Origin: Pirellulales bacterium
Lineage (GTDB): Bacteria; Planctomycetota; Planctomycetia; Pirellulales; Thermoguttaceae
DNA: 64,000 nucleotides
NCBI GenBank assembly: GCA_013360685.1
Contig: JABWBD010000004.1
Span: forward strand, 1 to 64,000
Reading direction: 5' to 3'
Both the position numbers and the translations under genes were made by a program. The notes below the pieces were generated by a model. It ran no database searches, was not told where the DNA came from, and saw only the letters and a program-made list of their open reading frames with translations. This document shows positions 1-64,000 of the stretch, in pieces (the stretch's first letter is position 1; each line of letters starts with the position of its first letter).

Positions 1-1377
1 CAGGATGCCGACTCCACCCGACCAACGGGACCGTCCGGCCAAACCGACACGGAAGAAGCGGCCGAGGACCGGGATCGCGGCGAAGACGGGCAGACCGATC
101 CATGCGACCCGAAGACCGATCCGCAACCGTCGCGGGCGGAGGAAGACGGCGGCGACCGCACTGCGGACGAGCCGGTCTCAGACGACGCCCAAACGGAAGA
201 CGCAGCCGCGGCGGTTCTTGCCAACACAATACTCTCGCAGCAACCACCTCAGATGCAGCCGGCCGGCGAGCAGGCGCCGGAGGCGGACGACGACGGCAAG
301 ATCCCAGCGCCCACGCGGGGAAATCCCGTGGCGGCAACGAAGTCCCCCCAGGCCGCAGAGAGTTCCCCTGCCGAGATCCTCTTGGAATCGGCCGAATCAG
401 GGCCTCCGCCGGCCGCCAACTCGGCCGAACCGGACAAGGCGGGCCGGAAGATCGCGACGGAAGCAGCGGCGAAGCTCGGATTCTCCGAGGGAAATGTTGA
501 CGCGAACTTGCCGGCCGACATAGGCAGCGGAGAGAACTCAGGGCAGCAGGCGTCGGAACAAGATGCTCCCGCCGAGCCGGAAGGCAAGAACCGGACAAGG
601 CGGGACCGAGCGGATGCCGCTCTTTCCGGCGGCCCCTCCGAACTCCTCCGACACCCCGCCGATCGGAACGACCCCGGTCCCTCGGTCCAGCCACGGACCG
701 ACGCGGCCGCCGAACCAAAGACGAATCCCTCCGATGCGGTCGCGCCACAGGCTGCAGATGCCGCACCGGTCGATTCCTTGCCGCAGTCCGTCGCCACGCC
801 TGGCGAAACCGGCAAGGCACCGCAGACGACGACCAGTGGCCGCGCGGCCGACGGCGTCCTTCCCGATCGTGCCGGGCCCAACGTGGCGTCGCACGCCCCG
901 ACGGCTGAAGGGAAAGAGGGCGCCGAAACCACCCAGGCCGACCGGGCGCGCTTCGTCCAACGCGTCGCTCGCGCCTTTGAGTCGTTGGGCGATCGCGGCG
1001 GAAGCGTGCGGCTGCGGCTTCATCCCCCGGAACTCGGCTCGTTGCGGCTGGAAGTAACGGTCCGATCCGGCGTGATGACGGCCCGGTTGGAGGCAGAAAC
1101 GCCCGCGGCGCAGGCGATGCTGCGGGAGAACCTGCCGATGCTGCGCGAACGGCTCGCCGAGCAGAACATCCGCGTGGAACGTTTCGACGTGGACCTGATG
1201 GACCGCTCCGGCGGCGGATCGGCCGGCTGGGCGGAAAGCGACGCCAATGCGCGGAACCACGAATACCGCCCCGGCTCGCGGCGAAGCGATCCGGGCGACG
1301 GCCGCGTCGAACCCGGCGCGGGCCGGCGCGCCACGACCTACTACACCGATGCCGGCCGCTTCGATGCGACCATATAG
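1..1377 (+). CDS. fliK: FliK, flagellar hook-length control protein (5' partial)
   Basis: The reading frame is open from the first base of the window, so the true start lies to the left; the ORF track's ATG at 253 is internal. The long N-terminal part is acidic, rich in Pro, Ala, Glu and Asp, and of low complexity, as is usual for the secreted ruler part of FliK. The last 140 residues hold the conserved C-terminal domain, including 'LRLHPPELGSLRLEVTV' and 'LRENLPMLRERLAEQNI', which in the family contacts FlhB and switches export from hook to filament substrates. It is followed 32 bases later by flgD and then flgE, the classic hook gene order. Family assignment is firm from the C-terminal domain and the context. 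Confidence 0.93.
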   Translation, partial: QDADSTRPTGPSGQTDTEEAAEDRDRGEDGQTDPCDPKTDPQPSRAEEDGGDRTADEPVSDDAQTEDAAAAVLANTILSQQPPQMQPAGEQAPEADDDGKIPAPTRGNPVAATKSPQAAESSPAEILLESAESGPPPAANSAEPDKAGRKIATEAAAKLGFSEGNVDANLPADIGSGENSGQQASEQDAPAEPEGKNRTRRDRADAALSGGPSELLRHPADRNDPGPSVQPRTDAAAEPKTNPSDAVAPQAADAAPVDSLPQSVATPGETGKAPQTTTSGRAADGVLPDRAGPNVASHAPTAEGKEGAETTQADRARFVQRVARAFESLGDRGGSVRLRLHPPELGSLRLEVTVRSGVMTARLEAETPAAQAMLRENLPMLRERLAEQNIRVERFDVDLMDRSGGGSAGWAESDANARNHEYRPGSRRSDPGDGRVEPGAGRRATTYYTDAGRFDATI

Positions 1378-1409
1378 GGGCCGGACAGGAAAGCAAGGAG
1401 AGAACCGCC

Positions 1410-1856
1410 ATGTACACCAATCAAACCAGCGGCGTCAGCGGGCAGCAGGGGCAGCAGTCGGCGACGGTCGATCGCTTGCAGGAGGTGGACCTCGACGTCT
1501 TTCTGAAGCTGATGATCGCCGAGCTTCAGAACCAGGATCCGATGAACCCGATGGACAACCATGAGCTCATTCAGCAGGTCAGCCAGATCCGCGAGATTGA
1601 GTCGAACTCCCGTTTGACCGAGACCCTGGAGGCCGTCCTCTTGGGCCAGAACATGACCACGGCGTCCGGCCTGATCGGACGCGCCGTCCAGGGTTTGACC
1701 GAGGATGGAACGAAAGTCTCCGGTCGTGTCGACCGGGTGACGGTGGCCGACGGCAAGCCGGTGCTCCACATCGGCGACCAATCGCTCGGCCTGAGCAACA
1801 TCGGCGAGATCCTCGCGGAGCCGGCCGGGGGCGCAGGCGAAGAATCGCAGGAATAG
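1410..1856 (+). CDS. flgD: FlgD, hook assembly scaffold
   Basis: FlgD is the hook cap on which FlgE subunits polymerise. This 148-residue protein has the diagnostic 'LKLMIAELQNQDPMNPMDN' block near residue 31, followed by the 'QQVSQIREIESN' helix. It stops shortly after the small beta domain ('GLIGRAVQGLTEDGTKVSG'). It is therefore shorter than the roughly 220-residue enterobacterial FlgD and lacks the extended FLG/Ig-type C-terminal region. A good ribosome-binding site (AAGGAGAG) lies 8 bases before the ATG. It sits between fliK and flgE in the flagellar operon. Confidence 0.95.
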   Translation: MYTNQTSGVSGQQGQQSATVDRLQEVDLDVFLKLMIAELQNQDPMNPMDNHELIQQVSQIREIESNSRLTETLEAVLLGQNMTTASGLIGRAVQGLTEDGTKVSGRVDRVTVADGKPVLHIGDQSLGLSNIGEILAEPAGGAGEESQE

Positions 1857-1897
1857 ACGGAAACCAGTTCCCTTTCAGAACAGGGGAGGATAAGAAG

Positions 1898-4402
1898 ATG
1901 GGTCTTGCATCGGCAATGAGCACGGCGTTGACCGGGTTGTCCGCTGCCGAGACGACGATCGACGTTGTGGGCAACAACCTGGCCAACTCGAACACGGTCG
2001 GCTTCAAAGCCTCGGAAGCCTCTTTCGCCACGCAGTTCCTGCAGACGCTGGCCTTGGGCGCCGCACCGACGGAGAACACCGGCGGCACGAATCCGCGCCA
2101 GGTCGGTCTGGGCACGATGGTGGCCGACATCACTCCCGACTTCAGCCAGGGCACGATCGAGATCAGTTCCAACCCGACCGATATGGCCATCCAGGGAGAC
2201 GGCTTCTTCATCGTCCAGGGCGGCGGGGGAGAGCACCTCTACACCCGCAACGGCATCTTCAAGATGAACTCGGAAAACCAGTTGGTGACGATCACCGGCA
2301 ACCGGGTGCTGGGCTTCGGCATCGACGATGACTTCCAGATCCAGCGGACCGTACTGACGCCTCTGACGATTCCTCTAGGAGCGACCGCCGTCGCGCAGCC
2401 GACTGCCAACGCATGGCTCGAAGGGACCCTTTCTCCCACCGGCGACGTTGCCGACCAGGGCGAAATCATCCAGACGAATATCCTCGGACAAGGCGACCAT
2501 ATCTATCCCACGACGGCGCTGGAGCGCGACCTCGCCCAGGGCCCGAACCTCACGACCGCGCTGACGGCCCTTGAGGAGCAGGACGTCGGCACGGGCGGCA
2601 TGCAGCCGGGCCAGACCTTCGAGTATCGATTCGTCTACGTGCAGGACGATCCCGATGAGACCGGCACCGAGGAGACGAACTGGTCGTCGCTGCTGATCAC
2701 CACGGAGTTCACCGACTCCCAGGTGGAGATCCAGAATATCCCGCACGCACCGGATCCGATTGACGGCGAGCCTGCCCCTTACGACCGGGTCCGGATCTAC
2801 CGGCGCGACGCCTCCGAAACGAGGTTCCGGCAGATCAGGGAGCTGCCCCTGGGCGGCGCCGGGCCGTGGGATTTCATCGACGACAAGGCGGCCGGTTTCT
2901 ACGCCGCGGATCCGGTCACGTACCCGGCCATGGACGAAGGGGTCCTCAACGGCGAGTTCACCTACTACGTCACGTTCGGGAGGATGACCGATCCTTCCTC
3001 GGTCGCCGATCCCGAATACAACAGTCGTCCGAGCGAGCTGAGCCTGCCGCGCGCGGCGTCCAACTCGCGGTTGCTTCTTCGCGATCTGCCGACGACCACG
3101 ACGACCAACGCCGACGGCTGGAATAGCCGGCGGATCTGGCGACGGAACAACAGTTCGGACGATCCGCAGTGGCATCTCGTGGAAGAGATCCCCAACGTCG
3201 ACCAGGACGTCATCGTCATCGACGAGATGACCGACGAAGTGGCCTTCGACCAACCGGTTCTGGACCTCGACGGCCCCAGAATCCGCCCCGACACGCACCT
3301 GGTCGACGTGGTCCGCCGGGACGGAAGCAGCTACGAGAACGTCTTTGAGGAAGGAGTCCTCGAATTCACCGGCAGGAAGGGCGGGCGCTCCCTGGCGATG
3401 AAGGAGTTCACGATCACCGAGGACTCGACCGTCCAGGACTTGATGAACTTCCTGGAGCAGGCCCTGGGAATCCAGCGGGCCACGGGGATCGACGCGGACC
3501 AGGACATTCCTCCCGACGCCGCCACCAACAAGCAGCCCGGCGGGTTCATCGAAGACGGCCGCATCAACCTCTTGGGCAACAACGGCGTCGACAATGCCCT
3601 CGACATCGGGTTGTCGGGAATGCTGTTGCGGACCGAATCGGGAGAAGTCCTCAACGTCGACCTCCCTTGGGCGTCGGTCCAGGACGCCGTCGGCGAAAGC
3701 GCGGTGACCGACTTCCTCGTCTATGATTCGTTGGGCATTCCGCTCCGCGTCCGCCTGACCGCGGCCCTTGAGTCCCGCAACAGCACTTCCACGACCTACC
3801 GCTGGTTCGCCGACAGTCCCGACAACGACCCGTTGACCGGCGTCGGCATCGCGGTCGGCACCGGCCTGATTACGTTCGACGGCGAGGGCAATTTCGTCTC
3901 GGCTACGGAGTCGACCGTCTCGATCGAGCGCCGGCACGTCTCCTCCGCCTCGCCCCTGGAATTCGAGTTGGATTTCACCCAGATCTCCGGCTTGGCGGCG
4001 AACCAGAGCACACTGGCGGTCTCGCGGCAGGACGGCTCCGCGCCGGGCGTGCTGACCAGTTTCATCGTCGGCGAGGACGGCACAATCAGCGGGGTGTTCA
4101 GCAACGGCGTCACCCGCGACTTGGGGCAGCTTCGCCTCGCCCGCTTCGCCAATGCCGCCGGCTTGGAGCAGAGGGGCCAGAATCTCTTTGCCGAAGGGGT
4201 AAACTCCGGATTGCCGGTCCACGGCGACCCCGGCCAGCAGGGGATCGGCACCATCATTGCCGGTGCAACCGAACTATCCAATACCGATATCGGCAGCAAC
4301 TTGATCGACTTGATCCTGGCGTCGACCATGTACCGAGGCAACACGCGCGTGATCACCACCGCCCAGCAAATGCTCGATGAATTGTTGGCCCTGCGTCGTT
4401 GA
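1898..4402 (+). CDS. flgE: FlgE, flagellar hook protein with large central insertion
   Basis: The N-terminus has the rod/hook consensus 'TTIDVVGNNLANSNTVGFK', and the 'PTDMAIQGDGFFIVQG' motif follows near residue 90. The C-terminus ends with the axial helix ('ASTMYRGNTRVITTAQQML'). These two ends form the coiled core of the hook tube; the middle faces outward. At 834 residues it is about twice the usual length of FlgE. The extra sequence (about residues 150-600) contains fibronectin-like stretches ('YRFVYVQDDPDET', 'YDRVRIYRRDASE') and a second copy of similar character near 'WNSRRIWRRNNSS'. The start has a strong GGGGAGG site. Hook export is expected to use the FliPQR-FlhB gate encoded downstream. 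Confidence 0.94.
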   Translation: MGLASAMSTALTGLSAAETTIDVVGNNLANSNTVGFKASEASFATQFLQTLALGAAPTENTGGTNPRQVGLGTMVADITPDFSQGTIEISSNPTDMAIQGDGFFIVQGGGGEHLYTRNGIFKMNSENQLVTITGNRVLGFGIDDDFQIQRTVLTPLTIPLGATAVAQPTANAWLEGTLSPTGDVADQGEIIQTNILGQGDHIYPTTALERDLAQGPNLTTALTALEEQDVGTGGMQPGQTFEYRFVYVQDDPDETGTEETNWSSLLITTEFTDSQVEIQNIPHAPDPIDGEPAPYDRVRIYRRDASETRFRQIRELPLGGAGPWDFIDDKAAGFYAADPVTYPAMDEGVLNGEFTYYVTFGRMTDPSSVADPEYNSRPSELSLPRAASNSRLLLRDLPTTTTTNADGWNSRRIWRRNNSSDDPQWHLVEEIPNVDQDVIVIDEMTDEVAFDQPVLDLDGPRIRPDTHLVDVVRRDGSSYENVFEEGVLEFTGRKGGRSLAMKEFTITEDSTVQDLMNFLEQALGIQRATGIDADQDIPPDAATNKQPGGFIEDGRINLLGNNGVDNALDIGLSGMLLRTESGEVLNVDLPWASVQDAVGESAVTDFLVYDSLGIPLRVRLTAALESRNSTSTTYRWFADSPDNDPLTGVGIAVGTGLITFDGEGNFVSATESTVSIERRHVSSASPLEFELDFTQISGLAANQSTLAVSRQDGSAPGVLTSFIVGEDGTISGVFSNGVTRDLGQLRLARFANAAGLEQRGQNLFAEGVNSGLPVHGDPGQQGIGTIIAGATELSNTDIGSNLIDLILASTMYRGNTRVITTAQQMLDELLALRR

Positions 4403-4443
4403 CGTCCCCGCCCGCAGAGCTATGTTTTCGAGGGCCGCCGACC

Positions 4444-4535
4444 GTGATGAACAAGGGGACAGGCATTGCAAGGAATCGCGGGTTATCCGGAGTGAAGACA
4501 CAAGGTCTTGCGGGGCCGGTCCCCTTGTTCATCAC
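4444..4535. repeat. 92-bp mini-element with 17-bp perfect terminal inverted repeats
   Basis: GTGATGAACAAGGGGAC at 4444-4460 is the exact reverse complement of 4519-4535. A further GCAAG/CTTGC pair nests inside. The element fills most of the gap between flgE and the flbD-like gene. No T-run follows, so it is not a standard terminator. It could be a MITE or REP-like element, or an RNA hairpin that tunes readthrough from flgE into the stator genes. Confidence 0.75.
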
Positions 4536-4559
4536 CCGAGAGTCAGGGGGTCAGGAAGC

Positions 4560-4802
4560 ATGATCAAGCTTACCCACTTGAGCGGCGAGGTCTTTGTGCT
4601 CAATGCCGAGTTGATCCGATACGTGGAGGCGCGCCCGGATACCTTCATTACCCTCACCGGCGGCGAGCGGATCGTCGTGGCCGAGTCGATGGACGAGGTG
4701 ATGCGGCGGGCCGTGGCGTACCAGCAGGCGAAGCATCTGATTCCCGCGCCGGCATGGCGGCGCGCCGGCCACGCCGGCGAGCGGATTGCGGAAGGATCGT
4801 GA
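4560..4802 (+). CDS. flbD: FlbD-family flagellar protein
   Basis: This 80-residue protein matches the small FlbD/FlbEr family found between hook and motor genes in Bacillus, spirochaetes and Planctomycetes. It begins 'MIKLTHLSGEVFVLNAELI' and continues 'DTFITLTGGERIVVAES'. The ORF track starts it at 4377, but that extension overlaps flgE and the inverted-repeat element; the ATG at 4560 gives the family's N-terminus. Its biochemical role is not established. It ends three bases before motA and is almost certainly co-translated with it. Confidence 0.88.
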   Translation: MIKLTHLSGEVFVLNAELIRYVEARPDTFITLTGGERIVVAESMDEVMRRAVAYQQAKHLIPAPAWRRAGHAGERIAEGS

Positions 4803-4805
4803 TCG

Positions 4806-5582
4806 ATGGACATCGCTACGGTCGTCGGAACCCTGCTCGGCTTTGCTTTCATGGCCATCGCCATCTTGATCTCGCCGGGGGCGTCGTTCGGCGCGTTCCT
4901 CGACTATCCGTCCATTATGGTCGTCATCGGCGGTGCGATGGCGTCGGTGCTCATCTGTTTTCCTCTCAGGACGTTTTTCAATGCCCCTCGCGTCCTCAAG
5001 GTCGTCTTTTTCAACAGGCAGCCGAATACCCGCGAGTTGATCGAGCAGCTTGTCTCGCTGGCGGAGACGGCCCGCCGCGACGGACTGCTCGCGCTGGAAA
5101 GCCGGCTGGAGGACATCTCCAATCCGTTCATCGTCCTGGGAATCCAGATGGCCGTGGACGGGACCCGGCCGGAGGTGATCGAGGACATCATGCGGACGGA
5201 AATCGACGCGGTTGCCGCCCGGCATCGGACGGGAAAAAACCTCATCGATCAACTCGGGAAATTCGGCCCGGCTTACGGCATGATCGGCACGCTGCTGGGA
5301 CTGATTCTCATGCTGGGGCAACTCGATGATCCGGATGCCCTGGGGCCGGGCATGGCCGTGGCGCTGATTACCACGCTCTACGGGGCGATTCTCTCCAACA
5401 GCCTCCTGTTGCCGTACTCGGAGAAACTCGCCCATCTGAACAAGGAAGAACTCGCGGCGATGGAAATCGTCGTCCGCGGAATTCTGGGCATCCAGTCCGG
5501 CGAGAACCCGCGAGTGATCGAGCAGAAACTCAACACGTTCATTCCGCCCCGCCAGAGAACCGTACAGCGGGAGGCAGCGTAG
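4806..5582 (+). CDS. motA: MotA, flagellar stator proton-channel subunit
   Basis: MotA forms the ring of the stator that couples ion flow to rotor torque. The 258-residue protein shows four membrane segments (about 5-25, 34-53, 152-171 and 181-203). A long cytoplasmic loop after segment 2 carries the charged residues that contact FliG. The conserved 'GPAYGMIGTLLGLILML' segment includes the channel proline. A GGAAGGA site precedes the ATG. It is followed at once by motB, the obligate partner. The choice of proton versus sodium ion cannot be read securely. Confidence 0.96.
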   Translation: MDIATVVGTLLGFAFMAIAILISPGASFGAFLDYPSIMVVIGGAMASVLICFPLRTFFNAPRVLKVVFFNRQPNTRELIEQLVSLAETARRDGLLALESRLEDISNPFIVLGIQMAVDGTRPEVIEDIMRTEIDAVAARHRTGKNLIDQLGKFGPAYGMIGTLLGLILMLGQLDDPDALGPGMAVALITTLYGAILSNSLLLPYSEKLAHLNKEELAAMEIVVRGILGIQSGENPRVIEQKLNTFIPPRQRTVQREAA

Positions 5583-5586
5583 CGCC

Positions 5587-6339
5587 ATGGCGATCCCGGA
5601 AGACGAACCGCCCGCCGGCGCGCCGGAATGGATTGTCACCTACGGCGACATGATGTCGCTCTTGCTGACCTTCTTTGTGCTCCTCTTCTCCATGAGTGAA
5701 GTCAAGGAGGAACAGAGCAAAGCGCTCATGGAATCGCTCCGCCGGCAATTCGGCTACGACAAGTCGCTTCAAACCCTCATCGCCGGCCCCAACATGCCGA
5801 TGAACTCCGCGCTGGCCAAGCTCGCCAGCATGGGCCGGTCACGGCGTCTGGATACCATGCGCGGCGGCGACAAGGTCCGCGCGCCCGTCGGCGAGAATGC
5901 CCGCGTCTGGGCCATTCGCCCCTCCGACGACGCCACGATGGGCGGCGCAGTCTATTTCGCCGAAGGCGCCGCCGACCTGGACCCCGAAAGCAAACAGGTC
6001 CTCGGTGCCATTGCGGAAGACCTTGTTGGAAAACCGCAAAAGATCGAAATCCGCGGCCACACCACAAGGACCCCTCTTCCGAGCGGATCTCCCTACCAGA
6101 CCCACTGGGATCTGGCCTACGCTCGCTGCGTGAGGGTTATGGAGCAACTCGTCGCATTGGGCATCGAGCCGCAACGGCTCCGGCTTGCCGTGGCGGGCGA
6201 ATTCGAGCCCGTGCATATCAGTGCCGACCCCGCTTTCCAGAAGAAGAACTCGCGGGTGGAAGTGCTCATGCTCAACGAGCTCGTCAAGGACTTGCAGGGA
6301 ACGCCCGACGAAAAGCGCGCCCAACTCGCGCCACCGTGA
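5587..6339 (+). CDS. motB: MotB, stator anchor
   Basis: The N-terminus carries the diagnostic 'TYGDMMSLLLTFFVLLFSM', with the ion-binding aspartate at residue 21 at the head of the single transmembrane helix. The C-terminal half is an OmpA-like peptidoglycan-binding domain ('IEIRGHTTRTP', then 'NSRVEVLMLNE'). Total length is 250 residues, somewhat shorter than the E. coli protein. GGGAGG precedes the ATG, which lies four bases after motA. Together MotA and MotB form the stator anchored to the cell wall. Confidence 0.95.
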   Translation: MAIPEDEPPAGAPEWIVTYGDMMSLLLTFFVLLFSMSEVKEEQSKALMESLRRQFGYDKSLQTLIAGPNMPMNSALAKLASMGRSRRLDTMRGGDKVRAPVGENARVWAIRPSDDATMGGAVYFAEGAADLDPESKQVLGAIAEDLVGKPQKIEIRGHTTRTPLPSGSPYQTHWDLAYARCVRVMEQLVALGIEPQRLRLAVAGEFEPVHISADPAFQKKNSRVEVLMLNELVKDLQGTPDEKRAQLAPP

Positions 6340-6497
6340 CAGGTTTCTAAGCCGTTTTTCCGCCAGGACTTCCGTCTTTCTTGGTATTCGTCGTCCGCAG
6401 CCGAAACGACGGGCTATTCTTTCTTGAATAAGGAGAGACTCCGCGCGAGAGGCCGGAGTGCCGGCAGGAAGCACACCCCCATTGAGATTGCCGGGTT

Positions 6498-7076
6498 ATG
6501 GCTGAAACCAATACCTCTACTGCTCCCGCATCACCGACCGCCGCGACGACACCACCGGCGACCGGTTCGTCGCTGATCGGAAAGCTCATGATCGTCCTGT
6601 TCCTGACGGCGGTCATCCTGGCCGAGTGCGTGGTTGCCTACCTTTACCTGCCGAGTGTCGAGCAGACTGCCGCCTTAGCGGGTACCGCAGCCGCGGCTGA
6701 ACCCAAGAAAGAAGCCGCCTCCCACGAAACCGAAGAGTCGGAAGGCGAGCCCACGGAACAACTCGAAGTCGATCTTGAGGAGTTCACGGTTACCGCATTC
6801 CAGCCGGCATCCAACACCACTTTGCGGATAGACTTCCACCTCTACGGGACGGTGGCGACCAAAGACCAGGCCGAATTCCAGCATGAAATGGAGAAAAACG
6901 TCCATCGGTTCCGCGAGCAAGTGATCGTGATCGTGCGGAGCGCTGAGCTGACCGACCTGACGGACGCAGGGTTGGGCTTGATTAAAAGGAAGATTTTGGA
7001 GAAAACTAACCGCATTCTCGGCAAGCCTCTCCTCAAGTCCGTGATTGTCAGTGATTTTTCTTTCATCGAACAGTAG
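6498..7076 (+). CDS. fliL: FliL, basal-body-associated stator regulator
   Basis: FliL surrounds the stator and supports torque. The 192-residue product has a low-complexity Thr/Ala/Pro N-terminus, one transmembrane helix (about 30-50), an acidic linker and the periplasmic FliL domain ('LRIDFHLYGTVA', 'VHRFREQVIVIVRSAELTDL', ending 'VIVSDFSFIEQ'). The 158 bases between motB and this gene contain a short CGTCGT/ACGACG hairpin but no promoter I would defend. The ribosome-binding site is weak. Confidence 0.92.
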   Translation: MAETNTSTAPASPTAATTPPATGSSLIGKLMIVLFLTAVILAECVVAYLYLPSVEQTAALAGTAAAAEPKKEAASHETEESEGEPTEQLEVDLEEFTVTAFQPASNTTLRIDFHLYGTVATKDQAEFQHEMEKNVHRFREQVIVIVRSAELTDLTDAGLGLIKRKILEKTNRILGKPLLKSVIVSDFSFIEQ

Positions 7077-7172
7077 CGGCCCCGGCACACCGCGGTTCGT
7101 CCTATCGGTGGAAGTCGTTGCCCGTAAACAACTTAGTTCGGTGATTCTCAGCGCCAGGCGGAATGGAGTCCC

Positions 7173-7919
7173 ATGGCCGACGACAAGGACCTGATCAACC
7201 AGGACGAGATCGAACGTCTACTCGCGCAGGCCGCTGCGGGCCAGGCGAAACCTCGCCCGTCCGGAGAGGATCCAGCCAAGCGGGTGAATCCGGCCCCCGA
7301 TCCGCTCGGTCAGAGCGACATCGAGTCCCTGCTGAGCGGGGGGGTGGCGAAATCGGCCGGCGCGAAAACGGCAGCACCAAACTCCGCGGAAGTGGACGAC
7401 GCCGATAAACGGCTCGGCCAGGACGACATCGAGAGGCTGCTGAGCCAGACTACCAAGCCCCAAGCGGCATCCAAACCGCCGGCGTCGAAAGAGAAACCTT
7501 CTCCATCGCCCTCGGGCGGTGAAGGCGAAATTCTTCCGGGCGACATGGAATACCTTTTGCGGCAGGCCGAAGAGGCACTGGCCTCGATCGACGGGCCCGC
7601 AGAAGCGGAAGTGCCCGCCGGGGTGGCCGCATTTCGTCTTGAAGAGTTCGCCGGAGCTCCTCCCTCCAGCGAGAACGCCACGCTCGACCTGATCCGCGAC
7701 GTGGAGTTGGACCTGAAAATCGAGTTGGGACGGACCCATATGTATCTGGAAGACGTGTTGAAGCTTCGCCGCGGGTCGGTGGTGCCACTGGACAAGCTGG
7801 CCGGCGACCCGGTCGACATATACGTCAATGGCCGGCTGATCGCGCGCGGCGAGGTCCTCGTGCTCAACGACAACTTCTGCGTCCGCGTCGCGGAGTTGAT
7901 CGCCGGGACGGGGACTTAG
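7173..7919 (+). CDS. fliN: FliN-type switch protein with repeated FliM-like motifs
   Basis: The C-terminal 80 residues form a SpoA (FliN) domain: 'VELDLKIELGRTHMYLEDVL', then 'GDPVDIYVNGRLIARGEVLV'. This is the C-ring component that binds FliH and completes the rotor switch. The 248-residue length is twice that of E. coli FliN. The extra N-terminal half carries three clear copies and one weak copy of the motif known from FliM as the CheY-P docking peptide: 'LINQDEIERLLAQ' (7-19), 'LGQSDIESLLSGG' (45-57), 'LGQDDIERLLSQ' (81-92) and 'LPGDMEYLLRQ' (121-131), separated by Pro/Lys-rich linkers. No fliM occurs between fliL and this gene. The stop codon falls inside a downstream repeat array. Confidence 0.93.
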   Translation: MADDKDLINQDEIERLLAQAAAGQAKPRPSGEDPAKRVNPAPDPLGQSDIESLLSGGVAKSAGAKTAAPNSAEVDDADKRLGQDDIERLLSQTTKPQAASKPPASKEKPSPSPSGGEGEILPGDMEYLLRQAEEALASIDGPAEAEVPAGVAAFRLEEFAGAPPSSENATLDLIRDVELDLKIELGRTHMYLEDVLKLRRGSVVPLDKLAGDPVDIYVNGRLIARGEVLVLNDNFCVRVAELIAGTGT

Positions 7920-8047
7920 TGCTTAGTGTTTAGTGCTTAGAGCTTGGTGCTTAGTGCTTGGTGCGTCGTTATTAGTTCTTAGAAGGTAGAGATTGGAGCC
8001 GACTCGAACAACAGAGACCTCAGATCTAACACGAAGCACTAAGAACT
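7914..8047. repeat. TTAGTGCTTAG direct-repeat array plus inverted pair
   Basis: From 7914 to 7963 short near-copies of CTTAGTGCTTAGTG follow one another, with TTTAGTG and CTTGGTG variants. An exact 9-bp inverted pair, AGTTCTTAG at 7974-7982 and CTAAGAACT at 8039-8047, frames the rest of the gap. The fliN stop codon TAG is part of the first unit. The array fills the space before fliO, whose ribosome-binding site lies just downstream. I know of no function; it looks like slipped-strand expansion or a dispersed low-complexity element. Confidence 0.75.
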
Positions 8048-8063
8048 TTTCCAGGAGGCAAGG

Positions 8064-8897
8064 ATGCCCCCAGGGGTAAGAAACGTCATCGCGATTCTGG
8101 TCCTGCTCGGACCTGCCGAACTGGCTGCGCAGACGTTCCCACCGCAGTTTGATCCCCCGTCGGTGCCGACCGCCGCCCCGCAAACAGACCGTTTCTGGGC
8201 GAGCCCCATTGCCGGCGCGGCGCCGATCACCGACGCAAACACGGACCGCGTCGTTTCTGCTTCGTTCGCATCTCCTGTCGCGGACCGCGCCGCGCCTGGC
8301 GCCGGGGAACTGAATGCTTCGTCCTCGTCCGTTCGCGCCGCTCACGAGGTTGCGCTGCCGGCGTCCGGCCGTCCGGAGTTTCCCCGGCTGTCGCCCCCAA
8401 GTCGTGCCGCACGCAAGGATCGGCTGTCCGACAGCCGGGGTGGCATCTGGCCTTCGCTCCTGACGATCGGCAGCAGCCTGGCAGTGGTGCTCGGGCTGTT
8501 CTTCCTGTTTGCCTGGACGATGCGGCGCGCATCGCCGCGCGGAACAGTCGCTTTGCCGACCGACGTGGTCGAGGTGTTGGGCCGGACGACTTTGACTCAC
8601 CGGCAGCACCTGCACCTGTTGCGATGCGGCAGGAAGCTGCTTCTGATCAGTGTCTGCTTGGATAGCGTCGAGCCCTTGACCGAGATCACCGAACCCGAGG
8701 AGGTGGACCGATTGTCGGGGCTCTGCCGGCAATCGCATCCCCAGAGTGTCTCGGCCGCTTTCCAACAGGTCTTTCACCAGTTTGCCCGCGAGCGGACCGA
8801 CCCGGCACTCGCGCGCAGCGCCGACGAAGCACTGCGGCCGGCCGGCACGGGACTCCAGAGGCTTGCCTATCGCGGCCGGGAGGACGCCGATGCGTGA
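8064..8897 (+). CDS. fliO: FliO, flagellar export-gate assembly protein
   Basis: FliO helps assemble the FliP ring. The 277-residue product has a signal-peptide-like N-terminus (1-22) and a long Pro/Ser/Ala-rich region. One transmembrane helix ('[20 protein letters not shown]', about 131-150) is followed by the short FliO domain ('[20 protein letters not shown]') and a C-terminal tail. AGGAGG lies just before the ATG. It overlaps fliP by 8 bases. The assignment rests on the FliO domain and the fixed fliO-fliP-fliQ-fliR order. Confidence 0.87.
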
Positions 8898-9753
8898 ATC
8901 TTCGCCGGCGATCGATAGCCGGAACCGATCGGTGGCAGGCCCGTCGCGCGGATGGTCGTGGTGGGCGGTTGTTCTGGCACTGCTTCTGGGATCGGGGATC
9001 CCGGCGAGCCGTGCCGCCGCGCAAGAATCGGCCAATCAGCCGCTCAAACTGGAGTTGCCTGAGGGGCTCGCCGCGGGCCCGGAGGCGTGGACAAGCCCCC
9101 AGGGGCTAAGTTCCACGATCCAGGTGATGCTCCTCTTGACCGTGCTGAGCCTGGCGCCCGCGCTTCTCCTGATGACCACCTGTTTTGTCCGGATCATCGT
9201 GGTGCTCGGCATCCTCCGCCAGGCAATCGGCACGCAGCAGTTGCCGCCCAGCCAGGTGATTACCTCGCTCGCCTTGTTCATGACGCTCCTGATCATGGCG
9301 CCCGTCTGGAAGCAGGTCTACGACGACGCCATCGCGCCGTACACGAATCGCCAGATCAACCTGGAGCAGGCGTGGGAGAAGGGGTGCTATCCGATCCGGC
9401 GGTTCATGGCCATGCAGATCGACCGGACCGACAACGAGGACGACGTCCGCCTGTTTCTCAGTTACATCCCCGGCCGGCCGCAACCGGCCGGTTACGAAGA
9501 CGTGCCGCTTCAGGCCCTCGTGCCCGCCTTCATGCTCAGCGAGTTGAAGACCTCGTTCTTGATCGGATTCCAGATCTATCTCCCCTTTCTGATCGTGGAC
9601 CTGGTGATCGCCAGCGTGATGGTTTCGATGGGCATGCTGATGCTGCCTCCGGTGCTGATCTCCATGCCGTTCAAACTGCTGCTCTTCGTGCTCCTGGACG
9701 GCTGGCACCTGGTGGTCGGCATGCTGTTGGAGAGCTTTCAGGCATTCACGTGA
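8890..9753 (+). CDS. fliP: FliP, flagellar export-gate subunit
   Basis: FliP is the pentameric core of the FliPQR export channel. The start at 8890, overlapping the fliO stop, gives 287 residues with a cleavable signal ending near 'ASRAAAQ'; the track's start at 8746 is too long. Family motifs include '[20 protein letters not shown]' and '[20 protein letters not shown]'. Another is '[20 protein letters not shown]', followed by '[20 protein letters not shown]'. Four membrane segments are evident. Confidence 0.97.
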
Positions 9754-9775
9754 ACTCGAAAGGCGGTAATTCGGT

Positions 9776-10042
9776 ATGGACGCTCAAGACGCCGTCGACC
9801 TCGCGCGCCAGGCCATCTGGATTGGGCTCCTGGTCGGTTCTCCGGTCCTCGTGGTGGGCATGGTCATCGGACTCGTGCTCGGCCTGATCCAGGCCCTTAC
9901 CCAGGTCCAGGAGCAAACCGTCGCTTTCGTGCCGAAGATCGTGGCGATGGTCGTGGTGCTGAGCCTCACGCTCCCCTGGGTGATCACCGAGATGCTCCAG
10001 TACTCGCAGGACTTGATCGGCGGGATCGCGGACCGGCTCTGA
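9776..10042 (+). CDS. fliQ: FliQ, flagellar export-gate subunit
   Basis: This 88-residue, two-helix membrane protein has the FliQ pattern 'VLVVGMVIGLVLGLIQALTQ', then 'QEQTVAFVPKIVAMVVVLSL'. It joins FliP and FliR in the export gate. It lies 22 bases after fliP and 8 bases before fliR. Confidence 0.96.
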   Translation: MDAQDAVDLARQAIWIGLLVGSPVLVVGMVIGLVLGLIQALTQVQEQTVAFVPKIVAMVVVLSLTLPWVITEMLQYSQDLIGGIADRL

Positions 10043-10050
10043 GATCTTCC

Positions 10051-10851
10051 ATGGATTGGATCAGCCAGATCGACGCGGGCAAGATCGTCCTGTTCACCAT
10101 GGTGCTGAGCCGGGTGAGCGGGCTGACGGCGACGGCGCCTTTGCTGAACACGCCCGAGTCGCCGATGCAGTTCCGCGGACTCCTCTCGGCGAGTCTCGCC
10201 CTGCTGATCACGCCGACCCAGTGGAACGTCGCCGTCCCCGAGCCGGGCAGCCTGGTCCACTACCTGGTCCTCGTCGGCAGCGAACTGGTGATCGGGCTCT
10301 GTCTGGGACTGGGGCTTATGATCCTCTTCTCCGGGATCCAACTGGCCGGTGAATTGATCGGCCGCGTGGGCGGTCTGATGCTTTCCGACATCTTCGATCC
10401 GGTGATGGGGGAAAGCGTGCCGCTGTTCTCACGATTGCTCCACCTGGCGGCCCTCGCCGCCTTCGTACTGATCGGCGGCCACCGCATGGTCGTCGCGGGA
10501 CTGCTCGACACGTTCCAGACCATCCCGCTGGGCAGCGGGGCCGCTCCCTTCTCGATGGCCGACGCCTTCCTCGCGCTGGTCACGCAGAGCTTTTCGCTGG
10601 GGCTTCGCGCCGCCATGCCGGCGGTCACCGCGCTTTTGCTGGCCACCCTGGTCATGGGCCTGATCAGCCGGACCGTACCGCAATTGAATATCATGGCCGT
10701 CGGCTTCGGGCTCAACGCGCTGCTCACGTTCGGCGCGGTGTCGCTCTCGCTGGGGGCCGCCGTCTGGGTCTTCCAGGAACAGATTGGGCCTGCCCTGGAA
10801 GTGCTCCTGGACGGTCTGCACGCTCCCCTCCGGTCCGAATGGCTTTTCTGA
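10051..10851 (+). CDS. fliR: FliR, flagellar export-gate subunit
   Basis: The 266-residue product is highly hydrophobic with about six membrane segments. It shows FliR features such as 'VLSRVSGLTATAPLLNT' near the N-terminus, 'GELIGRVGGLMLSDIFDPVM' in the middle and 'VPQLNIMAVGFGLNALLTFG' near the end. It caps the FliPQR gate and contacts FlhB, whose gene follows after a 59-base gap. Confidence 0.96.
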   Translation: MDWISQIDAGKIVLFTMVLSRVSGLTATAPLLNTPESPMQFRGLLSASLALLITPTQWNVAVPEPGSLVHYLVLVGSELVIGLCLGLGLMILFSGIQLAGELIGRVGGLMLSDIFDPVMGESVPLFSRLLHLAALAAFVLIGGHRMVVAGLLDTFQTIPLGSGAAPFSMADAFLALVTQSFSLGLRAAMPAVTALLLATLVMGLISRTVPQLNIMAVGFGLNALLTFGAVSLSLGAAVWVFQEQIGPALEVLLDGLHAPLRSEWLF

Positions 10852-10910
10852 ACTGCCGGCGGTCCCGAGTTTTTTCGACGCAATAACCGCACCAAGCACA
10901 GCAGTCTTCC

Positions 10911-11981
10911 ATGGCCGAAGAAAACGGCGACAAATCGCAAGATGCAACTCCGCATCGCCGCCAGAAGGCCCGCGAGGAAGGGCATGTGGCCACGAGCCAC
11001 GATCTGGCATCCGCCGCCCTGCTGCTGTTGGCGATGTCGGCGCTTTTGATGTCGGGAGGGACCCTCGTCGACTTCCTCGGCCGTTACACGAAGCAGCAAC
11101 TCGGCGGCGATGCCTGGCTCCGCGCCGATCTTGATTTCACCATGGTCCAATGGAACGACACCCTGTCGGAGTTGGCCCGCCATCTGCTTCCGATTCTCGG
11201 TGTCGTTCTCATCGCGGGGATCGCCGTCAATCTGGCCCAGGTCGGTTTCCTCTTCCTGCCTCAGAAGTTGTTGCCCGACTGGTCCCGGCTGGATCCGGTC
11301 CAGGGGTTCGGCCGGATCTTCTCACTTTCCAGCGTGATGCGATTGGCGTTCGGAGTGTTCAAGGTCCTGATCGTCGGTGCGGTTGCGTTCGCATCGCTCT
11401 ACAACGAGCGCGACACGATTCTAGGCCTGACGGGCCTGGACCTCGCCGAAGCGACGCGCTACCTGACCGAGATCCTGATTTGGACGACGATCAAGATCGC
11501 CGCCGCCCTGCTGCTCTTGGCGATCCTCGACTACGGCTTCCAACGGTGGAAACACGAGCAGGATCTCAAGATGACCACGCAGGAAGTCCGCGAGGAAATG
11601 AAAAACCTCGAAGGCGATCCGCAGATCGCCGCGCGTCGGCGCGTCGTCCAGCGGCAACTGATGCTCAACCGCTTGTCCAGCGCGGTGCCCAAGGCGGACG
11701 TGGTCGTGACCAATCCGACCGAACTGGCGGTTGCCATTCAGTGGGACCCGAAGACGATGGCCGCGCCGATCGTGGTGGCCAAGGGCGCCGGAACGCTGGC
11801 CCAGCGGATCCGAAAGCTGGCCCTGGAACACGGCATCCCGATCGTCGAGAAGAAGCCGCTGGCCCAGGCACTTTATCGCGAGGTCGAAGTAAACCACCCG
11901 ATCCCGCAAGACAAGTTTGCCGCCATTGCCGAAATCCTGGCGTACGTTTACCAGCTCAAGGGGAAGAAGATCGCGGCTTGA
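10911..11981 (+). CDS. flhB: FlhB, export switch protein with NPTE in place of NPTH
   Basis: The 356-residue protein has the FlhB N-terminus ('KSQDATPHRRQKAREEGHV'), four membrane helices and a cytoplasmic domain. FlhB normally cleaves itself between Asn and Pro of an NPTH motif and thereby switches secretion to late substrates. Here the motif reads 'VVTNPTELAVAIQW' (Asn268-Pro269-Thr270-Glu271). The catalytic Asn and Pro are kept while the His is Glu. The rest of the C-domain ('VVAKGAGTLAQRIRKLALEH') is standard. It is the last recognisable flagellar gene here. Confidence 0.96.
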   Translation: MAEENGDKSQDATPHRRQKAREEGHVATSHDLASAALLLLAMSALLMSGGTLVDFLGRYTKQQLGGDAWLRADLDFTMVQWNDTLSELARHLLPILGVVLIAGIAVNLAQVGFLFLPQKLLPDWSRLDPVQGFGRIFSLSSVMRLAFGVFKVLIVGAVAFASLYNERDTILGLTGLDLAEATRYLTEILIWTTIKIAAALLLLAILDYGFQRWKHEQDLKMTTQEVREEMKNLEGDPQIAARRRVVQRQLMLNRLSSAVPKADVVVTNPTELAVAIQWDPKTMAAPIVVAKGAGTLAQRIRKLALEHGIPIVEKKPLAQALYREVEVNHPIPQDKFAAIAEILAYVYQLKGKKIAA

Positions 11982-12025
11982 GCGGCAGCCGCCGTAACGC
12001 TGTGCTTGTCGCGTACGTCCGACGG

Positions 12026-12055
12026 TTGACACTTGCACGACGGTTGGGGTATACT
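12026..12055 (+). promoter_or_regulatory. sigma70-type promoter of the DUF433/DUF5615 pair, with repeated GACGGTTG
   Basis: TTGACA (12026-12031) and TATACT (12050-12055) are separated by 18 bases and lie 58 bases before the GTG start of the DUF433 gene. The octamer GACGGTTG occurs at 12021-12028, overlapping the -35 box, and again at 12039-12046 in the spacer. The 18-base period is compatible with an operator bound by an autoregulating antitoxin. Confidence 0.6.
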
Positions 12056-12112
12056 TCTCCAGGCTACCTGCCTGAGGGGCGTGAATGCCGAGAAGGAAGG
12101 AGGTCAAGTAAA

Positions 12113-12394
12113 GTGCATCACCTAACGAAATACCGCTACATCGCCACGAATCCGGAGATTGTCGGTGGCGAGCCGATTATCGATGGGACACGTACGCCGG
12201 TGCGTGCCATCGTGGAACTTTGGAGACTGGGCATTTCGCCTGAGGAGATCCCGCAGCGGCTGCCGCATCTGAGCCTTGCTCAAGTATTTGCCGCTCTAAC
12301 CTATTACAGCGATCGTCCGGAAGAGATCAACGCGCATATCGAGCGAAACCGCATATCGGATGACCAGATCAATCCGCGCGTACGGCATCTATGA
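12113..12394 (+). CDS. DUF433 antitoxin-like protein
   Basis: The 93-residue product has the DUF433 signature: 'PEIVGGEPIIDGTRTPVRAI', then 'SPEEIPQRLPHLSLAQVFAA' and 'LTYYSDRPEEINAHI'. The family is a short winged-helix-like fold and typically serves as antitoxin to a DUF5615 PIN-like partner, as the gene order here suggests. The start is GTG at 12113, supported by GGAAGGAGGT eight bases upstream; the track merged it into a long upstream frame. It overlaps the next gene by ATGA. Autoregulation through the repeated octamers in its promoter is an inference. Confidence 0.85.
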   Translation: MHHLTKYRYIATNPEIVGGEPIIDGTRTPVRAIVELWRLGISPEEIPQRLPHLSLAQVFAALTYYSDRPEEINAHIERNRISDDQINPRVRHL

Positions 12395-12735
12395 ACCGTC
12401 TCTTTATCGACCTCTACTTGGACGAGGACGTCGATGTCCTGGTGGGCCAACTGATCCGGGCGTACGGCTTTGATGCTCTGTCGACTCTTGACGCGGGACA
12501 GCTTGGGCATACCGACGAGGAGCAACTCGCCCATGCCGTGAGCTTGGAGCGAGTGATGCTTACTCACCATCGAACACATTTCGAAGCACTCGCCTTTAGA
12601 CGCCTTGCGGCAAATATCGTCCGCGAATTCGGCAAAGCCGGCAAATCCGGACTTAATTCCCACCTGGTTTGTGCTATTTCGGCGGCGACTTTCCGCCGTG
12701 AGACAGACGACCGCCGTTTTGAGGTAACCTTCTAG
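12391..12735 (+). CDS. DUF5615 PIN-like toxin, aberrant C-terminus
   Basis: The first 70 residues fit the DUF5615 PIN-like family: 'LYLDEDVDVLVGQLIRAYGF', 'TDEEQLAHAVSLERVMLTHH' and 'RTHFEAL'. The family is the presumed ribonuclease toxin partner of DUF433. Beyond about residue 72 the sequence ('RRLAANIVREFGKAGKSG' and onward) no longer resembles the family's usual C-terminal strand and helix. That DNA is rich in small inverted repeats (for example CGGCGG/CCGCCG). The toxin may therefore be truncated or rewritten by repeat insertion and inactive. It is translationally coupled to the antitoxin by a 4-base overlap. Confidence 0.7.
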   Translation: MNRLFIDLYLDEDVDVLVGQLIRAYGFDALSTLDAGQLGHTDEEQLAHAVSLERVMLTHHRTHFEALAFRRLAANIVREFGKAGKSGLNSHLVCAISAATFRRETDDRRFEVTF

Positions 12736-12864
12736 TGTGTTCCCTGCGCGCGCCGGCCGGCCTGCATGGAGCAGGGCTTCCGCGCATCGGCTCGCGGTCA
12801 TGCCGCGCATGGGCTGTGGTCTGCAGTTCGAGCCTTTGTTTTCGTCGCCAAGGGCCTGTGCGCC

Positions 12865-14067
12865 ATGCTGCGAGTGCCGGTGGATAAACTGCAGCCGGGG
12901 ATGATCCTTGCCAGGCCGGTCCCCCTGCCGAATGATCCGCGCCGCTATCTCTTGCAGCGCGACCGGGAAATCCCCCCGGACGTGATCCCCCGCCTGAAGC
13001 AGTTGGGGATCATGGACGTATGGGTCCGCCATCGGGACTTCGAGTTCCTCGATCACCTGGTCGACGAGGAGCTTGGCCATCGGCAGCGGGAGGTCTATGC
13101 CCACGTTCGCCGCAATTTCGAGGACATCATCCGCAATTCCTCGGTCGAATTGGATCTGGCCCACTTCCAGAACTCGATCGGCGGCCTGTTCAATTTTCTG
13201 AAGGCCAGTTCGGGCAGCAATGTCCTCCTGCAGAAGCTCGAGGCTTTCGACAACTACCTGATGTCGCATTCCACGAATGTCTGCTACCTTGCGCTTCTGA
13301 TCGGAATGCGACTCGAACGCTACCTGATCGACGAGCGACACTTCAAGTCGGCCAAGGAAGCCAAGGACCTGCACCTGCTGGGATTGGGATGCCTGCTGCA
13401 CGACGTCGGCAAGATGCGCGTCCCGCCGTCGATCCTGAACAAGCCGGGCCGGCTCGACAGTTGCGAAATGGCGGAAATGCGGCGGCACACGAACTACGGC
13501 TACGACATGGTCAAAGGCGCCGTCCCCGCTGCTGCCGCCGCCGTCGTGCTCAACCATCACCAGCGTTGGGACGGCTCCGGATACCCGGCCCGCATCGACC
13601 ACCACTCCGGCGAACCGCGCGAACCGTTGGCGGGCAGGCAGATCCCGGTCTTCGCCCGGATCGCCATGATGGCTGATGTCTACGATGCCGCCACGAGCCG
13701 GCGGTGCTACTCGCCGGGCAAGCACCCGGTGCAGGTACTCACCGAGATGCGGACCCAGTCGAGCGGCCAATTCGACCCCGAGATCGAAACCGCGTTCTTC
13801 CGAACGGTGCCGCCGTTTCCCATCGGCCAGATCGTCACGCTTTCCGACGGGGCCGAGGCGGTCGTGGTGGACTTCAACCCCGATCACCCGGTCCGGCCCA
13901 AGGTCCAGTGCATTCGTTCGGCCCGCGGACAGCGGATCGACGATCCGTCGCTGGAAGAGATCGACCTGGCCTTGTACGACGACGTTACGATTGTCGCCGT
14001 GGATGGTCAAGACGTGCGTCCGTACGTCGCCGCCCACGAGCAGCTTGAGCCCGCGGAACTCGTGTAA
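12865..14067 (+). CDS. HD-GYP domain protein, probable cyclic-di-GMP phosphodiesterase
   Basis: The C-terminal domain has the HD pair in 'CLLHDVGKMRVPPSILNKPG' (HD at about 179-180) and the GYP motif in 'NHHQRWDGSGYP' (about 230-241), so both catalytic signatures are present. The N-terminal 110 residues ('VPVDKLQPGMILARPVPLPN') match the domain often found before HD-GYP. No receiver domain or membrane segment is visible. I chose ATG 12865 because it gives the common N-terminus of such proteins; the upstream extension in the track looks random. The family hydrolyses cyclic-di-GMP, and location next to the flagellar cluster suggests a motility or sessility switch, which is an inference. Confidence 0.88.
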   Translation: MLRVPVDKLQPGMILARPVPLPNDPRRYLLQRDREIPPDVIPRLKQLGIMDVWVRHRDFEFLDHLVDEELGHRQREVYAHVRRNFEDIIRNSSVELDLAHFQNSIGGLFNFLKASSGSNVLLQKLEAFDNYLMSHSTNVCYLALLIGMRLERYLIDERHFKSAKEAKDLHLLGLGCLLHDVGKMRVPPSILNKPGRLDSCEMAEMRRHTNYGYDMVKGAVPAAAAAVVLNHHQRWDGSGYPARIDHHSGEPREPLAGRQIPVFARIAMMADVYDAATSRRCYSPGKHPVQVLTEMRTQSSGQFDPEIETAFFRTVPPFPIGQIVTLSDGAEAVVVDFNPDHPVRPKVQCIRSARGQRIDDPSLEEIDLALYDDVTIVAVDGQDVRPYVAAHEQLEPAELV

Positions 14068-14308
14068 GGCCATTGGCCCGACTGTTCTTCCGGCAATTCC
14101 CGCGCACGTCGGGCACGGGGTCCAGGGTTCAGGCAGTCCCTTGTCAATACCCGTCAATCCACTCATCCATGGATCCACTGGCCCGCCACCGCGTCACCCC
14201 ATTCCGCCGTCCCCTGCTCCCCGGTTCCCCTATTCCAACCTCCCGGGCTTTTCAACCGCCGCGATTCCGCCTAAACTCATGTGCATGGGAGCAGGGGAGA
14301 TGGACGTC

Positions 14309-16819
14309 ATGACTGCACACAAGGCGAAGTGCTCTGCCGATCGCCGTCGGCTGCTCACGCCTCGGTTGGTGGTGTTGGCGCTCTGCCTGAGCTTGCTCGC
14401 GTCGTTGCCCGGCTGCGGGGGCTGCAGTTGTCGCAAGAAGCCCAAAACCCAGGCGGAGTTGGACCGCGAAAAGGCCGAGGCCGAGCGACGGGCACGGCTC
14501 GAACGAGAGAAGAAAAAGCCTCCCTTGGAGGTGGACTGGCTTGTGTCCCAGCCCCATACGGCCAAGGCAAAGACCTGCTGGGTCAAACCGGGTCACTGGA
14601 CCGCCGCCACACTGCCGGCCAAAGCCAATCACGACGACATCCTCGCCGACCTCGAAATCGCCGTGACCGACACCCAAGGGCGGCCGGTTGGACTGCCCGG
14701 CATTCCCTACACGCTCTCCACGTCGCGGACGATCGCGCTGCCCAAGAAACAACCGAAGCAGTTCGACGCGCGCCTCTTCCTCCCTGTCGGACCCGACAAG
14801 GCCCGCGCGTCCGTCCGCATCACTTCCCGGCAGGGCGGACGCCGGTTCGAGGCGCCGTTTCAGCCCCTGATGCCGATGCCGCCGCACCAGTACTACTGCG
14901 TGGTGCTCGCCCGTTGGCCGGAACGCTACACGTATCTCGAAAAACTCGAAACGTTTACCGCCCCCGCCGGCCTGGGATTCGATCTCGGCGAGCGGCAGTA
15001 CTACCGGGTGGAATTGCTGCGCGCGGAGAAAGAGACCACGCTGCCCGGCCACGCGCTGTTCTGGACCTCGATCGCCTCGATCCTCTGGGACGACGCCGAG
15101 CCCGACGCCTTGACCCCGGAACAGCAGACCGCGCTGGTCGACTGGCTCCATTGGGGCGGGCAGTTGATCATCAGCGGTCCCGAATCGCTCGACGCCTTGA
15201 ACCACAGTTTCCTCGCCCCCTACCTTCCCGGCACATCGTCCGCAGCGCGGCAGATTACCGCGGAGGATCTCGCGGAAATCAACCGCCGCTGGACGATGCC
15301 GCTGGCGGGCCAGAGCTCACCGGCGCTCAAGCCGGCGGGGGCGTGGCCCGGAGTAAGACTCCAACCGCACTCCGGCGCAAGGGGCGTGCCGGGCACGGGC
15401 GAAATGCTCCTGGAGCGCCGAGTCGGCCGGGGACGGGTGGTCGTCTCGGCCTTCGCCTTCAGCGGGCGCGAGCTGGTCGGTTGGCCCGGCCTCGATGGGT
15501 TCTTCAATTCGGCCCTCCTCGGCCATCCGCCCCGCTCCTTCCACGACGTCGAGGGCGAAACGCGGATCACCTGGGCGACGGCGAATCCAAACCAGTTCGG
15601 GCCGGCCGTCCACGACGCGCGCCGCCTCTGCGACCTCCGCTACTTCACGCGCGACACCGGCCGCAGGGTGGTTGTGACCGTCCGCCCGCAAGAATCGTTC
15701 CTGGATGAGCAGGACCCTCGCAACACGGTAATGGATACCGACGTCGCCTCCTGGGACGACTACAACGAGGTTGCCAACGCCGCGCGCGAGTCGCTGCAGC
15801 AGGCCGCGAGGATCGAGATCCCCGGACGGCCGTTTGTTCTCTGGATCCTCGCGGCCTACCTCTTGGTGCTGGTGCCGCTGAACTGGCTGGTCTTTCGCGC
15901 GCTCGGCCGCGTGGAATGGGCCTGGGCGGCCGCGCCGTTGATCGCGATTGGCTGCACCGCGGTTGTCATCCGGATGGCCCAACTCGACATCGGCTTTGCG
16001 CGATCCACCACCCAGATCGCCGTCGTCGAACTGCAGGGAGACTACCCCCGCGCACACGTCACCCGCTACCTGGCCATGTACACGTCGCTCTCGACGGCGT
16101 ACGCTTTCCATTTCGACGAACCCGGCGGACTGGTGCTGCCGCTGCCGACAACGGCCGAGCGCGATGCCACCGAGGTCCGGTTCGGACGCTCGGCGCTCCG
16201 CTACCGCTACGGCCGCGACATCGGCCTGGAAGGTTTTCATATCCTCTCCAATTCGACGGGCCTGGCCCATAGCGAACAGATGCTTGATTTGGGCGGCGGC
16301 ATCTCGCTGCGGCAGGCAACGGACGGCGGATACGAGCTTTTCAACGGCAGCGACCTGGCGCTTCGCGGGGCGGGAGTTCTCCGAAAGGGCAATCCCCGGG
16401 ACGACGGAGGCAGTTCGGACAACCACCTGTACTTGTGCTGGTTGGGTGATGTCGACCCCGGCGCCGCGCCCCGTCTGCACTTCCGTCTGCACGCTCCCGG
16501 GGCGAAAACACCTTTGTGGCCGGAGCGGAACGACCGGCCCGAGACAGCCGAGACAAGCCCGACGGGCGCGCTCAGTCTCCGCCGCCTTGTGGCCCTGGCC
16601 GAGAAGGCCGAGGACATGCGGACCGGCGACGTCCGGCTGGTCGCCTGGACCGACCGGCCTTTGGCCGGCATCGAGATCCGGCCTGCGGCGCCCCAGGCGC
16701 GCCAGGTCGCACTCGTGGTCGCCCATCTTCGTTACGAGCATCTCTCCGATCCGCGCCCCGATGCCAATAGCCGCGCCGACGTCGATGCCAGGTACCGGAG
16801 GGTCCTGTTGTCGGAGTAA
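14309..16819 (+). CDS. Lipoprotein-like membrane protein of an ABC exporter operon
   Basis: The 836-residue product begins with a signal segment and a Cys-rich site ('LLASLPGCGGCSCRK'), suggesting a lipoprotein, then a charged coiled stretch. A large extracytoplasmic part follows, containing a glutamine-amidotransferase-like stretch ('ALVDWLHWGGQLIISGPESL'). Two membrane helices lie near 510-560 ('FVLWILAAYLLVLVPLNWLV', 'AAAPLIAIGCTAVVIRMA'), with a beta-rich C-terminus after them. The start at ATG 14309 has AGGGGAG upstream; the track's start lies inside the HD-GYP gene. It stops 3 bases before the ABC ATPase gene. The layout resembles Gld-type or DUF4350-like accessory proteins of ABC-2 systems. 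Its substrate is unknown. Confidence 0.75.
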   Translation: MTAHKAKCSADRRRLLTPRLVVLALCLSLLASLPGCGGCSCRKKPKTQAELDREKAEAERRARLEREKKKPPLEVDWLVSQPHTAKAKTCWVKPGHWTAATLPAKANHDDILADLEIAVTDTQGRPVGLPGIPYTLSTSRTIALPKKQPKQFDARLFLPVGPDKARASVRITSRQGGRRFEAPFQPLMPMPPHQYYCVVLARWPERYTYLEKLETFTAPAGLGFDLGERQYYRVELLRAEKETTLPGHALFWTSIASILWDDAEPDALTPEQQTALVDWLHWGGQLIISGPESLDALNHSFLAPYLPGTSSAARQITAEDLAEINRRWTMPLAGQSSPALKPAGAWPGVRLQPHSGARGVPGTGEMLLERRVGRGRVVVSAFAFSGRELVGWPGLDGFFNSALLGHPPRSFHDVEGETRITWATANPNQFGPAVHDARRLCDLRYFTRDTGRRVVVTVRPQESFLDEQDPRNTVMDTDVASWDDYNEVANAARESLQQAARIEIPGRPFVLWILAAYLLVLVPLNWLVFRALGRVEWAWAAAPLIAIGCTAVVIRMAQLDIGFARSTTQIAVVELQGDYPRAHVTRYLAMYTSLSTAYAFHFDEPGGLVLPLPTTAERDATEVRFGRSALRYRYGRDIGLEGFHILSNSTGLAHSEQMLDLGGGISLRQATDGGYELFNGSDLALRGAGVLRKGNPRDDGGSSDNHLYLCWLGDVDPGAAPRLHFRLHAPGAKTPLWPERNDRPETAETSPTGALSLRRLVALAEKAEDMRTGDVRLVAWTDRPLAGIEIRPAAPQARQVALVVAHLRYEHLSDPRPDANSRADVDARYRRVLLSE

Positions 16820-16822
16820 GAA

Positions 16823-17749
16823 ATGATTGAGCTTCGAGACTTCACAAAACGCTACGGCGACCTTCTGGCGGTCGACCACCTGAACCTGAAAATCGAGCCG
16901 GGCGAGACCTTTGGCTTCATCGGCCCCAACGGGGCCGGAAAGAGCACGACGATCCGCTTCCTGGCAACGCTCCTGAAGGCGACCGAAGGGGAAGGGACCG
17001 TCAACGGGTTCAGTGTCACCCGGCAGCCGCTCGACGTTCGGCGGAGCATCGGCTACATGCCCGACAGTTTCGGCGTCTACGACGGCATGAAGGTCTGGGA
17101 ATTCCTCGATTTCTTCGCCGTCGCCTACCAGATTCCCCTCTCCCGCCGCAAGCAGGTGATCGGCGACGTACTCGACCTGCTCGATTTGACCGGCAAGCGG
17201 AACGACTTTGTCAACAGCCTGTCGCGCGGCATGAAGCAACGGCTCTGTCTGGCCAAGACCCTGGTCCATGATCCCCCGGTGTTGATCCTGGACGAACCGG
17301 CGAGCGGTCTGGACCCGCGGGCCCGCGTCGAAGTGAAAGCCCTGCTGCGCGAGCTCCGCCAGATGGGCAAAACCATCCTGATTTCCAGCCACATCCTGAC
17401 CGAACTGGCCGACTGCTCGACGAGCATCGGCATCATCGAACGTGGCAAGCTCCTCATGCACGGACCGATCGACGACGTCTACCGCCGCATCCACCGCAAT
17501 CGGATGATCGTCATCAAGTTCCTCGAGAACCTCGATGCGGGCATTTCCATCCTCCGCAGCCAGCCCGAAACCCGCGAGGTCCAGGTCGAGGGAAACCGCG
17601 TCACCGTCGAAATGGCGGCCGACGAACAGCGCGTCGCCGACGTGATGGAACAGCTCCTGGCCAACGGCGTTCGCATGCACTCCTTTGCCGAGAAAGACCC
17701 GACGCTGGAAGACGTGTTCATGCTGGTCACCAAGGGGGCCGTGGCGTGA
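16823..17749 (+). CDS. ABC transporter ATP-binding protein
   Basis: This is a 308-residue ABC-2-type ATPase. Walker A is 'GFIGPNGAGKSTTIRFLATL', the signature 'NSLSRGMKQRLCLAKTLVHD', Walker B 'PVLILDEPASGLDPRAR' and the switch histidine is in 'TILISSHILTELADC'. A C-terminal regulatory extension of about 80 residues follows. Its ribosome-binding site lies inside the end of the preceding lipoprotein gene, and the permease gene starts 9 bases later. The three genes are thus very likely one transport complex powered by this subunit. Confidence 0.95.
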   Translation: MIELRDFTKRYGDLLAVDHLNLKIEPGETFGFIGPNGAGKSTTIRFLATLLKATEGEGTVNGFSVTRQPLDVRRSIGYMPDSFGVYDGMKVWEFLDFFAVAYQIPLSRRKQVIGDVLDLLDLTGKRNDFVNSLSRGMKQRLCLAKTLVHDPPVLILDEPASGLDPRARVEVKALLRELRQMGKTILISSHILTELADCSTSIGIIERGKLLMHGPIDDVYRRIHRNRMIVIKFLENLDAGISILRSQPETREVQVEGNRVTVEMAADEQRVADVMEQLLANGVRMHSFAEKDPTLEDVFMLVTKGAVA

Positions 17750-17758
17750 GGTAACGCG

Positions 17759-19390
17759 ATGTTCCTGTTTGACAACCCCGTGCTGCAACGCGAGCTGCTG
17801 GTCAACCTCCGGATGAACCGGGCGTTTGTGCTCCTGTTCGCCTACGTCGGCCTGCTGGGCCTCGTCGTCTTCGCCGCCTGGCCGAGCCAGCAGCGTCTCG
17901 ACCTGACCAATAGCCCGGAGGAGGCCAAACGGCTGGTCAACATGTTCTTCCTGGGGCAGTACGTGCTCATGTCGCTCATGGCCCCGAGCTTCGCGTCGGG
18001 GACGATCACCGGGGAGAAGGAGCGCAAGACGTACGAAATGCTCCTGGCCAGCCCGATGCGGCCGTCGGCAATCGTCACCGGCAAGCTGCTGGCCTCGCTC
18101 TCGCACCTCGCGGTGTTGGTCTTCTGCTCGCTTCCGATCGTGATGCTCTGCCTGCCGCTGGGCGGCGTCTCGTTCTACGAAGTTCTGGCAACCTACGTGG
18201 CCATGGCGGCTTCCGTGCTCACCTTCGGCATGATCAGCATGGCCGCCAGCAGCTACTTTTCGCGGACGATCGCGTCGGAGGTCGTCTCGTACCTGGTGAT
18301 CCTGCCCCTGGCGCTGGTGGGCGTGCTGCTCTACGCCGGCCTGGAGCAGGCGGCCGGCCCCCGCCTCGTTCTGCTGCTGGTTTTCGTGCCCGCCGGGGCC
18401 GCACTGGTCTGTGTTTCCCTCATGCAGGCCATCAGCCGCCGTTTGATTCATCCGCCCGACGTCGGAGCGGAGGCCCAGGAGGTGGTCGATCTCGAGGAAG
18501 AGCAGCGCGAAGCGGTCGGGATGGTGATCCGCAGCGACCAGTTCCCCGACAACCTCTTCGCCCCGCCCAAGCGGACCGATTTCGTCGAGGACGGAACGAA
18601 TCCGATCTACGACAAGGAGATGCGGAGCGAGCTGTTCGGCCGCGGCACCCTCATGCTCCGGCTGGTCATCCAGTTGAGCATGGGCCTGGCCCTCTTCGTC
18701 ATGGCGGTGTGTCTATACATCGTGCCGCAGAACGCTCCCTGGTACACGAGCTACGTGCTCCTGTTCAACATGCTAGTCGGACCGGTCTTTTCGGCGGGAA
18801 CCATCACGAGCGAACGCGAACGGGAGACGCTCGAACTGCTCTTGACCACGACGCTATCCCCCTGGCAGATCCTCTCGGGAAAACTCTACTCCAGCCTGCG
18901 GGTCTCCACGGTGCTGACGAGTTTTCTCGTCTGGCCGATCCTCCTGGCATGGCTCCTGCCTCCCTGGACCTTCTGGAGCGACACCCTCACGGTCCTGGGC
19001 TACCTGGCGATCATCCTCGTGACGAGTCTGACGACGACGATCCTCGCGATGGTCTGTTCGATCCTGTTCCGCCGCACGTCGGTGAGCATGATGACCGCCT
19101 ATCTCGTCGTGATCCTCCTGTTCGCCCTGCCCGTGGCGGTGAAGCTCTTTGCCGATCTGTTCTACCCGACGGCCCTCGCGACGGTCAGGCTTCGCGAGTT
19201 TCTTTTCCTTAGTCCCTTCGCGGCGGCGTTCAGCCTGCCTCTAACACTCAACGGCGAGACGGTGCTCCACGCGGGCGAATGGTGGCGCTGGACCGCACCG
19301 GCCTACCTGGTCTTTTGTACGTTGCTCGACCTGGTGATGGTCGGGACCATGCTCCGCCTGTTCAACGTCCGCTGGCGCATCGCACGGTGA
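17759..19390 (+). CDS. ABC-2 permease with internal tandem duplication
   Basis: The 543-residue protein has about twelve hydrophobic segments. It consists of two homologous halves. 'NPVLQRELLVNLRM' near residue 6 parallels 'NPIYDKEMRSELFG' near 281, and 'SGTITGEKERKTYEMLLASP' (80-99) parallels 'AGTITSERERETLELLLTTT' (346-365). In ABC-2 exporters two copies of a six-helix unit make the pore; here both copies are on one chain. It is the membrane partner of the ATPase just upstream. Confidence 0.9.
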   Translation: MFLFDNPVLQRELLVNLRMNRAFVLLFAYVGLLGLVVFAAWPSQQRLDLTNSPEEAKRLVNMFFLGQYVLMSLMAPSFASGTITGEKERKTYEMLLASPMRPSAIVTGKLLASLSHLAVLVFCSLPIVMLCLPLGGVSFYEVLATYVAMAASVLTFGMISMAASSYFSRTIASEVVSYLVILPLALVGVLLYAGLEQAAGPRLVLLLVFVPAGAALVCVSLMQAISRRLIHPPDVGAEAQEVVDLEEEQREAVGMVIRSDQFPDNLFAPPKRTDFVEDGTNPIYDKEMRSELFGRGTLMLRLVIQLSMGLALFVMAVCLYIVPQNAPWYTSYVLLFNMLVGPVFSAGTITSERERETLELLLTTTLSPWQILSGKLYSSLRVSTVLTSFLVWPILLAWLLPPWTFWSDTLTVLGYLAIILVTSLTTTILAMVCSILFRRTSVSMMTAYLVVILLFALPVAVKLFADLFYPTALATVRLREFLFLSPFAAAFSLPLTLNGETVLHAGEWWRWTAPAYLVFCTLLDLVMVGTMLRLFNVRWRIAR

Positions 19391-19450
19391 AGGCCGTATC
19401 CCTTCTCTGTTGAACTGAACCGATCCACCCACTTGCCCGGAAAACAGATC

Positions 19451-20974
19451 ATGAAACACCTCGCCTTTGTCCTCGCAGCCCTTCTGCTCCTGCCGTGTTC
19501 GTCCATTGCTGCCGGCGAGCGGCCCAACATGGTCGTTTTTCTCGTCGATGACATGGGTGTGATGGACACCTCCGTGCCGTTTCTGACCGACGCGGCCGGC
19601 CGGCCGAAGCGCTATCCGCTCAACGACTACTACCGCACGCCGAACATGGACCGCCTCGCCGCGCGCGGCATCCGTTTCAACAACTTCTACGCCATGAGCG
19701 TCTGTTCACCGACGCGCATTTGCATGATGACGGGCCAAAACGCCGCGCGGCACCGTACCACGAATTGGATCAACCCGGACAAGGACAATGCCGGCCCCAA
19801 CGGCCCGCCGCAGTGGAACTGGAGAGGATTGACCAAGGGCGATGTCACCCTGCCGCGGCTATTGCAGGCCTGCGGCTATCGCACCATTCACGTGGGGAAA
19901 GGCCACTTCGGCCCCCGGGAGTTCGAAGGGGCCGATCCGCGGAATCTCGGCTTCGAGGTCAACGTTGCGGGCGCTTCGATCGGCGCGCCCGGCAGCTACT
20001 ACGGCAAAGAGAACTTCGGCCATGGCGGCCGGCGCGCCCTGAGCGCCGTTCCACACCTGGAGAAATACCACGGCACCGACATCTTTCTCACCGAGGCGCT
20101 CACGATCGAGGCCAAGTCGCACGTGGCCGACGCCGTCAAGTCGGACAAGCCGTTCTTCCTTTACCTGGCCCACTACGCCGTGCACGCGCCGTTCCAAAGC
20201 GATCCTCGTTTTTCCGGCCACTACAAGGATTCGGGCAAGCCGGAAGCGGCCCAGGCTTTTGCCACTCTGATCGAGGGCATGGACAAATCGCTCGGCGACG
20301 TTCTGGACCATCTCGACGCGCTGGGCGTTGCCGAGAACACGCTCATCTTCTTCCTCGGCGACAACGGCTCCGACGCCCCGCTCGGCCATCAGCACGAGGT
20401 CGCCTGCGCTGCTCCCTTGCGAGGCAGGAAGGGTGCCCACTACGAAGGGGGCACGCGCGTGCCGCTGATCGTCGCGTGGGCGAAGCCCCGCGCGGAAAAC
20501 TCGCACCAGAAGCGACTTCCGATCGTGGCCGGCGCCGTCCAGGGCCAGCAGGCCGCCGTCTACGACCTCTTCCCGACGGTCCTCGCGCTGGCCGGCATCG
20601 AGTCGCCGAGGAATCATGCCGTTGACGGCGCGCGTCTGGACACGCTGCTGACCGGCCGGCCCGACCCCGGCCGTGAAGAGGTTTTTCTCATGCACTACCC
20701 GCACGCGCCGCACCGCAGCGACTATTTCACCTGTTATCGCCGCGGCCCGTGGAAGGTGATCTACCACTATTTTCCTTCCGAAGTGTCCGGCAACTCGCAT
20801 TACCAGCTCTATCATCTCTCGGAGGATCCGTTTGAACAGCGGGATCTTGCCGCGTCGGAGCCGGAGGAACTCCGCCGGATGATGGAAGGCATGATCGCTG
20901 CCCTCGAACACCACCACGCGGTGTATCCGGTCGAGAGCGACGGCCTCACACCGCGGAAGCCCGAACTTCCTTGA
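19451..20974 (+). CDS. Secreted sulfatase (formylglycine type)
   Basis: The start at 19451 gives a 22-residue signal peptide ('KHLAFVLAALLLLPCSSIAA'). The track's TTG start at 19433 adds only six residues and has no better ribosome site. The product has 507 residues. The metal-binding 'VFLVDDMG' lies near residue 30. The sulfatase motif 'SVCSPTRICMMTGQN' has Cys85, which maturation enzymes convert to formylglycine. Later conserved elements include 'VGKGHFGP' and 'IFFLGDNGSDAP'. The substrate, probably a sulfated polysaccharide or glycoside, cannot be read. No maturase gene is present nearby. Confidence 0.94.
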   Translation: MKHLAFVLAALLLLPCSSIAAGERPNMVVFLVDDMGVMDTSVPFLTDAAGRPKRYPLNDYYRTPNMDRLAARGIRFNNFYAMSVCSPTRICMMTGQNAARHRTTNWINPDKDNAGPNGPPQWNWRGLTKGDVTLPRLLQACGYRTIHVGKGHFGPREFEGADPRNLGFEVNVAGASIGAPGSYYGKENFGHGGRRALSAVPHLEKYHGTDIFLTEALTIEAKSHVADAVKSDKPFFLYLAHYAVHAPFQSDPRFSGHYKDSGKPEAAQAFATLIEGMDKSLGDVLDHLDALGVAENTLIFFLGDNGSDAPLGHQHEVACAAPLRGRKGAHYEGGTRVPLIVAWAKPRAENSHQKRLPIVAGAVQGQQAAVYDLFPTVLALAGIESPRNHAVDGARLDTLLTGRPDPGREEVFLMHYPHAPHRSDYFTCYRRGPWKVIYHYFPSEVSGNSHYQLYHLSEDPFEQRDLAASEPEELRRMMEGMIAALEHHHAVYPVESDGLTPRKPELP

Positions 20975-21373
20975 CCCTTCGCGTCCCCATGAGTTTTGCA
21001 AAGTTGCGGTGCGCTCGCTTGCAGGCCGGCCCCGGGAACGTCACAATGGTCGGCGGGCAACACTGTGAAGCGTTTTTCTGTGCGGAATGTGCCGGGAGAA
21101 GGATCGTAGCTGAAGTCGCGAGACTTCGCCAGTCCCCGCAAAACACTCGAATTCTCACAAATCTAGCCACTAAATGGAGTTGCAGGATTCTGGGAGGGCA
21201 AGCGATCTACTGTTGGGAACGCGCTGCGTGGCGTCCCGCGGAGTCCCCCAGCAAACGGAACGCCACGGAGGGCGTTCCCTACAGTCGGTTCTCCCAGGAT
21301 CGTGCAAGGTTATTTAGAATGCTTCACCGCGTTGGCCGGCAGGGCGACAACACCGGATCTGAAAGGAGCTTCG
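20975..21373. other. Intergenic region with palindromic repeat
   Basis: No credible gene lies in these 399 bases; the ORF beginning at 20971 is a chance frame. The right half holds the palindrome annotated separately. The last bases provide AAAGGAG for the next gene. I saw no clear promoter or terminator. Confidence 0.6.
21210..21284. repeat. Imperfect palindrome with 28-bp arms (REP-like)
   Basis: Arms at 21210-21237 and 21257-21284 pair at 24 of 28 positions around a 19-base loop; the core is GGGAACGC...GGCGTTCCC. It lies between two same-strand genes and has no T-run, so it is more like a dispersed REP or MITE element than a terminator. Confidence 0.75.
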
Positions 21374-22810
21374 ATGAAGTCCATGATCGCAACGACACTG
21401 CTTTCTCTTCTCATGGCGGGCCCCCTCGACGCTGAGGATGCCCCCAAGGCCCCGCTCTCGGCCGGCGCCGCGACCAGCAGCATCACGCCGGACATCGGCG
21501 GGGACGTGGTGGGCGGCTTCCTGCCGTTCCCGTGTACCCATGTCCACGACGATTTGTACGCCCGCTGCCTGGTGCTCGACGACGGCAAGACCAGGCTCGC
21601 GCTGGTCGTGTGCGACTTGCTCGGCATCCACCGCAGCGTATCGGTGGAGGCGAAAAAACGGATCGAGGCCCAGACGGGCATTCCGGCGGCCAACGTGATG
21701 ATCTCGGCTACCCACACGCACTCGGCCACCAGCGCGCTGGGCAAGTATCCGCGGGGGTACTTTTCGGACATCGAGCTGGACGACTACCAGCAGTTCCTCG
21801 TGCGGCGGATTGCCGACGGCGTGCGGCGCGCGGTGAACTTGCTGAGGCCGGCGGAGGTCGCCTTTGGCACGGTGGACATTCCGGAGCACGTGTTCTGCCG
21901 CCGGTGGTTCCTCAAGGAAGGCACCATGCCGCCGAACCCGTTCGGCAAGATCGACAAGGTAAAGATGAATCCCGGCGCGGGCAGTCCGAATCTCGTCGAG
22001 CCCGCGGGACCGACCGATCCGACGGTGTCGTTCCTCGCGTTGCGAGAACCCGGGGGACGGTTGATCTCGGTCTTTTCGGCCTATTCGCTGCACTACGTCG
22101 GCGGCGTCGGCAGCGGGCACATCTCGGCGGACTACTACGGCATGTATTGCGAGGCTTTGAAACGCCTGCAGGAAGGCGGTTCCGCCGATCCGCCTTTTGT
22201 CGCCATGATGGCCAACGGCACCAGCGGCGACATCAACAACATCAACTTCCGCACGCCGCGGCCCGGCAAACCGCCCTACGAGCAGATGCGCTACGTCGCC
22301 GAAGACGTGGCTTCCAAGGTCAACGGGGCCCTGGCAAAGGCGACGTGGCAAGACAAGGCCGTGTTGGGCGCCCGCTATCGTGAGTTGGGCATTTCCTGGC
22401 GTACGATCGACGGCGACCTGCTCGAGTGGGCCAACCAGACCGAGGCCAAGACGCCGCCCGTGGAAGGCAAGGTCGATCTGCCCTTGGCCTACGCCGGCCG
22501 GGTACAGCGGCTCGCCAAGGCAAGTCCGGAAACGAAATTGCCCGTGCAGATTCTCCGCATCGGCGACGCATGCATCGGCACCACTCCTTGCGAGACGTTT
22601 GCGGAGACGGGGCTGGAGTTCAAGAAGCGGAGCCCGCTGCCGAAGTCGTTCCTGGTCGAACTCGCGCACGGCTACTACGGCTACATGCCCACGCCGCGTC
22701 ACTTTGAACTCGGCGGCTACGAAACCTGGCCCGGGACCTGCAACCTGGAGCCGCAGGCTTCCGTGAAAGTAATGGACGCGCTGTTGGAAATGGCGGAGGA
22801 GGTCCGGTAA
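21374..22810 (+). CDS. Secreted neutral/alkaline ceramidase-like hydrolase, copy 1
   Basis: The ATG at 21374, with AAAGGAG six bases upstream, gives 478 residues with a short signal peptide ('MIATTLLSLLMAGPLDA'). The product resembles the N-terminal domain of neutral/alkaline non-lysosomal ceramidases. Metal-type histidines lie in 'VMISATHTHSATSALG', and the family blocks 'SLHYVGGVGSGHISADYYG' and 'MMANGTSGDINNINFR' are present. Many planctomycete copies have unknown substrates, so ceramidase activity is only a family label. A paralogue lies at 38447-39898. Confidence 0.85.
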   Translation: MKSMIATTLLSLLMAGPLDAEDAPKAPLSAGAATSSITPDIGGDVVGGFLPFPCTHVHDDLYARCLVLDDGKTRLALVVCDLLGIHRSVSVEAKKRIEAQTGIPAANVMISATHTHSATSALGKYPRGYFSDIELDDYQQFLVRRIADGVRRAVNLLRPAEVAFGTVDIPEHVFCRRWFLKEGTMPPNPFGKIDKVKMNPGAGSPNLVEPAGPTDPTVSFLALREPGGRLISVFSAYSLHYVGGVGSGHISADYYGMYCEALKRLQEGGSADPPFVAMMANGTSGDINNINFRTPRPGKPPYEQMRYVAEDVASKVNGALAKATWQDKAVLGARYRELGISWRTIDGDLLEWANQTEAKTPPVEGKVDLPLAYAGRVQRLAKASPETKLPVQILRIGDACIGTTPCETFAETGLEFKKRSPLPKSFLVELAHGYYGYMPTPRHFELGGYETWPGTCNLEPQASVKVMDALLEMAEEVR

Positions 22811-22831
22811 GTCATCCCTGCAGAGGTTCGA

Positions 22832-23098
22832 ATGTCTCAGGGAGACGTGATTGACGGTTGCCCCGTGTTGTTCTGGGAGGTGGCCCCCTCGGCAGTCGCT
22901 TCGGAGCCGCAATCGGCGACGATCCGAGTTCGTGTGGTGGTGTTGACGCAGGCTTGTGATTTAGCCCAGGGAAAAGCCTCTCGGGTGCTGGTCGCCGTGG
23001 TTCACAGTGCCCGGTACCTTGTGGAAAGCGGGCTTGTGACGCCAATGATGCTCCGCAATCAAATCCGTATTCACCGTGTGTACGGCTGGTCGCCCTGA
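22832..23098 (+). pseudogene. Short hypothetical protein, probably truncated
   Basis: This 88-residue frame begins 'MSQGDVIDGCPVLFWEVAP' and contains 'VVVLTQACDLAQGKASRVLV'. I recall planctomycete proteins of similar opening that are considerably longer and continue after '...YGW', whereas here the frame stops at 'YGWSP'. That recollection is unverified. No domain or membrane segment is evident. It lies 21 bases after the ceramidase-like gene and 20 before the helicase gene. I treat it as a likely 3'-truncated remnant, though a small intact gene is possible. Confidence 0.5.
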
Positions 23099-23118
23099 AC
23101 AAGAATCCTGGCAACGGA

Positions 23119-25173
23119 ATGTCTCTGAATCCCGCGCAAATGGAAGCGGTCAACACGCTCTCGGGCCCCCTCTTGGTTCTGGCCGGGGCCGGCACCGGCA
23201 AGACTCGCGTGGTCACCTGCCGGATCGCCGAACTGATGCGCCGTGGCACCCGCCCCGCCCGAATCCTGGCCGTCACGTTCACCAATAAGGCCGCTCGCGA
23301 GATGCAGGAGCGTGCTGCGGCCCTCAATGGCAAGAAGGCCAAGGACGGGCCGGAGATCTCCACCTTCCACTCGCTCTGTGTCCGCATCCTCCGCCGCCAG
23401 ATCCGGCATCTCGGCTATCCGGCGACGTTTGCCATTTACGACCAGGGCGACCAGGAGAGCGTCGCCCGCGCCGCGCTCCGCGAGATCCGCGTCGGCGAAG
23501 CGGTGCTTCGTCCCGGCGATCTGACGTATCTGATCGGCCGCTGGAAGACGGCCTCGCTCCGCCCCGAGCAGGCGATCCAGGCGGCGCAGACCGACAAAGA
23601 GCACCTTGCCGCCACCGCCTACCGCCGCTATCAGAAGGCCCTCAAGGCCGCCGGCGCCGTGGATTTCGACGACCTGCTGCTCTTGACCGAGGAGTTGTTC
23701 CACCGCTTTCCCAAGGTCCGGGCCGAGGAGGCGGACCGTTTCGACCACCTGCTCATCGACGAATACCAGGACACCAACGGCAGCCAATACCGCATCGTCA
23801 AGGCACTGGCCGAAGGGCACCGCAATCTGTGCGTCGTCGGCGACGACGACCAGTCGATCTACGGCTGGCGCGGCGCCGAGGTGACCCACATCCTCCGCTT
23901 CAAGAACGATTGGCCCGAGGCCAAGATCGTCCGGCTCGAAACCAACTACCGCTCCACCCAGGAGATCCTCGACTGGGCCAACCGGCTCATCGCCTTCAAC
24001 AAGCTCCGCCACGGAAAAGTGCTGCGCGCGACCTGCAAGGGCGAGAAGCCGAGGATCCTGCAGCTCGACGATGAAGAGGCGGAGGCGAAGCTCGTCGTCG
24101 AGGAGATCCGCTCGCGCATCGAGGCCGGCCACCGCAACGCACGCGATTTCGCCATCCTCTTCCGCACCAACGAGCAGCCCCGCGCGTTTGAAATGGAACT
24201 CCGCCGCGCAAAGGTCCCTTACGTGCTCGTCGGCGGCATGTCGTTCTACGACCGCAGGGAGGTTCGCGACGTCCTGGCTTACTTGCGACTGCTCGTCAAT
24301 CCGCACGATGAAGTCTCGCTGCTACGGGTGATCAACACGCCGCCGCGCGGGATCGGCCAGACGACCGTGACCAGGCTGATGGAAGAAGCCGTCGAGCGGG
24401 GGAAACCGATCTGGGACGCGCTTGGCGACGTCGGCGGTGCCAGCGCGGCGACGCCGGCGGTTGTCCGTGCCGTCGACGCGTTCCGCGGCCTGATCGGCAA
24501 GTACCACGCGCGTGCGAAGCAGAACCGGCACGTCGACGCCTTGCTCCGCGACCTGCTCGGCGAGATCCACTACGAGGCCGAACTTGCCCGCCTCTATCCG
24601 GAGACGGAGGACCGCCAGGCCCGCTGGTCGGCGGTCGAGGAGGTAGTCAACGCGGCGGCGGCCTACTGCCAGCGCGCGAAGGCGGCGGACCTCGCCGGGT
24701 TCCTCCAGGAGATTGCGATCACCGGGTACGACGACGACCGCGAGAAAGAGTCCCAACTCGGCCGCGACGCCGTCGTCTTGATGACCCTGCACGCCGCCAA
24801 GGGGCTGGAATTCCCCGAGGTCTACATGGTCGGCATGGAGGAGGGATTCCTGCCCCATCGCCGATCGGTCGAGGCTGGTGGGGCGGCAATCGACGAGGAG
24901 CGGCGGCTCTGCTACGTCGGCATCACCCGCGCCCAGCGCCGCCTGACGCTCACCCTGGCCCTCGGCCGCCGCAAGTGGGGCAAAACCCGCCCGACGATTC
25001 CCAGCCGCTTCCTCTACGAAATCACCGGCCAGGCGGACAACCCCAACTACGTAGCGGCGATTCGCAACCAGTTGCTCCGCAACCAAACCCACGCGCGAAA
25101 GCCCGCCCAGCAATCCGCCCAAGGCAAGAGCCGCACCAATCCGAAGCCGCGCAACCCCCGCGGGCGTTCCTGA
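23119..25173 (+). CDS. UvrD/PcrA/Rep-family DNA helicase
   Basis: The 684-residue protein has all superfamily 1A helicase motifs in order: Walker A 'LVLAGAGTGKTRVVTCR', Ia 'AVTFTNKAAREM', II 'HLLIDEYQDTN' and III 'VVGDDDQSIYGWRGAE'. Motif IV is 'RLETNYRST', V 'VLMTLHAAKGLEFPEVYMVG' and VI 'EERRLCYVGITRAQRRLTLT'. It unwinds DNA 3' to 5' during repair or replication restart. The C-terminus is basic and Asn/Lys-rich. Length matches Rep/PcrA rather than RecB or AddA. It converges with the DUF1016 gene across an 88-base gap. Confidence 0.95.
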   Translation: MSLNPAQMEAVNTLSGPLLVLAGAGTGKTRVVTCRIAELMRRGTRPARILAVTFTNKAAREMQERAAALNGKKAKDGPEISTFHSLCVRILRRQIRHLGYPATFAIYDQGDQESVARAALREIRVGEAVLRPGDLTYLIGRWKTASLRPEQAIQAAQTDKEHLAATAYRRYQKALKAAGAVDFDDLLLLTEELFHRFPKVRAEEADRFDHLLIDEYQDTNGSQYRIVKALAEGHRNLCVVGDDDQSIYGWRGAEVTHILRFKNDWPEAKIVRLETNYRSTQEILDWANRLIAFNKLRHGKVLRATCKGEKPRILQLDDEEAEAKLVVEEIRSRIEAGHRNARDFAILFRTNEQPRAFEMELRRAKVPYVLVGGMSFYDRREVRDVLAYLRLLVNPHDEVSLLRVINTPPRGIGQTTVTRLMEEAVERGKPIWDALGDVGGASAATPAVVRAVDAFRGLIGKYHARAKQNRHVDALLRDLLGEIHYEAELARLYPETEDRQARWSAVEEVVNAAAAYCQRAKAADLAGFLQEIAITGYDDDREKESQLGRDAVVLMTLHAAKGLEFPEVYMVGMEEGFLPHRRSVEAGGAAIDEERRLCYVGITRAQRRLTLTLALGRRKWGKTRPTIPSRFLYEITGQADNPNYVAAIRNQLLRNQTHARKPAQQSAQGKSRTNPKPRNPRGRS

Positions 25174-25261
25174 GTCTAGACACGCGTCCCCGGAAGTTCA
25201 ATGTCCCGCTTGCACCACACCACCGCGTGCATCTGATGTAAGTATCGCGATGCCGGCCTGC

Positions 25262-26674
25262 TCATACGTCTTTTCCCTTCGCCGCTTTGTGTGCGGCCAG
25301 GGCACGCTGGGTATTCAGAATCTCCTGCCGCAGGGCCTCCTTGTCGGGCAGGTTGGTGAGGTATTTCGACGCGAACACCTGGGCGCGGATGTCGCCGAGG
25401 GCGTATTCCACCACGGCGTCGTCCTTCTCCGAGCAGAGAATGATGCCCACCGGATCGGCCTCGTCCGGCAGCATGAGGTGCCGCTTGGCATAGTTCAGAT
25501 ACAGGTTTATTTGCCCAGCATCGGCGTGCGTGAACTCCCCGGTCTTGAGGTCGATGACAACCAGGCACCGCAAGGCGCGATGGTACAACAACAAGTCGAT
25601 CCGATACCAAACGCCGCCGATGCGAATGCGTTTCTGCCGCGCGACGAACGTGAACCCCGCCCCCATTTCCAGCAGGAACCATTCGAGATGCCGGATGAGT
25701 GCCTCTTCAAGCTCGCTCTCGCTGTACTCGTCCTTGAGGTTAAGGAACTCCAGCAGGTATGGGTCGCGCAGCTCGTCTTCGGCCGTGATCGCGTCCTCGG
25801 GTTTCGCAATCTGCCCCCTGGCCAGCATGGCGGCCTGGCGCTTCGAGTGCGATGACCGCTCGTAGAATTGTGTGCCAATCTGCCGGTTGAGTTGCCGGAT
25901 CGACCAACCGCCACGGATGGATTCCGCTTCGTAGAACGCCCTCGCATAGGGATTGGCGACCGCCATCAGCCGGACGTATTGGGACCAAGAGAGGGGAAAT
26001 GCGTCAGTCAGCGCGAAAGCCGACCGGTTCGCGTCTTGGCGGATAGCGGGAATTAGGGCCGATTCTGCAGACGCTGTCTGCGATTTCTCGGCTTCAGAAA
26101 TTGCCGCCGGTGTCGGCAAGATTCTCTCCGCGAAAAAGTCTGCTAATTGCGCCTGCGAAAAACCGCCACCGCCCCCCCTGTGGGGAGATTTGCCCGACGG
26201 TGTCGGGCAAATTGGCGACGCGGCATCTTCCGGCAGCGGCGATAAACGCACTTGTGCCTCGAATTTGCCCGATGGTGTCGGGCAAATCTCCCAGTTAAGG
26301 TAGAACGCCCGCATTTTCTGAAGTCCTTGACGCGAGAGCCCGCGGCCATGCTGTGCCGTCAAGTCGTTGCCTAGACGTTTGAGCAACGCCTCTCCGTACT
26401 CCGCCCTCGCCTTCCCACCCTGCTCGTACTCGACGATCCTCCGGCCGATCTCCCAGTAGGTCGCCGTCAGGATGCTGTTGACCGCGCGGGCCGACCTGCG
26501 CCGAGCCTGATCCAGCAACGCGGAAATGCCGGTCAGCAGCGTGCCGTACTCGGGCTCCGGCGCAACCGATGACGCGGAGAAGCGGGGACGCGGAGACACG
26601 GGGACATGAGGGTTCTCTCCGTCTTCGCGTCGTTCCTTTTCCGTATCCTCGCGTTTCCTGCTATGCTTCGCCAT
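25262..26674 (-). CDS. DUF1016 (YhcG-type) PDDEXK nuclease with in-frame palindromic insertions
   Basis: The N-terminal DUF1016 part ('LTATYWEIGRRIVEYEQGGK', 'GRGLSRQGLQKMRAFYLNWE') and the C-terminal nuclease part are clear. The latter has 'VWYRIDLLLYH', 'LVVIDLKTGEF' and 'AGQINLYLNYAKR', matching a PDDEXK core with Asp, Asp-Leu-Lys and Gln. Between them (about residues 130-210) lies a variable insert of repeated peptides: 'ICPTPSGKF', 'ICPTPSGKSP', 'ILPTPAAIS' and 'SQTASAES'. Each is encoded by a DNA palindrome. A second low-complexity stretch ('NPHVPVSPRPRFSAS') sits near the N-terminus. I chose ATG 26674, seven bases after AGGAGG, over the track's 26713. It overlaps the four-helix-bundle gene by 14 bases. 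Family role is unknown; links to mobile or defence loci are reported. Confidence 0.85.
   Translation of the reverse strand: MAKHSRKREDTEKERREDGENPHVPVSPRPRFSASSVAPEPEYGTLLTGISALLDQARRRSARAVNSILTATYWEIGRRIVEYEQGGKARAEYGEALLKRLGNDLTAQHGRGLSRQGLQKMRAFYLNWEICPTPSGKFEAQVRLSPLPEDAASPICPTPSGKSPHRGGGGGFSQAQLADFFAERILPTPAAISEAEKSQTASAESALIPAIRQDANRSAFALTDAFPLSWSQYVRLMAVANPYARAFYEAESIRGGWSIRQLNRQIGTQFYERSSHSKRQAAMLARGQIAKPEDAITAEDELRDPYLLEFLNLKDEYSESELEEALIRHLEWFLLEMGAGFTFVARQKRIRIGGVWYRIDLLLYHRALRCLVVIDLKTGEFTHADAGQINLYLNYAKRHLMLPDEADPVGIILCSEKDDAVVEYALGDIRAQVFASKYLTNLPDKEALRQEILNTQRALAAHKAAKGKDV
26067..26287. repeat. Cluster of four small palindromes inside the DUF1016 reading frame
   Basis: Unit 1 is GCAGAC-gct-GTCTGC at 26067-26081. 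Unit 2 is TTGCCG/CGGCAA at 26101-26119. Unit 3 is the perfect ATTTGCCCGAC-ggt-GTCGGGCAAAT at 26188-26212. Unit 4 is ATTTGCCCGA/TCGGGCAAAT at 26263-26287. Units 3 and 4 are near-identical in sequence. All four keep the host frame open and translate on the minus strand to variants of (C/Q)-(P)-T-(P/A)-S-(G/A)-(K/E). Confidence 0.85.
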
Positions 26675-27086
26675 CGTTTTGCCTCCTACGCGCGGTTGAC
26701 TTCTGCTTGGCAATGGTCCAGTCGGCCGGGCGTTCGATCATCTTGACGAGTTGACCAAGGATTTCCTCACATCGCGCGTCAAGATTGTCCGCGTCTGCCG
26801 GCGCAAGGTAACCGCAGCGGCGTGAGACTTCGACCCACGTTTGCGTCTCCGCCGCTTCACCCTCCGCATCGCTGAGCTTGGAAACGAACGCCGCCGGGTA
26901 TCGTCGTTTGCGCCAGGCCTCCGCAGTATTTCCGGCCACGGAGCGCGACGCGCGCCGGAATTGGTCTGTCAACGAGTATCGTTCCTCCGGTGGAAACCTC
27001 TTGGTCAACTCGAAGACTCGCATCGCCAGGTCCATCGCGTTCTGCCACACCCGCAGCTCCTTGAACGACCGTATATTCGCCATCAT
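26661..27086 (-). CDS. Four-helix-bundle protein (S23/IVP type)
   Basis: The product of about 141 residues has the pattern of the 23S-rRNA intervening-sequence-type four-helix-bundle family: 'FKELRVWQNAMDLAMRVFEL', 'YSLTDQFRRASRSVAGNTAE' and 'GEAAETQTWVEVSRRCGY'. Start ATG 27086 (or the adjacent ATG 27083) has GGGAG upstream, itself part of a tandem repeat; the track's longer frame runs through that repeat. The family forms small helical oligomers. A relative (Avd) assists diversity-generating retroelements, but no reverse transcriptase is present here. It overlaps the DUF1016 start by 14 bases, so the two are translationally coupled. Confidence 0.85.
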   Translation of the reverse strand: MMANIRSFKELRVWQNAMDLAMRVFELTKRFPPEERYSLTDQFRRASRSVAGNTAEAWRKRRYPAAFVSKLSDAEGEAAETQTWVEVSRRCGYLAPADADNLDARCEEILGQLVKMIERPADWTIAKQKSTARRRQNDGEA

Positions 27087-27089
27087 TGC

Positions 27090-27145
27090 TCTCCCAATCT
27101 TCGTGTCTCCCCATCTCCGTGTCTCCCCATCTCCGCGTCCCCGCG
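27090..27145. repeat. Three tandem 16-mers TCTCCCCATCTCCGTG
   Basis: Units at 27090-27105, 27106-27121 and 27122-27137 differ at a few bases and grade into TCCCCGCG. The 15-mer TCTCCGCGTCCCCGC at 27130-27144 recurs in exact inverted orientation at 26582-26596, inside the N-terminal coding region of the DUF1016 gene. The unit next to the four-helix-bundle gene supplies its Shine-Dalgarno sequence. Confidence 0.75.
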
Positions 27146-27184
27146 TCCTTTCCTCCTCGCGCTCGCTCCATGGTCGCTCGGCCG

Positions 27185-28015
27185 TCACGGTTCGTCCACA
27201 TTGGCCTTCATCTCCAAGCCTTGCCTTCCGCCGGAGGAATGGTCTCGTTCGGCGCCAGTATCCTTGGGCTTGGTCGAAATCCGATCCTCCGGTCTGCCCG
27301 GTCCTTCGCCGGAACACATCGACTGAACGAAATCGCTGATGGCACGCGCGGCTGCCGCCGGATGTGTCTGAAGGATCATGTGCGGCGCCGGGAAACTGAC
27401 GACCTCCGCCGCCGGGCAGGCGTTGAGAATGGCCCGCATCGCGGAGGCCGGCACAAGCCGGTCCCGGTCGCCGCGAAGGTACAGAACGGGAACCGGACAG
27501 GACTCGAGCTGCGCGGCCACGTCGATGCGATGGACTTCGCGGATCCGACGCGCCACCACATCCGGCCCGACCATCGAGACCGCTTGAACAGTCAGGCTGC
27601 GGACGGCAGGATCGGAGAAGCGGCCCAACAGCATGCGCAACCGCGCGAACATCGGATAGAAACGCAGCGGAAAAGGACGGACCATGTGGCTGAACCACGA
27701 GGGCAGATACGCAACCGGGCTGCGCACGAAGGTTGCGCACAGGACGACGCCGCGAAGTCCGGGCGGCTTTGTGGTGGCGGCCATCACCGCCAACGGACCG
27801 GAGAACGATTCGCCGAGAAGCACGAACGGACTGGCCGGCAAAGAGTCGAGCACGATCGGCAGGAGATCCCGATACCCGAGGCGCGCGTCGTTGGGATAGG
27901 AAACCACGATCGGCCGGATCCCGTCAGGCAGACAGCCGACGAGCGGTTGGAACAACATCCCGGTTCCATCCAGTCCGGGAAGCAGGACGAGCGAGGGCCG
28001 GTTGGTGGAGGTCAT
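27185..28015 (-). CDS. Alpha/beta hydrolase
   Basis: The 276-residue protein has the alpha/beta-hydrolase layout: the 'LVLLPGLDGTGMLFQPL' oxyanion strand-loop, the nucleophile elbow 'VLLGESFSGPLAVM' with Ser as nucleophile, an acid residue in 'LYLRGDRDRLVP' and the catalytic-type His in 'SFPAPHMILQTHP'. No signal peptide is seen, so it is probably cytoplasmic. A GTG at 28063 would extend it by 16 residues into the neighbouring small ORF; I prefer ATG 28015. The C-terminal 40 residues are polar and probably disordered. The substrate is unknown. Confidence 0.85.
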   Translation of the reverse strand: MTSTNRPSLVLLPGLDGTGMLFQPLVGCLPDGIRPIVVSYPNDARLGYRDLLPIVLDSLPASPFVLLGESFSGPLAVMAATTKPPGLRGVVLCATFVRSPVAYLPSWFSHMVRPFPLRFYPMFARLRMLLGRFSDPAVRSLTVQAVSMVGPDVVARRIREVHRIDVAAQLESCPVPVLYLRGDRDRLVPASAMRAILNACPAAEVVSFPAPHMILQTHPAAAARAISDFVQSMCSGEGPGRPEDRISTKPKDTGAERDHSSGGRQGLEMKANVDEP

Positions 28016-28037
28016 GACCTCGTACCGACAAGAAATC

Positions 28038-28214
28038 TCATGATCTGCCACTGGTCTCCTCACGCCAAAAGAACCACTTGGCTGTCCGGCGCCTTTGTCT
28101 CAGAACATCGTAGAATTCCTCGAAGGAGGCGTCGCCGAAATCAGCCCAGCGCGGGAGCGGAATTGGAACTCGCAGGCCCGCTACGAGAATCATCTCGGAA
28201 ACGTAGCATGTCAT
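28038..28214 (-). CDS. Small hypothetical protein upstream of the hydrolase
   Basis: This frame of at most 58 residues has protein-like composition: 'MILVAGLRVPIPLPRWADFG', then 'FEEFYDVLRQRRRTAKWFFW'. It is buried in a longer shadow frame in the track. It ends 22 bases before the hydrolase start on the same strand. A start at the internal ATG (28193) is equally possible. I do not recognise a family, and ribosome sites are weak. Confidence 0.4.
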   Translation of the reverse strand: MTCYVSEMILVAGLRVPIPLPRWADFGDASFEEFYDVLRQRRRTAKWFFWREETSGRS

Positions 28215-28301
28215 CCTGTGGCCTCGCCCGCCATATCCGGTTAAGATTGTCTTGTGAGACCTTCCCGCAGGCACGCACCCCCATAGTATACCAGGCAGAC
28301 G

Positions 28302-29048
28302 ATGACTGCTGAAATCTTCGACGACCTGACCGATGTCTACGACGCCATGATCGACTGGCCCAAGCGGCTCGCCGGTGAAGAGCCGTTTTTTCGCCGTCTG
28401 TTCGACCGCGTGGGCGCCCGGCGTGTCGTCGACGTGGCCTGCGGCACCGGCCGCCATGCCGCCATGTTCCACGCCTGGGGGCTCGACGTCGAGGGTTCGG
28501 ACATCAGCCCCAACATGATCGACCGCGCCCGGAGAGGCTTTGGAGAAAGCGATCGGCTCCGCTGGCACGTTCGCGGCTTCACCGAACCGATCCAGCCTCG
28601 CCAACCGTTTGACGTGGCCCTTTGTCTGGGCAATTCGCTGGCCCTTGCGCCCGATCTGGCGGCCGTGCGCCGCGCGGTCGCCGAGATGCTGGCGGCCGTC
28701 CGCCCGGGCGGGCTGGCCGTCGTCCAGGTCATGAACCTCTGGCGCCTGCCCGATGGGCCGTGCCAGTGGCAGAAGTGCAAGCGGGCAGCACTCGACCAGG
28801 GCGAAGCAATCATCATCAAGGGCGTCCATCGGGCCGGAGACCGCGGCTTCGTCGACCTCCTCGTCACACGCCTGGCCGATACCCAGATGCGGGCCGACAC
28901 CGCCATGCTGCTCGGGCTGGAAGCCTCCGACCTGGAGCAGTCGGCCCGCCAGTCCGGCGCGTCGTCGGTCGAACTGCTGGGCGGATACCAAGGGGCGCCC
29001 TACGATCGCCCAACGAGCGCCGATCTGATCATGATTGCCCGCAAGTAA
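28302..29048 (+). CDS. Class I SAM-dependent methyltransferase
   Basis: The 248-residue product has the Rossmann methyltransferase motif I 'RVVDVACGTGRHAAMF', motif II acidic end 'LDVEGSDISPNMIDRAR', 'FDVALCLGNSLALAP' (motif IV region) and 'AVRPGGLAVVQVMN'. It is a cytoplasmic enzyme using S-adenosylmethionine; the methyl acceptor cannot be read. It is divergent from the hydrolase cluster and lies about 95 bases before mqnA, possibly cotranscribed with it. It is not MqnG/UbiE-like enough to call the menaquinone methyltransferase. Confidence 0.85.
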   Translation: MTAEIFDDLTDVYDAMIDWPKRLAGEEPFFRRLFDRVGARRVVDVACGTGRHAAMFHAWGLDVEGSDISPNMIDRARRGFGESDRLRWHVRGFTEPIQPRQPFDVALCLGNSLALAPDLAAVRRAVAEMLAAVRPGGLAVVQVMNLWRLPDGPCQWQKCKRAALDQGEAIIIKGVHRAGDRGFVDLLVTRLADTQMRADTAMLLGLEASDLEQSARQSGASSVELLGGYQGAPYDRPTSADLIMIARK

Positions 29049-29142
29049 CTCGGGATGTGCCGCCCGGCGCTTCACGCCTCTTTCGCCTTCTCTGGAAGGA
29101 ACCTATAATGAGGGTTTCCCGACCAGTTGGAAGGACTTGCCC

Positions 29143-29973
29143 GTGCCGGACCGGCCTGCAGCCAACGAGCCACCCCGCGTGCGGATCGGAGCGGTGAGCT
29201 ACCTGAACTCGCGGCCGCTCATCCGGTTCCTGCCGCAGTACCTGCCCGCCGCATCCATTGAGGTCGACCTGCCCAGCCGCCTGGCCGACGGGCTGTCGGA
29301 CGGGCGGTTCGACGTGGCGCTGGTCCCGTCGATCGAGTATTTCCGGAACCCCGGGTACACGATCGTTTCCGATGCCTGCATTGCCAGCGATGGTCCGGTC
29401 CGCAGCGTCAAACTCTACAGCCGGGTGCCCGTCGAGCGGATCCGGACCCTTGCCCTCGACGAAGGCTCCCGGACCAGCGCCGCCTTGACGCGGATTCTTC
29501 TCCGAGAACGCTTCTCGCTGGAGCCGGCGATCGAGGTGCTCCCGATCGGGGCGGCCGTCGACGACTCCGCGGCCGATGCGGTGATGCTTGTCGGCGACCG
29601 CGGGATGTTCCCGCCCAGCGGCCGTTTTCACACGGTTTGGGATCTGGGCGACCAGTGGCGGCAGTGGACGGGGCTCCCGTTCGTCTTCGCCATGTGGATC
29701 GCGCGGCCGGGATTGGAGTTGGACGCCCTGGCGGAGGCGATCGCCGCGGCGCGGGATGAGGGTGTCCGGCAGGCCGATCGCATCGCCGGCGAGGAATCGC
29801 CGCTGGTGGGCATTCCGGAAGCCGATTGCCGTTCGTACTTCCGCGACAATCTGCGGTTTGTCCTCGGTCCGCGAGAACGGCAGGGCCTGGAACGGTATTG
29901 CCGCCTGGCCGCCGGTTATGGGCTTGTCCCGAAAGGAGTGCGGCTTGCCTACGCCGATTGCCGAACTTGCTGA
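29143..29973 (+). CDS. mqnA: MqnA, chorismate dehydratase (futalosine pathway)
   Basis: MqnA converts chorismate to 3-[(1-carboxyvinyl)oxy]benzoate, the first step of futalosine-route menaquinone synthesis. The hallmark 'RIGAVSYLNSRPLIRFLP' opens the 276-residue protein. 'GRFDVALVPSIEYFRNP' and 'TLALDEGSRTSAALTRILL' follow. The GTG at 29143 has GGAAGGA seven bases upstream and gives the expected N-terminus; the track's start at 29035 overlaps the methyltransferase gene. It overlaps mqnC by 29 bases. Confidence 0.93.
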   Translation: MPDRPAANEPPRVRIGAVSYLNSRPLIRFLPQYLPAASIEVDLPSRLADGLSDGRFDVALVPSIEYFRNPGYTIVSDACIASDGPVRSVKLYSRVPVERIRTLALDEGSRTSAALTRILLRERFSLEPAIEVLPIGAAVDDSAADAVMLVGDRGMFPPSGRFHTVWDLGDQWRQWTGLPFVFAMWIARPGLELDALAEAIAAARDEGVRQADRIAGEESPLVGIPEADCRSYFRDNLRFVLGPRERQGLERYCRLAAGYGLVPKGVRLAYADCRTC

Positions 29974-31036
29974 GAAGCCCCTCGCCGGAGAGCGGCTCGC
30001 CTGTGAGGAGGGCATGCGGCTGCTCGAATCTTGCGAGCTTGCCACGCTGGGCCGCGCGGCCGACGCCATGGCTCGCCGTCTCCACCCCGAGCCCTACCGC
30101 ACCTACAATATCGACCGCAACATCAACTACACAAACGTCTGCATCGGCGGTTGCCGCTTCTGCGCGTTTTCACGCCGTCCGGGCGACAGGGAAGGCTATA
30201 CGATCGGCCGCGAGGAATTGCACCGTAAGATCGAAGAGACCCTCGCTCTGGGCGGCAATCAGGTTTTGTTGCAGGGCGGCATGCATCCCGGGCTGGAGTT
30301 CTCCTGGTATGAGGAATTGCTTCGCGATATTCGTCTGCGGTTTCCCAACGTGAACATCCACGGTTTCAGCCCGCCCGAGATCCACCACATGAGCCAGGTT
30401 TCCGGGCTAAGCGTCGACGAAGTGCTCGGCCGGCTCAGAGCGGCCGGGCTGGGCAGCCTGCCGGGCGGCGGCGCAGAGATCCTCGTCGACCGGGTCCGCC
30501 GCGCAGTGAGCCCCTGCAAGGTCTCCGCCGACGGCTGGCTCGACGTCTGCCGCCGCTGGCATCGCATCGGCGGACGCGGAACGGCCACGATGATGTTCGG
30601 CCACCTGGAGACCCTTGAAGAACGGATCGAACACCTGGACCGGTTGCGCCGATTGCAGGATGAAACGGGCGGTTTCACTGCCTTTATCGTTTGGACGTTC
30701 CAACCCGGACACACGGCACTCGCCGACCTGCCCAAGCTAGGGGCCTTCGAATACCTGAAGACACTTGCCGTCGCACGGCTCTACCTCGACAATTTCCCAA
30801 ACCTTCAGGCCAGTTGGGTGACGCAGGGCCTCCCGGTCGGCCAGATGGCCCTCCGGTTCGGCGCCAACGATATGGGGAGCCTGATGATCGAGGAGAACGT
30901 CGTGGCTGCCGCCGGAACGAGTTTCCGGACGACCGAGACCGAGATCCGCCGCCGGATTGCCGACACCGGGTACACCCCGCGACGGAGAAATGTCTTTTAC
31001 GAGCTTCTGGACGGCCCCGAACCGTCCGGCCTTTGA
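29945..31036 (+). CDS. mqnC: MqnC, dehypoxanthine futalosine cyclase (radical SAM)
   Basis: The 363-residue protein carries the radical-SAM cluster motif in 'NVCIGGCRFCAFSRR' (CxxxCxxC). It also has MqnC-type blocks 'NIHGFSPPEIHHMSQ', 'LGSLPGGGAEILVDRVRR', 'ATMMFGHLETLEERIEH' and 'FIVWTFQPGHT'. It cyclises dehypoxanthine futalosine in menaquinone biosynthesis. The start is TTG at 29945, six bases after AAAGGAG inside the end of mqnA; the track's longer frame is a shadow of mqnA. MqnB, MqnD and MqnE genes are not in the window. MqnE is the alternative, but the second cysteine spacing region and 'NIDRNINYTN' fit MqnC. Confidence 0.93.
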   Translation: MPTPIAELAEKPLAGERLACEEGMRLLESCELATLGRAADAMARRLHPEPYRTYNIDRNINYTNVCIGGCRFCAFSRRPGDREGYTIGREELHRKIEETLALGGNQVLLQGGMHPGLEFSWYEELLRDIRLRFPNVNIHGFSPPEIHHMSQVSGLSVDEVLGRLRAAGLGSLPGGGAEILVDRVRRAVSPCKVSADGWLDVCRRWHRIGGRGTATMMFGHLETLEERIEHLDRLRRLQDETGGFTAFIVWTFQPGHTALADLPKLGAFEYLKTLAVARLYLDNFPNLQASWVTQGLPVGQMALRFGANDMGSLMIEENVVAAAGTSFRTTETEIRRRIADTGYTPRRRNVFYELLDGPEPSGL

Positions 31037-31111
31037 AGCGTAAGGTAAGCTACGATAAGAGTTTCAGTTTCACGCCCCGTTGCGATGCGAGGGCAGCCGT
31101 TAGGGAACGTC

Positions 31112-31915
31112 ATGATCCGTGTTCGCAATCTGACCAAGCACTACGCCGATCTCCAGCGCGGCAAGCTTGTCGCGCTGGACGGGATCAGTTTCAGTGCCGC
31201 TGCGGGTCAGATCTACGGTCTCTTGGGACCCAACGGCGCGGGCAAGACTACGGCCCTGCGGCTCTTGAGCACCCTGCTCCGCCCGACCGCGGGCACGGCC
31301 ACCATCAACGGCTACGATGTCGTCACCCAGCCCTCGATGGTCCGCCGGCAAATCGGGTTCATGTCGGCGAATACGGCGGTGTACGACCGTATGACCGCCT
31401 GGGAAATGGTCGAGCACTTCGGCCGCCTCTACGGCATCCCGCAGGACGAGCTGACTGCGCGCATGGAGCGGCTCTTCGAACGTCTCCAGATGAACGAGAT
31501 CCGGGACCTCTTGGGCGCGAAGATGTCGACCGGCATGAAGCAGAAAGTCTCCATCGCCCGCGCGATCGTCCACGATCCGCCGGTGGTGATCTTCGACGAG
31601 GCGACTTCGGGGCTCGACGTACTGGTCGCGCGTGCCTTGCTGCGGACCGTGGCGGAACTCCGCGAGCACGGCAAGTGCGTCCTGTTTTCAACGCACATCA
31701 TGCGCGAAGCGGAAAAACTCTGCGACCGCGTAGCGATCATCCACCGCGGGCACATCCTGGCGGAAGGCCCGCTCGCCGCACTCCGCGACGAATACCACGA
31801 GCACGACCTGGAGGAGTTGTTTTTCCAGTTGATCTCCCGCCACGACGAGCCGCGCGGGAATGGGGGGATGGAGGATGGAGGAAGGGCGGAACGGATGAAT
31901 GGGTTAATGGGCTAA
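31112..31915 (+). CDS. ABC transporter ATP-binding protein (NatA-like)
   Basis: This 267-residue ABC-2 ATPase has Walker A '[20 protein letters not shown]', signature '[20 protein letters not shown]', Walker B '[13 protein letters not shown]' and switch '[13 protein letters not shown]'. The start at 31112 follows AGGGA; the track's 31085 adds nine unlikely residues. The last 15 codons ('[17 protein letters not shown]') derive from Gly/Met-rich DNA with repeated GGATGGA and look like a repeat-derived tail. It powers the permease encoded 35 bases downstream. Confidence 0.93.
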
Positions 31916-31950
31916 CCTCTGCTTGGCACTGTTTCCCGGAGAGACGCCAC

Positions 31951-34227
31951 ATGCGAGGGATGAATCTTCAGAACGTCCGCTGGATTCTCAGCCGCGAGAT
32001 CCGCGACCAGCTCCGCGACCGGCGGACGCTGTTCGTGGTGCTCGTGCTGCCGATCCTGCTCTACCCGCTGTTGGGGATGACGTTCTTCCAGATCTCCCAG
32101 TTCATGCAGGAGCAGCCCACGGTTGTGTTGGTCGTCGGTGCCCGGGATCTGGCCGGTCTGCCGCCCCTGTTTGAGAAAGACCGTTTTGCCGATGCGCTGT
32201 TTACCGATCCCGAGAAGCAACGCCTGCTGGAGATCGAGTTTGCCTCCAGGGAGCTGCGGCGGACCGACGACGAAGCGTCCACGCGCGTCTATTCGCAGGC
32301 GGAAGCGCGCGGTGCCGTCATTGCCGGCCGGTACGACGCCGCGCTCTATTTCCCGCCCGACTTCGCCGACCGGCTTGAGGCGTTCCGCGAGGCGATCCAA
32401 GAACGGACCGCTCGCAAGGCCCGCGACGGCGAACCCGCCGGGTCCGCGGAAACGGCGGTCCCGCTGGCGATCCCCAGTCCCGAAATCATCTACACGACGG
32501 CCAACGAGAAATCGCAGATTGCGTTTGCCCGCCTGAGCGAGTTGCTCCGCCGCTGGACCGAAAAGATCGGCGAGACCAACTTGGAGGCCAGCGGAGTGCC
32601 GCCGACCGCGGCCAGGCCCTTCGAAGTCGAAACCGCCGACGTGGCCGATCAGACAGGCATGCGCGGCGCCGCCGTCTGGTCCAAGATCCTTCCGGTGCTC
32701 TTGCTGATCTGGGCGATGACCGGCGCGTTTTACCCGGCCGTCGACCTCTGCGCCGGCGAGAAGGAACGTGGCACCCTGGAGACCCTCCTGAGCAGCCCGG
32801 CCGAGCGGAGCGAGATCGTGCTCGGCAAGCTGCTGACGATCATGCTTTTCAGTATGGTCACGGCCATTTTGAACCTGCTGAGCATCGGGATCACGGGCTG
32901 GCTGGTGCTGGCCCAGTTGCCCGGCCTGGGGCCGCCGCCCACCATCGCCGTCGTCTGGCTCGCCTTGGCGCTCGCGCCCGTCTCCGCGCTGTTCAGTGCC
33001 CTGTGCCTCGCCTTGGCCGCGTTTGCCCGCAGCACCAAGGAGGGACAATACTACCTCATGCCGCTGCTGCTGGTCACGATGCCGCTGGCGGTATTGCCGA
33101 TGTCGTCGGGCGTGGAGCTGACTCTGGGCAACAGCCTGATCCCGGTGAGCGGCGTGGTCCTTTTGCTCCGCACCGCCCTGGAGGGCAACTCCTGGTCGGC
33201 CATTCAGTTCGCCCCGCCGGTCGTGGCCGTCACGCTGGCCTGCTGTTACCTGGCGATCCGCTGGGCCGTGGAGCAGTTCAACTCCGAGTCGGTCCTCTTC
33301 CGCGAGAGCGAGCGGCTCGACGTCGGCCTTTGGGTCCGCCACCTGATGCACGACCGCCAGGCAACTCCGACCGCCGCCGCGGCCCTGTTTTGCGGGGTAC
33401 TGATCCTCGTGGTGAAGTTCTTCATGAGCTTCGCAATGCCCCAGCCGGCCGGCTTCCGCCAGTTTGCCGCGGCCACCCTGGTAACGCAGCTCGTGGTCAT
33501 CGCCACGCCCGCGCTCTTGATGACCCTCTTGTTCACCAGCAGTCCCCGGCAGACCCTGCTGTTGGGGCGTCCGCGCGCGCGGACTTTGCTGGCCGCGATG
33601 GCCCTGGCCGTCGTGCTGCACCCGGTGATGAGCGGCCTGCAGTGGGTGGTGATGAGGCTCTATCCGGTCAGCGCACCGATGCAGGAGGCTCTCTCGGGTC
33701 TGGAAGGTATTTTCCGCGGCGCGCCGTTCTGGCAGGTGGCGATGGTCGTTGCCCTGGTACCGGCCCTCTGCGAGGAGCTGGCCTTCCGCGGCTTCATCCT
33801 CTCCGGTTTCCGGCATCTGGGTCACAAGTGGCGCGCGATCGTCTTTAGCGCCGTCTTCTTCGGGCTGACGCACGGGATCCTTCAACAGTCGCTGATTGCC
33901 TCGTTGACCGGCGTCGTGATCGGCATGATCGCCGTCCAGAGCGGCAGCCTCCTGCCCGGTATCCTGTTCCACCTCGTCCACAACGGCCTGGCCCTGGCCA
34001 GCATGCAGTTCGGGCCGAGCCTCTTGGAACGATTGCCGTGGTTGCGGTCCGCGGCCGAAGTCTCCGAAGGCGGAGGGATCGTCTACTCGTGGTCAGCGGT
34101 GATGGCAGGCGGGGCGCTGGCCATCGCGTTGGTCGCTTGGCTCGAGTGCCTGCCCCATTCCAAATCCGCGGAAGAAGAAGAGCAGGAGCGGATCGACCGT
34201 GCCTTCCAGGTCGACCTGGGCAACTGA
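31951..34227 (+). CDS. ABC-2 permease fused to CPBP intramembrane protease
   Basis: The N-terminal 480 residues resemble the NatB-type permease: 'ILSREIRDQLRDRRTLFVVL', a large periplasmic loop and 'LCAGEKERGTLETLLSSPAE' followed by several helices. The C-terminal 250 residues are a CPBP (CAAX protease/bacteriocin-processing) membrane domain with the glutamate motif 'PALCEELAFRGFILSGF' and histidines in 'FFGLTHGILQQ' and 'LFHLVHNG'. In total there are 758 residues with more than ten membrane segments. The ATG at 31951 follows CCGGAGAGA; the long upstream extension in the track is another gene's shadow. The fusion suggests that export and proteolysis of a membrane substrate are coupled; the substrate is unknown. 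Confidence 0.9.
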   Translation: MRGMNLQNVRWILSREIRDQLRDRRTLFVVLVLPILLYPLLGMTFFQISQFMQEQPTVVLVVGARDLAGLPPLFEKDRFADALFTDPEKQRLLEIEFASRELRRTDDEASTRVYSQAEARGAVIAGRYDAALYFPPDFADRLEAFREAIQERTARKARDGEPAGSAETAVPLAIPSPEIIYTTANEKSQIAFARLSELLRRWTEKIGETNLEASGVPPTAARPFEVETADVADQTGMRGAAVWSKILPVLLLIWAMTGAFYPAVDLCAGEKERGTLETLLSSPAERSEIVLGKLLTIMLFSMVTAILNLLSIGITGWLVLAQLPGLGPPPTIAVVWLALALAPVSALFSALCLALAAFARSTKEGQYYLMPLLLVTMPLAVLPMSSGVELTLGNSLIPVSGVVLLLRTALEGNSWSAIQFAPPVVAVTLACCYLAIRWAVEQFNSESVLFRESERLDVGLWVRHLMHDRQATPTAAAALFCGVLILVVKFFMSFAMPQPAGFRQFAAATLVTQLVVIATPALLMTLLFTSSPRQTLLLGRPRARTLLAAMALAVVLHPVMSGLQWVVMRLYPVSAPMQEALSGLEGIFRGAPFWQVAMVVALVPALCEELAFRGFILSGFRHLGHKWRAIVFSAVFFGLTHGILQQSLIASLTGVVIGMIAVQSGSLLPGILFHLVHNGLALASMQFGPSLLERLPWLRSAAEVSEGGGIVYSWSAVMAGGALAIALVAWLECLPHSKSAEEEEQERIDRAFQVDLGN

Positions 34228-34358
34228 TCGTCCCGAGCCGGGGCACGTACTGGAGAGTCGAGGCGGGGGTCGAGAACCGCGTCGCCACAGTGGTGCCGTT
34301 GGCCGCGAGGCAGTAGGATAGGGCTGTGTCTTCGACCGGCCGACGGAAGAGGGTCTGC

Positions 34359-35018
34359 ATGCCTCAATCCAACAAGCATGAGCCATCCTGGCCGCTGGAG
34401 GGAACGGGCACCGTTCTCGTTGCGATCGCCGGCGTTGCCGCGTCGCTGGCGGTGCTTGGCGCCGTGTTGGTCTCGACGGGCCGCGAGGGGCGAGTGTTGG
34501 CGGTTTTCCTCTTCGCCGGAGGAGAGTGCGTCGGCATTGGCGTCCTTCTCTGCTTTGCGACCGCACTTGCGGTGACTTGGCTTGCAGACCGTCGTCGCAA
34601 GGCCGAGGGGCGAGGGCCATCGGCTGCGCCCTACCAATTCGGCATCCGTGCGGTCCTGGCCGTGGCAACATTTCTCGCGATCCTTCTTGCCGCCAATCGA
34701 AGCATTCTCATATTTTGTGGCGCAGAATCGTTGCGGTCGGCCTACCGCATCGCCGGGACCGCCGCCGGGTTCCTGGTCTGTTTCTTCTCTTGGACTGCGA
34801 TTGGCGGCGCCGGCCTGCTCGCGTTGGCACTTGCGTGGCGGAAAAGTCTGGCTGTGCACAGCGCGCGTGCTGGCGGCGGTGAAAACCGCAGACTCCCCCA
34901 TCCCGGCAGCAAGGAGAATCGAGATGCTCCAGAGCCACCTTCCGGTACGGCGCCTGACCTGGAGTCGGCTGATGACTCTGTCGATCATGGCAGCCGTTCC
35001 GATGGCCGCTTACCATGA
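34359..35018 (+). CDS. Hypothetical four-helix membrane protein
   Basis: The 219-residue product has four strong hydrophobic segments ('VLVAIAGVAASLAVLGAVLV', 'CVGIGVLLCFATALAVTWLA', 'IRAVLAVATFLAILLAA', 'GLLALALAW') and a polar, Glu/Ser/Asp-rich tail. I do not recognise a family. The ATG at 34359 has AGAGGG seven bases upstream and is preferred to the track's GTG-type start at 34326. It lies between the CPBP-fused permease and the thioredoxin-fold protein on the same strand. Confidence 0.65.
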   Translation: MPQSNKHEPSWPLEGTGTVLVAIAGVAASLAVLGAVLVSTGREGRVLAVFLFAGGECVGIGVLLCFATALAVTWLADRRRKAEGRGPSAAPYQFGIRAVLAVATFLAILLAANRSILIFCGAESLRSAYRIAGTAAGFLVCFFSWTAIGGAGLLALALAWRKSLAVHSARAGGGENRRLPHPGSKENRDAPEPPSGTAPDLESADDSVDHGSRSDGRLP

Positions 35019-35209
35019 GGCCCACTTATGTGTCGTACAATGCGATGTAGGTACCTTCGAAATCTCCCAGAGGGCAAGAGTTTTCCACCTGTAGTGTTTT
35101 TCAGGCGAGGACGGAGCAGGATGCGATGCGAGGAGGAACGGAGGCAGGCAGGCCGAGCCGAGTCCCGTTGGTGTCACGCAAGCTGGACGGCTCAAAGAAA
35201 GGACAACCG

Positions 35210-36379
35210 ATGGGCATGAGGCGTGCTGCACTTTCAATGGGGACGCTCTGGTGTGCACTGTTGGGGCTGCCGGGGGCCGGACAACCGTCTTTCTGCCGTG
35301 CCGCGGACGCCTCGCAGACACTGACAGTTCGTCTGTTGGACAGAGACGGAAAACCGGTCGAAGGGGCTCATGCGGGGACTTTCTCCATTCATGCGGACCG
35401 ATGCGAAGAACCGGCGGACGAGTCGGGATGGCAGTATCGCGCACATGCCGTTTCTGATGGTTATGGACGCGCACGCATCACGGACCATCCAGACCTGCTA
35501 ACTTGCCTTGTTGCGCGACACGTCGGCAGGAAACTCACCGGTATTCGCCGCGTAAGCGAAGAAGAACTGAACAGAATCGTCGACGTCACGATGGAGCCGC
35601 AGTGCCGAGTCTTCGGACGCCTGACATCCAACGAATTAGGGACCCTCAATCGGAACCTAGCGGCGAATGCCGTCTATCTTTATTCGGGCGATGAACGGCC
35701 TCTGGGCTGGTTTTCCGATCAAACTGCCTTCCACTTCTACGTACCTCCGGGCACATATCGCTTCAAAGCCTACAGCAGCGAAGCGCACGAAGTCTCTGGG
35801 ACTGTGACCGTGCCGCCGGATCAGGCCGAGTTGGAGATCGGCACGATCAACCTGGCTGCGAAACGTTGGGCATTGCTCCGAGGTCAGCCTGCACCCGAAT
35901 TTCAGGAGGTTGTGGCATGGAAGAACAGTGAGCCGTTGAAGCTCTCCGACTTGCGCGGCAACGTGGTACTGCTGGAATTTTGGGGATACTGGTGCGGACC
36001 ATGCGTGGGGCGCATGGCGGACCTTTTCTCCGTCTACGACAAATATCGCGACCAAGGTCTGGTGATCATCGGCATTCATTTGGATACGGGCGAGGGGATC
36101 GATTCCCCGGCAAAGCTCGACGAAAAGTTGGCCGAGATCAAGAATCGACTCTGGAAGGGCCGCGACATTCCGTTTCCAGTTGCCTTGGTCCTTGAGCACC
36201 AGGTGCCGTTTCGAGCCGACGTTGAGAGAAAAGCGGGCTGTCCGCTGGCGGCGGACTACGGCATTGACAGCGTGCCGACCGGAGTGCTCATCGACCGCCA
36301 AGGACGAGTCGTGGACACGTACTACGCCGGCCGCGATTCCGATGAGGCCGTGTTGTTGAAGACTATGGCAGGGAATTGA
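35210..36379 (+). CDS. Exported TlpA-like thioredoxin-fold protein with carboxypeptidase-regulatory-like N-domain
   Basis: The 389-residue product starts with a signal segment ending near 'FCRAADA'. A beta-rich region ('LTVRLLDRDGKPVEGAHAG') follows, typical of carboxypeptidase-regulatory-like domains, and then an AhpC/TSA-Redoxin domain. That domain has 'LRGNVVLLEFWGYWCGPCVG', with the redox pair WCGPC at about 261-265, and 'YGIDSVPTGVLIDRQGRVVD' with the cis-proline region. It probably acts as a periplasmic thiol-disulfide exchange protein. The ATG follows AAAGGA. It is followed 37 bases later by another exported protein with similar beta domains. Confidence 0.88.
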   Translation: MGMRRAALSMGTLWCALLGLPGAGQPSFCRAADASQTLTVRLLDRDGKPVEGAHAGTFSIHADRCEEPADESGWQYRAHAVSDGYGRARITDHPDLLTCLVARHVGRKLTGIRRVSEEELNRIVDVTMEPQCRVFGRLTSNELGTLNRNLAANAVYLYSGDERPLGWFSDQTAFHFYVPPGTYRFKAYSSEAHEVSGTVTVPPDQAELEIGTINLAAKRWALLRGQPAPEFQEVVAWKNSEPLKLSDLRGNVVLLEFWGYWCGPCVGRMADLFSVYDKYRDQGLVIIGIHLDTGEGIDSPAKLDEKLAEIKNRLWKGRDIPFPVALVLEHQVPFRADVERKAGCPLAADYGIDSVPTGVLIDRQGRVVDTYYAGRDSDEAVLLKTMAGN

Positions 36380-36416
36380 CTCGTTAACACAGCGGCATGC
36401 GGCAGGAGGATTTCCA

Positions 36417-38234
36417 ATGCGTGCTATTCTGGGAATCATTGCGTACTCGATCGCTGGGCTACTAATACTTGGCGAGTTCCGCGACGGCTGTGCTGAGGAG
36501 CGGACGGTCACAGCGGCTACCGTCTGCGGGCGGATCGTCACGATCGAAGGAATACCTCTCAGCGGGAGCGTCTCAATCAGGCCGCCTTGGTGCAACACCT
36601 ACACCGCTGACGCGGGTGCGGACGGCCGGTTCCGGCTTACCGTCAAGCCACAGGAGGTCGTGAGAATGTACGGCTCGCTCGAATCAGGCGGGCTGATCGT
36701 CAAAGCGAAGGATTTGGCCCCAGTCGTCATTTCGCTGCCGGTGCTCCCTGCGGGCGGCGAGGTCAGGCTTGGTGATGTCTTTCTAGGGTACGGCACGTTT
36801 TTGCGTGGGCAAGTCCTATCTCCGCAAGGTGGCGCTGTGGCCGGAGCGGAGGTAACGGTGCGCACTTTTGCCAACTACCTGGGAAACACAGTGGGACACA
36901 TGCTCCCGGACACAACTCTGGTGGCGGATGAGCAGGGTGGATTCCAGACACCTGCGTTGCCGTGTTGCCAACTCGGTCTGGAGGTATCGGCCCCGGGATT
37001 CCAGTTGGCTGGCGGCCCGCTGCAACTCGATGGTTGGGCGCGCCGCCTGGAATTGCAGCCCATTCGCTTGCAGCCGGAATACCCTGTCCACGGACATGTT
37101 CGTGCCCCGAATGGCCAAGCGATTGCCGGTGCTCGTGTCCGGTGGTTTCGCGAAGATCACAGCGATGCGGAGGGGAATTTTCAACTGCATGGGCTCGAGC
37201 GAGATTACCGCGTTCAAGTCATCGTGTCGGCGGACGGGTATCGCGTTCACAACGAGATCCACCGCGGAGAGACCAACATGAACATCGTCCTGAGCCCAGC
37301 TCACTACTTGACAGGGCGAGTGACTGACGCTCGCAGCGGGAAGCCAATCAGACTAAGACAGGTAGTGCTGTGTGAGTACTCGCTGGACGCCGACGGACAA
37401 CCGCGTGTCGACGGCTGCCGCAACGCGAGGTTCCGGCAACCGGCGTCGGGACAGTTCATGGTTGAGCACTTTGGTCCCGCGCGCTACCACGTGCTCTTCA
37501 AGGCCGACGACTATCAGGATCGGGAGCTTTTCTTGGACTTGCTCGATTCGGATCGCGACTGGGACGTGGGCGGAATCGAACTTTGGCCTCTCGTTCAAAG
37601 TCCCGATCCAGCGATCGTCGTGCAACGAATACGCGGAAGAGTGACTCGCGGCGGTGAGCCGGTAGCCCGAGCGACTGTCTCCCTATGGAGTCCGGGTAGG
37701 AAGTTTGCAGGTCGCGAAAATGCTGCGGTCCATTACGGGCGACTCGTGCCGCCTCCGCCATCCTGCCGCGAGATGAAAGTTACCGGTGAAGATGGCGAGT
37801 TCGAGTTTTCGGCACCGTATCAAGGGGAATGGTTGGTCCGCGCCGACTGTCCCGAGGCGGCGCCGACAGTCGTTGGCCCAGTGAACGTAAAGCGGGGCGA
37901 GGATGCCGAGCAAGCCGTTGAGATCGGAGAAAGTGGATCTCTGGTTGGCCGGGTTCGGGGGATCGCTTTCTCCGCTCCGGGCGTGCTCTGGGCGATTGTG
38001 TTCGACGACCGTGCGATTATGGAAGTCGCCCAAGTTGACCCAGGCGGAGAATTTCGTTTCGACCGCATGCCAGCCGGAACCTATGGTGTCAAGATCGGGC
38101 ACTGTGCGATGAACGACTCGGAGATCTATGGTGGCCTGTGGGATACGCTTGCCGATCCCTGGAACCGAGCAGAGAAGGTGGAAATCACGGCCGGGAGCAA
38201 GGCCACGGTTGAACTCGACGCGCGTCACAAGTAA
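36417..38234 (+). CDS. Exported carboxypeptidase-regulatory-like multi-domain protein
   Basis: The 605-residue protein begins with a signal peptide ('AILGIIAYSIAGLLILGEFR'). It then contains about five repeats of the beta-sandwich pattern of carboxypeptidase-regulatory-like domains, such as 'VCGRIVTIEGIPLSGSVSI', 'LRGQVLSPQGGAVAGAEVTV', 'VHGHVRAPNGQAIAGARVRW' and 'LTGRVTDARSGKPIRLRQVV'. There are no catalytic residues I can name. AGGAGGA lies 6 bases before the ATG. With the TlpA-like gene upstream it likely forms an exported pair involved in surface or periplasmic structure. Confidence 0.8.
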   Translation: MRAILGIIAYSIAGLLILGEFRDGCAEERTVTAATVCGRIVTIEGIPLSGSVSIRPPWCNTYTADAGADGRFRLTVKPQEVVRMYGSLESGGLIVKAKDLAPVVISLPVLPAGGEVRLGDVFLGYGTFLRGQVLSPQGGAVAGAEVTVRTFANYLGNTVGHMLPDTTLVADEQGGFQTPALPCCQLGLEVSAPGFQLAGGPLQLDGWARRLELQPIRLQPEYPVHGHVRAPNGQAIAGARVRWFREDHSDAEGNFQLHGLERDYRVQVIVSADGYRVHNEIHRGETNMNIVLSPAHYLTGRVTDARSGKPIRLRQVVLCEYSLDADGQPRVDGCRNARFRQPASGQFMVEHFGPARYHVLFKADDYQDRELFLDLLDSDRDWDVGGIELWPLVQSPDPAIVVQRIRGRVTRGGEPVARATVSLWSPGRKFAGRENAAVHYGRLVPPPPSCREMKVTGEDGEFEFSAPYQGEWLVRADCPEAAPTVVGPVNVKRGEDAEQAVEIGESGSLVGRVRGIAFSAPGVLWAIVFDDRAIMEVAQVDPGGEFRFDRMPAGTYGVKIGHCAMNDSEIYGGLWDTLADPWNRAEKVEITAGSKATVELDARHK

Positions 38235-38283
38235 CCGAAAAAAAGGCCGAATTTCCTCCGCTCTCCCTTGCCAGATAAAGCCC

Positions 38284-38322
38284 GGCCCCGCGGCACCGGG
38301 ATCTCCGGCGGGGCGGGGCCGT
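38284..38322. terminator. Hairpin between converging genes
   Basis: CGGCCCCGC (38284-38292) pairs exactly with GCGGGGCCG (38314-38322). It sits in the 212-base gap where a plus-strand gene and a minus-strand gene converge. No U-run follows on either side, so it is a candidate bidirectional, Rho-independent-like stop only. Confidence 0.35.
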
Positions 38323-38446
38323 CTGCGCTGGGGTTGGTAAGGAGCGGCCGGTCGGTCGGCCTTGAACTGGTAGTTGGGATTGCGGACATCGAAATCGGCG
38401 TCGGTGAATCCGTTGTTCACCTCCTGGCATCAGGCTCAAAACCAGT

Positions 38447-39898
38447 CTACTTCGGCCCCGCTTCGCGGAACAATTCGAGCACCGTCTGCACAATCGCCGT
38501 GGAGGCATCGACCTCCAGGCAACTGCTGGAGGCCCGCCATGTCTCGTAACCGCCCAGCCCGTGCTGCTCGGGCGTGGGCAGGTAGCCGCTGTAGCCGTTG
38601 GCCAGTTCGATTGTGAACGTCGGTTTGAACGGACTCCGCTTCTTGATCTCTAGCCCGATCTCGACAAAAACCTCGCAAGGAATGGCCGCGATGCCCAGCG
38701 GGCCGATGCGGATTGCCTGGAGAGTGACCGGCGTCCTGTCCGGATACTCGCTCAGGGTGATCGCCGAACGGGCGTAGTACTCGGCTAGAGGCGGCAGGGA
38801 CTTGTCTGTGGGATTAGCCACGATCTGTCTGGCTCGCTCCAACTCCTCGGGGCTCGGCTTACGGACGCCCAGCAGGATATCGCGGGTTGCCATGGCGAGC
38901 GTCACATGGTCCTGGTATTCGATCTGGCGGCAGGCCTGCTCGGCGGCATCCGCCACGCGCCGGGCGACCTGCTGGATCCGCTCGAAGGGCGGCTGCGGTT
39001 TGCGCGGCTCGCGAAAGTTGATGTTGTTGATGTCGCCGCTGGTGCCGTTGGTAAGGATGGCCACGAAGGACGGCTCCGTCTGCCCGGCGGCCGTCCGTTT
39101 CTCCATCTCGCGGCAGAACTCGCCAAAATAGTCGGCGGAAAGCATGCCGCCGGGGACGCCGCCCACATAGTGCAGCGAGTAGTTCGCCAAGAGGGCCAGC
39201 GGTTTGCCCGCCGCCGTTTGCACGGAAACGACGCTCACGTCGGGATCGGTTGGGCCGGCCGGGCGGACGAGTTCCGAGCTGTTGCCTGGGTTCATCCGCA
39301 CGCGGTCCGTGCCGCCAAACGGGTTCGGGCCGATCGTCTCCTGCTTCAGGTGCCAGCGACGATTGAAGACCTCCTCAGGCACCAGGGCCACGGCCCAGCC
39401 GATCCGCGCCGGCACGAGCCGCCGGTTTGCCAGCGCGATCGCCTCGGCGATCTTCTCGACCAGGAGTTGGACATAGTCGGGATCGGCCGGGATATCGTTC
39501 AGTTGGGTGACGTTGGGGGAGGTGTGGGTATGGGTGGCCGCGATGAGCAAGCGATCTTCGGGAATGCCCGCGGCCTTGGCCGCCCGCTGCTTCGCGCGCT
39601 CGACGACGTCGCGGGGGACGATGCAGTTGTCGCAGATGGCCAGCGCGATCCGCGTGGCGCCGTCGTCGAGGGTGAGCGCGCGGACGTAGAGAGGGTCGTG
39701 GGCAGAGGTTGCCTGGCGATCGCTGAAACTGCCCAGCATCGAGACGGGGAATTCTTGGGGTGTCGCGTCGACCGCGGCGGCCCCGGCAAGGAAGGGTTTC
39801 TTGGATGCAGATTCGGCCGCGGGCGCCGAGTAAAGCAGACCATGAACCAGGAGGACTGAGACGATCCATGCGGAGACAAAGCGGCATCGCGGGTGCAT
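38447..39898 (-). CDS. Secreted neutral/alkaline ceramidase-like hydrolase, copy 2
   Basis: The 483-residue product has a signal peptide ('FVSAWIVSVLLVHGLLYSAP') and the same blocks as the copy at 21374: 'LLIAATHTHTSPNVTQ', 'SLHYVGGVPGGMLSADYFG', 'ILTNGTSGDINNINFREP' and 'IELANGYSGYLPTPEQHGLG'. The two copies align over their whole length and are clearly paralogues. AGAGGAG lies 6 bases upstream of the ATG. Enzymatic activity is inferred from the family only. Confidence 0.85.
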   Translation of the reverse strand: MHPRCRFVSAWIVSVLLVHGLLYSAPAAESASKKPFLAGAAAVDATPQEFPVSMLGSFSDRQATSAHDPLYVRALTLDDGATRIALAICDNCIVPRDVVERAKQRAAKAAGIPEDRLLIAATHTHTSPNVTQLNDIPADPDYVQLLVEKIAEAIALANRRLVPARIGWAVALVPEEVFNRRWHLKQETIGPNPFGGTDRVRMNPGNSSELVRPAGPTDPDVSVVSVQTAAGKPLALLANYSLHYVGGVPGGMLSADYFGEFCREMEKRTAAGQTEPSFVAILTNGTSGDINNINFREPRKPQPPFERIQQVARRVADAAEQACRQIEYQDHVTLAMATRDILLGVRKPSPEELERARQIVANPTDKSLPPLAEYYARSAITLSEYPDRTPVTLQAIRIGPLGIAAIPCEVFVEIGLEIKKRSPFKPTFTIELANGYSGYLPTPEQHGLGGYETWRASSSCLEVDASTAIVQTVLELFREAGPK

Positions 39899-40561
39899 AA
39901 CGGGCTCCTCTTGCAGGACAGGTGAGGACAGGTTCGTTCCCTATAGTGGTAACGCGGGCCGCGTTTCGGGTCAACACTCAGGATACACGAGCGCGGATTC
40001 GTGGAGTGTTCTCCTTGCTCGTTCGATTCCCTTTCGCTTTCCGCGATGGCGGGGTGCCCTTTCTTGCCAGGCTGCGCGTTGTGTGGCATCGCTTGGCGTT
40101 GAATGTGCGGACCATTCCGATTCGGCTTACCACAACGCCAAGCAGTGTCTTTCAGCGGAGTAAAGCCCATCGACAGCTCCAAAATGCCACGGGCTTGCCC
40201 CGCGGATGGTTACGCTCGATGCTGCCAACAGGCCATCCCCAAACCTCGATGCCACCGGCGTGCTCGGTGTCATTTCTTCGGCTGACTCTGCTGGTGGGTG
40301 GTTGATCTCAGGACATGCCCCAGACCTAACCTCATCTGTCGCCAGGCAAGTTCGAGCCAGCGCAATACCGTTGGAGCGGCAAGCTGGCTCTGCCAGTCCT
40401 TGGTGACGGACACCGGCAGTCCCACGCGCATGAAGAATCGAGCGCACGACTTCGGCTACGGGAAGACTTGAACCCGCCGCGAGCCTTAAGCGATGCGGTG
40501 GAGGGCAATTTTTCCGAGCGGTGTTTCAGCTCGCTCAGGAATGTGAGAAGAGAACGCGGAA
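39899..40561. other. 663-base gap with a possible small minus-strand ORF and an inverted repeat
   Basis: No full-length gene is supported. A minus-strand frame at 40270-40431 (53 residues, 'MRVGLPVSVTKDWQSQLAAP...') has protein-like composition but no ribosome site. It may be a gene fragment; I do not recognise it. An exact 11-bp inverted repeat (GCTTGGCGTTG at 40091-40101, CAACGCCAAGC at 40133-40143) lies in the middle. The left end is the leader of the ceramidase-like gene. Confidence 0.45.
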
Positions 40562-41845
40562 TCACACGGCCCTGCTGACCCCCGGGACCGCGCAGGGGTA
40601 GATGCCGTCCGGGCCGGGCTCCGGCTGGGGCGTGGATTGCCAGGTGTAGCCGTCGGGCGACAGGTCCAAGGTGGAACCGATCGCTTCCTCCCACGTGAGG
40701 GCCTTGCCCGAGTAGGTGGCCATGCGACCCAGGATGGCGGTCATGGTGCTCGTCGCGCTGTAGTCGCCCTCGTTGTAGGACTGGCCGGCCGCCAGGGCGG
40801 CGAAGAGATCGTCCATCTCGACCTGGTGGCCGTCCGGGCCGCGTTCCCAGTGTGTGGGAGGTTGTCCGTCGACATACAGGTCGGCCGCGCCGTGGCCCTG
40901 GATCTCCACGCGTCCCTTGGTGCCGTGGGCGTGCTCCGAAAAACTGTTCCAGCAGGCAGGAATATGGCGGCAAAAGCTGTACATCTTCGTCCCGTCGGCG
41001 TACTCGAACTCGACGGCGTGATGGTCGTAGATCTCGCCGTACTCGGGACCGACGCGGAACTGCCGGCCGCCCATGCCGTTGGCCTTCACCGGGCAAGCGT
41101 CCTTGATCCAGTTCATCACGTCGAGGTCGTGGACGTGCTGCTCGACGATATGGTCGCCAGAGAGCCAATTGAAGTAGTACCAGTTGTTGACCTGGTACTG
41201 CATTTCCGTGTCCTGCGGCTCGCGCTTGCGGACCCAGACGCCGCTGGAGTTGAAATAGGCGCGCAGGAAGCAGACGTCGCCGATCGCGCCGTCGTGGATC
41301 CGCTTGATCACCTCCTTGTGTTTCACTTCGTGGCGAAGGTGATGCCCGACCGCCACGGCCAGCCCTTTGCGCTTGGCTTCGTCGTTGACGGCCATGACCC
41401 GCCGAACACCGGGCGCATCGACCGCGACCGGCTTCTCCATGAAGATGTGCTTGCCGGCCTTCACGGCAGCCTCGAATTGCATGGGGCGGAAGCCGGGCGG
41501 AGTGCAGATCAGCACCAGATCGGCCCCGCTGTCGATCGCCTTCTGGTAGGCATCCAGCCCCACGAACTTCCGCTCCTCGGGCACATCGACCTTGTCTTTG
41601 CATTGGGCCTGGATGGCGCGAAGACTGTTGTCCAGGCGGTTCTGGAAAGCGTCGGCCACGGCGATCAGTTTGACGTTTGGATTGGCGGAGTTCTTCAGGG
41701 CGTTGATGGCGGCTCCCGTTCCGCGTCCTCCGCTGCCGATCAGGGCGATCTTGATCAGGTCGGTGCCGGCCGCATGGGCGCTACGCGCGAAGGCAAGGCC
41801 GGCCAGGGCGGTGCCGGCAACGGCATGTTTCGATTTCGTGCACAT
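40562..41845 (-). CDS. Gfo/Idh/MocA-family oxidoreductase with leader peptide
   Basis: The 427-residue protein has an N-terminal leader ('AVAGTALAGLAFARSAHA') and an NAD(P)-binding Rossmann start ('IKIALIGSGGRGTGAAINAL'). The family motif 'HIFMEKPVAVDAPG' and the catalytic-region 'WLSGDHIVEQHVHDLDVMNW' follow. Exported members of this family are abundant in Planctomycetes. The leader has the hydrophobic core of a Tat-type signal but no twin arginine. GGAG lies 9 bases before the ATG. Substrate, probably a sugar or sugar derivative, is not readable. Confidence 0.9.
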   Translation of the reverse strand: MCTKSKHAVAGTALAGLAFARSAHAAGTDLIKIALIGSGGRGTGAAINALKNSANPNVKLIAVADAFQNRLDNSLRAIQAQCKDKVDVPEERKFVGLDAYQKAIDSGADLVLICTPPGFRPMQFEAAVKAGKHIFMEKPVAVDAPGVRRVMAVNDEAKRKGLAVAVGHHLRHEVKHKEVIKRIHDGAIGDVCFLRAYFNSSGVWVRKREPQDTEMQYQVNNWYYFNWLSGDHIVEQHVHDLDVMNWIKDACPVKANGMGGRQFRVGPEYGEIYDHHAVEFEYADGTKMYSFCRHIPACWNSFSEHAHGTKGRVEIQGHGAADLYVDGQPPTHWERGPDGHQVEMDDLFAALAAGQSYNEGDYSATSTMTAILGRMATYSGKALTWEEAIGSTLDLSPDGYTWQSTPQPEPGPDGIYPCAVPGVSRAV

Positions 41846-42011
41846 GGGCGGTTTCTCCGTGGCATAGGCAGGGGATGGAGGCAGGACGCTGTAGTGGCGG
41901 TCGCGAAGGCGTCAGTCTGACACCATTGCCGTTCTGACGCAAGCTGCTCAATCTTGAATCCGCGCACTCCCGCCGGGGAGTCTCGCCGGACTTCGGCTGG
42001 AACGGCTTCTG

Positions 42012-42608
42012 CTATCCTTCCAGCCGCACGTTCCAGTACGCCTCGCTGACGAATCGCGACCAGCTTTCCAGGCGAACGTCTCGCGAAGCATAGAGCGGCT
42101 GCCAGGCGGGCCGGACCGGCCGCTTGCGGAGCCGCATACCGGCCTGTTCGGGAGTGCGGTCCGCTTTGCGCTTGTTGCATTCCACGCACGCCAGGACGCA
42201 GTTGTCCCAGGTGGAAGCTCCGCCGCGGGACCGGGGCACAACGTGGTCGATCGTCAGCAGTTCCGGTCCCGGCTGGATGCCGCAGTATTGGCAGGCGTAG
42301 CGGTCTCTCTTGAAGAGATTCCGCCGGCTGAAGGTGACGATCGCCGTCGGCATGCCTTCATAGCGAGTCAGCGCCACCACCTCCGGCACTCGCAACCGCA
42401 TGGTCACCGCGCGGATGAAGCGGTCGCCTTCGCGGGGCCGCAGCCGTGACCAGTCCTCCCACGTATAGGTCTGGAAACTCTCCGGATCCACGACACGTGC
42501 CGTGCCCTGGAAGACCATGACCAGTGCGCGGGCGACTGTGGCTACGTGCACCGGCTGCCAGTTGCGGTTGAGCACCAGAGTTGGGTGCTGCAATACCGTC
42601 GCAGACAT
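42012..42608 (-). CDS. HNH endonuclease
   Basis: The 198-residue protein contains an HNH nuclease domain with two zinc-binding Cys pairs: 'YACQYCGIQPG', 'LLTIDHVVPRSRGGASTWDN' (catalytic Asp-His, then Asn) and 'CVLACVECNKRKADRTP'. The N-terminal 100 residues ('LVLNRNWQPVHVATVARAL') are typical of stand-alone chromosomal HNH proteins that occur widely in Planctomycetes and cyanobacteria. No methylase or phage genes accompany it, so a restriction role is not supported. GAGGGA lies just before the ATG. Confidence 0.9.
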   Translation of the reverse strand: MSATVLQHPTLVLNRNWQPVHVATVARALVMVFQGTARVVDPESFQTYTWEDWSRLRPREGDRFIRAVTMRLRVPEVVALTRYEGMPTAIVTFSRRNLFKRDRYACQYCGIQPGPELLTIDHVVPRSRGGASTWDNCVLACVECNKRKADRTPEQAGMRLRKRPVRPAWQPLYASRDVRLESWSRFVSEAYWNVRLEG

Positions 42609-42646
42609 AAGTCCCTCGTAGCGGGGGTCCGACAGTTCCGATACCC

Positions 42647-42652
42647 ATTATA
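42647..42652 (-). promoter_or_regulatory. -10 box (TATAAT) of the HNH gene
   Basis: On the minus strand a perfect TATAAT lies 39 bases before the HNH start codon. No good -35 hexamer is found 16-19 bases upstream, so only the -10 element is supported. Confidence 0.45.
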
Positions 42653-42815
42653 ACCCGTCTGGTGCACCGCCCGCCACATCCCCGCGCGCTTCCCCGCGGT
42701 TTTTTTTCGCTTGCCGCCATCATAGCTAGCCAGCAGCTTGGCTGCTTACCCCGGTGAACCGCTGCCATCGGGACTCCGATGGATCAAGGCTGGCCTGCCA
42801 CGCCTATCTCCCGCT

Positions 42816-42928
42816 CTTCCGCTTCCGGGCGACAGTCTCGGCGTTTTCTGCAGGACGGCCTTCCCTGGCCGTCGCGATCACCGAAAAATGCCGGCCAGGG
42901 AAAGCCGTCCTGCACCCGGAAGCGGAAG
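42816..42928. repeat. 113-bp two-part palindrome
   Basis: The outer arms CTTCCGCTTCCGGG (42816-42829) and CCCGGAAGCGGAAG (42915-42928) match exactly over 14 bases. The inner arms 42849-42871 and 42892-42914 match at 22 of 23 bases around TGCAGGACGGCCTTCCCTGG. The ACGGCCTTCCC core recurs in the palindrome at 48555-48572. It lies in a gene-free region. Confidence 0.85.
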
Positions 42929-43097
42929 GGCCCTTTTTTCGGCGCCCCCTCGGCCGCTCGATTACCGAGTTGGGCGCGCCGGCCAGCCACGAGGATCGGG
43001 ACGATCCGCGGGAAGCGTACCTGAAACCCGCTCGAGCTCGGATCGCCCCACCATGGGAACGCTGGCCAAATCACATAATTGTCAGCTTCTGTTGTTG

Positions 43098-43376
43098 CTA
43101 GTCGGCCGAACGCTGGCGAGTGATCGCCATGAGCGGCTCCTGTCCTCCGCTCGCGTCCTGCCAACGGCGGCGCAACCACTGGCTGCGCCGATGGGCATCT
43201 TCCCAGGCACGCTGGAGAACCGCGGCCGCGCGGCGGCACTCTCGATAATTTGCCCGGGCTTCACGCGCCATTGTGTCTTCGCGGGCAATCGCCGCATCCG
43301 CCGCCCGACACGCCCAGTAATCACACAAATCCTGCATCTGTTGAAATTCACGCCGCAAGGTCTTCTCGTCGGCCAT
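43098..43376 (-). CDS. Small helical hypothetical protein
   Basis: A 92-residue frame begins 'MADEKTLRREFQQMQDLCDY'. It is rich in Arg, Ala, Glu and Gln with a heptad-like pattern, predicting a helical hairpin or coiled coil. I do not recognise a family. The start at 43376 is preferred over the track's 43427 because the preceding stretch is unlike protein. No convincing ribosome site is visible, so the call is tentative. Confidence 0.45.
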   Translation of the reverse strand: MADEKTLRREFQQMQDLCDYWACRAADAAIAREDTMAREARANYRECRRAAAVLQRAWEDAHRRSQWLRRRWQDASGGQEPLMAITRQRSAD

Positions 43377-43887
43377 CGCCCGGACCACGGGTACGACGGA
43401 CCACGAACGGTTCCGACGCCGAGACAACCGTTTGGCAATTTATCCCCCCGCGCCGAAGCCGTCGAAACCGTTGGGTGCGTTGTTTTCCTGGCCGCCGATC
43501 CTCAATAAGTTGTTGCATGCTACCCACCCTATTGTTTGAAGGTCCCCTCGCCCTTCCATGTCGCCGAATCCGGTTCCCCGGCCATTTCGGCATGCCTGAC
43601 ATTCCTGCATACTTCATGTAGCGGCGCGGGCATTCCGGGGAAGAATCTTGGAATTTTTTCAAAATTGTTATCCAATGGGTGGCATGTATCCCTTTATTGT
43701 GGTAGGAACTGAGGCTCGACGGCTTGGAGAGAAGACGCCTCGCTCGTTCCGTTGGGACATGTCGGCCGCTATACTTGCAGCCAGGTAGTCCGGCACAATC
43801 GTCTGACGGCAGGCATGGCGGAGCCTGCCGATCGGTGGGGAACCGGACGCGAGGCATGCTCGAACTCTTCATTCAGGGAGCGGTGAG
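43377..43887. other. Intergenic region upstream of the aminotransferase
   Basis: No gene is supported; frames here are shadows. CGGCAGGC (43807-43814) and GCCTGCCG (43823-43830) form a small palindrome related to the GCAGGC-GGA-GCCTGC family. TATACT at 43770-43775 could be a -10 box for the downstream gene, but no good -35 box accompanies it. Confidence 0.45.
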
Positions 43888-45243
43888 GTGACAAGATTGG
43901 GTGGATCCGAGGTGGGCTCAACGGCATCGGCAAACCAGCAACTCTATCGCCTGGCGAGAACGCTGATCCCCGGCGGGACCCAATTACTCAGCAAGCGGCC
44001 GGAGATGTTTGCCCCCGAGCAGTGGCCGGCCTACTTCCGCGAGGCGCACGGCTGCGAAGTCGTCGACTTGGATGGCCGGCGGTATATCGACATGGCGATC
44101 ATGGGCGTCAGCGCCTGTCTGCTGGGCTACAACGACCCGGACGTGACGGAGGCGGTCGTTCGACGCGTCAAGTCGGGCTCGATGTGTACCCTGAACAGCC
44201 CCGAAGAGGTCGAACTGGCCCAGTTGCTGCTCGAGTTGCACCCTTGGGCGGGCAACGTGCGCTACGCGCGTACCGGCGGCGAGTCGATGACGGTTGCAGT
44301 GCGGGTCGCCCGCGCGGCCACGGGGCGGGACCGGATCGCCTTCTGCGGTTATCACGGCTGGCACGACTGGTACTTGGCCGCTAATCGCCTTCCGGACGGG
44401 GAACGGGATCCCCTCAAAGGGCATCTGCTGCCGGGACTGGCTCCCAACGGCGTTCCCTCGCAGCTCGCTGGCACTGCGATCCCATTCGCCTACAACGACT
44501 TGGAACAACTCCGGGCCATTTTCGAACGCCGTCCGGGTGAGATCGCCGCTGTCGTCATGGAACCGACGCGCGCGGTCGAGCCGAAGCCTGGCTTCCTGGA
44601 GGGTGTACGGGAGCTCTGCGACCGCACCGGCGCGGCGCTGGTGTTCGACGAAATCACGGTCGGATGGCGTCTGGCGCTTGGCGGGGCACACCTTCGCTAC
44701 GGGGTCGAGCCGGATATCGCGGTGTTCGCCAAGGCGATGGGCAACGGCCATCCCATGGCGGCGATCATCGGGCGCGCCGCCGTGATGCAGGCGGCCCAGG
44801 AATCGTTCATTTCGAGCACGTACTGGACCGAAGGGGTCGGCCCGACCGCGGCCCTGGCCACGATCCGCAAGATGCAGCGGATCGACGTGCGGAGCCACGT
44901 CGCCCGGATCGGCACGCAGTGGCGCGAGACAATGCGTCCCTTGGCCGACAAGCACGGAATTCCGCTCACCTTCTCCGGCTTTCCCGCGATCACCTCGATC
45001 GGATTCGATCATCCGGAATCACTGGCCCTGCAGACGCTTTTCACGGTGCGGATGCTCGACCACGGCATTCTCGCCGGCGGACAATTCAGCGTGTCTCTCG
45101 CCCATACGCCGGAGCACGTGGAGCGCTATTGTTCCGCGGCCGATCAGATCTTCCCAGAACTCGCCGCTGCCATACGGGACGGCGATATCGCTGCGAGGAT
45201 CGGCGGACCGGTCCGGCACAGCGGGTTTGCCCGGCTAGCCTGA
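43888..45243 (+). CDS. Class III PLP-dependent aminotransferase (glutamate-1-semialdehyde-mutase-like)
   Basis: The 451-residue protein has the class III aminotransferase layout: 'ARTLIPGGTQLLSKRPEMF', 'VVDLDGRRYIDMAIMGVSA', the phosphate-binding 'YARTGGESMTVAVRVARAAT', the Asp of 'ALVFDEITVGWRLALGG' and the PLP-lysine region 'DIAVFAKAMGNGHPMAAII'. It resembles glutamate-1-semialdehyde aminomutase relatives that act on sugars or amino acids in surface-polymer synthesis. It is unlikely to be the heme enzyme, because the N-terminal signature differs. The GTG at 43888 follows GGGAGCGGTGAG. No biosynthetic neighbours define its substrate. Confidence 0.85.
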   Translation: MTRLGGSEVGSTASANQQLYRLARTLIPGGTQLLSKRPEMFAPEQWPAYFREAHGCEVVDLDGRRYIDMAIMGVSACLLGYNDPDVTEAVVRRVKSGSMCTLNSPEEVELAQLLLELHPWAGNVRYARTGGESMTVAVRVARAATGRDRIAFCGYHGWHDWYLAANRLPDGERDPLKGHLLPGLAPNGVPSQLAGTAIPFAYNDLEQLRAIFERRPGEIAAVVMEPTRAVEPKPGFLEGVRELCDRTGAALVFDEITVGWRLALGGAHLRYGVEPDIAVFAKAMGNGHPMAAIIGRAAVMQAAQESFISSTYWTEGVGPTAALATIRKMQRIDVRSHVARIGTQWRETMRPLADKHGIPLTFSGFPAITSIGFDHPESLALQTLFTVRMLDHGILAGGQFSVSLAHTPEHVERYCSAADQIFPELAAAIRDGDIAARIGGPVRHSGFARLA

Positions 45244-45438
45244 CGCGCATGGCGAAGCCGTGAAATCCGCTCCTGATCTTACCTCCATCAAGGGGGCAGT
45301 GCTCGCCGCGCAGGGCGGCAATTGGGTACTTTGCGAGAGCGGCACGAGGTGGTACTCTTTGACATGCCCTCGCCCAGCGGTCCAAGCGTCGGGGCAAACC
45401 AGGGCGGTGAAGTCTTCGGAGGGCGTTTTCGGTATTTT

Positions 45439-45525
45439 GGATGGATGGCCGAGTGGACTAAGGCGGCAGTCTTGAAAACTGCTGTGCTCGTGAGGGCACC
45501 GGGGGTTCGAATCCCTCTCCATCCG
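45439..45525 (+). tRNA. tRNA-Ser (anticodon UGA)
   Basis: The acceptor stem GGATGGA/TCCATCC, the anticodon stem GCAGT/ACTGC with loop CTTGAAA (anticodon TGA at 45473-45475), the long variable arm characteristic of serine tRNA and the T loop GGTTCGAATCC are all visible. The discriminator base is G, as in serine tRNAs. CCA is not encoded. It reads toward the convergent minus-strand operon and ends 17 bases from it. Confidence 0.95.
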
Positions 45526-45542
45526 CTTGCGATCACACCCGC

Positions 45543-46655
45543 TTACTCACCCTTATCGGTGGCCAGGCGGCGGAAATACTGCTCGATGGCGTCGCGGTAA
45601 TGGGCGGGGAAATCGCGGCCGATCTGCTGCATGGCTTCCTCGCGCTGCTTGGGCGGGAGATCGCCCCAGCCGCTTTCGTGGCCGACGTCGCGTTTGGTCA
45701 CCTCCCCCTTCCCCTTGCCGCCCATGATCTGACTGTCGGGAGCCGGACTGCTGGGCTGCATGCTGCCACGGCCGGAGGATGCCTGCTGCTGTTGCTGCTG
45801 CTGCTGTTCTTCCAACTTCTTGATGAGCTTGTCGAGCGATTCGATGACGCCGTCCTCCACCTTGCGGACCTTGGGACCCGCACGGCCAAGCTCGAGCCGC
45901 CGCTCAATGTCTTCCATGCGCCGGGCGATGTGATCGAGAGTGTCTTCCTCGAGATCCTTCAGGTCTTCCTTCATCAGCTTGGCGACGGCGGCATACCGTT
46001 TTGGGCTCTGCGCGGCCCCATCCAAGAGGCGGTCGATTGCCTTCATGCCGTTTTCCCGGTCCATGAGCCGATGGCAGACGACTCCCTGATAGAACAGTAG
46101 GCTTGCCGGGTCGACGACGTCTTTAGGCTCCAAGCCCGCGAGTTGCTCCATCGCCTCGTCGAACATCCGCTCATGCGCCAGCCAGCGGCCGTAATCGAGG
46201 CGGAAGTTGTTTGAGACCAGCGGGGACGTAGCCGGATCGGTGAGCCACGGTTGGCTGGGCAGGACCAGTTCGCTCCGCGGTTTGGAGCACAGTTCGAGCA
46301 ACCGCCCCGCGTTCTGGTCCGCCATCGCAATCGTGCGGACGACGCGGTCGAGCACTTCCACTCCGGAGAGAGACTCGGCGGGCTGCGACCAAAGGTCTTT
46401 GGCCTGGGCGAGGACTTCATCGCCGGGCTTCTTTTCCGCGAGCCACTGAAAGACCTGCGAGCGAACGTCGTCCGGTTTGGGCATCTGCCAGACCGGTGAC
46501 TTGGCTAGGACATCGGGAGACTGGTCGGCGGATAGGGCGCTGTCCGGCACTGGGAGCGAGGGAAGAGCCAGGGCGATGGATGTGAAGAGCAGGCGGAGCC
46601 TGCAAGACAGTGCGTTCCCAGGCGGAGCCTGGGAACGAGAAGATGTGATGTTCAT
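45543..46655 (-). CDS. Exported coiled-coil protein ending the Bat-type operon
   Basis: The 370-residue product has a hydrophobic leader ('LRLLFTSIALALPSLPVPDS') preceded by 'SRSQAPPGNALSC', residues encoded by two DNA palindromes. A helical middle ('KLMKEDLKDLEEDTLDHIAR') follows, then a polyglutamine run ('EEQQQQQQQQ'), a Ser/Gly/Pro-rich linker and a C-terminal 'REEAMQQIGRDFPAHYRDAI'. I do not recognise a named family. It overlaps the upstream gene by ATGA and has GGGAG upstream. It is the last gene of the operon, ending next to tRNA-Ser. Confidence 0.7.
   Translation of the reverse strand: MNITSSRSQAPPGNALSCRLRLLFTSIALALPSLPVPDSALSADQSPDVLAKSPVWQMPKPDDVRSQVFQWLAEKKPGDEVLAQAKDLWSQPAESLSGVEVLDRVVRTIAMADQNAGRLLELCSKPRSELVLPSQPWLTDPATSPLVSNNFRLDYGRWLAHERMFDEAMEQLAGLEPKDVVDPASLLFYQGVVCHRLMDRENGMKAIDRLLDGAAQSPKRYAAVAKLMKEDLKDLEEDTLDHIARRMEDIERRLELGRAGPKVRKVEDGVIESLDKLIKKLEEQQQQQQQQASSGRGSMQPSSPAPDSQIMGGKGKGEVTKRDVGHESGWGDLPPKQREEAMQQIGRDFPAHYRDAIEQYFRRLATDKGE
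46589..46637. repeat. Two adjacent palindromes inside a coding sequence
   Basis: GCAGGC-gga-GCCTGC (46589-46603) and CGTTCCCAGGC-gga-GCCTGGGAACG (46613-46637, perfect 11-bp arms) share the AGGC-GGA-GCCT core. Both lie within the signal-peptide region of the 45543-46655 gene and keep its frame open. Confidence 0.85.
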
Positions 46656-48619
46656 CGGTTTCGCTCCCGTTGGAGATCGCGTGTGATTCGGAAGATCCGT
46701 TCCTGGCGGTCAGCCAGGCGTATCAAGGCTTCCACAAGCTCCTTGCCGGTCGCCTGCTCGCCTTCAACGAGCTTGGAATAGCGGTCCGTGCGGTTGTTCA
46801 CCCGCATCTGGAGGGCGCGGATCATCTTCAGTTCTGCCAGTAGCTCGACCAGTGGCGGGTCCTGGGGTTCGCCCTCCGGCGGCGGGCCTTGCTGCTGTTT
46901 CTGCTGAAGCTCCTCCTGGGCTTTCTTGAGGGCCTCGATCATTTCTTCCAGTGCGGCGATGATATCTTCCTCGATCCCCTGAGTCATGCGGTCCACGCGC
47001 GACTGCGCGAGGCGCTGGACGACCTGCTCCATGTCCTCGCGGATCTGCTCGACCGCCTCGGGGAAGGCGACCGCGGTACCGTCTTCCCGCATGAGTGTCA
47101 GGGCCTTATCGGCCTCCATCACGATGTCCGCTTCTTTTCCGCTCAGGCGTCCCGCCTCGATATCGTGACTGTGGGCGCGGTCGGATGACGGCACCTTGTC
47201 GAGACGCAGGGTTCCGTCGTAAACCTCGCGTTGCATCTGGAGCATCTTGCGAAAGCGGGTCTCCAGAAGCGCCAGCATGCGGCCGACTTCCTCTTCCCGG
47301 AGCTGGCGGAGGATTTCTTCCAGATCGGCCTTGGCCTGCTCCAATTCCCGGATCGCCTCTTCCTGCTTGTCGACCGCGCCTTCGCGCTCGGCTTTTTCGA
47401 GCTTCTCCTCGGCCTCGCGCATTCGCTGGCGGGCAGCGTCCAGACGCTTCCTTGCCGGGTTCTCTTGTTCGCCCGAAGACTCCGATTGCTCTTCGCTCTG
47501 GCTCTGGCCCTGCTCTTGTGATTGCGATTGCCCCTTGGGTTCGCTCTTCTCTCCGCCGGGATGCGCCCCCCGGTTCTCCGACGACTCCTTCTTCCCGCCC
47601 TGCGTGTCCGCCGGGGTCTTGGCTTGCGACTCGGCCGCGGGTTTGCCTTTGTCCTCGGAGCCGGATTTGTCCTTGCCGGCCTTGTCCTCGGGTTTATGGT
47701 CCGACCGGGAGCCGGGCTCGCTGCCTTCCTTTTCCTTGCCTTCCGCTTCCTGCGGCTTGCTCTGGGCTTTGCCGTCCTTCCCTTCGGCGCCGCCGTCCTT
47801 CTTTTCGGCGGGCTGGGCCGGCTTCGGCCCGGGCTGCTTCTGGTCTTCGGGTCGGGACTGCTCGTCTCGGGAATCGGCGCCGCCTTCCTCGTTCTGCTTG
47901 ATGTCGTCGGCCAGCCCACCGGTCTTTTGGGCTAGTTTCTCCTGCTCGCCGGCGAGTTTCTTGGTTTCGGCCCCGCCGGCAGTCCGGCCCTGAATCCCTT
48001 TCTGCTGCTTGATGATCTCGTTGAGCCGCTTGAGATACTCGCGGATCCTTGCCTTCTCGGATTCAATGCGGCGTCCGCGGTCCTCGCTGAGGAGAAGTTC
48101 CAGGAGCGATTTAAGATCCTGGTTCACGACGCCCTGGTTTTCGATCGCCTGGAAAAGCTGGTCCTTGTCGAGCAGCGAGACGAGTGTCTCAAATTGGACA
48201 TTGATCAACCGCTCTTTGCTCTGGGCGACGGCCTTGCGGAGGAGCGCGGCCCGGCGAGGGTCCGTTCCCGCGGACAGTTCCGCCATCCGCAGCAAGACCT
48301 CTTCAAGATGCTTGAACTTGTCGGAGATCTCCTGCTGTTGGACGACCAGTTCCGTGTTGGGCCCGGCCTTGGCATCGGGGGCCGGCTCCGCGCTCTCCTC
48401 GTCCGAGGGTACGAGGTCCTCGGCGGGGAATTGGGCCGGTAGCGGGCCGGACTGGAAAAACATCGCCAAGCCGACGAGGGAGGTTAGAAAGGCTGTGCGG
48501 AGGCGATGGAGAACGGAGGGATTTCGCGCAGGATGGCCCTTCTGGGCCATGATGACGGCCTGGGAAGGCCGTGCTACAGGCATTCGTGTCTCCGCGCATG
48601 GGCGGATGCGGGCGGACAT
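46652..48619 (-). CDS. Exported, highly charged coiled-coil protein of the Bat-type operon
   Basis: The 655-residue product has a leader ('LTSLVGLAMFFQSGPLPAQF') but is preceded by about 40 extra residues partly encoded by palindromic repeats. The middle (about 250-390) is low-complexity Lys/Glu/Gln/Ser/Gly ('EGKDGKAQSKPQEAEGKEKE'). The last 260 residues form long helices ('ARQRMREAEEKLEKAEREGA') and end in an Arg-rich tail. GGAGGA lies 6-7 bases before the ATG at 48619. I recognise no enzyme; it may be a structural periplasmic component. It is coupled to both neighbours (4-base spacing and ATGA overlap). Confidence 0.72.
   Translation of the reverse strand: MSARIRPCAETRMPVARPSQAVIMAQKGHPARNPSVLHRLRTAFLTSLVGLAMFFQSGPLPAQFPAEDLVPSDEESAEPAPDAKAGPNTELVVQQQEISDKFKHLEEVLLRMAELSAGTDPRRAALLRKAVAQSKERLINVQFETLVSLLDKDQLFQAIENQGVVNQDLKSLLELLLSEDRGRRIESEKARIREYLKRLNEIIKQQKGIQGRTAGGAETKKLAGEQEKLAQKTGGLADDIKQNEEGGADSRDEQSRPEDQKQPGPKPAQPAEKKDGGAEGKDGKAQSKPQEAEGKEKEGSEPGSRSDHKPEDKAGKDKSGSEDKGKPAAESQAKTPADTQGGKKESSENRGAHPGGEKSEPKGQSQSQEQGQSQSEEQSESSGEQENPARKRLDAARQRMREAEEKLEKAEREGAVDKQEEAIRELEQAKADLEEILRQLREEEVGRMLALLETRFRKMLQMQREVYDGTLRLDKVPSSDRAHSHDIEAGRLSGKEADIVMEADKALTLMREDGTAVAFPEAVEQIREDMEQVVQRLAQSRVDRMTQGIEEDIIAALEEMIEALKKAQEELQQKQQQGPPPEGEPQDPPLVELLAELKMIRALQMRVNNRTDRYSKLVEGEQATGKELVEALIRLADRQERIFRITRDLQRERNR
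48533..48572. repeat. Palindrome pair inside the N-terminal coding region
   Basis: ATGGCCC/GGGCCAT (48533-48550) and ACGGCCT/AGGCCGT (48555-48572) encode part of the pre-leader extension ('ARPSQAVIMAQKGHP') of the 46652-48619 gene. The ACGGCCTTCCC core also occurs in the intergenic palindrome at 42849. Confidence 0.75.
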
Positions 48620-48622
48620 GGC

Positions 48623-50875
48623 TTATTCCTCCAACAAGTCGCGAAGGCGGCTCTGGTGGCGCTGCTTCGTCTGGTCGTTGAGCTTCTCCTGAAGGTTGAC
48701 AATCTGCCGGAGCAGTTCCACCGCTTCGTTGAAATCCTCCAATTCGATCATTCTGCCGAGCACCTGGCGCATAGCCAGCAGGATGGCGTCGGATTGTTCG
48801 CGCGCGAGGTCTCGCTTCCGGGGGCCCTGCGCATCGTTGGAAAGGGCTCCGAGGAGTTCGTCCAGTCGCCGCTCCAACTCCGGAAACATCTCGCCGCCGA
48901 TTCGCTCCAGCGGGCCGACGATCCCCTGCTCCAGCCGTATCCGGAGCTCGGTGGTGTCGATGCGGTTGTTGACGAGTTCCTGGCGGATGTCGTCGAATGC
49001 CTCGGCAACTCCGAGGACTTCGTGGGCGTCCTTGCGGCTGTTCTGCAGCGCACGCTGCACGCGGAGCGTCCGCAAGGCGACAAGCCGCTCGGGCGTGGGC
49101 GGCCCGGACTCGGGCGCGTCGCCGGGTTCGGCCGAAGGGGGCTTTTCACCAACTTTCTCCGGTTCTTTCTTGCCATCGGAGGCAAAGTCCACGCGCAACA
49201 GCGAATCGCGAGTTTCCACGACCTCTTCAATGATGCTTTCAAACCGCTGTCGCAGGACCAGTTCCCTCGCCTCGAGCATCGCGCGCAATTGTTCAGGAGT
49301 GACGACTTCGAGCAACCATCGCTCGCTCGTGCCGACGTTGGGGGCGTCGCCCAGGTTGTAGCGGTCCGACGCCTTGGCGGCGAGGAGGAATTTCTGGCCG
49401 GGCTTCAACTTCAGGTCGCGGACCTCCAAGGCACTTTGGAGTTTCAATTCCGTGGGGTTCCCCTCCTGAGTCGGGATCGGCTGGTCATGGGCATCCTGAT
49501 CGTCGATGCCGTACTCGAACCAGGTTCTCGCCAGGCCGTAGTCGTCGGTGATGCGGCCGACCGCGGGCAACTGCGCCTGGGGAGTGATCGCGGGCCCGAT
49601 GCCCTGGAGCCGCACGGCCAGCATGGGTGGTTCGTCCGGCAGGGCCGCCAGGACCAGCCGGACGGGCTCGCGGGACTTGATCCCGTCGCTGTCCAGCAAG
49701 GTGAACAACAGGGACTTGTCTCCGGTCAGCGGCCCGGCGCGGTACTCAACGGCGCGGGAATTGCCGCGCCCCGCGATCTGGAGCACTTCGGGCTCGGACG
49801 CGTCGTCCAGCGCCGATCGGACCTCGACCTGGACCAGATCCTTGTTGCTGCGCGCACGGATGGTAATGTCCGTGCCCTGGGGGATCCGCATTGCCCCGCT
49901 CACCGGCACTGTGCGCGCGGGGCGTTGCATGTACTCCGGATAGCGGCAATCGAGGAACATCTCGACGAGCGTCGGGTTGTCGACCACCTCGATCCGCAAG
50001 TCACGGACCGCGGCGTCCCCGCCGAACACGTCGAATTCCATGGGGGCAAGAACGCCGCGGAAGGTATGTGTGTACGCCTGGAAGCGGTCCCGGCTGCGAT
50101 CGGCCGTCCCTTCGCGAACCATCGTTGCACGGCCGCGCGAGCCGCCTTCCGCCCGGTAGCGGATTTCGACCGTTTTCGGCACCAGCGGCATGCGCAGATC
50201 GGCGCGAGCGACCACGTCGAAGTCGGCGCCGCGAGCGACCTTGACCAGGCCCTTGTCGAAGCCTTCGACGGCCAATCGCGTCCGCCGCGGCCAGAGATCG
50301 TTGGAGAAGCCGAGATTGCGGCGTGTCCAGATCTCGATCGCACCGGGCAAACCGATCGCCAAGACTGCGACCGAAAGCGCCAAGAACGCGGCTCCCGCCA
50401 TCGCCTGGCGGAGCGGTCTCGGGTTGAACACCTCGCCCAGCCGGACTTCCCGGATCGGCGCTGCGGCCAGCCGGCAGGTATGCTCCAGCATGAGCGGGTT
50501 GCACTCGCTCGGGCCCGGCCGATGCTCGGAGAGTTCGACGGCCGTCAGCAGGCTCTCGTGGAATTGCGGGAACCGCCGCTCCAAAAGCATCGCCATGTTG
50601 CGGTCGCTCAGCCGGACGAAGGCTCGCCGCACGACCAACTTGAAGAGCACTCCGGCAAAGACCAACAGCGCGGCCGCCAGGACTATGCCTCGGACCGCGG
50701 GCGGCGGTTCGAAGAACCAGTCGATTGCCAGGCTGATCCAGAAAGCGAGGCCCAGCCATGCGACCGCCGCAGCGAGTCCTTCCGCCCAGACATAGCGGCG
50801 GATCCGCCGACGCAGCGAGGCCAGGGCGGAGCGAATGGCAGGTTCGAGTTGAGGTTTGGAAGGATTTCCGGTCAT
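48623..50875 (-). CDS. DUF4175-like membrane protein of the Bat-type operon
   Basis: The product of about 750 residues has two membrane helices near the N-terminus ('LAAAVAWLGLAFWISLAIDW' and 'IVLAAALLVFAGVLFKLVV') and a third before a large extracytoplasmic beta region ('DNPTLVEMFLDCRYPEYMQR'). The C-terminal third is helical ('VTPEQLRAMLEARELVLRQR'). The layout resembles DUF4175 proteins, though I could not verify this. I chose ATG 50875 so that the gene begins 26 bases after the VWA gene; the track's start at 50983 overlaps that gene. Confidence 0.7.
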   Translation of the reverse strand: MTGNPSKPQLEPAIRSALASLRRRIRRYVWAEGLAAAVAWLGLAFWISLAIDWFFEPPPAVRGIVLAAALLVFAGVLFKLVVRRAFVRLSDRNMAMLLERRFPQFHESLLTAVELSEHRPGPSECNPLMLEHTCRLAAAPIREVRLGEVFNPRPLRQAMAGAAFLALSVAVLAIGLPGAIEIWTRRNLGFSNDLWPRRTRLAVEGFDKGLVKVARGADFDVVARADLRMPLVPKTVEIRYRAEGGSRGRATMVREGTADRSRDRFQAYTHTFRGVLAPMEFDVFGGDAAVRDLRIEVVDNPTLVEMFLDCRYPEYMQRPARTVPVSGAMRIPQGTDITIRARSNKDLVQVEVRSALDDASEPEVLQIAGRGNSRAVEYRAGPLTGDKSLLFTLLDSDGIKSREPVRLVLAALPDEPPMLAVRLQGIGPAITPQAQLPAVGRITDDYGLARTWFEYGIDDQDAHDQPIPTQEGNPTELKLQSALEVRDLKLKPGQKFLLAAKASDRYNLGDAPNVGTSERWLLEVVTPEQLRAMLEARELVLRQRFESIIEEVVETRDSLLRVDFASDGKKEPEKVGEKPPSAEPGDAPESGPPTPERLVALRTLRVQRALQNSRKDAHEVLGVAEAFDDIRQELVNNRIDTTELRIRLEQGIVGPLERIGGEMFPELERRLDELLGALSNDAQGPRKRDLAREQSDAILLAMRQVLGRMIELEDFNEAVELLRQIVNLQEKLNDQTKQRHQSRLRDLLEE

Positions 50876-50901
50876 CCGTCTAGTGTTTATCCCGTGATCC
50901 G

Positions 50902-53397
50902 TTAGGCCAGCTTCGCCAATCGGCGGATCAGCCATTCCGAAAACAAGAGGCCGCAAAACCCGAACATCACCCACTGCCGCCAAATCGCCTCCCAGCGGCG
51001 GTCGGGCGCCGCCGTGCGAATGATCGTCCTGGTGCGGTCCGGGAGCATTGCGACGAGATGCTGTGGCGACGCGGTGGACAACGCCTGTTCCAACCCCTGG
51101 TAATACTTCCCTTGAGAACCTTCCGCAATGCGCATGAGGAGCTTGTCGTTCAGTCGCGGGTTTTCCCGCTCCAAGTCCGGAAGCGCGACCTGGATGCGCC
51201 GGAGCAGGCGTTCATCGCTCTCGGGGACCGAGAGTTCCAATCGGTAGGCCCCTTCCTGAAGCACGGTGAGTTGTCCGACGAACATTCCGGCGCGGCTGGG
51301 ATCCGGAGTGAGCGTGAGGGGCTGGACAGTGCTGTCGGGCTGGAAGACTTCGAGAGGGACCTCGGCGGCGCTGAGGGGATCGAGTTGGGCGTTGGTCAAC
51401 TGGGCGCGGACCTGAACCGTGCTCCCCAGCAGATAGCGATCTCGGTCGAGCATGAGCACTCCCCTGCTCGATTGCCGCAACAAGCGGCCCTGGCTGACGT
51501 GCCGGACCAGCTTGGCATAGAACTTCTCGAAGTACGCCGGATCGACTTGGCGAAGCCGCCACATCTCGCCGCTGCCGAGATAGAAAGACCTGCCGGACCC
51601 GTAGAACTGGCCCGCCATGAAGACCGGCTGGTCGCCGCCTTGGGCCGTCCGCGGATCCGAAAAGGTGGCGTAGACCGTGGCCCCGGCCCGTGGCCCCTCG
51701 ACCGGATAGAAGCCATAGACTCCGGGGAATCCTGCCCACGCCCGCTGGTTGGCGGTCGAGGTATCCTCGAGCCAAAGGAATTCACTTTCCATGCCTTCGC
51801 GACCGAACTCCAGCGGCCAGGGCTCCTTGCTGGTGTACGTGCCGCTTTCCAGCACCGAGAAGCGGCGCTGGAAGTGGACCGGATAGAGTGTTCGCACTTT
51901 GGCCAGTGCGGGGCCCTGGTCCTGCACCCATCCGTTGATCGCGTCGCCGGCATAGACGGGGCCGGCGATGGCGATCAGACCACCGCCCTGCTCCGCGATC
52001 CACTGTTCCAGCAAGTCGACTTGTGCCGAAGTAAGCTCTTTCCAGTTGGGATCGAAGGCGATGACGCAGTCGTACGCGAACATCGCTTCGCGAGTGGATG
52101 GGAACTCTTCCAGGATCGTGTCGGCCTCCTGGGACATGCCGGGCTGGCCGGTTTCGAGCAGGACGTCGACGGTTACCGACTTGTCGCGGAAGAGCATGGT
52201 CCGAAGAAAGCCGTACTCGCGCGTGGGACCGCCGGCGAAGAGGAGTACACGGGTCTTGCGATTGACGATTTCGATCTCGGATTCCCGGAAATCATCCTTG
52301 GGATTGTGGTCAGACCGCGGGGCAAGCACGCGGAGACAGAGCGTCTGGCGACCGGGCTCCGAGGCGTTCAGTTGAAACTTGACCGGCACAACTTCGCCAT
52401 CGCTTCCCAGCACCACCTGCTCGGCAGCGACCAGTTTGCCGGCGCCCGGCTGGCCGGACGCGTCGCGGCCGGACGGGCGGAGGAGCAGTTGGACGGTAAC
52501 GGACTTTCCGGCCATCTCCTGCGCCTGGATCAGCCCGGTGACGGTGTAGGGATCGCCGGGCTGGGTCCGCTCAGGGCATTCCAGTTCGTAGACGCGGACG
52601 TTGCCCGGCTGGCGCTTCGATCCGATCCCGACGGTGAAGACGGGAATCTTTGCTTCCCTGGCTAGTTCCACGGCGGAATCGGGAGAGCTGCCCGCGTTTT
52701 GCCCTCCGTCGCTGAAGACGACGATTCCGGCGACGGGGGCATTCCGCTCTTCATAGAGCAGTTCCCGGAGCGATTGTCCCAGGCGGGTCTCGGTTCCGGT
52801 CGGCGCCAGCAGCCTCTCCCAGTCGGGCTTATCCTGCGGCTGTTCTTTTCCGCTCGCGCGCCGCTCTCCGCGCGCGTTGGCGATGGCCGACGCCACGGGC
52901 CTTTCTGGGTGTTCTTGCGGCAGCTTTCCCAGCGACGCGACGCGGCCGGTTTCCTCGTCGAACCGCATGACGACCACGTCGTGCACCTTGCGGAGTTGAT
53001 CCAGCAGATCGCTCCGCCGGAGCGCACCGGCGACCTGCTGAGATCGGCTTGCCGATCTGGAGTCCCCCGACTCTTCGAGATCGTTGAGTCCCATGCTCAG
53101 GCTGGTATCCACCAGCAGGATTGCTCGGGAATTCAGGACCTCCTCGCGCTGGGTCCGCCATTGCGGCTGAAGATAGAGGACGAAAAGAACCAGCAGGACC
53201 GCCACACGCAGTCCCGTGAGGACCCATCGCAGCCAGGGACTCAGTTCGGCGGCGTCGCGGCGGTACATCGAACGGACGAAGAGCGCCAGCAGGACCGCGA
53301 CTGCGACCGGGAGGATCCAATCGGCATTGGACTGGATGCGGCCCCATTCAAAGGTCGTCCGGATCGCGGCCTGGGCGAGCAGAGGGAGCATGCTCAT
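50902..53397 (-). CDS. VWA-domain membrane protein with glutamine-amidotransferase-like region
   Basis: The 831-residue protein has two N-terminal membrane helices (about 28-44 and 58-77). A von Willebrand A region follows with the metal-site motif 'LLVDTSLSMGLNDLEES' (DTSLS at 97-101) and 'VVFSDGGQNAGSS'. After this come a large beta region and a stretch resembling the amidotransferase-like domain of such proteins ('VIAFDPNWKELTSAQ', 'WIAEQGGGLIAIAGPVYAG'). A membrane helix lies at the C-terminus ('WVMFGFCGLLFSEWLI'). It overlaps the BatA-like gene by ATGA. VWA proteins of MoxR operons usually assemble or inspect exported complexes. Confidence 0.85.
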   Translation of the reverse strand: MSMLPLLAQAAIRTTFEWGRIQSNADWILPVAVAVLLALFVRSMYRRDAAELSPWLRWVLTGLRVAVLLVLFVLYLQPQWRTQREEVLNSRAILLVDTSLSMGLNDLEESGDSRSASRSQQVAGALRRSDLLDQLRKVHDVVVMRFDEETGRVASLGKLPQEHPERPVASAIANARGERRASGKEQPQDKPDWERLLAPTGTETRLGQSLRELLYEERNAPVAGIVVFSDGGQNAGSSPDSAVELAREAKIPVFTVGIGSKRQPGNVRVYELECPERTQPGDPYTVTGLIQAQEMAGKSVTVQLLLRPSGRDASGQPGAGKLVAAEQVVLGSDGEVVPVKFQLNASEPGRQTLCLRVLAPRSDHNPKDDFRESEIEIVNRKTRVLLFAGGPTREYGFLRTMLFRDKSVTVDVLLETGQPGMSQEADTILEEFPSTREAMFAYDCVIAFDPNWKELTSAQVDLLEQWIAEQGGGLIAIAGPVYAGDAINGWVQDQGPALAKVRTLYPVHFQRRFSVLESGTYTSKEPWPLEFGREGMESEFLWLEDTSTANQRAWAGFPGVYGFYPVEGPRAGATVYATFSDPRTAQGGDQPVFMAGQFYGSGRSFYLGSGEMWRLRQVDPAYFEKFYAKLVRHVSQGRLLRQSSRGVLMLDRDRYLLGSTVQVRAQLTNAQLDPLSAAEVPLEVFQPDSTVQPLTLTPDPSRAGMFVGQLTVLQEGAYRLELSVPESDERLLRRIQVALPDLERENPRLNDKLLMRIAEGSQGKYYQGLEQALSTASPQHLVAMLPDRTRTIIRTAAPDRRWEAIWRQWVMFGFCGLLFSEWLIRRLAKLA

Positions 53398-55619
53398 GGC
53401 GCGGCTCCCCTTGCGAGGCGGTGACGAGCCGGCGGATGATAGCTTGCGGACCAGGCCAGGATCTGTTCGCCGATCAAGAGCACGACCAAGAGGTAGAGAA
53501 GCGGCTCGGCAAGGTCGTAACCGGCCAGTTCTTCCAAGGCCGCATGGAATCCGGCAGCCTGCTCATACTCGTAGTCAATGCCGTCGAGCCGGGCTGCGAT
53601 TTCGGAACTTCCCAACGTCCGCAGATCCCCCTCCGCCGGGTCGACATTGAACGCGAAAAGGCGGTCCTCGGACGTGCCGTCTTTGCGAGTCAGCTCGGCG
53701 GTATAGATCCCGCTTCGGTCCGTGCCGCTGAGCGCGAGCGCCAGAGAGCCGTCCGGCGAGGCAACTGCGTCGGCGGAGACAGCCGGCAGCGCGGCGGGGT
53801 CGGGGCTGAGCCATCGCACCTGTTTTTCGTAGGCGGAGGCATCCAGCTTCAGTTCCAGCGGCGAGCCGACGAGGCGGGAATCGTCCTGGCCGGCCTGGCC
53901 TGCCAGGAAAGACTGGAGTTCGAGCATCGCCACGACGAAGCTGGGATTGTTGCGGGCCCAGTTGTTCCAGGTCGGCGCGGCAGTGGTCAAGAACGCCACG
54001 ACGCGGCCCCGGGCGAACTTCCGCTCGACGACCAGCGGCGCTCCGTTTCGCAAGCGCCCGATCACCTGGACCGATGACTGGCGACCGGCCTGCCAATCCT
54101 TGGGCACGGAGAAATAGCGGTCGATGTTTACCATCGAGAGAAAACTGTTTCGTTCGCCGGTAAACACCTGGAAAACCGGATGGCGGCCGACCTCCAGGTC
54201 CGGAGCCTTTTGGAGCCGATCGACCTTCAGTTGGGCCGGAGACTCCACCGGCAACGGAAATAGCCCCTTGCCCTCGCGCCAAAGTTGATCGTTGATGAAC
54301 TGGGGCGAGGACCGTTCGCCGAGAAAGAACGCCACGCCGCCGCCGTCGCTTGCATAGCGCTGAAGGGCCTCCACCCCGGATGGGTCGAGGCGTTCGACGT
54401 TCATGACGTAGATTGCCCGGAACGACTCTAAGGGATTGAGGCTGAGATACCGGGGGTTCTCGATGCGGGGCCGGATCCCGGTGGCCACGGGACCGCCCGG
54501 ATCGAGCGCCGCCCTCACGTAGCCCGCGTCGGTCGCGGCCGGGTCGCCGTCGACCAGCAGCACGGGAACCCCCAGCGGGAAATCGAGGGCAGCAAAGCGG
54601 AAGTTGTCGGCCTCGACCGAGTCGCTTTCCAGACGCGCCGCGATGCGGTGCCGGCCTGCCGTGGTGAACTGGATGGGAAACCGCTCCGTGACGGCCTTGC
54701 CCGGCGGAATCTGGGCGACGTTGACGGCGGGCCGGACCAGCCCATCCGTCTCGAGAAACACGGGCACGTCGCGCACGGCCGTCGTGCCGAAGTTCTGGAC
54801 TGTGACCTCCATGAACAAGGGGACGCTCGCGGCACGCGTGCCGGGCCCCGCCTTGAGCGAGACGATCGCCAGGTTGGCGCGGGCGGCATCCACGCAATTG
54901 ATCAGGTGCAGCCGTGCGCCGCCGGTTTCGAGCTTCGCCAACTGGTTCTTCACCTCGGTGGCATCGTCCCATTGGCGGGCACGGAAATCGGTCACGAGAT
55001 AGACGACCCGGTTCTCGTCGTCCGAGTCGCCCAGCAACTGCACGACGGCTTCCATGGCCGGAATCGGCCCCGCCGCCGTCTGAGAGACTTCCAGCGAATC
55101 GAGGACCTGGCGGAGCCTGGGAAGAAAGTCGTTATCCACGGGCTCCTCGAGGAAATCCGGCTGTGCGCCGACCGAGGGGCGCCCCACCTGCGAGAACCGC
55201 AGCAGGGTAAAGGTCTGCGGCTGGAGTTGGCGAGCGGCCTCTTCGCCGATTTTGAAGATGACCAATTTGCCTTCGTCCATGGCGCTGGAATCCGCGCGCC
55301 GGTCGGACATCGAGTAACTGTCGTCCAAGAGCACGATGTGGTGCGTCTTGCTGCCGCCGATCCATCGGCCCAACTGGTTTCGCAGCACGGGCTGGGCCAC
55401 CAAGAGCACGATGATCGCCACGGCCGTCATCCGCGCCATCAACAAGAGGAGTTGTTTGAGGAGGATCCACGTGCGGTTCTTCTTTTGGCTGACCAGGAGG
55501 AACTCCATGGCCGCCCACGGAACGCGGCGGTGGCGCATCATGTTGATCAGGTGGATCAACACGGGAATGCCGGCAAGCGCCAGTCCCCAGAGCAACGCGG
55601 GATAGACAAAGCTGGCCAT
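53394..55619 (-). CDS. BatA-like VWA membrane protein
   Basis: The N-terminus matches the BatA N-domain: 'PALLWGLALAGIPVLIHLIN', then 'RRVPWAAMEFLLVSQKKNRT', with two membrane helices. A VWA domain follows with 'HIVLLDDSYSMSDRR' (DDSYS as metal site). A second region resembles an amidotransferase-like fold ('FRAIYVMNVERLDPSGVEAL'). A C-terminal helix ('LLYLLVVLLIGEQILAW') anchors the 741-residue protein. It lies 3 bases after the DUF58 gene and is one of two VWA membrane proteins encoded together here. Confidence 0.88.
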   Translation of the reverse strand: MASFVYPALLWGLALAGIPVLIHLINMMRHRRVPWAAMEFLLVSQKKNRTWILLKQLLLLMARMTAVAIIVLLVAQPVLRNQLGRWIGGSKTHHIVLLDDSYSMSDRRADSSAMDEGKLVIFKIGEEAARQLQPQTFTLLRFSQVGRPSVGAQPDFLEEPVDNDFLPRLRQVLDSLEVSQTAAGPIPAMEAVVQLLGDSDDENRVVYLVTDFRARQWDDATEVKNQLAKLETGGARLHLINCVDAARANLAIVSLKAGPGTRAASVPLFMEVTVQNFGTTAVRDVPVFLETDGLVRPAVNVAQIPPGKAVTERFPIQFTTAGRHRIAARLESDSVEADNFRFAALDFPLGVPVLLVDGDPAATDAGYVRAALDPGGPVATGIRPRIENPRYLSLNPLESFRAIYVMNVERLDPSGVEALQRYASDGGGVAFFLGERSSPQFINDQLWREGKGLFPLPVESPAQLKVDRLQKAPDLEVGRHPVFQVFTGERNSFLSMVNIDRYFSVPKDWQAGRQSSVQVIGRLRNGAPLVVERKFARGRVVAFLTTAAPTWNNWARNNPSFVVAMLELQSFLAGQAGQDDSRLVGSPLELKLDASAYEKQVRWLSPDPAALPAVSADAVASPDGSLALALSGTDRSGIYTAELTRKDGTSEDRLFAFNVDPAEGDLRTLGSSEIAARLDGIDYEYEQAAGFHAALEELAGYDLAEPLLYLLVVLLIGEQILAWSASYHPPARHRLARGAAP

Positions 55620-56490
55620 GGGTCAGGTCCGGGTCATCGCCGAGCGACGGCTCAAGTAGGCCGCCAGCGCGCCGTCGAGCGGCTGGCTGGTGCGGAACAG
55701 CACGTAGTCGAGGTTGTCGGCCGCGCAGCCCCGGCGGATTTCTTCCAGGTAGCGGGCCAGCGCCGCCAGGTAGCCCTCGCGGAGCGCACGCGGATTGCAG
55801 TTCAGATGGAGTGGGTCTTCCAGGCCCTCAAAACGCGTCGAGCCGTTAAAGGGGAAATCGATCTCATCATCGTCGAGGATGTGGAAGATCAACACGTCGT
55901 GGCCACGGCTCCGCAGCAACTTCAGCCCGCGGAACAGCGGTTCCCGCTCCGTCAGCAGGTCCGAGATCAGCACCATCACGCCGCGGCGCGGATAGGTCTT
56001 GGCCACCTCGTGGAGGATGGGGTAGAGGTCGGTCTTGTTGTTGGGAGCGCTGACGGAAAGCGCCTTGAGAATCGCGTCCAAATGGTTCCGCCGGGTCCGT
56101 TGGGGCACCGTCGCGCGGAGCCGGTCGTCGAAGGCGATACAGCCGACGGCGTCTTGCTGCTGGAGGAGCAGATACGCGAGACTGGCCGCAATCGTCGAGC
56201 CATACTCGAACTTGTTGAGCGGTCCCGAGCCATAGCGCATGCTGCCGGAAACATCGACCAGGAGCGTCGAGCGTAGATTCGTGTCTTCCTCGAACTGCTT
56301 GACGTAGAATCGGTCCTGCTTGGCCCAGACCTTCCAGTCGACAAACCTGAGATCGTCGCCCCAAGTATACTCGCGGTGCTGCAGGAACTCGATCGACTGG
56401 CCGAAGTACGGGCTGCGGTGCATGCCGGCCAGAAAACCTTCGACAACATGGCGGGCGCGGAGGTCGAGTCGCGAGATTCGTTGGATCGCT

Positions 56491-57549
<1,059 letters not shown>

Positions 57550-57581
57550 GAAGGTTTCCTTGGAGGGGGACGGTCCTGCTC

Positions 57582-58610
57582 TCAGCGCTGGTAGATCGGC
57601 AGCGCTGCATTGTCCAATTGTAGGATGGTGAGATTGATCGCGGTGGTATAAACCGAGCCGATGTATCCCTGGTTCCAGGATCCATCGGGGTTCACCTCTT
57701 GCAGAAGCCGCTCGACAATTTTGTCGCGGTATCCATCCCAGGTCTTACCCCCCTCGCGATAGCGTACCTGCGAGTAGTAATAATGGGCGTAGTGCCAGTG
57801 CCCAAAACCCTGATTGGAGATGTTGGAGAGGTTCTTCTCGCAGTATTCCATCAGTTTGGGGACGTACTGACTGTCGTACTCACCCGCGTTGAACAGGCAA
57901 GCGATTGCGGCGGCGGAGATGGCCGGCCTTCCCCCTCCACCGCGGGAGTTGTATTGGACTCCGCCCGCACCACCGTCCAGCGAGCAGTTGCGGATATAGG
58001 CGATTGCCTTGTCGATGATCTCCTTGGGCACTGGGATGCCGGCATTGCGGCAGCCGCGGAGCCCCTGGACCTGGGTGATGGTCGTGGACCCTTCGTCGAA
58101 TCCCTGGCCGTCTTTCGCGCTGACATATCCCCAGCCGCCCGCATCGGTCTGAGCCCGGCCGGTGAACACGACCGCGCGGGTCAGGACGTCGACGAGTTGT
58201 TCGCGCCGCTCGGCGTCTTCTTCTTCGCCCAGGATCTGGGAAAGAAAGAGCATCGAGAAGCCGTGGCCATAGGTGTAGCGGTCGTCCTGGGTGGGCTCGC
58301 CGATCAGCCCATTGGGGCAGCTTCTGGCGATCAGGTAATCCACTGCGCGGCGGATGTTCGACGCATATTTTCCCTGGGTGGTTGTGGAGCCTTCGCACAG
58401 CAGCGCTGTGCCAGCCATGGCGGTGATCGCCGTGGGATAACGGCCGTTGTTGGCGGTCCAGCGACCGAGGCGGGACTGGCGGGCTGCGAGCCAGTCGAGT
58501 CCCCGCGCGACGACCCGCTGGACCTCCGGATTGCGAGGTGCGGCATTCGCCGCCGCCGGCGCGCCAACAGAAGCTAGCGCGAGAAGGACCGCAACAAGCT
58601 TGGTGTGCAT
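57582..58610 (-). CDS. Exported prenyltransferase/squalene-cyclase-repeat protein
   Basis: The 342-residue product has a signal peptide ('[20 protein letters not shown]') and repeats of the alpha-toroid type seen in prenyltransferase and squalene-oxidase repeats: '[20 protein letters not shown]', '[20 protein letters not shown]', '[20 protein letters not shown]'. The acid motif DxDD of squalene-hopene cyclases is not seen, so it is probably not a cyclase but a structural or ligand-binding relative. GGAG lies 9 bases upstream of the ATG. It sits between the PQQ-propeller gene and moxR in the operon. Confidence 0.85.
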
Positions 58611-58680
58611 TCCGTATTGCTCCGGCTACCATGGAGAAAAACCGCTCGGAAAACGGCGGCCCCGGCGGCGCGGCGAAATG

Positions 58681-61600
58681 CTACGGACCGCTGGTTCCTG
58701 CGGTCAGTTTCTCGAGCAGTTCGTCGGTGTCGAGGGCGGGCAGGGCGAAGTGCAGCGAACCTTCGAGGGCCTTTTCGGCGGCCTTGCGGATCGCCTTGAA
58801 GGCGGCGCTGGCGGCGCCCGAGTTCTTCTTCGCCGATCCATCCCCTTTCGGATCCAGAGGCCGATCCGTAAACCGCAGCGTCACCGTGTTCCGCTGGAGC
58901 TGCATTTCGACCGTCTTCTTTTCCGGATTGCCGACAAGCTGGAAACTGCTCGTCGGACTGTCAAACTCTGCCGTGTGCTTCCAGCCGGTCCGTTTGTCGA
59001 TGAACAGGACGGCGGTCTTGGTCTGGGTCGGCGCGTTGGGCCGCCGTTCTTGCACCATACATGCAAACGCAAGCACCGGCAAGCGGCCCGGTTGGCTGAG
59101 CGGCAGATGCTGGTCTTCGACCACAACCGGTTCGGACCAGAGGAGTTCGCCCTTGCGGTCAAACCCCCAGACCAACCCGCGAACAATCCTGGCGCTGGCG
59201 ACCGGATGCAAGGCGTGGGTGCGGACATTGGCTGCCTGGTTTGCGGTGGAGTTGGTCACCAGGATATACTGCTCCGGCGATCGGAACACGTGGATTTCCG
59301 AGACAGACTCCTGCGGCGGCAGCTTGGCGTCCACCAGCGCGGTGCCATCCGCCAGATCGATCAACGTGAAGTGGCCGCTGGGTTCCAGGACGCCCGCAAC
59401 CTCGTTGTCCACCACGCAGACGCGCGTCTCGGGTGCGAACTTCCGGGCGGGCCAGACTTCGCGCGACTCCCAGGCGTCGACCATCTGGAGGACGCGCTGG
59501 TCCGGAAGGTCCACCACGACAAGGACACTGCGACCGATGGTGGCCTGGTGTTGGGGGGGGACCGAGCGTTTGACCAACATCGCGCCGTCCGCCGCGCGAA
59601 GGACCATCGCGGTGGACTCGCCTTGCGGGACCACGAAGACGTATTCGTGGTCGCCGAACACGGTGCTGCCGGGGTCGATGTCGTGTCTCACCCAGAGCCT
59701 TTCCCCGGTGGCGGGCTCGACCGCAACGAGGTCGCGATACTCCTGGTAGCAAAGCAGTTGGTCGGAGACAACTTCGGGGATTGTAATGGGGTTCTCGGCC
59801 GAGCGGGCAAACTGCCACTGCTGGAACCCGCCGCCGATACGAATCACCTGCGCCTGGATCGGCAGCGGCGCCTCGGGGGCTCCGGCTGTGTCGAGGTCAT
59901 GAGACCAGAGCAACTTGGGAGCACCGTCCGCCGAGCGAACCAGGGTGTCGATGGCCATGATCTTGTGTCCCATGGACACGACGAGCAGATGCCCCTGGAC
60001 TGCCACGCGCATGAACGCAGCGCTCATCGCAAATCGCCCCTGGTCGCCGGCATCCAACGGCATTTGCCAGCGGGCATTACCCAACCCGTCGCGTGCGACC
60101 AGCATCGGCGGGTTCTGGTGCAGTTCGATGTCCAGATCCGAGAAGAACGGGGCAGGTCTTCCCAGGTAATCGAGCACCGACCGGTTATACGAAATGGGCG
60201 GCGCGCCGGCCTGGGCGCTCGTTTCCACTTCGACCTTGCCCACGGGCCAGGGGCCCGCCGCGTCCAGGTGTTTCGCCACCGGATCGCCGGGCGGAAACGA
60301 CGCGACAAGTTGGCGGCCGGTCTTGCCGTCGCGGCAAACCACATCGGCAAAGCGGCCCTGGAGCGTGCGATAGCATTCCGCGGCGTCGGAGGCGAATCCC
60401 TGTTCGCGGAGCAGGGCGGCCAGTTCCGCGACGGCTGCGCCGGCCGTGGCCGCGTCGCTCGACCGTTGCTGCTCTGCCAGGAGCAGTTCCACTTCAAGCA
60501 GTCGGTTGTTCTTGATGAGCCGTTCCAGCAAGCGGCGGCGGGCCTCTTCCGCCACCGGCTGGCCGCCGAAGTAATTGAGCACTCGCCGCAAGTCTTCGGG
60601 CCCGCCTGCCGCCAGAGCCGCCTTCCCGTGCGATTGCGCCAATTGGTCGACGCGTGCCTGGATGTCCGGTCCGGCCTTGCGACGGAGCGCCGCCAACTGG
60701 ATTTGGACCCAGCGGTCACGGCGGACCAGGAGATCCGCTTCGATCGTTTCCAGCCCCGGATGCTGTTTGTCCAGGTCGATGAGCGTGGCATAGTATCCAA
60801 TCGCTTCGGTAGGCTCCCCGGCCTTTTCGCAACCGGTGGCCATCAGCCGCAGATAGGTTGCGCGGTGCTCCGGTTGCTCAATCAGGCCGCGGATTTCCTC
60901 TTCACGCGTCCGATAGTCGGCAAAATGCGTGCGTAGACCGTCGAACAAGGACTCGCGCAGCAGATCGCGGGTCCGCGGGTCTGGGACGAGTTCCAGGGAC
61001 CGGCGAAAGGCCGCAACCGCATCGGCCAGTTTCCCGTCGTCCCAGAGAATTTCGCCGCGAAGCGACAAGGCTTCGGCATCGTCGGGATTCCCGGCCAGCC
61101 GCCGGTCCACCTGCTCGCGCAGGGCATCGAGTTGATAAAACGCCTCGATGGCATCCGCGCGTTGCGACACGATATGCCCGCGATAACAGACAAGATTGCC
61201 CGGAACCGTTCCTCCGCGCGCCTTGAAGCGGTGCGCGGCTTTTCCGGAATTCAGGTCCACGGCAAGGACCTCCGCCGAACTGAGCGGCACGTAGTAACGG
61301 TCGGATCCCCGGAAACCCCAGCCGCTGGGACTGCCGCCGGGCGGCAACGAAACCGCCTTGCCGTTCCAGGCAGCCTGCCCGTCTTCCAGCTTCAATGCCC
61401 GCACCTGCGAACGCCCGACCAGCACCGCTTTGCCGTCGAAGGCGCAGGCCAGATAGAGATCGTCCTGTCTGGGTTGTTTCCAAAGCAGTTTGCCGTTGAT
61501 CAGGCTCAAGCAATGGATCTGGTTGGAATCCGGCGGCGTGACCAGCACTCGCCCGTCCACGATGGTAGCTGTGGCATCGGACCAACGTCCGCCGGTGGTC

Positions 61601-63393
61601 GCATTCATCACCGAATGCATCCCGAAGAACATCATCTGCCGTTGATTGACCGACTGCTCTTCCTGGTAGGTGTAGCCCCAGAGGAGGGATCGCGTCGCCA
61701 GTTCGACAGCGACCACCGATTGGTTGGCCGTCGGGCAGACGAGCACGCCGTCCGCGTAGGACGGCGATGCCCCGCTCATGCGGCGAAGCGGATCGTTCAG
61801 AATATCCATGTCCACGACAGCCAATTGCTGTGACCAGAGCGACTTGCCGGTCTTGGCGCTCAACGCGATCAGGCGGATCCCGTCTTTTGCCTCGCCGAGC
61901 ACGTAGAGTTCGTCCATCAACGGCAGCGGCGGGCCAAGAAAAAAGGTGCCCGCTTCCGGCAGGTTGAATTCCGCCTGAGAACCGCCAATATGCCACTGCA
62001 ATTTGCCCGACCGGATGTCGTAAGCCGCCAGACGGTTGTACGGCTTCGGGCCCGAGGAACCGACGAAACGACGGCCATTGACGATCAAGTGACGCGAGGC
62101 GGCGTTGGTGAAGTTCAAATCGAGATCTTCGACCGCGAAAACGAGCTGCCCGTCGCTGCTCAAGGTGCCATAGGTTGCATCGCTCCACATGCGGGCTTCC
62201 AATCCCAGCGGCGCCTCCATTTCCTGCGTCTGCCGGATCGAACCATCCGACGGCGACTCCGCGGTCTCTTCAAAAGGATCCTCGGCAGGCACCTCCCAGA
62301 TCCGCTTGCCTGTTGGAAAATCGACGGCCAGAAGGTTTCTGGCGGTCCGCATGAGGACCACGTTTTCGACGACGAGCGGATGGAGCGAGGGGAGGAACTG
62401 GTATTCCGTCTCGCGCTGGTGGTGGTTCTGGCTGATCTGGTCGAGCATTGCCTCGACGTATGGCGTGTGGTACGTAGGGACTTGCCATCGCATGCTCAGA
62501 AGCGGACCGCTGCCGAATGCGGACGCGTTGCGTGCCGCATCGCCGCGGAACATCGCCCATTGCTCGCTACGCGCGGCGTCCGCGTCCGGCCGGGAGCCGA
62601 CCAGCGCAACCAGCCATTCCAGTCCGTCCGATTGCTCAGTAAACAGAGGCAACTGCTTTCCGGCCACCTCGACTTTCGCATCGGGATGGTCGCGCCGGAG
62701 TTGTTCGAGCACACGGCGGGCAACGTCCGGCATACCAGCACGGATCCAACACGTGGCGGTGGCCAGCGAGAGGGTCGGCTCGAACTGGTCCGAATCCGGC
62801 GACGATCCCGCCAGACGCTGGAGCGTCAGCGCTCCGGCCAAGGGTGAAGCGTGGTCCAGGTAGTGCAGCCCCAAGAGCAGGGTAGCTTCGTATCCGGCGC
62901 GGGTGTGAAAGAACCGGCGGGAGACCTCCGCCAGGCCAGACGCATCCCCCGCCTTCGCAGCTTTCGTCAATAAGCTGCGGGCCCTTGCCCCGTACTGAAG
63001 TTCGTACAGTTCTCGGCCTTGACGAGGCATCTCGCCGAGCAACCGCTGCGCCTCGGCTTTCAGGCTTCTGTGAACCGAACTGCCGCGGTCCGGCTGGAAA
63101 AAAAAATCCTCCGGGGCCTCCAGAATGGCCCCGAGCAGGCGAACTGCTTCGGCGTATCGCTGCTGCTGGAGGAGTTGGCGTGCGTCAGAAAGCCATAGGA
63201 GCGACGTTCTGTCTGCAGGCGTGAAGATGTTCTGTCCGGGGGCCTGCCCCTCGCTTTCTTCTGCGGGCTGGCCGGGCATAGGCGCTCCCGGAATGGCTAT
63301 GTTCTGAGCATCGCATGCCATCCCGTTGAGCAATCCTAACAGGACCAGCAACGCAAGGACGATTCCTCGATAGATCGGCCTCCTTGGCTCCAT
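58681..63393 (-). CDS. Giant exported PQQ-type beta-propeller/TPR protein
   Basis: The 1570-residue protein begins with a signal peptide ('IVLALLVLLGLLNGMACDAQ'). Helical repeats follow ('DARQLLQQQRYAEAVRLLGA'). A first PQQ-like beta-propeller contains blades such as 'LLAVDFPTGKRIWEVPAED', 'LAAYDIRSGKLQWHIGGSQ' and 'CLSLINGKLLWKQPRQ'. A TPR region ('LSLRGEILWDDGKLADAVAA') and a second propeller ('LVAVEPATGERLWVRHDID') complete it. The blades lack the PQQ-cofactor residues of alcohol dehydrogenases, so a binding or scaffold role is more likely. AGAGGAGA lies before the ATG. It is the first gene of the 18-kb minus-strand block. Confidence 0.88.
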   Translation of the reverse strand: MEPRRPIYRGIVLALLVLLGLLNGMACDAQNIAIPGAPMPGQPAEESEGQAPGQNIFTPADRTSLLWLSDARQLLQQQRYAEAVRLLGAILEAPEDFFFQPDRGSSVHRSLKAEAQRLLGEMPRQGRELYELQYGARARSLLTKAAKAGDASGLAEVSRRFFHTRAGYEATLLLGLHYLDHASPLAGALTLQRLAGSSPDSDQFEPTLSLATATCWIRAGMPDVARRVLEQLRRDHPDAKVEVAGKQLPLFTEQSDGLEWLVALVGSRPDADAARSEQWAMFRGDAARNASAFGSGPLLSMRWQVPTYHTPYVEAMLDQISQNHHQRETEYQFLPSLHPLVVENVVLMRTARNLLAVDFPTGKRIWEVPAEDPFEETAESPSDGSIRQTQEMEAPLGLEARMWSDATYGTLSSDGQLVFAVEDLDLNFTNAASRHLIVNGRRFVGSSGPKPYNRLAAYDIRSGKLQWHIGGSQAEFNLPEAGTFFLGPPLPLMDELYVLGEAKDGIRLIALSAKTGKSLWSQQLAVVDMDILNDPLRRMSGASPSYADGVLVCPTANQSVVAVELATRSLLWGYTYQEEQSVNQRQMMFFGMHSVMNATTGGRWSDATATIVDGRVLVTPPDSNQIHCLSLINGKLLWKQPRQDDLYLACAFDGKAVLVGRSQVRALKLEDGQAAWNGKAVSLPPGGSPSGWGFRGSDRYYVPLSSAEVLAVDLNSGKAAHRFKARGGTVPGNLVCYRGHIVSQRADAIEAFYQLDALREQVDRRLAGNPDDAEALSLRGEILWDDGKLADAVAAFRRSLELVPDPRTRDLLRESLFDGLRTHFADYRTREEEIRGLIEQPEHRATYLRLMATGCEKAGEPTEAIGYYATLIDLDKQHPGLETIEADLLVRRDRWVQIQLAALRRKAGPDIQARVDQLAQSHGKAALAAGGPEDLRRVLNYFGGQPVAEEARRRLLERLIKNNRLLEVELLLAEQQRSSDAATAGAAVAELAALLREQGFASDAAECYRTLQGRFADVVCRDGKTGRQLVASFPPGDPVAKHLDAAGPWPVGKVEVETSAQAGAPPISYNRSVLDYLGRPAPFFSDLDIELHQNPPMLVARDGLGNARWQMPLDAGDQGRFAMSAAFMRVAVQGHLLVVSMGHKIMAIDTLVRSADGAPKLLWSHDLDTAGAPEAPLPIQAQVIRIGGGFQQWQFARSAENPITIPEVVSDQLLCYQEYRDLVAVEPATGERLWVRHDIDPGSTVFGDHEYVFVVPQGESTAMVLRAADGAMLVKRSVPPQHQATIGRSVLVVVDLPDQRVLQMVDAWESREVWPARKFAPETRVCVVDNEVAGVLEPSGHFTLIDLADGTALVDAKLPPQESVSEIHVFRSPEQYILVTNSTANQAANVRTHALHPVASARIVRGLVWGFDRKGELLWSEPVVVEDQHLPLSQPGRLPVLAFACMVQERRPNAPTQTKTAVLFIDKRTGWKHTAEFDSPTSSFQLVGNPEKKTVEMQLQRNTVTLRFTDRPLDPKGDGSAKKNSGAASAAFKAIRKAAEKALEGSLHFALPALDTDELLEKLTAGTSGP

Positions 63394-63506
63394 AGCAGCC
63401 TCTCCTCTGGGTTTGCCCTCGATCCGCCACTCCGCTGTGAGTGTCAGGTATCCCGACCAACGGCTTCCTTCGCCGAATCGCGTAGTGCGGAGACGCCCTA
63501 GCGAAT

Positions 63507-63512
63507 ACTATA
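63507..63512 (-). promoter_or_regulatory. Candidate extended -10 promoter of the 18-kb operon
   Basis: On the minus strand TTGGTATAGT precedes the PQQ/TPR gene by about 114 bases in a locally AT-rich stretch. No clear -35 hexamer is present, consistent with an extended -10 promoter. It would drive at least the first gene of the block. Confidence 0.3.
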
Positions 63513-63719
63513 CCAAGAAAGGAAAAAGACATAAACTTTTGCGACCAAAAATCTTAGGAGATAGCTCCCAGATTGGCAAGAAAACCCGGCCAGACCGGCC
63601 AGACCCAAAGGAACGGGCACCGGGTGAGTACCCGTCTCTTCCTTCCTGCATTTGCGGACGTCGATTCCGAACGCGAAAGACCGCGGAAAAACAGGGCTTT
63701 CCTGCTGCCAGCACCCCCA

Positions 63720-63796
63720 AAACCCCGAAAAAGCGGCAGGAAATCGCCTCCGACACGCGTTTTTTGCCGTTTTTTTCGGGGTTTCAGGCGATTTCC
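63720..63796 (+). promoter_or_regulatory. Interleaved inverted repeats upstream of HU (possible alternative hairpins)
   Basis: Arm A, AAACCCCGAAAAA (63720-63732), pairs exactly with TTTTTCGGGGTTT (63772-63784). Arm B, GGAAATCGCCT (63739-63749), pairs exactly with AGGCGATTTCC (63786-63796). CGGCA (63734-63738) can also pair with TGCCG (63765-63769), lengthening stem A. The order A-B-A'-B' means either a pseudoknot or two mutually exclusive hairpins, as in attenuators. It lies 100 bases before the HU start codon. Confidence 0.6.
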
Positions 63797-63895
63797 GGGT
63801 TGCTTTTTTGGCTAAACCGTTTCTAATCATCCCCGTCGCTCGTATCGGACGGACGATTTTTCTGTCACACAACCATGCAAGGAGGGAAGCGTTCT

Positions 63896-64000
63896 ATGGC
63901 GAAAGCTGCTGCAGCACCCAAGAAGGCGGCAACGAAGACCCAGATTGTCAACAATATTGCTGACACTACCGGTCTGACCAAGAAGCAGGTGGCCGCCGTC
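63896..64000 (+). CDS. HU-like DNA-binding protein (3' partial)
   Basis: Thirty-five codons are visible before the window ends. After a Lys/Ala-rich N-terminal extension ('MAKAAAAPKKAATKTQ') comes 'IVNNIADTTGLTKKQVAAV', which is the first helix pair of the HU/IHF family. The extension is typical of HU variants with lysine-rich tails seen in Planctomycetes and others. AGGAGGG lies about 8 bases before the ATG. HU would organise the nucleoid. The track's frame at 63652-63963 is a shadow. Confidence 0.8.
   Translation, partial: MAKAAAAPKKAATKTQIVNNIADTTGLTKKQVAAV

Follow-up and report, generated by a model that had tools for sequence, protein, structure and literature searches.

A 27-bp palindrome of fixed position and free sequence in the coding region of DUF1016/YhcG nuclease genes

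Introduction

Rickettsia palindromic elements are about 100-150 nt long and are found in intergenic regions, functional RNAs and coding sequences (PMC4316617), while the REPs, which are associated with RAYT transposases, are palindromes tagged with GTAG/CGTC (PMC3733652). Coding palindromes of up to 284 bp are described for the mitochondrial genes of four nematomorph species (PMC6649704). DUF1016/YhcG is a widespread, poorly understood bacterial nuclease family, and its literature (PF17761, PF06250) deals only with fold, distribution and genome content; Kosinski et al. placed the YhcG nuclease domain nearer to the YraN-like Holliday-junction resolvases than to the RecB-like nucleases (PMC1189080). 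No description of a palindrome in DUF1016/YhcG genes was found in the open-access literature searched.

The window analysed here, a stretch of 64,000 nt from a Pirellulales bacterium, contains a DUF1016 gene with palindromic units that an earlier note had compared with the Rickettsia elements. The two are alike in that palindromic DNA was inserted in frame in coding sequence and is translated. The DUF1016 unit differs in being 27 bp long, in belonging to one gene family and one ancestral site, and in having no conserved sequence: pairing falls to chance beyond offset 13, no common sequence of about 100-150 nt was found, and dispersal in many unrelated genes or spacers was observed neither in its own genome nor in 49 genomes of many phyla, where 38 of 41 sites were in DUF1016 genes. 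With the REPs the unit shares a short hairpin, a conserved foot (AATT in place of GTAG/CGTC), a variable but compensating stem and a tie to one enzyme family. However, REPs are high-copy and mostly extragenic and contain frequent GT pairs, whereas the unit is intragenic and shows no GT preference, and the patterns used located it at 0 to 5 sites per genome, for the most part inside DUF1016 genes; the REP enzyme is a tyrosine transposase, whereas DUF1016 is of the PD-(D/E)XK type. The nematomorph palindromes are also inverted repeats inside protein-coding genes, but the DUF1016 unit is a fixed 27 bp in one nuclease family. A DNA structure conserved across phyla in the coding sequence of one enzyme family, with its sequence left free, matches no palindrome family that we found.

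Results and discussion

The DUF1016 gene of the window

The gene lies on the minus strand (25265..26713) and encodes 483 aa from a TTG start, with an alternative ATG 13 codons inside. Matches to DUF1016_N (E-value 5.9e-36, 124 bits against a Pfam cut-off of 32.8) and YhcG_C (6.4e-57, 192 bits against 32.5) identify the protein as a clear member of the DUF1016/YhcG family. Conserved residues of the nuclease domain were aligned, and DNA cleavage is a putative activity. The DUF1016_N match consists of two parts on the minus strand, profile positions 2-89 at 26270..26527 and 91-137 at 25856..26020, separated by an expanded linker of 83 aa (26021..26269, minus; domain match and AlphaFold2), and the Pfam match to the YhcG_C PD-(D/E)XK nuclease domain is at 25325..25774 (minus). 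The array thus does not separate the N-terminal domain from the nuclease domain, as had been supposed; it interrupts DUF1016_N, falling between positions 89 and 91 of the profile, and YhcG_C starts later. In the AlphaFold2 model of the window protein the array was mostly below pLDDT 50, and in that of an unexpanded protein (pLDDT 78) the codons of the unit covered helix 133-140 of a helical bundle.

Four in-frame palindromes had been claimed for this linker. The units are real and all copies keep the reading frame, but only two are near-perfect in the 27-bp frame: unit 1 (26262..26288, minus, ICPTPSGKF) with 10/11 pairs and unit 2 (26187..26213, minus, ICPTPSGKS) with 11/11. Unit 3 (26097..26123, minus, ILPTPAAIS) and unit 4 (26061..26087, minus, KSQTASAES) are degenerate, with 8/11 and 7/11 pairs. 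Two phase-0 centres with at least 10/11 pairs had a probability of P=0.00075 when the gene was recoded synonymously with its own codons, so the two good palindromes are not due to codon choice. Unit 1 aligned with the single unit of unexpanded DUF1016 genes. In the same genome, two further DUF1016 genes matched the whole DUF1016_N without an insert and a third had a shorter insert. The window palindrome, searched with up to three mismatches, had no other occurrence in the 8.0-Mb, 77%-complete assembly. From register and peptide, on which the assumed origin of the copies rests, we infer that in the window gene an intrinsic unit was multiplied in frame to give an expanded allele, two of whose copies have since been decaying.

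A gene for a 23S rRNA-intervening-sequence-protein/four-helix-bundle protein (PF05635; 26697-27086, minus) abuts the 5' end of the DUF1016 frame, and repeats like GGGGACGCGGAGACACGGGGA surround it and also occur in the N-terminal codons of the DUF1016 gene.

The palindrome across DUF1016 genes

Genome, viral and phylum searches gave 198 distinct DUF1016 genes from many bacterial phyla, some archaea and viruses (archaeal contigs were among the loci gathered), a set biased towards conserved genes by the homologue and pattern searches. Counting palindromes whose arms were 9 or longer with one mismatch at most, the linkers of these genes contained 226 against 11.5 expected from synonymous shuffles, which are not a phylogenetic control, and 165 of the 198 genes had at least one. 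The excess was found both in expanded linkers (167 against 8.7) and in unexpanded ones (59 against 2.8); outside the linker, 127 were observed against 84 expected over 217 kb. All but four of the 226 were in a single register, centred on codon position 1, in which second codon positions pair with third ones, an arrangement that would cost the protein least. Among about 70 genes of the same phylum, the unexpanded ones also had one palindrome at the same site. A palindrome at a fixed coding site is thus a feature of almost all DUF1016/YhcG genes, its symmetry kept while its letters vary, and the expanded linkers, that of the window gene included, are arrays of this intrinsic unit.

Units were present in Actinomycetota, Cyanobacteriota, Alpha- and Gammaproteobacteria, for example in Rhodococcus, Curtobacterium, Acaryochloris, Vibrio, Aeromonas, Pseudomonas, a Rickettsiales plasmid and E. 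coli, whereas in Arthrobacter and Thiospirochaeta no palindrome was found at the linker site at the threshold used. The earlier note had asked whether peptide-coding palindromes occur in DUF1016 genes of other phyla and whether copy number varies between colinear flanking domains; the searches and the alignment of homologues showed both, with palindromes in many phyla. Its proposal of a spreading element of the Rickettsia type, for which DUF1016 would be a preferred host, was not supported: a single copy occupies one fixed homologous site even in unexpanded genes, symmetry but not sequence is conserved between genes, and the unit is almost confined to DUF1016, with few dispersed copies. Because of this fixed ancestral site, the symmetry without conserved sequence and the near-confinement, it is more apt to call DUF1016 the home of the unit than the preferred victim of an invader.

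Seven genes had a further palindromic site within the gene, some 25 codons ahead of the linker in a motif like YGExIVxTLSxQL. In plasmids of Acaryochloris and Aeromonas (loci L311 and L315), the DUF1016 gene is flanked by the modification gene and the specificity gene in a type I restriction-modification operon.

Anatomy of the unit

The unit is an inverted repeat of 27 bp, roughly AATTnnnnnnnCA-N-TGnnnnnnnAATT, with AATT-like feet, a CA-N-TG centre and a variable core, and it overlies codons for a short helix that immediately precedes a conserved Trp. When the centre was set by protein position alone, 6 codons before this Trp, 58 of 67 unexpanded genes had at least 8/11 pairs; the other nine, judged by eye where a palindrome was seen, comprised five with a shifted palindrome and four without one near the site. 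In these 67 genes pairing reached 67-91% at offsets 2-13, against 27-66% expected, and was at chance at offset 14, and the units of expanded genes had the same sharp boundary at ±13 bp.

The core varies and still pairs. There were 112 distinct left cores among 299 units, and all four pair types were seen at several core offsets. The arms of a unit paired with each other at 80% of positions, against 45% for arms dealt among genes (maximum 51% in 2000 shuffles), and in the 7-bp core at 84% against 32%. Within one array own-arm pairing was 0.885, compared with 0.66 for an arm taken from another unit of the same gene. Shared ancestry alone is unlikely to account for the palindromes, given the diversity of core pairs at offsets 3-7. 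The highest count per linker was observed in a Verrucomicrobiota gene (L138), where each of the nine units in the array forms a palindrome around a core of its own.

The partly conserved peptide motif would fit an ordinary conserved peptide whose palindrome is a by-product of codon choice. This explanation, to which we leave practically no probability, is refuted by the 20-fold excess over synonymous shuffles and by anomalous codon usage: in GC-rich genes ATT served as the outer Ile codon 16 times out of 17, compared with 62 of 340 (18%) gene-wide.

Maintenance at the DNA level

An 11-13 bp hairpin is possible on the sense strand, as read directly from the sequence, and might control translation or RNA decay as an mRNA structure. 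Such a hairpin should tolerate G.U pairs. The raw mismatch count (49 G.T and 100 A.C) is confounded by coding, and the conditional test at synonymous positions was used instead: at synonymously free third positions, G.U-type mismatches made up 3.8% and A.C-type 4.8% (p=0.36), and in unexpanded genes only, 8.0% and 6.7% (p=0.71). Since G.U mismatches are no commoner than A.C ones, and since the AATT feet persist in GC-rich genes, the symmetry is maintained at the DNA level and not as an mRNA hairpin, which we regard as highly improbable. Rfam contained no family matching the unit.

Copies outside DUF1016 genes

The counts of dispersed copies rest on exact patterns, with which many units are missed. 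The pattern for the class of unit gave 23 sites in 17 of 294 genomes of the phylum, 15 in DUF1016 genes, 2 in decayed ones and 6 elsewhere, and the reversed pattern gave none in the same genomes. In 40 DUF1016-positive genomes, a sequence-light pattern matched about 16 sites whose core was palindromic as judged by eye, several of them in frameshifted DUF1016 relics; 40 DUF1016-negative genomes had one such site, again by eye. The unit can therefore exist outside DUF1016 genes, as in loci L243 and L267 and in a cluster in L283, which counts against reading it as a built-in site. The dispersed copies, also present in L256, the restriction of such copies in the phylum sample to DUF1016-positive genomes and the up to 9 units per linker would suit a selfish mobile palindrome that inserts in frame, with DUF1016 as its favourite or its mobiliser in a REP/RAYT-like pairing with a PD-(D/E)XK enzyme. 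We consider this rather unlikely in view of the 38 of 41 sites inside DUF1016 genes, the frameshifted relics among the apparent outsiders, the single fixed ancestral site and the lack of a conserved sequence and of a high-copy family.

Several of these loci deserve description. In the genome of the closest DUF1016 relative in the collection scan, two adjacent units lie in the spacer between HlyD-like and ABC transporter genes (L256:1501-1561). Homologous non-coding DNA follows a DUF1016 gene and its remnant in a single genome (L286:1597 and L336:291), and the palindromes there differ but are fully compensated; two non-coding copies at related loci of one genome, with surroundings 86% identical, differ by two adjacent compensated pairs. 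Among several palindromes with AATT feet on an Elusimicrobia contig (L143) that has two DUF1016 genes, two immediately precede the start of the second gene.

Possible recognition by the DUF1016 protein

Site, register, length, symmetry, compensation, maintenance at the DNA level and breadth of the unit are secure, and conserved symmetry with changing letters suggests that the shape of the DNA itself has a job, perhaps as a site recognised by the nuclease. On the evidence of sequence, we tentatively favour, with somewhat less than even confidence, a built-in DNA hairpin or cruciform site in DUF1016 genes that is probably recognised by DUF1016 itself. DUF1016/YhcG genes would hold a cis element that preserves its symmetry as compensating changes alter its 7-bp core. 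Because the core varies yet must pair, the feature recognised would be a structure rather than a fixed sequence, probably an extruded hairpin or cruciform with an AATT foot, and a reader of structure best explains why any pairing core suffices. The likeliest reader may be the DUF1016 protein, in which an all-helical N-domain is joined to a PD-(D/E)XK domain; by binding or nicking its own gene it could bring about autoregulation or self-limitation. Autoregulation alone does not explain the fixed intragenic location, as an operator could sit elsewhere. Foldseek found PD-(D/E)XK folds, including the resolvase 2eo0, but these were weak full-model matches of low TM-score that did not place the N-domain, and a sequence search for a solved relative gave none that was convincing.

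More doubtful is a version of this proposal in which each DUF1016 gene carries, within its coding sequence, the hairpin that its own nuclease recognises, with a private, drifting core over codons for the N-domain helix; site and protein would then change jointly, and arrays like that of the window gene would diversify the protein.

A double-stranded site read for transcriptional control by DUF1016 dimers or another regulator would agree with the defined length, the AATT feet and the additional palindromes towards the 5' end of some DUF1016 genes, where 8 lie within the 200 bp before the open frame, a density of 2.08 per 10 kb compared with 0.27 for the following 400 bp. Yet a density of 0.94 per 10 kb far upstream makes this 5' enrichment a weak one, and a fixed code leaves the free palindromic core unexplained unless each protein has its private specificity; we hold such an operator to be decidedly unlikely. 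A twin of the unit within a few kb, as the operator, was rejected as a candidate: 14 of 166 units had a match of at least 19/27 elsewhere in the locus, several of these being further in-gene copies, and reversed-unit controls gave no match of at least 19/27.

The units of E. coli yhcG

The uncharacterised yhcG gene of E. coli K-12 contains three units, and a further palindrome, a perfect one, lies some 15 nt past the stop codon; both the role of the site and the target of the nuclease are directly testable there. The alleles of ES7 and F11 have identical first 240 nt, are 32-35% different over the linker and the preceding 60 nt and 3-7% different thereafter, with other palindromes in ES7 in place of those of F11. 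The O157-like and O111 alleles have lost 79-80 bp, units 2 and 3 included, those of E. coli B and O104 are truncated where unit 3 ends, and in F5656C1 an IS1 end is joined inside unit 3. Domain shuffling at the palindrome, which truncated matches had suggested, was rejected as an explanation, the alleles being products of IS1, of IS629/group II intron, of replacement and of deletion; they suggest only hot-spot behaviour of the units.

Deletion and IS joining at units, a centre base that flips from G to C between E. coli lineages, and an adjacent two-pair compensated change in G071 that resembles one copying event could all come from template switching during replication, which would copy arm onto arm and keep up the symmetry without any function. 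We think this improbable, since it predicts neither the boundary at exactly 13 bp, the AATT feet and the one register nor the one location across phyla.

A segment with a small frame annotated as a transposase takes the place of the 3' part of yhcG in E. coli B and O104:H4, starting where unit 3 ends (L297:4001-4877, L291). Most E. coli alleles read have G at the centre of the palindrome behind the stop codon (L077, about 6970-6996; L295), whereas strain NZRM4169 has C, the change that an inversion of the palindrome would give.
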